Shown here one piece after another: positions 1-22,741 of a stretch of DNA of 22,741 bases. The translations under genes were made by a program, and so were the position numbers. The notes beneath the pieces were generated by a model. It searched no databases, was not told where the DNA came from, and saw only the letters and a program-made list of their open reading frames with translations. The DNA comes from a virus, in the IMG/VR virus record IMGVR_UViG_3300024518_003062, positions 1 to 22,741 of that record; one strand, written 5' to 3'. Position 1 is the first letter of the stretch. Each line of letters starts with the position of its first letter.

Positions 1-872
1 TGGAAGTTAAGGGCGGCGGCTGGCATCGCCTTAACGTTCCCGCTCTTGGTCGTGATCGCGTCGGCACCTCGGAGAACTCCACAGAAGAGAGAGTCTCGGG
101 TCCAGATGTAAGCCTCGGACGCTGTCGCGCCGGGTACAGCCGTATCTCGTCGAGCTGCGCCAACATAGACATTCGGGATCCCTAAGACATCACGCAAGAC
201 GTCGAGGACGGCGCCGTCATTAAGGATACGATCACCGCTTGCGAGACCGTTCGCTGCTGTTCCGGCGAACCCTCGGACCTCGGGGTTTCGGGCGATCGTG
301 CGGAACAGATCGCGACCAAAGATCAGAGTGTCGGGGTTGATGCCATGGACCGCCGCGAAGACGGTGTCCTTGAGCTGGTCAAGGTAAGTCAATGCGTCGG
401 CGCCGGCGGCGTTGAATGTGCCCCCGAACTCAGCGGCTGAAGTCGCGTTGTTAAAGTTACCCGTACCGAAGAGGAGATCGGCGGCGCGTTGCTCTTTGGC
501 GAGCTTCATGACGCGGGCGACTTTGCGAGCGATGCGAGCTTCTTCGGAGCCGGGGTATTGGCTGTCGAGGATGTCCTCCATCGCGATCGAATCACGCGCC
601 GAATAGATGCGAGCCATGAAGGTCGTTGAGCTTCGATCGAATCCACCGATCGCTTGACGCTCGGAACCGGGAGCGCGCTCAAGGTCGAGACCTGCACCGG
701 CGCCCATGAAGTTCCGCGAGTTCTCGATGAGGAGAGTCCCGCTTCTTTCGGGGATGACAACTGTCTCCATGCACTTGTCGGCGATGAGCTGATCATCGCT
801 AGGGACGGCCTCGAGGACGAGGCTTGAAAGGATCTCGTCTACTGGATGAATATTGGAATATGAACTAGCCAT
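1..872 (-). CDS. Phage major capsid protein (C-terminus cut by window edge)
   Basis: The frame is open from an ATG at 872 to the left edge, giving 290 codons with no stop, so the C-terminus lies outside the window. An AGGAG ribosome site sits 8 bases before the ATG. The visible protein begins MASSYSNIHPVDEILS and has the acidic and alanine-rich character of an HK97-type shell subunit, with segments such as IPERSGTLLIENSRNF and a long helix-like stretch around residues 105-135 (EEARIARKVARVMKLAKEQ). I recognise the overall look of the major capsid protein found in Mu-like and related head modules, but not a specific family. Position supports the call: it is the last of portal, protease/scaffold, decoration protein, capsid, the standard order. 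It would assemble around the scaffold encoded upstream. Confidence 0.82.
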   Translation of the reverse strand, partial: MASSYSNIHPVDEILSSLVLEAVPSDDQLIADKCMETVVIPERSGTLLIENSRNFMGAGAGLDLERAPGSERQAIGGFDRSSTTFMARIYSARDSIAMEDILDSQYPGSEEARIARKVARVMKLAKEQRAADLLFGTGNFNNATSAAEFGGTFNAAGADALTYLDQLKDTVFAAVHGINPDTLIFGRDLFRTIARNPEVRGFAGTAANGLASGDRILNDGAVLDVLRDVLGIPNVYVGAARRDTAVPGATASEAYIWTRDSLFCGVLRGADAITTKSGNVKAMPAAALNF

Positions 873-883
873 TTAAACGACTC

Positions 884-1270
884 CTAAAGCACTGCACTAG
901 CGGGAGACCAAAGGACGGTGAGTTGATCACCACTTGTCGCCGCTGTTTGGTTGATGTTCGCTTGGACAAACATGTTGGGATAATCACCGGCGCCCGCGAC
1001 CGCGACGGTGCCGGCAGCGGCTGCCGCAAGTCGAGGAGTCGCCTCGAATGCGTTGATATTTGACGCCGCACAAATGACGCGGGTCAAGCCGAAGACGACG
1101 ACCTCGACAGCGTCACCGGTGGAGCAAGCGCGCTGCGCGACCCCGACGGCCGCGACATCGGTCCCAGCAGTAGTTACGACGACCTTGCTGTCGGAGTTGA
1201 TAGAGACGACGGCGAACTCGGTGATCGCGCCCGCGGCGATGAATGTTCGTACGATGTTTTGATTGCTCAT
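884..1270 (-). CDS. Capsid decoration (cement) protein, DUF2190-like
   Basis: This 128-residue, low-charge, alanine/valine-rich protein begins MSNQNIVRTFIAAGAITEFAV. Short beta-rich proteins of this kind (first residues setting up 'GAITEFAVVSI', then 'AAVGVAQRACSTGDAVEVVVFG') are typical of the DUF2190/decoration proteins encoded directly before the major capsid gene, which bind the outer shell and stabilise it. A strong GGAGG ribosome site precedes the ATG by 5 bases (GGAGGATAACC). The stop lies 11 bases before the capsid start and overlaps that gene's ribosome site, so the two are probably co-translated. The family assignment rests on length, composition and position rather than on any catalytic motif. 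Confidence 0.75.
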   Translation of the reverse strand: MSNQNIVRTFIAAGAITEFAVVSINSDSKVVVTTAGTDVAAVGVAQRACSTGDAVEVVVFGLTRVICAASNINAFEATPRLAAAAAGTVAVAGAGDYPNMFVQANINQTAATSGDQLTVLWSPASAVL

Positions 1271-1273
1271 TGG

Positions 1274-1906
1274 TTATCCTCCGTAAACGGCTTTGTATGA
1301 GTCGGGGTTCTGCTCTCTAAACTGAGTGAGAGCTTGCGAATAAGTGATCGACTTCTCTTCGGCGAGAGTTCGCACTTTTTGATCGAGTGATTTTTTATTA
1401 AGCTCTGCACCGCTTGCGCCGTGGCCGATCTCATCAAGAGGGACCGACGAGCCGATCGAGCGAGATGAGAACAACGCCCAAAAGACGGGCGACGAGTTGC
1501 GCTGACTCCACGCTTGAGAGGCTGCCTCTTCTTCGCTTGGAGTGATACGACCTTCTCGGAGAAGTTGACCGACCGCCTCGCGGCGTTGGACGGTCTCTTT
1601 GTCAGCCTTGAGGCCCGCGACTTCCTCGCGTAGCTTGTTGATCTCCGAGAGAAGAGCGGGAGTCGCGTCGAGGGTCTCACTCATCTTGACGGTGATCTCC
1701 TCTTTCTCCTCTTCTTCTTCTTTGACCTCTTCGGCTTGCTCGACGACCGCTGGGGTGTCGGCTTGCGCTGTCTCCTCTGAGGTCATTTGAGCCTCTGAGT
1801 CGGCCATCAATTCGGCGATCTTGTCTTCGAGCTCCCTGACCATCTCGTCTTTGGCAGACAGGGCGGCGCGGAGCTCCTCTTCATTCATTGAGTCCAAGTT
1901 ATCCAC
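1274..1906 (-). CDS. Predicted nested scaffold protein (Mu gpZ-like internal start)
   Basis: Within the protease gene, an in-frame GTG at 1906 (codon 205) is preceded by AAGGAG with 5-base spacing (GAAGGAGACCCA then GTG). It would give a 210-residue protein beginning (M)DNLDSMNEEELRAAL, exactly the helical, acidic scaffold half without the protease. Mu is known to encode its scaffold Z as the in-frame 3' part of gene I, so the arrangement has precedent. Placement of the ribosome site at the domain boundary is seen in the sequence. Actual initiation there is inference. The competing ATG at codon 211 has no better site. Confidence 0.6.
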   Translation of the reverse strand: MDNLDSMNEEELRAALSAKDEMVRELEDKIAELMADSEAQMTSEETAQADTPAVVEQAEEVKEEEEEKEEITVKMSETLDATPALLSEINKLREEVAGLKADKETVQRREAVGQLLREGRITPSEEEAASQAWSQRNSSPVFWALFSSRSIGSSVPLDEIGHGASGAELNKKSLDQKVRTLAEEKSITYSQALTQFREQNPDSYKAVYGG

Positions 1907-2518
1907 TGGGTCTCCTTCGTTTAAAGTGACTCGGTCGATCTTGCTGTGAGCTTGCGCCGGCCGAGGGGTGAGAGTAATTGCTAATAGTTGAGCGTCTCCG
2001 ACTTTGGATCCACCATCGCGGGAGAAGATCGCGCCTTGAAGATACTCGGGCGAACTCCAAAGGATCCCGCCCGCTTGTTCGACGACTTCGAGCCCTCGCT
2101 CATTATAGGCGGGGACCGCGTAGAGCCCATCTTCTCGAAGATCGAGATCGACGATGAGGCCGAGAGCCGACCCACTAGAGGGAGGCGCTGGAGGGCCACC
2201 ATTGAAAGGGCTTGTCGAGTGTTGCCAGTCGATGATGACGGGGTCGACCTCTTGGCGCTCTTGATAAACTCTGAGGAGCTCTTCAAGTAGACCACGATCG
2301 ATCTCGTTTCCGATCGCTTCTCCGCTCATCCGAGAGGAGACTTGACCCAAGGCTAGAGTCTTGAACGGGCGCCCGACGGTGAGCCCCTCGGGGATGTCGT
2401 ATTGAGTCGATGAATCGAGCTGGATCGCCTCGCCATACGCTCGGAGAGCTGTCGGCGTTGAGATCATGACCTTCTTCTTTTTGATGATTCGGCTCTTGAG
2501 CCGTTTAGCCTTTTTCAA
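1274..2518 (-). CDS. Mu gpI-like head maturation protease with C-terminal scaffold
   Basis: This 414-residue protein resembles the Mu-like prophage I protein. The N-terminal half (about residues 18-200) is the protease domain: a conserved His in the VDPVIIDWQH segment (H100), a serine pair in ILWSSPEY (S155/S156) as likely nucleophile, and the ITLTPRPAQ segment near residue 185 that closes such domains. Residues 205-414 are charged and helical, with an E-rich run near 265-275, as expected for an internal scaffold that is digested during head maturation. The start is TTG at 2518, preceded by AGGAGG at 7-base spacing and overlapping the portal gene end by 14 bases. The next in-frame ATG (residue 18) lacks as good a site. 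An internal GTG probably makes the scaffold alone (see separate entry). Confidence 0.85.
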   Translation of the reverse strand: MKKAKRLKSRIIKKKKVMISTPTALRAYGEAIQLDSSTQYDIPEGLTVGRPFKTLALGQVSSRMSGEAIGNEIDRGLLEELLRVYQERQEVDPVIIDWQHSTSPFNGGPPAPPSSGSALGLIVDLDLREDGLYAVPAYNERGLEVVEQAGGILWSSPEYLQGAIFSRDGGSKVGDAQLLAITLTPRPAQAHSKIDRVTLNEGDPVDNLDSMNEEELRAALSAKDEMVRELEDKIAELMADSEAQMTSEETAQADTPAVVEQAEEVKEEEEEKEEITVKMSETLDATPALLSEINKLREEVAGLKADKETVQRREAVGQLLREGRITPSEEEAASQAWSQRNSSPVFWALFSSRSIGSSVPLDEIGHGASGAELNKKSLDQKVRTLAEEKSITYSQALTQFREQNPDSYKAVYGG

Positions 2519-3920
2519 TTTGTCGCCTCCTCTCGATGAGTGCCTCGGCGAGACTCATCGCGCCGCCCTTCGATGATGATGTCCTCTCGATGGTCGAGCG
2601 TTGAGCGTCTTCGGGGAGGTCTCCCGCTCCGAGCCTCTCCCTGATCGCTCGTTCAAGTTCATTATCTGCGGTCAATAATCCCGCCTGAACTAGGGGGGCG
2701 AGCATCCCGAGGGACTCGGCGAGGTCATCAGTATCGAGGCCGGTATGAGTTAGGCGGGGCAGCTTGGAGGGATCGACGGCGCCATAGTTCCAACGGATCA
2801 AGCGCCCTATTGTCCCGCCTCCTCTTCGACCTGGACCGCTGACCTGGGCGGCGACTATATCGCATAGATTAATGGCCGCCCTTCGGAACATCGAGAGATG
2901 AATCTCGCCGACTGACCGCGCCCCGGTGTCGCTGATCCCGAGGTTTGCGAATTGGGCGAGGAAGGCTTGAGAGATTTGATTGTCACACTCTTTGATGATG
3001 TCGAGCGGACCTTGAGAGTAGAGGGCCGGCGCCACCGCGTAAGCCTCAAATTTAATCGCGGGATTCTCGACGAGATATGATTGCTCTGTCGAGATGAATG
3101 CTTGGGCTTGGGCTTCCGCCTCATCGATCATCGAGTCGATGTCGCCATCGGTGAGCCCTTGCTGTTCGGCTACGGATCGGTCGACGGTGATCTTTGGGGT
3201 CGGGATCGCCCAACGATCAAGGCCGACGCACATTAAGTTACTGACTCGCTGCTTAGTACGCCACCACCACCAGACAGGTCGAAGCATACCCACGCCCTCA
3301 AAATTTGATCCTGTTCGATTCAAGGTCAAGAGGATGAGCTTGTTCGACGGGATCGGTCGAGGTTGCTTGTTCACGCCGACTGTGTTTTGAGTGACGCCGT
3401 CGAGGTGCTGACCGTCTCGGCTTAACCATTGAGAGTGCGCTGAAGGCTCCCGATCAGCGTATAGATCGAGCCAAACTTTGACCTTGCCTTGACTGTCGGG
3501 GCCGACTCTATATGTCTCCTCGGCGTAGCGATAGCCCAAGGGGACGAACTCCATCAAGTAGGTGAGCTGCTCCTCGAAGGAGCTCGCCATTTGCCCCGCC
3601 CATCCGTCGAGACCGTAAGCCTCGTTTGCATATCGAGCGTATTCCTCGGCGACGGGGTCGTTTTCGACTCCCGCCTGAAAGCGCCAGGTTGCGCTTAATA
3701 AAGTTTGTCTCAACATATGCCAAGATCGACGAACGACTGGATCAGTCCTCAGCATCTCCTCAGCTTCGTTGACCCAATTCAAGCCCGTCAATTTTGGATT
3801 CTGCTCGACGCCCGAGATCACTCCGCCCGATAACTGCGTCCCCGTTATCCCTCTTACCCCGAAGCGAGGATACCGCGCTTTAAGGTGCTTTGGCGCTCGC
3901 TCTTCGGGCTTATAGTTCAT
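2505..3920 (-). CDS. Portal protein, Mu gp29-like (DUF935 family)
   Basis: This 471-residue protein would form the dodecameric portal ring through which DNA enters the head and to which the tail attaches. Family-like features include PVVRRSWHMLRQTLLSATW (residues about 61-79), the FEGVGMLRPVWWWWRTKQR segment in the middle, and ISDTGARSVGEIHLSMF followed by the C-terminal helical crown. The length is close to that of DUF935 portals. It is the first gene of the head operon and is followed, with a 14-base overlap, by the protease/scaffold. The ribosome site before the ATG at 3920 is weak (TGAG at about 8 bases). A sigma-70-like promoter lies immediately upstream. Confidence 0.9.
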   Translation of the reverse strand: MNYKPEERAPKHLKARYPRFGVRGITGTQLSGGVISGVEQNPKLTGLNWVNEAEEMLRTDPVVRRSWHMLRQTLLSATWRFQAGVENDPVAEEYARYANEAYGLDGWAGQMASSFEEQLTYLMEFVPLGYRYAEETYRVGPDSQGKVKVWLDLYADREPSAHSQWLSRDGQHLDGVTQNTVGVNKQPRPIPSNKLILLTLNRTGSNFEGVGMLRPVWWWWRTKQRVSNLMCVGLDRWAIPTPKITVDRSVAEQQGLTDGDIDSMIDEAEAQAQAFISTEQSYLVENPAIKFEAYAVAPALYSQGPLDIIKECDNQISQAFLAQFANLGISDTGARSVGEIHLSMFRRAAINLCDIVAAQVSGPGRRGGGTIGRLIRWNYGAVDPSKLPRLTHTGLDTDDLAESLGMLAPLVQAGLLTADNELERAIRERLGAGDLPEDAQRSTIERTSSSKGGAMSLAEALIERRRQIEKG

Positions 3921-3956
3921 ATTTTACTCACAGATATATAGACGCGCCTCAACATT

Positions 3957-3983
3957 ATTATAGAGTAAGGGGGTGAAAGTCAA
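3957..3983 (-). promoter_or_regulatory. Leftward promoter for the head operon
   Basis: On the minus strand TTGACT (3983-3978) is followed after 15 bases by TATAAT (3962-3957), a perfect -10 and a 5/6 -35 with slightly short spacing. The predicted transcript starts about 30 bases before the portal ATG. It is the only good promoter directly before the head genes and is divergent from the cyclase cassette. Confidence 0.6.
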
Positions 3984-4000
3984 CCCACCTAGGTTAGACT

Positions 4001-4016
4001 TGACCTCATGGGGTCA
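4001..4016. promoter_or_regulatory. Palindromic operator candidate between divergent promoters
   Basis: TGACCTCATGGGGTCA has 14 of 16 positions matching its reverse complement: perfect 5-base arms TGACC and GGTCA around a 6-base core. It lies between the leftward head promoter and the -10 of the cyclase cassette. The 5-6-5 geometry matches that of CRP/FNR-family sites, although the arm sequence differs from the E. coli CRP arm (TGTGA). Confidence 0.45.
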
Positions 4017-4032
4017 TAACGTACCCTCTTTA

Positions 4033-4038
4033 TATAAT
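4033..4038 (+). promoter_or_regulatory. -10 element of the cyclase cassette promoter
   Basis: A perfect TATAAT lies 16 bases before the first start codon of the rightward cassette. No recognisable -35 lies 16-18 bases upstream (the sequence there is GGGGTC), but the palindrome at 4001-4016 occupies that area. Activator-dependent transcription is a possible reading. Confidence 0.45.
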
Positions 4039-4054
4039 ATGCCAAGGAGTGATC

Positions 4055-4384
4055 ATGGACTACGCGAATATATTGACCGAGATCGCCCCGATCTTGGCGA
4101 CCGCCGGCGGTCTGCTTTGGTCGTTCTCGAAGAAGGTGACTAGAATTGAAGCTCAGCTCGCCGCGCTTCAGCACCAGCTCGAAGATATGAAGAACCACAT
4201 CGAGGGGAACCGACAAGGCCGAATCGAAGTCTTTGGAGTCATCAATAATTTGCTCAAAGTCAAAGACAACGAGCTATCTGAGCGCCTCGCTCGGGTCGAG
4301 ACAATCATTGAGAAGGGGATTGATAAAGATACGATCAGGCGACTCGCGACGATCGAGGCCGAGCTCGGGCAGCTGTCGAAATAA
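4055..4384 (+). CDS. Small membrane-anchored coiled-coil protein, first gene of cyclase cassette
   Basis: This 109-residue protein has one hydrophobic segment near the N-terminus (about residues 7-24, ILTEIAPILATAGGLLW), followed by a long heptad-like helix (about 27-52, IEAQLAALQHQLEDM) and a second helical region (72-107). I do not recognise a family. The ATG at 4055 is chosen because AAGGAG ends 5 bases before it. An upstream GTG at 4049 would overlap that site. The stop codon (4382-4384) directly abuts the ATG of the cyclase gene, so the two are almost certainly translated together, and a physical or functional partnership is likely. The layout resembles small phage membrane proteins such as the 80-residue protein at 15935, but no function can be assigned. 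Confidence 0.75.
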   Translation: MDYANILTEIAPILATAGGLLWSFSKKVTRIEAQLAALQHQLEDMKNHIEGNRQGRIEVFGVINNLLKVKDNELSERLARVETIIEKGIDKDTIRRLATIEAELGQLSK

Positions 4385-5170
4385 ATGGAGCGCCAATTCG
4401 CCATCCTCGTCATCATCGACATCGTTGAGTCAACGAAGTTTATCGAGACCGTCGGAGACGTCAAGGCGGCCCAAGCGATGCGTCTTTATGATCGGATCTT
4501 TAGAGGGCTCTTGATTAAATGGTCGGGCGTCGAGATCGACAAGACCGACGGCGCCCTCTTGATCTTCGAGACGATGCGAGAGGCTCTTCAATATGTGACC
4601 GAATATCACAAACTAGTCGAGCATCATCTCGGCCTCAAGAGTCGAGTCGGGATTCATGCCGGTCATGTCATGATGTCGACGAACCATGCTCACTTTGTAA
4701 GCCGAGGAGCCAAGCCCGTCGAAGTCGAGGGAGTTCAAAAGCATATCGCGGCGCGGATCATGAGCCTGGCCGGCCCAGGTCAAACATTGCTATCGAAGAG
4801 GGCGGGCGAGTACGCCTCCTCGGTTCGAGCGGGTCTCATGATCAGAGACATCGGGCAATGGCGACTAAAGGGGGTACGCGCCCCGATCACAGTCTATGTC
4901 ATCTCATGGGATCAAAGCCGAATGAAGCCACCGAAAGAGACATCCAAAGTCAAGCTCATCAAGCCCCCAAAGCTCACGCCCGAGGAGAGGCGCCGTCGCT
5001 TCTTTTGGCGATGGGTCGCGCCTTATCTTGTGTTGATATTGGGTCGGGAGTATCTAATGATTCTTGCGCTCATCGAACAAGCGGGGCTCATCCCATATCT
5101 TTATCTCGATGTCATGTCCCGAGGGGTCAGCGCAATCGTATCATTTATCCACGGGCTCTTTTATTTCTAA
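4385..5170 (+). CDS. Class III adenylate/guanylate cyclase-like protein with C-terminal membrane segments
   Basis: This 261-residue protein has a class III nucleotidyl cyclase catalytic domain at about residues 5-175. Visible motifs are FAILVIIDIVEST with metal-binding D12, EIDKTDGALLIF with D55 as the probable second metal ligand and K53 nearby, LKSRVGIHAGHV (about 84-95), RGAKPVEVEGVQKHIAARIMSLA (107-129) and GPGQTLLS. IDKTDG and AKPVEVEG are, from memory, characteristic of one bacterial branch of this family. The usual transition-state Asn position four before R124 is His120, so activity and product (cAMP, cGMP, cCMP or cUMP) are uncertain. A basic linker is followed by hydrophobic segments at about 207-230 and 237-261, which should anchor it in the inner membrane. 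It follows the 109-residue protein with no gap. Such enzymes generate signal molecules, and in the Pycsar bacterial defence a related cyclase activates membrane or TIR effectors. Confidence 0.85.
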   Translation: MERQFAILVIIDIVESTKFIETVGDVKAAQAMRLYDRIFRGLLIKWSGVEIDKTDGALLIFETMREALQYVTEYHKLVEHHLGLKSRVGIHAGHVMMSTNHAHFVSRGAKPVEVEGVQKHIAARIMSLAGPGQTLLSKRAGEYASSVRAGLMIRDIGQWRLKGVRAPITVYVISWDQSRMKPPKETSKVKLIKPPKLTPEERRRRFFWRWVAPYLVLILGREYLMILALIEQAGLIPYLYLDVMSRGVSAIVSFIHGLFYF

Positions 5171-5335
5171 ACCGGAGGCCGCTTCCGCTTTAGCTTCAGC
5201 CTCAAAGAGCTCCTTGATGATCTGGGTATAAAGTTTAAACGACTCGATAAAGTCATCATGCTCCATGTCGTGGTATGCGTCGGTGATCAGTCGCTTGGCG
5301 AGGGTGACCATCATTAGTGCCTGTTTCTCAGTCAT
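5141..5335 (-). CDS. Small helical protein of unknown function
   Basis: This 64-residue, mostly helical protein begins MTEKQALMMVTLAKRLITDA and is rich in charged residues, with no recognisable motif. The ATG at 5335 is chosen because GGAGA lies about 8 bases upstream and because it overlaps the methyltransferase stop in the sequence ATGACTGA, a coupled arrangement. The frame also runs open upstream to 5392, but that part lies inside the methyltransferase gene. Its 3' end overlaps the oppositely oriented cyclase gene by 30 bases. It is the last gene of the leftward SSB-to-methyltransferase operon. Confidence 0.6.
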   Translation of the reverse strand: MTEKQALMMVTLAKRLITDAYHDMEHDDFIESFKLYTQIIKELFEAEAKAEAASGLEIKEPVDK

Positions 5336-6647
5336 GCTGCTCTCTCCAATTGAAGAGATCGATCTCCTCGCTTTTAGGTTTCGGTGTCTCATAGATTATG
5401 GGGTTGCCTGACCAATGGGCTATCCTCGCCCTTGAGATCTCGACGTATTCAGCCTCGCGCTCGATGCCGATATAGTCGACCCGCTCAAGAGCTGCGGCGC
5501 ACCCCGTCGAGCCTGACCCGTTGAATGGGTCTAAGACGGTTCCGCCCTTGGGCGTGATGAGTCGGATGAGGTATCTCATGAGGTCGATCGGCTTGACTGT
5601 TGGATGTACGTTGGCTCGCATCGGGTGATTTGTCGGGCGATCTGATCGCGTCTCCTCTCCGCTCATCGCGCCCGCCTTCTTGAGGTCGAACCCACCGAGC
5701 CCCGCCTCTCGCTCACCCCTCGACGCCTTGGCGCAATAGAAGAAGCGGGATTGATCGCCGAGGGTGGGGGCGCTCTCTTCATCGAAGATGACGTTGGAGG
5801 GCCATCGCCCACGGTGCTCGCTCCCCTCATAAGCGGTCGTGTCGGCGCCGAGGAACTCGATGGCCCTCGTCCCTCCTCCATGCGTCTTTATTATCTCCTC
5901 GCCGATCCTACATCCATCTATATTAAGCGCCCCTGCACCATACCTCACCACATTCCCCGCGACCGTTCCCTTGATCGGTTTGCGGACTAATAAGCATGGC
6001 TCATAAGCGGGCTTAAGAGCTGTACCCCATCCCTCCCATTGACGGGCTTCATCGGATGCGGGTAGTGTCAAGGGCATCTCGCTCGGCCCATCACTGCTGA
6101 ACGTCACACCGGGAACGACTTTTTTGAAGCCGATGACCTCGCGCTCAACGCCCAAACCCCCATCGATCGCCTTACTCACATTAAGCGATTTGGGAAAGCC
6201 TGTTCCGTAGATCCATTGGATCACATCTCGCATCTCGAACCCCGCGAGCCTCAAAGAGAGCCCCATGAGATCTTGAGATCGTGACGCCGCGAAGACTAAA
6301 GCATGACCGCCGGGCTTAAGGACTCGCATGACCTCGACCCAAAGCGCCGGGGGCGGAACGAAGACATCCCAAGACTTGCCCATGAAGCCGGCGCCCGTTG
6401 GCATATAGTCGAGATCACCTCGACACCATTTAAGCATAACGTCGGCGACTTGGGCGGGCGACAATGCCGACAGCCCATAGGGCGGATCGGTGACGACGGC
6501 GTCGATCGATCCGCTCTCTAAAGACTTTAGCTCGTCAATCGAGTCCCCGTGGATGATCAAAGGGCGCCCCAGTCGTCGAGCTTTTGAATGAGTAGAACAG
6601 TGAAAACGAATACAGCGAAGTGAATCAAAACGAATCCTTTCGGCCAC
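5328..6647 (-). CDS. DNA methyltransferase, N6-adenine/N4-cytosine, beta class
   Basis: This 439-residue protein would transfer a methyl group from S-adenosylmethionine to an exocyclic amino group in DNA. The catalytic motif IV is VVTDPPYG (D54-Y57). The AdoMet-binding motif I, DPFNGSGSTG, comes late (373-382), after HPTVKP (348-353), and this IV-before-I order defines the beta class. The segment GTGFPKSLNVSKAID (about 148-162) is familiar from phage-encoded methylases of the N4/N6 family. The region between (about 180-345) is the probable target-recognition part. No restriction enzyme is adjacent, so a role in protecting phage DNA or in regulation is likelier than a complete restriction system. 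The start is taken as GTG at 6647, overlapping the TerL end by 23 bases with only a weak ribosome site, so the true N-terminus may be shorter. Specificity cannot be read from sequence. Confidence 0.9.
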   Translation of the reverse strand: MAERIRFDSLRCIRFHCSTHSKARRLGRPLIIHGDSIDELKSLESGSIDAVVTDPPYGLSALSPAQVADVMLKWCRGDLDYMPTGAGFMGKSWDVFVPPPALWVEVMRVLKPGGHALVFAASRSQDLMGLSLRLAGFEMRDVIQWIYGTGFPKSLNVSKAIDGGLGVEREVIGFKKVVPGVTFSSDGPSEMPLTLPASDEARQWEGWGTALKPAYEPCLLVRKPIKGTVAGNVVRYGAGALNIDGCRIGEEIIKTHGGGTRAIEFLGADTTAYEGSEHRGRWPSNVIFDEESAPTLGDQSRFFYCAKASRGEREAGLGGFDLKKAGAMSGEETRSDRPTNHPMRANVHPTVKPIDLMRYLIRLITPKGGTVLDPFNGSGSTGCAAALERVDYIGIEREAEYVEISRARIAHWSGNPIIYETPKPKSEEIDLFNWREQHD

Positions 6648-7989
6648 CGCCGACTTTTACTTTTCGACTCCTCGGCGTTCGCTTGTTCGCCGTTCGCTCG
6701 ATGTCGGTGTCTGACCAATAATGATAAATACAATCATATCGGAGAGCGTCGAGGGGATCCTCTCGCCCGTCCTTCCTCGGCTTCTCTTGTTTATCCCAAG
6801 CGTAAGACATAAGCGCCCGCCTGATCGAGTTGCCCTTGACTCTCTCGCCTCGATCCCACACCTCCCGCGTCACTCGATAGCGCCCGCGATGGAAGGCGCG
6901 CTTTAACTTTTGAACGCCGTTGAGAATGTCGGTCATGATCGGATCGGTCGTCCATCGAAGAGGCATGCCGATCCCGCCTAGATCGGGGTGACGCTTGATC
7001 ATTCGGAAGGCTGATCGACCTGTATGATCTGACCTCGCGGCGCCCGCCTTGTCAGCGACTCCGGCGTCTAGCCATATCCGACTCGATGGCGCTTGGGTCT
7101 GGAGCGATCGAGGCCAAGCGACAGCCAAGATCATCTGGGCGAGCTGCTCGATCGTCACCTCATGGGGGTTGAACTCTTGACAGATGACCGAGGCTTGGAG
7201 CTCCTCGTCGTATGCGATGATCAGGACCGAGGGCTTACGGAATCCCCAGTCGATCGCTATCCTCGCCTTCATCTCGGGACGATACTTCCACCCATCGATG
7301 ATGTGTTTCTCGGGGTTGAACTCGGAGTAGACGAGACCGCTCGGCGGCTTTGGTCTGTTCATGACCATAGCCTCGCGCTCATCGGGCGGGAGTAACTTAG
7401 TCGCCTCAAACCATTCGGCGGCGAGGTTCGATTCGTTCACATAGCTATTGAAGAGGAGCGGATCATAGCCCGCGTCTTCAGCCATTTGACACCACCAAGC
7501 ATCAACGACGGGGAGACCGACGAGGACGAGTATCGGAGACGGCCCCGATCGAAGACGACCGAGAGCTTTATGAGCGACCTCGGCTTCGAGTGTTTGACAC
7601 TCATCGATGAGGGCTACGCCGCTTGTGACGTTGAGCCCTTCGAGAGGGTTATGGGTCGCGTCTCTTGTACCTGGGCGGAAGTAGGACCGGCACCAAACGG
7701 TCGACCCGTTATTCGTATCCGTCCACCTTCTCATAGTGTGATTATAAACCCATCCGATCGGCTCAAGCCACTTCTCGATTTCGGGCATAAGGACCGAGTT
7801 ATACCGGCCGTTCGTATCGGTGACCAATAGCGAACTCGTCCCCGGTCGCGTCTTGGCGATGAACCAAAGAGCGAAGATCAAGCCCGAGGTCTTACCCGAT
7901 CCCCATCCACATCGAGCCGAGACGATCTTATCTTCTCGACGGATGCCGGTGATGATGTGGCGCTGGAGTTCGTTAAGATTGAGCGTCAT
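6625..7989 (-). CDS. terL: Terminase large subunit (ATPase-nuclease)
   Basis: This 454-residue DNA-packaging motor docks on the portal, pumps DNA into the prohead and cuts it. The ATPase domain shows Walker A GWGSGKT (28-34) and Walker B VALIDE (125-130, with E130 as the catalytic carboxylate). The C-terminal RNase H-like nuclease shows IAIDWGF (D247), IWLDAG (D308) and EDPLDALRYD (D411/D414) as metal ligands. The length is normal for the family. The ATG at 7989 overlaps the preceding small gene by 17 bases, with a short GAGG ribosome site. It lies downstream of TerS with two small basic proteins between, and the methyltransferase begins inside its 3' end. Confidence 0.96.
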   Translation of the reverse strand: MTLNLNELQRHIITGIRREDKIVSARCGWGSGKTSGLIFALWFIAKTRPGTSSLLVTDTNGRYNSVLMPEIEKWLEPIGWVYNHTMRRWTDTNNGSTVWCRSYFRPGTRDATHNPLEGLNVTSGVALIDECQTLEAEVAHKALGRLRSGPSPILVLVGLPVVDAWWCQMAEDAGYDPLLFNSYVNESNLAAEWFEATKLLPPDEREAMVMNRPKPPSGLVYSEFNPEKHIIDGWKYRPEMKARIAIDWGFRKPSVLIIAYDEELQASVICQEFNPHEVTIEQLAQMILAVAWPRSLQTQAPSSRIWLDAGVADKAGAARSDHTGRSAFRMIKRHPDLGGIGMPLRWTTDPIMTDILNGVQKLKRAFHRGRYRVTREVWDRGERVKGNSIRRALMSYAWDKQEKPRKDGREDPLDALRYDCIYHYWSDTDIERTANKRTPRSRKVKVGGGRKDSF

Positions 7990-8218
7990 TCGCCTCGGCC
8001 TTCAATCGATGATAACGGGCGCGGGCCTCCGCTCTTAGCCTCTCCCGATTCGCTTGATAATATGCGGCGTACCTCTCCCGATTCGCTTGATAGTAGATCG
8101 AGGCGTATTTTGAACAATAATATGCTCGCGACCGGGCGCGGCCTTTCTCACGATTCCGAGCATAATACTCCCTCGACTTTCGATTCTTCTCTAGTCGCTT
8201 TGCCTCATCACAGCTCAT
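7973..8218 (-). CDS. Small basic repeat protein between terminase genes
   Basis: This 81-residue, highly basic, tyrosine- and arginine-rich protein begins MSCDEAKRLEKNRKSREYYARNR. It carries two near-identical 11-residue repeats with the core YYQANRER, plus degenerate copies upstream. No zinc ligands or catalytic residues are visible, so it is not an HNH nuclease, which often sits at this place. A helical nucleic-acid-binding protein is the most that can be inferred. A GAGGAGG ribosome site lies 7 bases before the ATG, which overlaps the end of the previous gene by 11 bases. Its own end overlaps the TerL start by 17 bases. Confidence 0.65.
   Translation of the reverse strand: MSCDEAKRLEKNRKSREYYARNREKGRARSRAYYCSKYASIYYQANRERYAAYYQANRERLRAEARARYHRLKAEANDAQS
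8039..8092. repeat. 21-bp direct repeat with 33-bp period
   Basis: The 21-base unit CCTCTCCCGATTCGCTTGATA occurs at 8039-8059 and again at 8072-8092 without mismatch. The period of 33 bases is 11 codons, so it encodes the duplicated YYQANRER block of the small basic protein. It looks like an in-frame duplication. Confidence 0.85.
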
Positions 8219-8519
8219 CTCGATACCTCCTCGACCTCTCGGCCATCACCGCCCGATATTCGGGATCTTGGCGCCGGCGTCGAGCATACTCTCTTTGATA
8301 GGCTCTCTTGCGCTCCGCTGCCTCTTCGTATGTATAGACACACGCGCGCGCGCGCCTTTGATCTGCAAGACCGCGACACCACTCGGAGACCTGATAAAGA
8401 GACGGGCATTGATCGGCGGGGAGCTCCTCGGCGAGGATCGCTCGGACCGCTTTATTTGATCGTCCCGCGCCTTCGGTCTTGAGCTGTCGAGCGCGCTCTT
8501 TTATTTCATCTCTAGTCAT
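8208..8519 (-). CDS. Small basic protein, possible helix-turn-helix
   Basis: This 103-residue protein begins MTRDEIKERARQLKTEG. Residues about 22-50 (KAVRAILAEEL, then PSLYQVSEWCRG) read like a helix-turn-helix of the kind used by small phage regulators or terminase-associated proteins. Residues 65-103 are a basic, tyrosine/arginine-rich tail (RKRAYQREYARRRR) similar in style to the next gene's product. A member of a DNA-binding family is plausible but I do not recognise which. An AAGGAG lies rather far (13 bases) from the ATG at 8519. It follows TerS by 34 bases and overlaps the next gene by 11. Confidence 0.6.
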   Translation of the reverse strand: MTRDEIKERARQLKTEGAGRSNKAVRAILAEELPADQCPSLYQVSEWCRGLADQRRARACVYTYEEAAERKRAYQREYARRRRQDPEYRAVMAERSRRYRDEL

Positions 8520-8553
8520 GTTACTCTAAGGGCTCCTTATGCAAGGTATTGAG

Positions 8554-9009
8554 TCAATCGGTCGAGTCCTCGGATTCGATCTTTTGATTTTCGGCGCCGA
8601 GATATAGCTCTCTCGTCTGCTCCATCATCGCGACGACTTCGTCTTTGCCGTCGCTTCTTGAGACAGTGACGTCGATCTCTCGGCGTTGGCTGTATTGTGC
8701 GGGGTGTCGTCTTTCAAGGATCCAAGCGGCGGCCTTCCAGTCGTCGGTCGACTTGTCCGCGATCCGTTGGAGAAGTATAGCCTCACTGTAGGCGACCGCT
8801 TCGAGGATGTCTTTATCGAACTCGGGGTCTTCATTCCTCCATGTCAGAATCGTTGTCCGGTGTATCCGGTGAAGCTCGGCGGCGCGCTCGAAAGTAATCC
8901 CGACGCGGATCGCTTCGATGATCCCGTCAAGGGTCGCTTGATTCTTCTTTGTCCGTCGGCCCGACTTTCGCGCGCGCGTCATCGCTTTTTTTTGATTCTT
9001 TTTCGCCAT
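8554..9009 (-). CDS. terS: Terminase small subunit
   Basis: This 151-residue protein would recognise the packaging site in phage DNA and recruit TerL. A very basic N-terminus (about 1-24) is followed by a helix-turn-helix (about 30-57: GIIEAIRVGITFERAAELHRI, then HRTTILTWR). A central segment, TDDWKAAAWILERRHPAQYSQR (about 88-109), is a signature I associate with phage TerS-like proteins. The acidic C-terminus would contact TerL. GGGAG precedes the ATG at 9009 by about 8 bases. The start overlaps the preceding gene by 83 bases, which is long but supported by this ribosome site. It is separated from TerL by two small basic proteins. Confidence 0.85.
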   Translation of the reverse strand: MAKKNQKKAMTRARKSGRRTKKNQATLDGIIEAIRVGITFERAAELHRIHRTTILTWRNEDPEFDKDILEAVAYSEAILLQRIADKSTDDWKAAAWILERRHPAQYSQRREIDVTVSRSDGKDEVVAMMEQTRELYLGAENQKIESEDSTD

Positions 9010-9223
9010 CGATGATCTCCCTTAACAGCCTCATCTCATCTCTGAGATTCCACGTCATGACCGTAATACGCTCTTGAAATTCTCTCATCTGCTGAGGAGG
9101 TCGAGGGACGCCATCGATCTCTTGATCTCTCATCCTGTGAAGGTTCACAAAGACTCGAAGAACTTGAGAGAGAGGGGCGACGAGCGCGACCGCCTCCTCG
9201 GTTGTGAGATCTCGCTTTACCAT
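8927..9223 (-). CDS. Small helical protein of unknown function between SSB and TerS
   Basis: This 98-residue protein from the ATG at 9223 begins MVKRDLTTEEAVALVAPLSQ. It is predicted largely helical up to about residue 72, then has a charged, probably disordered tail (KESKKSDDARAKVG). No family is recognised. The ATG at 9223 is chosen over the longer open frame starting at 9295 because it overlaps the SSB stop in ATGGTAA, the coupled arrangement seen elsewhere here. The tail is encoded by the 83 bases that also encode the TerS N-terminus in another frame, so the last third may be constrained by TerS. Confidence 0.6.
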   Translation of the reverse strand: MVKRDLTTEEAVALVAPLSQVLRVFVNLHRMRDQEIDGVPRPPQQMREFQERITVMTWNLRDEMRLLREIIDGEKESKKSDDARAKVGPTDKEESSDP

Positions 9224-9564
9224 TGAGCGCCACCGCCGACTTGTCGAGGGTTCGCTGCGGTGATCCGTTGGCCTCGCCTCATCACGATAGACCACGCCGT
9301 GATCCTGATTCCGTTTTTCTCGTATTGATCCGAGACGAGCTCACCTTCGACCCAAACATAGTCGCCCTTTTCCCAGTTTTGGACGCGGTCGGCGGTGTAT
9401 CTCCATGCCTTGACCCGGTGCCAGTCGGCGACCTTTCGATCTTTAGATATGCGATCGGTCGCTACGCTGAACTCGGCTAGCTTATTGCCATGAATATCCT
9501 TGACCTCGGCGTCGGAACCGACGCGCCCCATGATCGTGATCGTGTTTAGAGTGTCCTCGCTCAT
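9217..9564 (-). CDS. ssb: Single-stranded DNA-binding protein, OB fold
   Basis: This 115-residue protein from the second of two adjacent ATGs (9564; the first is at 9567) would coat single-stranded DNA during phage replication. The OB-fold pattern is clear: TITIMGRVGSDAEVKDI at the N-terminus, LAEFSVATDR, DWHRVKAWRYTADRVQNW and GDYVWVEGEL. It is short: the disordered linker and the acidic DDDIPF-type tail that recruits partner proteins in bacterial SSBs are absent, and it ends GGGAQW. The second ATG gives better spacing to the AAGGG ribosome site. It is the first gene of the operon leading to terminase and methyltransferase. Confidence 0.9.
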   Translation of the reverse strand: MSEDTLNTITIMGRVGSDAEVKDIHGNKLAEFSVATDRISKDRKVADWHRVKAWRYTADRVQNWEKGDYVWVEGELVSDQYEKNGIRITAWSIVMRRGQRITAANPRQVGGGAQW

Positions 9565-9594
9565 CATTTACCCTTATGCTTTAGATAGATAATT

Positions 9595-9622
9595 ATCATA
9601 CGCTTATCGATCATATAATCAA
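9595..9622 (-). promoter_or_regulatory. Leftward promoter of the SSB-terminase operon
   Basis: On the minus strand TTGATT (9622-9617), a 16-base spacer and TATGAT (9600-9595) make a good sigma-70-type promoter. The predicted start is about 25 bases before the SSB ATG. The -35 lies inside the inverted repeat at 9613-9641. Confidence 0.65.
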
Positions 9623-9641
9623 GTTATAATTTTGATTATAT
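9613..9641. repeat. Perfect 10-bp inverted repeat over promoter -35 (operator candidate)
   Basis: ATATAATCAA (9613-9622) and TTGATTATAT (9632-9641) are perfect reverse complements separated by 9 bases. The left arm contains the -35 of the SSB promoter, and the right arm would offer a symmetric -35 to the plus strand. The most natural reading is a repressor or activator operator. A stem-loop in RNA is less likely because it lies upstream of the predicted transcript. Confidence 0.6.
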
Positions 9642-9677
9642 ACATTGACTATGATAATCTCGCCGCGGTGTAAATCT

Positions 9678-9718
9678 CCCCTCGCCCTTGATTCTTAGGG
9701 TGAGGGGTTCTTTTTTTT
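9678..9718 (+). terminator. Rho-independent terminator, rightward
   Basis: On the plus strand CCCCTC-G-CCCT (9678-9688) pairs with AGGG-T-GAGGGG (9697-9707), an 11-bp stem with one wobble and an 8-base loop, followed by TTC and eight T residues (9711-9718). No annotated gene reads rightward into it, so it either ends an unannotated short transcript or blocks read-through towards the replication genes. Confidence 0.8.
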
Positions 9719-9725
9719 CGGCGCC

Positions 9726-9763
9726 GAAAACAGAAGAGGCCGACCTAGAATTAGACCGACCTC
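9726..9763 (-). terminator. Rho-independent terminator after the initiator/loader operon
   Basis: On the minus strand a 12-bp stem with wobble pairs (GAGGTCGGTCTA with TAGGTCGGCCTC, 9763-9736) and a 4-base loop ATTC is followed by TTCTGTTTT. Wobble pairs on this strand become mismatches on the other, so the signal is oriented leftward. It lies about 75 bases after the helicase-loader stop codon. Confidence 0.75.
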
Positions 9764-9837
9764 AAACCATTACGCCCGTTGATTTATCTTGCGAATGAGT
9801 TCATCACCGACGAGATCAATGATCATATCTCAGATTC

Positions 9838-10743
9838 TCAAATATCCCAAATAGTTTTTTCTTGCTTCGCTCTTCGATCATGTCCGACCATCTCAACGGG
9901 ATCGGGGAATATGCTCTTGAGTCGGGAGACCATCGCTTGTGAGTTGTCGAGGAGGCGCTTGACGATCTGAGCTGGGGAGAGGTTCGTCGTCATGATGACC
10001 GCGAGCTCCCCGGCGGTCCATCGCTCATAGATGAGCCCGAGCATCTCCTTGGTTTTGTCTCGATACCACTCCGATGCCCGAGCATCTCCACCGATCCCGC
10101 CGAGCTCATCGAAGAGAAGGACGTCGATCCCATCGAGCCAAGACTCCATCGGGCTTCGATCCTTGCCCGACCATGATCTTTTTTCAGCTTCGAATAGTCG
10201 AGTGTGAGTTGTGTATCGAACCTTCATCCCGCGCCAAGCAAGCTCTTTGGCGATGGCATAGAGGAGGGTCGTCTTTCCGTTTCCGCTTGATCCATGCATA
10301 AGCATTGAGGGAGGCATATCTTCATGGCGCTTATATCCGAGGAACTCGGCGACCTGATCTTCTTGGTGAGCTGAGTCAAATTCATACATCCCAATATATG
10401 CGTCGCGAGCATCTAGCGGGAGCTGCGCTTGCTCGATCCTCTTCAGTCTTCTTCGTGGAATCTCGCAGTCTTGACAGAAGGCGGCGACTTGATAGCGGCC
10501 ATCGCTCTTGAAGGTGAAGCCCTCTTGGCACCGCCCGCAATAGTCGAGGATCACCGTCGAGATGTAGCCGCCCTTTGGGACGAGATAGCCGCCATGTAGA
10601 TCTTGAGGGACTAGCGTCCGCCAAGACTTCAGCCGTTGAGGAGGGTCATCGCGCTCGATGCGTCTTTGATCCGATGCCGCCTTGAGCTTGTTTAATGTTA
10701 TTTCAATTCCGCTTTTCATGATTGCGTCTTTCAAGTTTACCAT
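9838..10743 (-). CDS. DnaC-like replicative helicase loader (AAA+ ATPase)
   Basis: This 301-residue protein would load the host DnaB-type helicase at the phage origin. An N-terminal region (1-65) is followed by a probable zinc ribbon with C69, C72, C90 and C93 (DYCGRC, then FCQDCE). The AAA+ core has Walker A GSSGNGKTT (151-159), Walker B VLLFDELG (208-215), sensor I TTN (252-254) and a MVSRLKS segment (271-277) resembling the arginine-finger region of DnaC/DnaA relatives. The gene starts inside the end of the initiator gene (ATGGTAA overlap) and is followed by a terminator, so initiator and loader form one operon, as in lambda O and P. Confidence 0.92.
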   Translation of the reverse strand: MVNLKDAIMKSGIEITLNKLKAASDQRRIERDDPPQRLKSWRTLVPQDLHGGYLVPKGGYISTVILDYCGRCQEGFTFKSDGRYQVAAFCQDCEIPRRRLKRIEQAQLPLDARDAYIGMYEFDSAHQEDQVAEFLGYKRHEDMPPSMLMHGSSGNGKTTLLYAIAKELAWRGMKVRYTTHTRLFEAEKRSWSGKDRSPMESWLDGIDVLLFDELGGIGGDARASEWYRDKTKEMLGLIYERWTAGELAVIMTTNLSPAQIVKRLLDNSQAMVSRLKSIFPDPVEMVGHDRRAKQEKTIWDI

Positions 10744-11591
10744 TGGTTGGGGTGCCTCATCTTCTTTGATTCCTCTTGTTCTCGTTTGATCTCAGCGATG
10801 GCGGGGACCACATCGAGATCGAATTTATCCCAGTTCATGTGATGCCATAATGGGTAATTTTCCACTCTCCAGCTGTGCCACCAATGGATCCATCTGATCT
10901 TAAACTCTTGCTCGATCCCACATCTCTTGAATGCTTCGTTGAGGGTCTTCATCCTCTTCTTCTTTTCGTCGTGAAGATCTGGAGGCATATATCGATCGGG
11001 TTTATAGGATCCCCTCAATACTTGTTTCTCTTCGACCGGGAGCGCCGCGCGCGTTGGTTGATTATTTGGTTGATTGATAGGTTGATTAGAAGGTTGATTA
11101 GAAGGTTGATTATTAGGTTGTATATATAAGGGCGACTTTATGTCACCACCTAGCGACACTATGTCACCACCCTTATGTACCTGTTTGTCACCACCTAGCG
11201 ACACTATGTCACCACCCCTTTGTACCTGTTTGTCACCACCTAGCGACTTTATGTCACCACCCCTTTGTACCTGTTTGTCACCACCCTTATGTACCTGTTT
11301 GTCACCACCTCGGATGCGGTCAATGTTGAGCTTCATATCTGATCGAGTATTCATCTGCCGACCAAGGCGCCTCGATGACCTCTCTATATAGCCCTTCGAA
11401 GCGAGCCCCTTGAGAGCTCTCGATATAGCTCGGCGTTGAGTAGCGAGAGCGTCCGCGAATTGATTGATCGATGCGGTCCCTTCCCAGCTCACCCAGTCGA
11501 CGAATGAAAGCGCGACCAACAAGGTCAGCTTCTCGGTCGGTGTTAGATCAGATAATCGATAGATCATCTTCTTCAAGTCGTTCTCTGTCAT
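10737..11591 (-). CDS. Lambda O-like replication initiator with origin iterons in its gene
   Basis: This 284-residue protein has a winged helix-turn-helix at about residues 10-90 (LTPTEKLTLLVALSF, SINQFADALATQRRAISRAL, KGLASKGYIERSS). Residues about 95-153 consist of eight GGD(K/I) repeats and 158-180 of QPxN repeats, both low-complexity and encoded by repeated DNA. Residues 190-284 form a C-terminal helical part (RCGIEQEFKIRWIHWWHSW) that may contact the loader. Lambda-type initiators likewise have an N-terminal origin-binding domain, an origin in the middle of the gene and a C-terminal helicase-loader contact, and the next gene is a DnaC-like loader. GAGGAGA precedes the ATG at 11591 by 6 bases. 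The family call rests on architecture; the specific Pfam family is unknown. Confidence 0.8.
   Translation of the reverse strand: MTENDLKKMIYRLSDLTPTEKLTLLVALSFVDWVSWEGTASINQFADALATQRRAISRALKGLASKGYIERSSRRLGRQMNTRSDMKLNIDRIRGGDKQVHKGGDKQVQRGGDIKSLGGDKQVQRGGDIVSLGGDKQVHKGGDIVSLGGDIKSPLYIQPNNQPSNQPSNQPINQPNNQPTRAALPVEEKQVLRGSYKPDRYMPPDLHDEKKKRMKTLNEAFKRCGIEQEFKIRWIHWWHSWRVENYPLWHHMNWDKFDLDVVPAIAEIKREQEESKKMRHPNQW
11056..11120. repeat. 12-bp tandem repeats, A+T-rich, candidate DNA-unwinding element
   Basis: GGTTGATT begins at 11056, 11068, 11080, 11092 and 11104, and a sixth partial copy (GGTTG) at 11116, an exact 12-base period. Between the GGTTG cores the sequence is A/T-rich and it ends in TATATATAAG. 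It encodes QPxN repeats. Its position next to the iterons fits the unwinding element of an origin. Confidence 0.65.
11141..11309. other. Predicted replication origin: eight iterons inside the initiator gene
   Basis: The 10-mer TGTCACCACC occurs exactly at 11141, 11162, 11186, 11207, 11231, 11252, 11276 and 11300. The spacings are 21, 24, 21, 24, 21, 24 and 24 bases, about two helical turns, so the copies lie near the same face of DNA. All are in frame and encode GGD. An A+T-rich repeat array adjoins. Lambda and related phages place iterons and an A+T-rich segment inside gene O, so this is a strong origin candidate. Confidence 0.75.
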
Positions 11592-11618
11592 GTGTCTCTC
11601 CTCATGGTTGGTTCTTAG

Positions 11619-11647
11619 ACTCTACACCAAGGACAGCCTCATGACAA
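11619..11647 (-). promoter_or_regulatory. Leftward promoter for initiator and helicase loader
   Basis: On the minus strand TTGTCA (11647-11642), a 17-base spacer and TAGAGT (11624-11619) give a 5/6 -35 and a 4/6 -10. The transcript would begin about 20 bases before the initiator ATG. Confidence 0.5.
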
Positions 11648-11674
11648 TCTTTTTTATAAAGAGTGAAAAAACTT

Positions 11675-11703
11675 TTGACAGACTCCGTTTATAGTGTTAT
11701 CAA
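11675..11703 (+). promoter_or_regulatory. Rightward early promoter
   Basis: A perfect -35 TTGACA (11675-11680), a 17-base spacer and TATCAA (11698-11703) preceded by an extended -10 TG (11695-11696) form a good promoter for the rightward block. TGTTATCAATGACA (11695-11708) is an imperfect dyad covering the -10 and could be an operator. Confidence 0.65.
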
Positions 11704-11745
11704 TGACACATCAACAGCGACCGAGAGGTCAGAAGGACAGCGAAG

Positions 11746-11967
11746 ATGAAGATCACCAAGGAAGCAATGAAGAAGGCTCTTTTCTACTCAATGGCCATTA
11801 AGGCGACAGAGAACACTACAGGAAGCACCGCCGCGGAAGCTGTCAAAGAGTTCTCAGACAATCTCGATCAGGAGAGGGCGAGCTTCAGGTCATTGCTCGC
11901 CAGTGACAACCAAGAAGAGATCAAAGCGCGCCTTGAGGCCATGCTCTTACACGCCATGAACAATTAA
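11746..11967 (+). CDS. Small early protein of unknown function
   Basis: This 73-residue, mostly helical, charged protein begins MKITKEAMKKALFYSMAIKA. It has no signal peptide, membrane segment or recognised motif. It is the first gene after the rightward early promoter, with an AAGGA sequence about 11 bases before the ATG, and is followed by its own terminator, so it may be expressed strongly and early as a monocistronic transcript. Roles in host takeover or regulation are typical of this position but are only inferred. Confidence 0.7.
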   Translation: MKITKEAMKKALFYSMAIKATENTTGSTAAEAVKEFSDNLDQERASFRSLLASDNQEEIKARLEAMLLHAMNN

Positions 11968-11995
11968 GCGGGGTCTTGACCTCTGCCGCCCGGTG

Positions 11996-12027
11996 GCCCT
12001 CTAGCTCTCCGAGTTAGGGGGCTTTTT
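11996..12027 (+). terminator. Rho-independent terminator after the first early gene
   Basis: GCCCTCTA (11996-12003) pairs with TAGGGGGC (12015-12022), an 8-bp stem with one wobble and an 11-base loop, followed by five T residues. With only 8 bp it may be partial or subject to antitermination, because no clear new promoter precedes the next gene. Confidence 0.7.
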
Positions 12028-12068
12028 GGGTGAAGGGGCACGAAGCCCCACAGCATAGGAGACAATAT

Positions 12069-12350
12069 ATGTTTAAGCGAATCCCATCTCATCCAGTCTT
12101 GAACGCTCACTCAGATCGAGAGATCGAGCGCGCCGTTCGATCCCTCATCGAGAGCAATGCAATTAAATACCCTGACCTCGATCAGCTCTCGACAGCTGCC
12201 CGCGATCTCTATGACAGCGAAGAGGAGAATAATAGCGATTGCTCCATCATCGGCGACACCTTCTACTTTGCGTGCAACGGTCCCGCTTGTATTCATGTCA
12301 ACCTGATAAGTGCCGCTGTCCAAGACGAAGAGATCGGGTCTTGGATATGA
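12069..12350 (+). CDS. Unknown early protein
   Basis: This 93-residue protein begins MFKRIPSHPVLNAHSDREIERA and contains an acidic stretch (DLYDSEEENNSD). Its C-terminal half could be a small folded domain with two cysteines (FACNGPACIHV). No family is recognised. The ATG at 12069 is chosen because AGGAGA ends 6 bases upstream. A longer reading from GTG at 12030 would run through the terminator tail and a GGGGC/GCCCC hairpin at 12035-12049. The stop overlaps the next gene's start as ATGA, so the product is co-expressed with the Cro/XRE-like protein. Confidence 0.65.
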   Translation: MFKRIPSHPVLNAHSDREIERAVRSLIESNAIKYPDLDQLSTAARDLYDSEEENNSDCSIIGDTFYFACNGPACIHVNLISAAVQDEEIGSWI

Positions 12351-12574
12351 CACTTAAAGAGAAGCTGAAGAACGACTTAAAAGCTCATCGATATAATTTC
12401 GGTCATCTCGCCGAGATCGCTGAGATCTATAACTCTCAATTATCACAATACTTGAGCGGAAAAGTAAAGCCCTCGAAGAGAGTCGCCGCCGACCTGGCCC
12501 GAGCTGCTACGGATCTCACCGGCGTAAGTTATCGGGCGTCACACTTTATCCACAATTCAACCCTAGAGGATTAA
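12347..12574 (+). CDS. Small Cro/XRE-like helix-turn-helix regulator
   Basis: This 75-residue protein from the ATG at 12347 has a helix-turn-helix at about residues 18-38 (FGHLAEIAEIYNSQLSQYLSG), followed by KPSKRVAADLARAATDLTG, the layout of lambda-Cro/XRE-type DNA-binding domains. It has no extra domain, so it would act as a small repressor. Likely targets are the dyads at 11695-11708 or 9613-9641, but this is inference. Its start overlaps the preceding stop (ATGA), which fixes the start. Confidence 0.75.
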   Translation: MTLKEKLKNDLKAHRYNFGHLAEIAEIYNSQLSQYLSGKVKPSKRVAADLARAATDLTGVSYRASHFIHNSTLED

Positions 12575-12575
12575 T

Positions 12576-12977
12576 ATGATCATCTCATCTCTGCTCGTCA
12601 TCCTGACATCCATCTTCCTGATCAACATGGCGCTCGATTCAATCCGCCCGCCGAAAGTCGAGGCGCCTCTCTTCATGTCCTCTCCATCTCCCCTTAACTT
12701 TACAACGATCCGCGCTCTCTGGGATTGCTTCGATCGCTTCGAGCGGATCTTCGAGTGTCAGATCGATGACCTCCTCTCCCAAGGAGTCCTCACCCAAGAG
12801 GACATCGAGCAAGCCGCCGACGAGCTCATGGTCGATAAAGGATACATGACGATCGACGCTCTCAACATGTCGCCCGATGACTTCACCCGATTACTCAATA
12901 ACTGGATCGTCTACGATTGGTCCACGAAACCCCGCCAAGATCAAGACGCTTTTATCGAGCTTCTTCTTCTCGCATAA
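12576..12977 (+). CDS. Small membrane-anchored protein of unknown function
   Basis: This 133-residue protein has an N-terminal hydrophobic segment (about residues 2-20, IISSLLVILTSIFLINMAL) serving as a membrane anchor or uncleaved signal. A soluble acidic helical domain follows (about 40-133), containing ALWDCFDRFERIFECQIDDL and EDIEQAADELMVDKGY. No family is recognised. A GAGG ribosome site sits 6 bases before the ATG. It lies in the early rightward block, so a role at the membrane during early infection is possible. Confidence 0.7.
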   Translation: MIISSLLVILTSIFLINMALDSIRPPKVEAPLFMSSPSPLNFTTIRALWDCFDRFERIFECQIDDLLSQGVLTQEDIEQAADELMVDKGYMTIDALNMSPDDFTRLLNNWIVYDWSTKPRQDQDAFIELLLLA

Positions 12978-13006
12978 ACAATCAAATCTTCGCATAAGGA
13001 TTTATA

Positions 13007-13903
13007 ATGTTAAACGATTCTACACTCTCAATCATTCGCAATCTATCGAAAGATGACCGCGATTTTAATGACAACGTCAAGGCCTTCCTCACCTTCGGCC
13101 ACCTCTATCAAGGGAATGTCGCGGTGACCCTTGCGCATACATACATCATCAAGGGTAAGCCGGCGCTCAACGCCGACGCTATGGCCGGTGTCGTCCGTCG
13201 ATACATCGATCCAAACGGCGTCAAGATATGCGCCTACATCCGAATTGTCGAGCACACCGACAAGATCTGCACGATCGCGACGAAGCGCGCCGATGAGCTT
13301 GAATGGGAGTTCGAGCACACTTGGACGTTCACGATCGAGGAGGCCAAGCAGCGAGACTTCTTGAAACAAAAACAATGGCAGACAATGCCGAAGAATATGC
13401 TGCACAAGAGATGCATCACCGCCCTCCTTCGAGTCGCCTATCCTGAGATCATCGGCCAGACATACTCGCCCGACGAGCTCGCCGAGGGGATGATCAAAGA
13501 TGACAAAGAGCGCGATGAGATCATCTTCGCTCAAGTCGGTGATCGCCCGCCGCGTCAAGAGCGTCAACCCTCTCGCCCTCCTCAGCCTCAGCCTAGACCA
13601 CCGGCGCCAAGGCCCGAGCCAAAGCCCGAGCCAAGACCCGAGCCCAAAGCCGATCCCCTCTCTCTCGAAGAGGACGCCATCGCAGCTCTCGAAGCATATG
13701 ATCCCCATTGGCGCAAAGATCCAGGCGACTATGAACGAAGGATGAGAATGACCAAGGCCGAGATGCGAGTCGAGATGGCGCTCCAGGTCTTGCCTCAAGC
13801 TCAACGCGTCGAGCTGTGGAAGCGATACGGCGAGGGCGCTCAGCCTCCGTCCGTCGTCATCGGCGCGACTCCTCAACTCGACATGAACTCAGTCCCATTC
13901 TGA
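13007..13903 (+). CDS. RecT-like single-strand annealing protein
   Basis: This 298-residue protein probably anneals complementary single strands in phage recombination. Residues about 5-165 resemble RecT-type phage recombinases in pattern: AVTLAHTYIIKGKPALNADAMAGVVR, then a beta-rich part ending TWTFTIEEAKQRD, then WQTMPKNMLHKRCITALLR and AYPEIIGQTYSPDELAEG. A proline-rich linker (about 180-216, PEPKPEPRPEPK) joins it to a C-terminal helical part (220-280). The last residues, DMNSVPF, end in PF like the partner-binding tip of bacterial SSB. AAGGA precedes the ATG by about 8 bases. No exonuclease partner is visible nearby. The family call comes from motif resemblance, so it could be another type of annealing protein. 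Confidence 0.7.
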   Translation: MLNDSTLSIIRNLSKDDRDFNDNVKAFLTFGHLYQGNVAVTLAHTYIIKGKPALNADAMAGVVRRYIDPNGVKICAYIRIVEHTDKICTIATKRADELEWEFEHTWTFTIEEAKQRDFLKQKQWQTMPKNMLHKRCITALLRVAYPEIIGQTYSPDELAEGMIKDDKERDEIIFAQVGDRPPRQERQPSRPPQPQPRPPAPRPEPKPEPRPEPKADPLSLEEDAIAALEAYDPHWRKDPGDYERRMRMTKAEMRVEMALQVLPQAQRVELWKRYGEGAQPPSVVIGATPQLDMNSVPF

Positions 13904-13954
13904 TCGACCGCGAGGCGATCGCCCCGCTCACTTTTCAACGCATAAGGAAATACA

Positions 13955-15934
13955 TTGAAAACATTTACCCCTCTCAAAGATAACAATCTAAGCAATACGC
14001 TGGAGCGATTCGCTCGACGAATGCATCCTCAGGTCTGGACAAGAGACCTCATCAAGAACGCCGAGGAAGCCGGCGCGACCACGTTCTCTCTTCGGCGAGA
14101 GTATCGAGCGAACACCATCGGGGCCGCTCGGTTAATCTTCAGCGATGATGGGCGCGGGATGTCGGCCGATGACCTCAAGAAGTACATCGGTCAATGGAAC
14201 TCGTCATCGAAGACTCAAGCCTTCGGTCATCATGATAATTATGGGATCGGCGTCAAGGCGACGACTCTCCCTTGGAATCATTACGGGGTCATCTTCCTGT
14301 CTTGGACATCCAAAGAAGATAAGGGGTCAATGATCTGGCTTCACCGCGACCCTGAGACGAAGCGATACGGGATCAAGCGGATACCTCGATCAGCGCCGGT
14401 GATCGATGACGAGACCGACGCACCGCTCATCGATGATGAGGGCTCGATCGTCCACGACTTGTTCGATGATGTCGTTTGCCTCAATGAACTCTCTTGCGAA
14501 TATCCAGAGGGGTATGACGGCATTAAATGGGCGGCGCTGAAGACTGTCGAGATCAAGGCCGCCGGACATGGGACTTGCGTCATATTGTGCGGCAATGATC
14601 GCGTGTCGCATATATCAAGCAAGCATCCGCACTGGGGGCCCCACAACGCCTCGATCTTTTCATTTATCCGAGACCGCTTTTTTAAACTGGGCATGAGGGG
14701 ATCTTGTATTAGGGACGGTGTTACAGGGAAGCCCACCGCGGTCAGAACATACGACGAGCCCGGCGACGGCTATTGGGAGGACGAGGGGACCATGGATCTA
14801 AGTGTAGACGGTCTGGATTATGGCATCGCCTGGGGCATATCGGACAAGAAGGCGGTGAGCAAAGCGGCAAAGAATCTTTATAAACTTCATAACATGGGAG
14901 GGGCTGTCGTTTATTTCTATGATGGCGAGCTGTATAACCATCAGCCCCAGAAAAACGTGATGAGATCTTGGGGAATTAATCACGACAAGATCATCCCCCG
15001 GGTTAATCTGATCATCTCGATGCCAGTTCGCCAAAAGATCGAAGGCGGCCATCATGTCGGCGTCTATCCTGATGACACTCGATCCCGTCTCCTTTGGGAG
15101 GATACGCGGTCTAACTCTCGGACGCACACGCTCCCGGTCCGCGCACTGAAGCAACACTTTATCGATCATATGCCCGCGCCGATCAAGGCGCTTCTCGATG
15201 AGGCATTCGCAAGCCGAGAGGATCGCGAGTCGAGCATTGATCATAATGAAGTAATTGGCAAGTACGCCCACATCTTCAGAGCTCGCGACCCCCAGAAGAA
15301 AACACTCAAAGCGGTCTGTGATCCCGACGGAGACCTGAGAGTTGAGGAGATTCCGCCCGAGCCCTGGACCCCTGAAACATCGACAGGCTCAAATCGCCCG
15401 ACGAGCTCAGACCCAAAGCCTGCGACCGAAAGCAATGACTCGGCTGACACGCTCTTCGAGACTGGCAATACTCCCGCGAGCGCAAAGAAGGAGAGGGCGC
15501 CGAAGGTCCAGGTCTCTTGCGCCTGGATGCATTATGACTCCAAAGGTGTGAAGGCGAATAGTTCAAGCGCCTTCAGGGGTGAGAGCAAATACACTTTCCC
15601 GTTCTGTTACGCGCCGAGCGCCGGCCGCAAGATCATTCTCGCGAACCTTGATCACATTCACTTTAGATCAACGGTCTCGTACTTCATCAATCAATTCAAG
15701 GACGGAGGCCGCCGTCGAGAGCGTATCACCGAGTTGATTCAAGATGTCTACGAAGCGATCGCCATCGCCAAAGTACAGCACCTCATCGAGCAAACGAAGA
15801 GGGACCGGAAGCGGGACATTATTGAAGAGGCGTCGCTCGCCGCGCTCAATCAAATCATTCTCGGATGCTATCCCGCCTATGAGATCATCGAAGCAAAGAT
15901 CATTAAAGAGCTGAAGCTCTCCCCGATCAGATGA
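13955..15934 (+). CDS. Large GHKL (Bergerat-fold) ATPase of unknown role
   Basis: This 659-residue protein shows the four ATP-binding signatures of the Hsp90/gyrase/MutL/MORC superfamily: N-box RDLIKNAEEAGA (30-41; D31, N35), G1 box SDDGRGM (63-69), G2 box YGIGVKAT (96-103) and GHGT (204-207). No histidine-kinase phosphoacceptor, MutL endonuclease motif or topoisomerase motif is seen. The middle (about 210-460) may be the transducer region. Residues about 475-520 are a Ser/Thr/Pro/Glu-rich linker, and 525-659 form a further domain with helical C-terminus. It may be MORC-like or an Hsp90-like phage protein. The start is TTG at 13955, with AAGGA at 8 bases; the next ATG would remove the start of the ATPase fold. 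It follows the RecT-like gene by 51 bases. Confidence 0.85.
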   Translation: MKTFTPLKDNNLSNTLERFARRMHPQVWTRDLIKNAEEAGATTFSLRREYRANTIGAARLIFSDDGRGMSADDLKKYIGQWNSSSKTQAFGHHDNYGIGVKATTLPWNHYGVIFLSWTSKEDKGSMIWLHRDPETKRYGIKRIPRSAPVIDDETDAPLIDDEGSIVHDLFDDVVCLNELSCEYPEGYDGIKWAALKTVEIKAAGHGTCVILCGNDRVSHISSKHPHWGPHNASIFSFIRDRFFKLGMRGSCIRDGVTGKPTAVRTYDEPGDGYWEDEGTMDLSVDGLDYGIAWGISDKKAVSKAAKNLYKLHNMGGAVVYFYDGELYNHQPQKNVMRSWGINHDKIIPRVNLIISMPVRQKIEGGHHVGVYPDDTRSRLLWEDTRSNSRTHTLPVRALKQHFIDHMPAPIKALLDEAFASREDRESSIDHNEVIGKYAHIFRARDPQKKTLKAVCDPDGDLRVEEIPPEPWTPETSTGSNRPTSSDPKPATESNDSADTLFETGNTPASAKKERAPKVQVSCAWMHYDSKGVKANSSSAFRGESKYTFPFCYAPSAGRKIILANLDHIHFRSTVSYFINQFKDGGRRRERITELIQDVYEAIAIAKVQHLIEQTKRDRKRDIIEEASLAALNQIILGCYPAYEIIEAKIIKELKLSPIR

Positions 15935-16177
15935 TCAATGATTCGTGAGGATCGCCTCAAGCCTCGCGAGCTGCTCCCTGATCTCTGTATATTGCCCATC
16001 GATTGATGTGAAGCGTTGATCAGCGACCGAGGCCCGCGACTCTAAACTCTTGACCTGTTGCTTGAGGCGCCCGAGCTCCTCGCGGTCTCGACCCTTGTCT
16101 CTAAAGTGATCGAGGGCGAGGCCACCGAGGGCGACGATCGTGGTGATGGAGATCATCGTGTTGCCGTCGATTGTCAT
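15935..16177 (-). CDS. Small membrane protein with coiled coil
   Basis: This 80-residue protein has one hydrophobic segment (about 8-23, MISITTIVALGGLALD) followed by a charged helix with heptad pattern (30-77, EELGRLKQQVKSLESRA). GAGGTGA precedes the ATG at 16177. It is the last gene of the right late operon, and its stop codon directly abuts the stop codon of the convergent GHKL gene. Holin-like, spanin-like or other membrane roles are possible. The topology (short N-terminus, one span, long coiled coil) is like an inner-membrane spanin subunit, but it is short for that. Confidence 0.65.
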   Translation of the reverse strand: MTIDGNTMISITTIVALGGLALDHFRDKGRDREELGRLKQQVKSLESRASVADQRFTSIDGQYTEIREQLARLEAILTNH

Positions 16178-16181
16178 AGTC

Positions 16182-16613
16182 TCACCTCGCGATTAAGTAG
16201 GCTGATGTACCGAGGGCGACCGCGCCGAGACCGATGGCGACATATTTCGCGATCTGGGTATTGGTTCGGCTCTTGGTCAGCTTGATTTTAAGATCTTCGC
16301 TTTGAGCGGTCAAGAGCTCGATCAAGGTTTGCGAGTCGTATTGAGTCGACTCGCAATCTTGATGCGCTGCTCTCAATGCCTCCTCGGTTTGTATCGCTGC
16401 CTCTTGAATGACGTAATCACAGACAGCTTGAGATGACTCGACGAGACCCTTGACGACCACGAAATCTTGGGGTCTCAGAAAGACCCCGCGCTCTTGCAAT
16501 AGCATTCCCGCCGGGACGGGGCGGCCGATGATCTTACCGCCGGGGATCTTGATCTCGGCGGCGGGAGAGTGGACGAATAAGAAGAGCTGTAGAATCATCG
16601 CGCCGGTGTACAT
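16182..16613 (-). CDS. Exported protein with C-terminal transmembrane segment, spanin candidate
   Basis: This 143-residue protein has an N-terminal hydrophobic stretch (about 5-15) ending SPAAE, like a signal peptide, a soluble helical middle (60-120) with two cysteines (C65, C87), and a transmembrane segment at 122-142 (IAKYVAIGLGAVALGTSAYLI). Signal plus C-terminal anchor is the topology of unimolecular spanins, which fuse inner and outer membranes at lysis, but the lipobox cysteine of a classical u-spanin is not seen. AAGGAG precedes the ATG at 16613 by 5 bases. It overlaps the preceding gene by 19 bases. Confidence 0.6.
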   Translation of the reverse strand: MYTGAMILQLFLFVHSPAAEIKIPGGKIIGRPVPAGMLLQERGVFLRPQDFVVVKGLVESSQAVCDYVIQEAAIQTEEALRAAHQDCESTQYDSQTLIELLTAQSEDLKIKLTKSRTNTQIAKYVAIGLGAVALGTSAYLIAR

Positions 16614-16927
16614 AGGATCTCCTTCTCTAAGGCAATGTAGTCTTCAACCGCCTTCTTCACCGCGCCAACACAAAGAGGCTGGCACTTCTCGAAGGTACAG
16701 TCTGCGATCCCTCTCATCGCCGCCGCCTGGCGATCGACATCGCAAGAGATAAACTTCTCCCGCTCTTGGACGAGACCGATGAGCTCCTCGGCGCACATCT
16801 CAGATTTCGGGATATGGCCGCGATCGAATCCGACTTTATAGCCGAGGGCGCCGACGGTTAGCGCGACGAATCCGAGGGCGATATATTTGATCGACTCGGC
16901 GTTGATGAGTTGTGCTAGTTGGATCAT
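16595..16927 (-). CDS. Type II membrane protein with cysteine-rich periplasmic domain, spanin candidate
   Basis: This 110-residue protein from the ATG at 16927 has a single hydrophobic segment at about 14-33 (KYIALGFVALTVGALGYKVG) followed by a soluble domain with six cysteines (C45, C62, C77, C82, C86, C106), probably periplasmic and disulfide-bonded. A single N-terminal span with a periplasmic domain is i-spanin-like, although the cysteine count is unusual. The start is fixed by the ATGA overlap with the upstream stop. Translation could also begin at a TTG (16942). Confidence 0.6.
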   Translation of the reverse strand: MIQLAQLINAESIKYIALGFVALTVGALGYKVGFDRGHIPKSEMCAEELIGLVQEREKFISCDVDRQAAAMRGIADCTFEKCQPLCVGAVKKAVEDYIALEKEILCTPAR

Positions 16928-17433
16928 GGGTCTAGTCTCCAAATTGTGGCCCGCCCCATTCCCGCATAAATATACTGGGCGGTCGTGCTGTTGAGGCCCG
17001 ACGCCCAGACTTGATTTACGCTTGTAATCCTTAGGCTCACACTGACAGCGCCCGAGGTCGCGTCTACTAAAATAAACGCCTTTTCATCTCGCCCTGTGAG
17101 CTGTAGATCTGGGTTGCGCTGTTGAACTACTCGACCATGAGATCCGATATATCCTGTCCCATTATGCCATTTATACTCGCAGTATGTATTGGAATTAAGG
17201 GAGGTCGCGTAGCTCTGCGTTGAGCCCTCAACATAATAGAAGTATCCAGTTGGTAGTGTGATGACACCACTTGAAAAAGACAGCGAGGCCGCGAGTGATC
17301 CGAAGAAGTCACTGGCTGCGTTAAACTGAACGTCGGCACCAACAGCAGAAGAAGTGTTATTTGCTGGCGTACATACTGCAAGAGCCGACGGATTCATGAG
17401 CACTTGGCCAATGTGGCTGGGGACATAGCTCAT
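16924..17433 (-). CDS. Small virion protein downstream of the fibre gene (third of three)
   Basis: This 169-residue protein begins MSYVPSHIGQVLMNPSAL and is rich in Ser, Thr, Gly, Ala and beta-forming residues (FSSGVITLPTGYFYYVEGS). It ends MGRATIWRLDP. It shares the MSY start and a closing hydrophobic beta strand after an arginine (RATIW) with the two preceding small proteins, suggesting related folds. Tail-fibre tip, fibre-associated or receptor-binding roles are likely from position. It overlaps the preceding gene by one base (TAATG), with GGAG upstream. Confidence 0.65.
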   Translation of the reverse strand: MSYVPSHIGQVLMNPSALAVCTPANNTSSAVGADVQFNAASDFFGSLAASLSFSSGVITLPTGYFYYVEGSTQSYATSLNSNTYCEYKWHNGTGYIGSHGRVVQQRNPDLQLTGRDEKAFILVDATSGAVSVSLRITSVNQVWASGLNSTTAQYIYAGMGRATIWRLDP

Positions 17434-17813
17434 TATTCACTCCTCATTATTATCGATCTCGACCTATCGGGATCTATGACATAACTCGATCCCGCCTGTG
17501 ACTGCACTACATAACTTGCGCCTCTTCCGTATCCGACCCACGCATCATCCGATCCAGCGTATGCGCTCGATATGTTGCCCCAAAACTGGGCAAAGTGTGC
17601 GCGATCAGCTTGATTGTTAATGTTAGCTACTGCCCCGATTGCGTTATTTGTAAGGGTTGTAAAGCCTGAGTGAAAACCCTTACCTGTAGCGTCGGTGATC
17701 TGAGGCGCTGCGCCCGATACCCAAGGCTGAGAGAATGTATCGGCCTGCCCAGAGGTTGATGAATACGTTAAGAGCGCGAAACATGAGGCGGTATTTTGAG
17801 AGAAGTAACTCAT
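17433..17813 (-). CDS. Small virion protein downstream of the fibre gene (second of three)
   Basis: This 126-residue protein begins MSYFSQNTASCFALLTYSS and has a small-residue, aromatic composition (DDAWVGYGRGASYVV) typical of beta-rich phage fibre proteins. It ends with DRSRSIIMRSE, similar in position to the RILLWKVSR end of its neighbour. No family is recognised. The start overlaps the preceding stop as ATGA. Confidence 0.65.
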   Translation of the reverse strand: MSYFSQNTASCFALLTYSSTSGQADTFSQPWVSGAAPQITDATGKGFHSGFTTLTNNAIGAVANINNQADRAHFAQFWGNISSAYAGSDDAWVGYGRGASYVVQSQAGSSYVIDPDRSRSIIMRSE

Positions 17814-18250
17814 CGACTTACTTTCCAGAGCAGGATCCGACAGTCGGCGTCGAGCGAAGGGACGCTCGCCCCAATCTCGATCGCGAGGAGTCGGAGGGTT
17901 AAGAGAGATGAGGAGTCAACGCTAAATTCTGCCGTCGCCTCGTCACAATTTCGACCGACATACATATCAGTATTCCCGAGCTCACCGACCGCCGACCCGT
18001 CGAGATAAAATTTAAACTGAACATTATCGCTCGCGGTCGTGCGAGTGAAGCTCGAATATGCTTGAGCCAAATAATGTCCAGCACTCAAATTAATCTCGGT
18101 CGAGTTCGTGATCGCGGGGGAGCTCGGGTATGTATCATCTAACAACGAGACATTATACTCGCCACCGATCGCGGTGATATTGTTCGACCAATTAAACAAA
18201 GCGAGCCTCAAGGTCTTTTGCGCCGTCCCTCCTTGGGCTTTGTAACTCAT
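17810..18250 (-). CDS. Small virion protein downstream of the fibre gene (first of three)
   Basis: This 146-residue protein begins MSYKAQGGTAQKTLRLALFNW and appears to be an all-beta domain (GHYLAQAYSSFTRTTASDNVQF, then SSSLLTLRLLAIEIG) ending ADCRILLWKVSR. Such compact beta-sandwich proteins after a fibre gene often form fibre tips or bind receptors; that is inference. The start overlaps the fibre stop as ATGA, so its amount is probably coupled to that of the fibre. Confidence 0.65.
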   Translation of the reverse strand: MSYKAQGGTAQKTLRLALFNWSNNITAIGGEYNVSLLDDTYPSSPAITNSTEINLSAGHYLAQAYSSFTRTTASDNVQFKFYLDGSAVGELGNTDMYVGRNCDEATAEFSVDSSSLLTLRLLAIEIGASVPSLDADCRILLWKVSR

Positions 18251-20745
18251 ATCAAAATCCAGTTCGCATTATCGCTCTGAAGCGTGATCGAATCATATTG
18301 GGCGCCGATTGCAAACGTAGACTGGCCCACATAGTCAATGTATTCAGTGCCGTTGGGATCGACTGTCACCGCTGCGCTCGTGAGTCTTTTGATTTGGAGC
18401 TTGAATCCCGATAGCCCAACGGCTGTTGGGAGGTTGATGGTTCCCGCGCCGGTTGATGCGGTGTAGGTGCGCTCAAGCTCGCTCGCGCCGATCGCTCCGT
18501 CGGTCGTGCCGACGGTGTAGGGGGTCGCGGTGATGTCGGTCACCGTCGGTCGAGATCCGCCACCACCGGCGGCCGCCTCAGCTCCCCATGAAGTCGAGGA
18601 GTGATCATAGGTTAGGACATAGTTGTCGATACCCGCGCCGGCTGTATACGCGACATCTGAGAGCGTCGACATCGGGAGAGTCGCGACCTGGAGGTCGACT
18701 CGGCCCGTCGTATAGTAAAGGTTTGTCACCTCGCCGACTGTCGCTGTCGTCAAGTTCTGATTAAATGACGCGAGGCCGACCGCTGAGAGCGCCGTCGAGA
18801 CAGCCTGATTTGACCCATCACCCAAGAAGATCTTATCAGTGTCGAGGTTCGGTGTCGCGGCTGATCGACCCGCCCCGCCGACTTTAATAATTCCCGCGCT
18901 CGCGTCCGCTCGTACGACCCGCCCGATGTTTTGGATGAGATTCGATTCGCCTGTTGGCGCTGTGTTCGTGAGAGCTCCGGCGGTGGCGCTTGATACATAA
19001 ACAGTATCGCCGACGCTTAGGCTCCATGTCGTCGTGTTGACGTCGTTGAGATTCCCGAGGGTGATGATCGTCACCTCGGCTTGATCGTTCGCGTTTGCAT
19101 GAACTAGGCCGAAGGCGGGCATCGTCAAGGCGCTATTAGAGCGAGCGAGATCGACGGTCGGCACCGATCCAGAGATCCCTTTGATATATACGACTTGACC
19201 CTTGGTCATTAGGCCGCCTGAGTCGTTCTTAGCTTTGAATCTGATCGCGCCGTTGATGTCGGTCCAGCTCGTCAAGTATCGGAGCGCCTCAGCCCCGATC
19301 GTTCGCGTGAGGTCGGCGTCGGGCTCGACCGAGCCGGTGGTCTTAATGATCCCCGTCCCGTTCGGTGCGATGGTGATGTCTCCGTTTGAGACACTGACAA
19401 TCGACTGACCGTTAACATCGAGCGAGCCGCCGAGCTGCGGGGTCGTGTCATCAACGACAGCGGCGAGACCTCCCGAAGGTAAGCCCGTAAGGTTTGAGCC
19501 GTCAATAGCTGAGAAGCCGGCGACGCCACCGCCGACATCGATCAAGATCGGGATGTCACCGACTGCCGTCCCCGTATCCTCATTCGCTGCGGTCCCCGTC
19601 GCCTGATCGAAGATGTACCACGCCGACCCATTCCATCGGATCGTTAGCATCTGATAATTATTGTCGATTGTCACGCTTGTGGCTTGCGTCGTCCCATAGT
19701 TTACAATCGTTCCCGCGTCCCCTGAATCTTGAGCAATAACGAGCTCACCTGCGCGAATGCGAGTGACGACAAGAGTGTCGCCGTCGGTTACGGTAGAGCC
19801 CAAAGGGAGGTTGACCGTCACCGATGTCGCGCCGAGTGCTGTAATCCAGTATGCTCGATTAATTGTTGCGGTAATGGGGGTTGAGGATGTCGTAAAAACA
19901 TCAAGGCCGGTGAAGGGTAGATTAGTCAGTTGAGATCCATCGACGGCGGGGATCTTGGCCGCTACGTCGAGCTGGAGAATCTTGCTTGCAGTTGTGCCTA
20001 CATCAACGTTTAGGGTTGAAGTCGCGCCGGTTCCCGAGAGGGTCAACGCCGTTCCATCGATGTTTAAGACTGAGTTATCTGCGTAGATAGTTACGGGGCC
20101 AGTCTGTGCATTCACTGATGTTACTGGGGCTGTGGCTGGGGTGACCGCCTGCCACTCTGATGAGGCATTGACCCAGGTCAATACATCCCCATCAATACCT
20201 GGGCCTGCTGTATAACTCGCATCTGATAGAGTGCTGAGAGGCAACGTGCCCACCTCTGTATCTACCCTAGCATCTGTATAATAAAGGTTCGTGTTCTCTG
20301 CGATATTTGAAGAGTCGAGAACCACTGGGCCGGTGAAAGTGTTGACTGATGTGACTGCGTCTGTGTTGTCGAACTTATCAATTTTGGCGTTGTCGACCAC
20401 GCCGCCCATATCTGCATTGATCACCAGGGCATCATTAAGCGCCCAAGTTTTACCGTAGATTGTACCCGCTACCGAGATCCGGTAGAAGTCGCCTTTAAGA
20501 CCATTCGAGATGTCAGGCGTTGTGGGCTGACTAGCATCCAAAGCGCCCTTGTAGTCAAAGAGCCCCAGTACTGCAGCGCCTATCTCATCAGCCACTGTTT
20601 TGGGGGTCATGGCTATTAGGTCATTTGTGCCAGTGGTGGCCTCCGCTGATGTTGCGATTCTGATCTTTCCCTTTACAGTCTCTGACGCGTCTGGGACTGA
20701 TGCACCGCCGCCGCCGCCGGTGAACCCTTGAAATTTAATGCTCAT
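18247..20745 (-). CDS. Large tail fibre protein with internal repeats
   Basis: This 832-residue, low-charge, Thr/Gly/Asp-rich protein would form a trimeric fibre for host binding. The N-terminus (MSIKFQGFTGGGGGASVPDA) may attach to the virion. Internal repeats include VTSVNTFTGPVV (about 135) and VTSVNAQTGPVT (about 212), ENTNLYYTDARVDTEVGTLP (about 155) and NLYYTTGRVDLQVATLP (about 680), STLSDASYTAGPGIDGDVL and STLSDVAYTAGAGIDNYVL, and DGSQLTNLP and DGSNLTGLP; these are common in phage fibres. The C-terminus (from about 750) is a probable beta-rich end. AGGAG precedes the ATG at 20745. The first third has a base and codon style unlike the rest (see findings). Confidence 0.85.
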   Translation of the reverse strand: MSIKFQGFTGGGGGASVPDASETVKGKIRIATSAEATTGTNDLIAMTPKTVADEIGAAVLGLFDYKGALDASQPTTPDISNGLKGDFYRISVAGTIYGKTWALNDALVINADMGGVVDNAKIDKFDNTDAVTSVNTFTGPVVLDSSNIAENTNLYYTDARVDTEVGTLPLSTLSDASYTAGPGIDGDVLTWVNASSEWQAVTPATAPVTSVNAQTGPVTIYADNSVLNIDGTALTLSGTGATSTLNVDVGTTASKILQLDVAAKIPAVDGSQLTNLPFTGLDVFTTSSTPITATINRAYWITALGATSVTVNLPLGSTVTDGDTLVVTRIRAGELVIAQDSGDAGTIVNYGTTQATSVTIDNNYQMLTIRWNGSAWYIFDQATGTAANEDTGTAVGDIPILIDVGGGVAGFSAIDGSNLTGLPSGGLAAVVDDTTPQLGGSLDVNGQSIVSVSNGDITIAPNGTGIIKTTGSVEPDADLTRTIGAEALRYLTSWTDINGAIRFKAKNDSGGLMTKGQVVYIKGISGSVPTVDLARSNSALTMPAFGLVHANANDQAEVTIITLGNLNDVNTTTWSLSVGDTVYVSSATAGALTNTAPTGESNLIQNIGRVVRADASAGIIKVGGAGRSAATPNLDTDKIFLGDGSNQAVSTALSAVGLASFNQNLTTATVGEVTNLYYTTGRVDLQVATLPMSTLSDVAYTAGAGIDNYVLTYDHSSTSWGAEAAAGGGGSRPTVTDITATPYTVGTTDGAIGASELERTYTASTGAGTINLPTAVGLSGFKLQIKRLTSAAVTVDPNGTEYIDYVGQSTFAIGAQYDSITLQSDNANWILI

Positions 20746-20753
20746 GAGATCTC

Positions 20754-21140
20754 CTAACGATTAAAGCCGGCATAGATGATAAACGAATCCGCGCCCGCCG
20801 CCTTCTTGTAAGCGATCGAGGTGACACTCTCGCTACTCTGTAGGGCCGCTGAGTCAATCGAATAGTCTCGTAGAAGAGGGATCACGCCGGCGGTGTTCGA
20901 TGTTGGGTCACCGGCGCCCGCGGCCGCCCTCAATTTTATAAAGCTGACCGATGTCGTGTTGGAACTCACCGCGCCGATGAAAGAAAACTTCGCACCGATC
21001 GCGACTTGAGCGCCGTCGGTCGTGTCATAAAAGTCGGTCACCGCGAGAGTGTGCCAGTCTGTATCGTTGACCGCGCTGGCGTTGTAGGCGCCGACTAATT
21101 GGCCGGCGGTGATGGGGTCTTGAACTCCGAGTTTACTCAT
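20754..21140 (-). CDS. Small structural protein before the tail fibre gene
   Basis: This 128-residue, beta-rich protein begins MSKLGVQDPITAGQLVGAYNA and ends IAYKKAAGADSFIIYAGFNR. Composition and context suggest a virion-associated protein, perhaps a fibre-linked or decoration protein. No family is recognised. Its start overlaps the holin stop (ATGA) and it lies 8 bases before the fibre gene. Confidence 0.65.
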   Translation of the reverse strand: MSKLGVQDPITAGQLVGAYNASAVNDTDWHTLAVTDFYDTTDGAQVAIGAKFSFIGAVSSNTTSVSFIKLRAAAGAGDPTSNTAGVIPLLRDYSIDSAALQSSESVTSIAYKKAAGADSFIIYAGFNR

Positions 21141-21358
21141 GGGGTCTCCGTTTTTTTTTCAGGTTTGGGCGCTTTGGCTTTGGCGACTACGTTCGCGCCG
21201 ACGTAGGCCAAGAAGAGAGTATCGATCAGCCCCATGATCTCAGTCGTCGCTTTACCCAATAGGGCGAGCAAGAGGATCGAGGCAAGCGAGGCATAGAACG
21301 CCGCAGCCTTTCGACCGCCGACTTTGTCGAGCATAGATGGGGCTGATTTTTCACTCAT
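21137..21358 (-). CDS. Holin candidate with two transmembrane segments
   Basis: This 73-residue protein from the ATG at 21358 has two hydrophobic segments, about 18-35 (AAAFYASLASILLLALLG) and 41-59 (IMGLIDTLFLAYVGANVV), and a short basic tail (KAKAPKPEKK), the build of a class II holin that opens the inner membrane to release endolysin. It lies directly after the endolysin gene, with an ATGA overlap that fixes the start and excludes the longer open frame up to 21439. Sequence alone cannot prove holin activity. Confidence 0.75.
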   Translation of the reverse strand: MSEKSAPSMLDKVGGRKAAAFYASLASILLLALLGKATTEIMGLIDTLFLAYVGANVVAKAKAPKPEKKTETP

Positions 21359-22032
21359 GAGAAGTCTTCGCTCAAGGGTCGATAGACGTGAGCGACGTCT
21401 TTTATATTCCGCGTTCGAGTGGATACGCCTTCGCGCCATCGTCCGTCGGGGCCGTTGCCCTTGGCGTTACCCTCGACGGTGTCGAAGCTGCCCTCATCGT
21501 CGGGAGATGTGAGGGCTAAGACAATATGATTACCTTGAGCGGGCGTCTGTTTGTCACTTGTCCAGACGACGACTATGTCGCCGGTCATGATCTCATCGGG
21601 GTCTCGATGTCTAGGGGTACTCGACCAATTGCTCATCAGTCTATAGCATGAAGGCATGATCTTCTTACGAATTCCAAAGCTAAACCGAGGACCATAAGCG
21701 AAGGCAGCGAAGGCGCCACACCAGGCAAACTGACCATTGCGAACATAGTCATCTTCCCAAGTCCAGCCGATCCCATCCATTGATTTTATATAAGCATTGA
21801 TCGGGTGCCAGTCACCTCCGCCCTCGGGCTCTGTGACATCGAGTTCCCATTGAGCAAGAGCGCGCTTGATCGCTTGCCTTGAGTGATCGGTTGGGTAGGC
21901 TCTGATCAAAGATCTCGCGCTTGAGATCGTGACCTCGGGAGTGTCTAGGCTCATCTGATTAACGGCTCTCTGGAGTCGACGATTGATCTCGTTTTGCTCT
22001 TCGAGCTGGGCGAGTAGTTCTTTTTTAGTCAT
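21355..22032 (-). CDS. Endolysin-like cysteine peptidase/amidase (CHAP or NlpC/P60 type)
   Basis: This 225-residue protein would cleave peptidoglycan peptide bonds at lysis. A helical N-terminus (1-45) precedes a cysteine-peptidase domain (about 72-200) with the nucleophile in FAWCGAFAAFAYG (C105), a likely catalytic His in GNHIVLAL (H169), and DTVEGNAKG (E187/N189) as a third polar residue. The segment MTGDIVVVW before the His is typical of these folds. No signal peptide is seen, so release would depend on the holin gene just downstream. The start overlaps the tail-gene stop (ATGA). Confidence 0.85.
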   Translation of the reverse strand: MTKKELLAQLEEQNEINRRLQRAVNQMSLDTPEVTISSARSLIRAYPTDHSRQAIKRALAQWELDVTEPEGGGDWHPINAYIKSMDGIGWTWEDDYVRNGQFAWCGAFAAFAYGPRFSFGIRKKIMPSCYRLMSNWSSTPRHRDPDEIMTGDIVVVWTSDKQTPAQGNHIVLALTSPDDEGSFDTVEGNAKGNGPDGRWREGVSTRTRNIKDVAHVYRPLSEDFS

Positions 22033-22741
22033 GAGTAAACCTGTGCTTTTGTTGAGTTTATCAGAGGAGGGGACGCGGTGGAAGCCAAGTATCCATCAAG
22101 CTTTAGATCGCCGACCGCGCTCGCGTATGTCGTCGATTCGATTGTCCCGAGGGTGGTGATTCCGTGAGGCGCTGAGAAGGTGATCGTCTGCCCCGCAATC
22201 GCTGAGATGACGAGGCCGGTGATGGCGCTGTCTTCATTATAGACGGGCAAGAAGTCGACGACATCCGAGACCGCGAATGAGCTTATGTCATCGGCGCCGA
22301 AGTGACTCGCGCTGACCTCGACCTGTTGGACGTTCGGGATATTGACGACATTCGCTGAGGCGTTCCAAGCGACGGGATCAAGGCCCGTTGAGATGATCTC
22401 TAGTTGACACCCTTCACCCATCAGCTCTTGACGTATTGATCGAATCATTCCGACGCCATCGGTCACCCCATAGTCGACGCCGTATCCCTTGAGTAATGGA
22501 GAGTTGACGATCGCATATGAGCCGAGGTCAAGATAGATCGATGGACCTGTGCCGATCGACCCGCGCCAGACTCGAAGAGGATTCGATAAGATCTGGAATA
22601 GACGGGCGACCATAGGCAAGAAGTGATTATATGGGTCACCTGTACCGCTCCCGAACTGATCAGAGGAGACACCGTACAGGTCGAGCGAGATCTTGCGCTT
22701 CTCGCCGTCGTACCGATTGATTGCCTCTTGATTATTGTAGG
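22029..22741 (-). CDS. Tail or baseplate protein, C-terminal part (cut by window edge)
   Basis: The frame is open from the stop at 22029 to the right edge, giving about 237 codons, so the N-terminus is missing. A TTG or ATG within the frame (22619) is not needed as a start. Visible sequence includes LDLYGVSSDQFGSGTG, RVWRGSIGTGPSIYLDLGSYAI and FSAPHGITTLGTIEST, a beta-rich, low-charge style typical of phage tail or baseplate proteins. No family is recognised. Its stop overlaps the endolysin start, so it belongs to the late operon. Confidence 0.7.
   Translation of the reverse strand, partial: YNNQEAINRYDGEKRKISLDLYGVSSDQFGSGTGDPYNHFLPMVARLFQILSNPLRVWRGSIGTGPSIYLDLGSYAIVNSPLLKGYGVDYGVTDGVGMIRSIRQELMGEGCQLEIISTGLDPVAWNASANVVNIPNVQQVEVSASHFGADDISSFAVSDVVDFLPVYNEDSAITGLVISAIAGQTITFSAPHGITTLGTIESTTYASAVGDLKLDGYLASTASPPLINSTKAQVYS

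What the first reader, a model, noticed from the sequence alone, without database searches (positions are those of the whole stretch)
13955..15934. Large GHKL ATPase encoded in the phage early/recombination block
All four ATP-binding boxes are present but no kinase, MutL-endonuclease or topoisomerase signature follows. A 659-residue Bergerat-fold protein next to a RecT-like gene has no standard place in phage replication modules. A MORC-like DNA compaction role, a chaperone role or counter-defence are all open.
Basis: partly seen in the sequence, partly recalled or inferred. Interest (0 to 1): 0.65.

Follow-up and report, generated by a model that had tools for sequence, protein, structure and literature searches.

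The report
Swappable MORC-like ATPase gene in phages
A phage carries a large energy-driven protein built like the MORC family of DNA-handling ATPases, on a single gene that close relatives of the phage lack or replace with other genes, which suggests a weapon or shield used in conflicts with hosts or rival phages rather than a part of the basic replication machinery.

Summary
In detail: window 13955-15934 (+) encodes a 659-residue GHKL ATPase, with a TTG start behind a ribosome-binding site matching that of the RecT-like gene upstream. One nuance: the catalytic Glu of the N-box is Asp31 here; the other 41 of 42 aligned sequences have Glu. The predicted fold of residues 8-416 is a GHKL + S5 module, nearest to MORC3/MORC4 (Z 17.9/17.7), then Hsp90 and MutL. 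The C-terminal 145 residues fold confidently on their own (pLDDT 86.5) but match nothing clearly in PDB or BFVD. The protein belongs to an uncatalogued family found in metagenomic phages and in bacterial islands. In this phage lineage it is an accessory cassette. Related contigs differ by precise loss, gain or replacement of this one gene, at two sites (after recT; between the terminase genes). These sites otherwise hold HNH, methyltransferase, T5orf172-type or other genes, or nothing. A core role in RecT recombination or packaging is therefore unlikely. My best reading is an ATP-driven dimeric clamp acting on DNA or DNA-protein complexes in phage-host or phage-phage conflict. The conflict role is inferred; nothing here tests it biochemically. 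New variant of a known kind (paraMORC-like).

The parts
13955..15934 (+). GHKL-S5 ATPase gene, 659 aa, TTG start
   Evidence: ORF; Pfam HATPase_c_3 1.2e-7; fold MORC3 Z 17.9 over 306 residues
14036..14269 (+). ATP-binding core, residues 28-105 (N-box D31/N35, G1 D64-G68, G2 N95-K101)
14570..15217 (+). rest of GHKL and S5-like transducer part, residues 206-421, with invariant E325 and R376 (R376 is a candidate for the S5 basic finger; inferred)
   Evidence: fold match to residue 416; columns invariant in 42 of 42
15263..15496 (+). linker, residues 437-514, predicted disordered
   Evidence: pLDDT under 50 over 436-517
15497..15931 (+). C-terminal domain, residues 515-659, small sheet and helices, no clear solved match
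   Evidence: model pLDDT 86.5, pTM 0.81; best VIA Z 3.9; best Foldseek E 0.39 PDB, 0.041 BFVD
13940..13948 (+). GCATAAGGA ribosome-binding element before the TTG start
   Evidence: same element and spacing before recT ATG
13900..15949 (.). stretch absent from two sister phages (present/absent cassette, about 2.05 kb)
   Evidence: alignments end at 13899 and resume at 15950 in L136 and L138
13007..13903 (+). RecT-like annealase gene, upstream border of the cassette
   Evidence: Pfam RecT 3.6e-7; phrog_561 1.3e-12
15935..16177 (-). 80-aa convergent gene (coiled-coil-like), downstream border of the cassette
   Evidence: only weak coiled-coil Pfam hits

Best explanation
An accessory phage cassette gene for a three-part ATPase: an N-terminal GHKL domain, an S5-like transducer, and after a disordered linker a C-terminal domain of unrecognised fold. 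By analogy with MORC, MutL and Hsp90 (established knowledge) it most likely dimerises on ATP binding, closing as a clamp on DNA or a DNA-protein complex, with the C-terminal domain choosing the target. Its most likely use is conflict: blocking a host defence, or shutting out a rival phage. Shown: a real gene, domain layout, MORC-like predicted fold, purifying selection, exact presence/absence, sharing of slots with HNH and methyltransferase genes. Inferred: dimer clamp, DNA as substrate, conflict role. Not resolved: counter-defence versus rival exclusion.
For: Fold: MORC3 Z 17.9 and MORC4 Z 17.7 lead, with MORC2 at 15.3-15.9 among Hsp90 (16.0) and MutL (15.0) rows; sequence search finds MORC2 first. 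Accessory: 6 of 30 long records of this phage lineage carry it (leaving out two of 32 that were fetched by the GHKL query itself); in the RecT scan 7 of 53 after-recT sites, in the TerL scan 6 of 49 TerS-TerL sites. Exact presence/absence or swap in four settings: window versus L136 and L138; L187 versus L188; L189 versus L147; L019 versus L203, where it is replaced by a MUG113/T5orf172-like gene and an HNH-cluster gene. On the protein tree each of the two main slots needs at least two changes. Slots otherwise hold HNH, N4/N6 methyltransferase, MUG113/T5orf172-type or ParB-like genes. Bacterial relatives lie next to GajA-GajB in named plasmids; 6 of 115 nearby bacterial proteins match a GajA model. 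Iyer et al. 2008 (PMC2292703, parts 1-3 of 4 read) report MORC/paraMORC ATPases mainly in restriction-modification operons.
Against: No assay and no direct link to any defence target. The window copy has Asp at the usual catalytic Glu and may hydrolyse ATP slowly. The phage loci lack the SFII helicase operon typical of prokaryotic MORCs. PADLOC-DB has no model for the family: 0 for the window, and only weak TmtA (11 members) and MzaB (4) matches among 42. GajAB adjacency could be mere island co-location, and no background rate was measured. Accessory genes can also serve regulation or a particular host. The full model is only moderately confident (mean pLDDT 65.6).
Confidence: 0.5

Rival explanations
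1. Helper of phage recombination or packaging: a MutL/topoisomerase-like ATPase that works with the RecT-like annealase or with the terminase, its two commonest neighbours.
For: Adjacent to and co-directional with recT or terminase genes in the phage loci; GHKL-S5 modules of MutL and topoisomerases act on DNA (established).
Against: Sister phages keep recT, SSB, TerS and TerL and lose only this gene at this site; most sampled relatives lack it; it changes neighbours between three positions.
Confidence: 0.15
2. MORC-like silencer or compactor: it binds and condenses host or competitor DNA to silence transcription, without a link to a particular defence system.
For: MORC is the best structural match; the C-terminal domain is separate and could bind DNA (inference).
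Against: The MORC-specific S5 motif as worded by Iyer et al. was found in 0 of 42 members; no evidence on DNA binding.
Confidence: 0.15
3. Hsp90-like chaperone for phage or host proteins.
For: Hsp90 structures score Z up to 16.0; HSP90 NCBIfam models match some relatives.
Against: No HSP90 model matches the window protein at 1e-3; sequence similarity is confined to the ATP core; the C-terminal domain shows no clear HtpG-like match (1sf8, Z 2.4).
Confidence: 0.08
4. A distant rIIA-type protein (T4 exclusion-escape gene) without an rIIB partner.
For: rIIA also has an N-terminal GHKL domain with a variable C-terminus and is called a counter-defence factor (PMC7824862, passages); weak structural hits to RIIA and sequence hits to Rhodococcus phage rIIA-like genes.
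Against: Profile alignment with T4 rIIA covers 72 columns of the ATP core only, with Peregrin gp116 77 columns, against 562 columns for a family member; no rIIB-sized gene follows it in the window.
Confidence: 0.05
5. Near-neutral hitch-hiking cargo tolerated in an insertion hotspot.
For: The slots are often empty and also carry HNH genes that may be selfish.
Against: dN/dS 0.08-0.37 in 10 pairs and intact full-length frames.
Confidence: 0.05

Closest known systems
paraMORC families (Iyer, Abhiman & Aravind 2008, PMC2292703)
   Same: N-terminal GHKL plus S5-like module, no MORC-specific S5 motif, own C-terminal extension, mobile-element distribution
   Different: Single-gene phage cassette without SFII helicase; C-terminal domain not recognised as RE-fold, TIR or any solved fold; own motif P-x(2-4)-R-x2-L in the S5 part. 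Whether it equals one of paraMORC1-5 could not be tested: their sequences were not in hand
Eukaryotic MORC2/MORC3/MORC4 ATPase modules
   Same: Best fold match (Z 15-18) and best PDB sequence match
   Different: MORC S5 motif not found; different C-terminal part; phage gene
T4 rIIA-type phage proteins
   Same: Phage-encoded, N-terminal GHKL, variable C-terminus, conflict role proposed in print
   Different: Homology limited to 72-77 columns of the ATP core; no rIIB partner
GHKL-Shedu VcSduA (paraMORC3; PMC12137116, passages read)
   Same: GHKL ATPase with middle domain used in phage conflict
   Different: VcSduA carries a C-terminal DUF4263 nuclease and is a host defence; no nuclease model matches here
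MutL and Hsp90/HtpG
   Same: GHKL-S5 fold
   Different: No MutL or Hsp90 family model matches the window protein at 1e-3; C-terminal domain without clear match

Membership tests
GHKL ATPase superfamily | N-box Asn, G1 DxGxG, G2 GxGxK-type loop, GT box | tested here: met
   N35, G66, G68, G97, G99 invariant in 42 of 42; K101 in 40, T207 in 38; D64 in 31 (Asn in 11, window Asp); Pfam 1.2e-7
GHKL ATPase superfamily | catalytic Glu in N-box | tested here: inconclusive
   Glu in 41 of 42, Asp31 in the window; activity of the Asp form not testable here
MORC | GHKL domain followed by S5-fold domain | tested here: met
   model residues 8-416 on MORC3 5ix2, Z 17.9, rmsd 4.3, 306 aligned; predicted model only
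MORC | S5 motif GhXhhpXXRhl that unifies MORCs (PMC2292703) | tested here: not met
   regular expression found 0 of 42; no MORC sequence was run as positive control
paraMORC | GHKL + S5 module without the MORC motif | tested here: met
paraMORC | restriction-modification operon with SFII helicase or nuclease | tested here: not met
   neighbours in the phage loci are recT, RNR, TerS, TerL, SSB and small genes; no helicase among the labelled neighbours. The window methyltransferase lies about 7 kb away
paraMORC | sequence membership of one of paraMORC1-5 | not testable with these tools
   family sequences or models not held; Pfam and NCBIfam give only superfamily hits
rIIA | homology to T4 rIIA beyond the ATP core | tested here: not met
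   72 columns aligned, residues 27-103 only
rIIA | adjacent rIIB gene | tested here: not met
   recT upstream, 80-aa convergent gene downstream
MutL | C-terminal dimerisation/endonuclease domain | tested here: inconclusive
   no MutL model for the window at 1e-3, though 17 of 42 members match TIGR00585; C-terminal domain without clear match
Hsp90 | Hsp90 family middle and C-terminal domains | tested here: inconclusive
   N-terminal and S5 part Z up to 16.0; no HSP90 model for the window; HtpG C-domain Z 2.4
Topoisomerase VI/II or histidine kinase | Toprim, or HisKA/dimerisation domain | tested here: not met
   only HATPase models in Pfam
Known anti-phage defence protein (PADLOC-DB 2.0.0) | match to a defence model | tested here: not met
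   0 for the window; 11 of 42 members match TmtA, best 2.4e-7, 4 of 42 match MzaB

The most novel reading that the evidence does not exclude
This is the phage branch of an undescribed GHKL-S5 conflict ATPase family with its own new C-terminal domain. It moves as a one-gene cassette through two insertion hotspots of an environmental phage lineage and is shared with alphaproteobacterial mobile islands, where it pairs with a small helical protein and sometimes rides beside Gabija. It acts as an ATP-driven clamp that silences or blocks foreign DNA, or blocks the host machinery that would destroy the phage: a virus-borne MORC-like weapon.
Probability: 0.3. Interest if true: 0.75.

Novelty: new variant of a known kind. 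Interest (0 to 1): 0.52.

Why it matters
MORC-type ATPases silence transposons in animals and plants and are thought to descend from prokaryotic conflict systems. A MORC-like ATPase carried by phages as a gain-or-loss cassette, with closely related phages that lack it, gives a natural with/without pair for asking what such ATPases do in a simple setting. The family has no specific PHROGs, PADLOC, Pfam or NCBIfam model in the copies searched, so surveys that rely on these would overlook it.

Tried and rejected
Rejected: a fixed replication-module gene (first thought, where all loci carried the gene because they had been fetched with it). Rescanning with RecT and TerL alignments showed that most relatives lack it. 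Rejected: rIIA membership. Rejected: a strict partnership with the PD-(D/E)xK-like neighbours. They co-occur in some loci only, and their nuclease identity rests on a D...ExK pattern that 237 of 656 other proteins of 200-400 aa also show; profiles of two of these clusters found no relevant PDB match. I therefore use those labels (PDExK10, 18, 45, 68, 172) as names, not as findings.

Led nowhere: tblastn in the phage collection (none at 0.01; six weak at 10); PHROGs (nothing relevant among 42 members); Rfam and tRNAs in the window (none); promoter/terminator scan (promoter-like sites 8 against a shuffled mean of 3.1, none placed just before the ATPase gene; terminator-like sites at background). 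The C-terminal domain has no clear match in the libraries searched, which does not show that the fold is new.

Limits of counts: slot tallies come from my own crude gene calling and de-duplication (same content plus contained anchor protein), so some contigs may be counted twice, and each scan kept only the best 80 loci (334 TerL and 176 RecT relatives were found). The 32 records were picked by me for length from the loci then in hand. On the tree the window is a long branch (1.66), so its exact place is unsure.

Full report
The gene. The window is a fragment of a virus record. Frame 13955-15934 (+) encodes 659 residues from a TTG start. GCATAAGGA precedes this TTG and the recT ATG at the same 6-nt distance. 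The stop codon abuts the stop of a convergent 80-aa gene (15935-16177). Pfam gives HATPase_c_3 over residues 30-105 at 1.2e-7; PHROGs and PADLOC give nothing; PDB sequence search gives MORC2 first, 4.1e-6, and a family profile again gives MORC2 first, 5.7e-8, then MutL and Hsp90.

The family. Two other IMG/VR contigs encode the identical protein. Plasmid tblastn found a relative in Caballeronia that aligns to the viral profile over 562 columns, E 2.9e-48, without having been in that profile. It also found alphaproteobacterial plasmid relatives, one aligning over 355 columns, E 6.5e-24. A scan of viral contigs with that small alignment gave 24 further loci; one scan of bacterial genomes gave 21. 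A 42-member alignment (window, 26 viral, 15 bacterial) keeps R30, N35, G66, G68, N95, G97, G99, G111, G213, E325 and R376 invariant. Position 31 is Glu in 41 and Asp in the window; position 64 is Asp in 31 and Asn in 11. The 42 match only superfamily-level or general GHKL models in Pfam (33 HATPase_c_3) and NCBIfam, and none matches a relevant PHROG. Ten pairs give dN/dS 0.08-0.37.

Structure. The full model (pLDDT 65.6, 15 sequences) matches MORC3 (5ix2, Z 17.9, 4.3 A, 306 residues, model 8-416) and MORC4 (Z 17.7). Hsp90 follows at 16.0, MORC2 at 15.9 and MutL at 15.0; MORC2, Hsp90 and MutL rows are close to tied. So residues 8-416 are a GHKL + S5 module. The MORC S5 motif given by Iyer et al. 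2008 (PMC2292703; parts 1-3 of 4 read) was found in 0 of 42; 38 of 42 instead show P-x(2-4)-R-x2-L in the region of the invariant R376. No positive control was run for the MORC pattern. R376 may be the basic finger that S5 domains supply, an inference. The C-terminal 145 residues, predicted alone from 38 sequences, reach pLDDT 86.5 and pTM 0.81 but have no clear match: best Z 3.9, best Foldseek E 0.39 in PDB and 0.041 in BFVD.

Where it sits. In my gene calls the phage loci share RepO-, DnaC-, SSB-, TerS-, TerL-, portal-, ThyX- and RNR-type genes in conserved order. Names rest on Pfam/PHROGs for window genes and ThyX; SSB and RNR are my reading of the sequences. The ATPase gene stands directly after recT, or between TerS and TerL, or near SSB-TerS (one search counts the neighbours). 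To avoid the bias of having fetched loci by this gene, I scanned with TerL and RecT alignments (best 80 kept each). Of 32 long records searched whole, 8 carry it; two of these were fetched by the ATPase query, so 6 of 30 is the fairer figure. In the RecT scan 7 of 53 de-duplicated after-recT sites hold it, 36 are empty and 10 hold other cargo; in the TerL scan 6 of 49 TerS-TerL sites hold it.

Exact presence and absence. Sister contigs L136 and L138 align to the window up to 13899 and again from 15950, at 83-90% identity beside the gap, with 15 bp between. L187 and L188 (94-95% identical flanks) differ by the same gene after recT, with 9 bp left in L188. L189 and L147 (81%) differ by it between TerS and TerL, with 137 bp left in L147. 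L019 carries it where L203, with 92-95% identical flanks, carries a MUG113/T5orf172-like gene (just under Pfam's cut-off) and a member of the HNH cluster (the HNH name rests on another member, L143). Across de-duplicated loci the after-recT slot holds nothing (36), this gene (9), HNH (4), a methyltransferase (1) or other (6) of 56; the TerS-TerL slot holds D...ExK-pattern proteins (43), other (14), this gene alone (7) or with such a protein (3), HNH (3), ParB/T5orf types (2) or nothing (4) of 76 (which includes loci fetched by the ATPase). On the protein tree each slot needs at least two changes that well-supported branches force, so the position was probably taken more than once.

Bacterial relatives. 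In Dinoroseobacter and Agrobacterium plasmids a 621-aa relative lies just upstream of GajA and a UvrD-type (GajB) gene, in Dinoroseobacter with one gene between. Of 115 proteins near 24 bacterial relatives, 6 match a GajA model at 1e-10. No background rate was measured, so this is a hint only.

What it most likely does. A gene that close relatives lack without losing recT, SSB or terminase genes is unlikely to be needed for replication or packaging in general. Genes that swap with it include HNH, methyltransferase and T5orf172-like families, typical of conflict and selfish cargo (recalled). GHKL-S5 proteins of this build are reported mainly from restriction-modification operons (PMC2292703), and a GHKL-Shedu protein protects Vibrio from phages (PMC12137116, passages). 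T4 rIIA, another phage GHKL protein, is described as a poorly understood counter-defence factor (PMC7824862, passages). I therefore commit to an ATP-gated dimeric clamp used in conflict, at about 0.5, without deciding between counter-defence and exclusion of rivals. Other readings are listed as rivals.

Literature. Searches for MORC/GHKL/phage/prokaryotic, the MutL/MORC title, GHKL with anti-phage terms, paraMORC, phage-encoded with GHKL/anti-defence and rIIA with GHKL listed no paper that describes this phage family, judged from titles and abstract starts. The library holds open-licence papers only.

Noticed in passing
window 4385-5170 (+), with 4049-4384 (+) just upstream; L030 15813-16694 (-): A 261-aa protein with a class III nucleotide cyclase domain (PDB 1ybt 1.3e-10) followed by hydrophobic segments, next to a small ORF with a hydrophobic N-terminus. 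L030, another ATPase-carrying contig, also has such a cyclase (5.6e-11). A Pycsar-like cyclase plus membrane effector is conceivable (recalled, not tested).
   Followed up: partly
L037-L039, L041, L042, L044, L047 among others; ORF directly upstream of the 621-aa relative: In Alphaproteobacteria a 75-95 aa helical ORF stands directly upstream of the GHKL relative (cluster 8, 13 loci), in some loci near ParB-like and DUF932 genes with variable cargo: possibly an untested two-gene conflict system. 11 of the 42 aligned members have Asn for the G1 Asp.
   Followed up: partly
TerS-TerL slot in many loci, e.g. L012 885-1784, L025 3486-4397, L151 3946-4974: Several 240-350 aa clusters with a D...ExK pattern occupy the same slot between the terminase genes; Pfam and PDB searches found no convincing family for those tested.
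   Followed up: partly
window 5328-6647 (-): A DNA methyltransferase gene (N6_N4_Mtase 6e-26) between TerL and portal; its presence between these genes also varies among relatives.
   Followed up: no
L138 4679-6203, L188 7933-9900 against window 19912-20135 and L187: Many short secondary alignments inside the large gene at window 18247-20745 suggest repeated, reshuffled modules between relatives.
   Followed up: no
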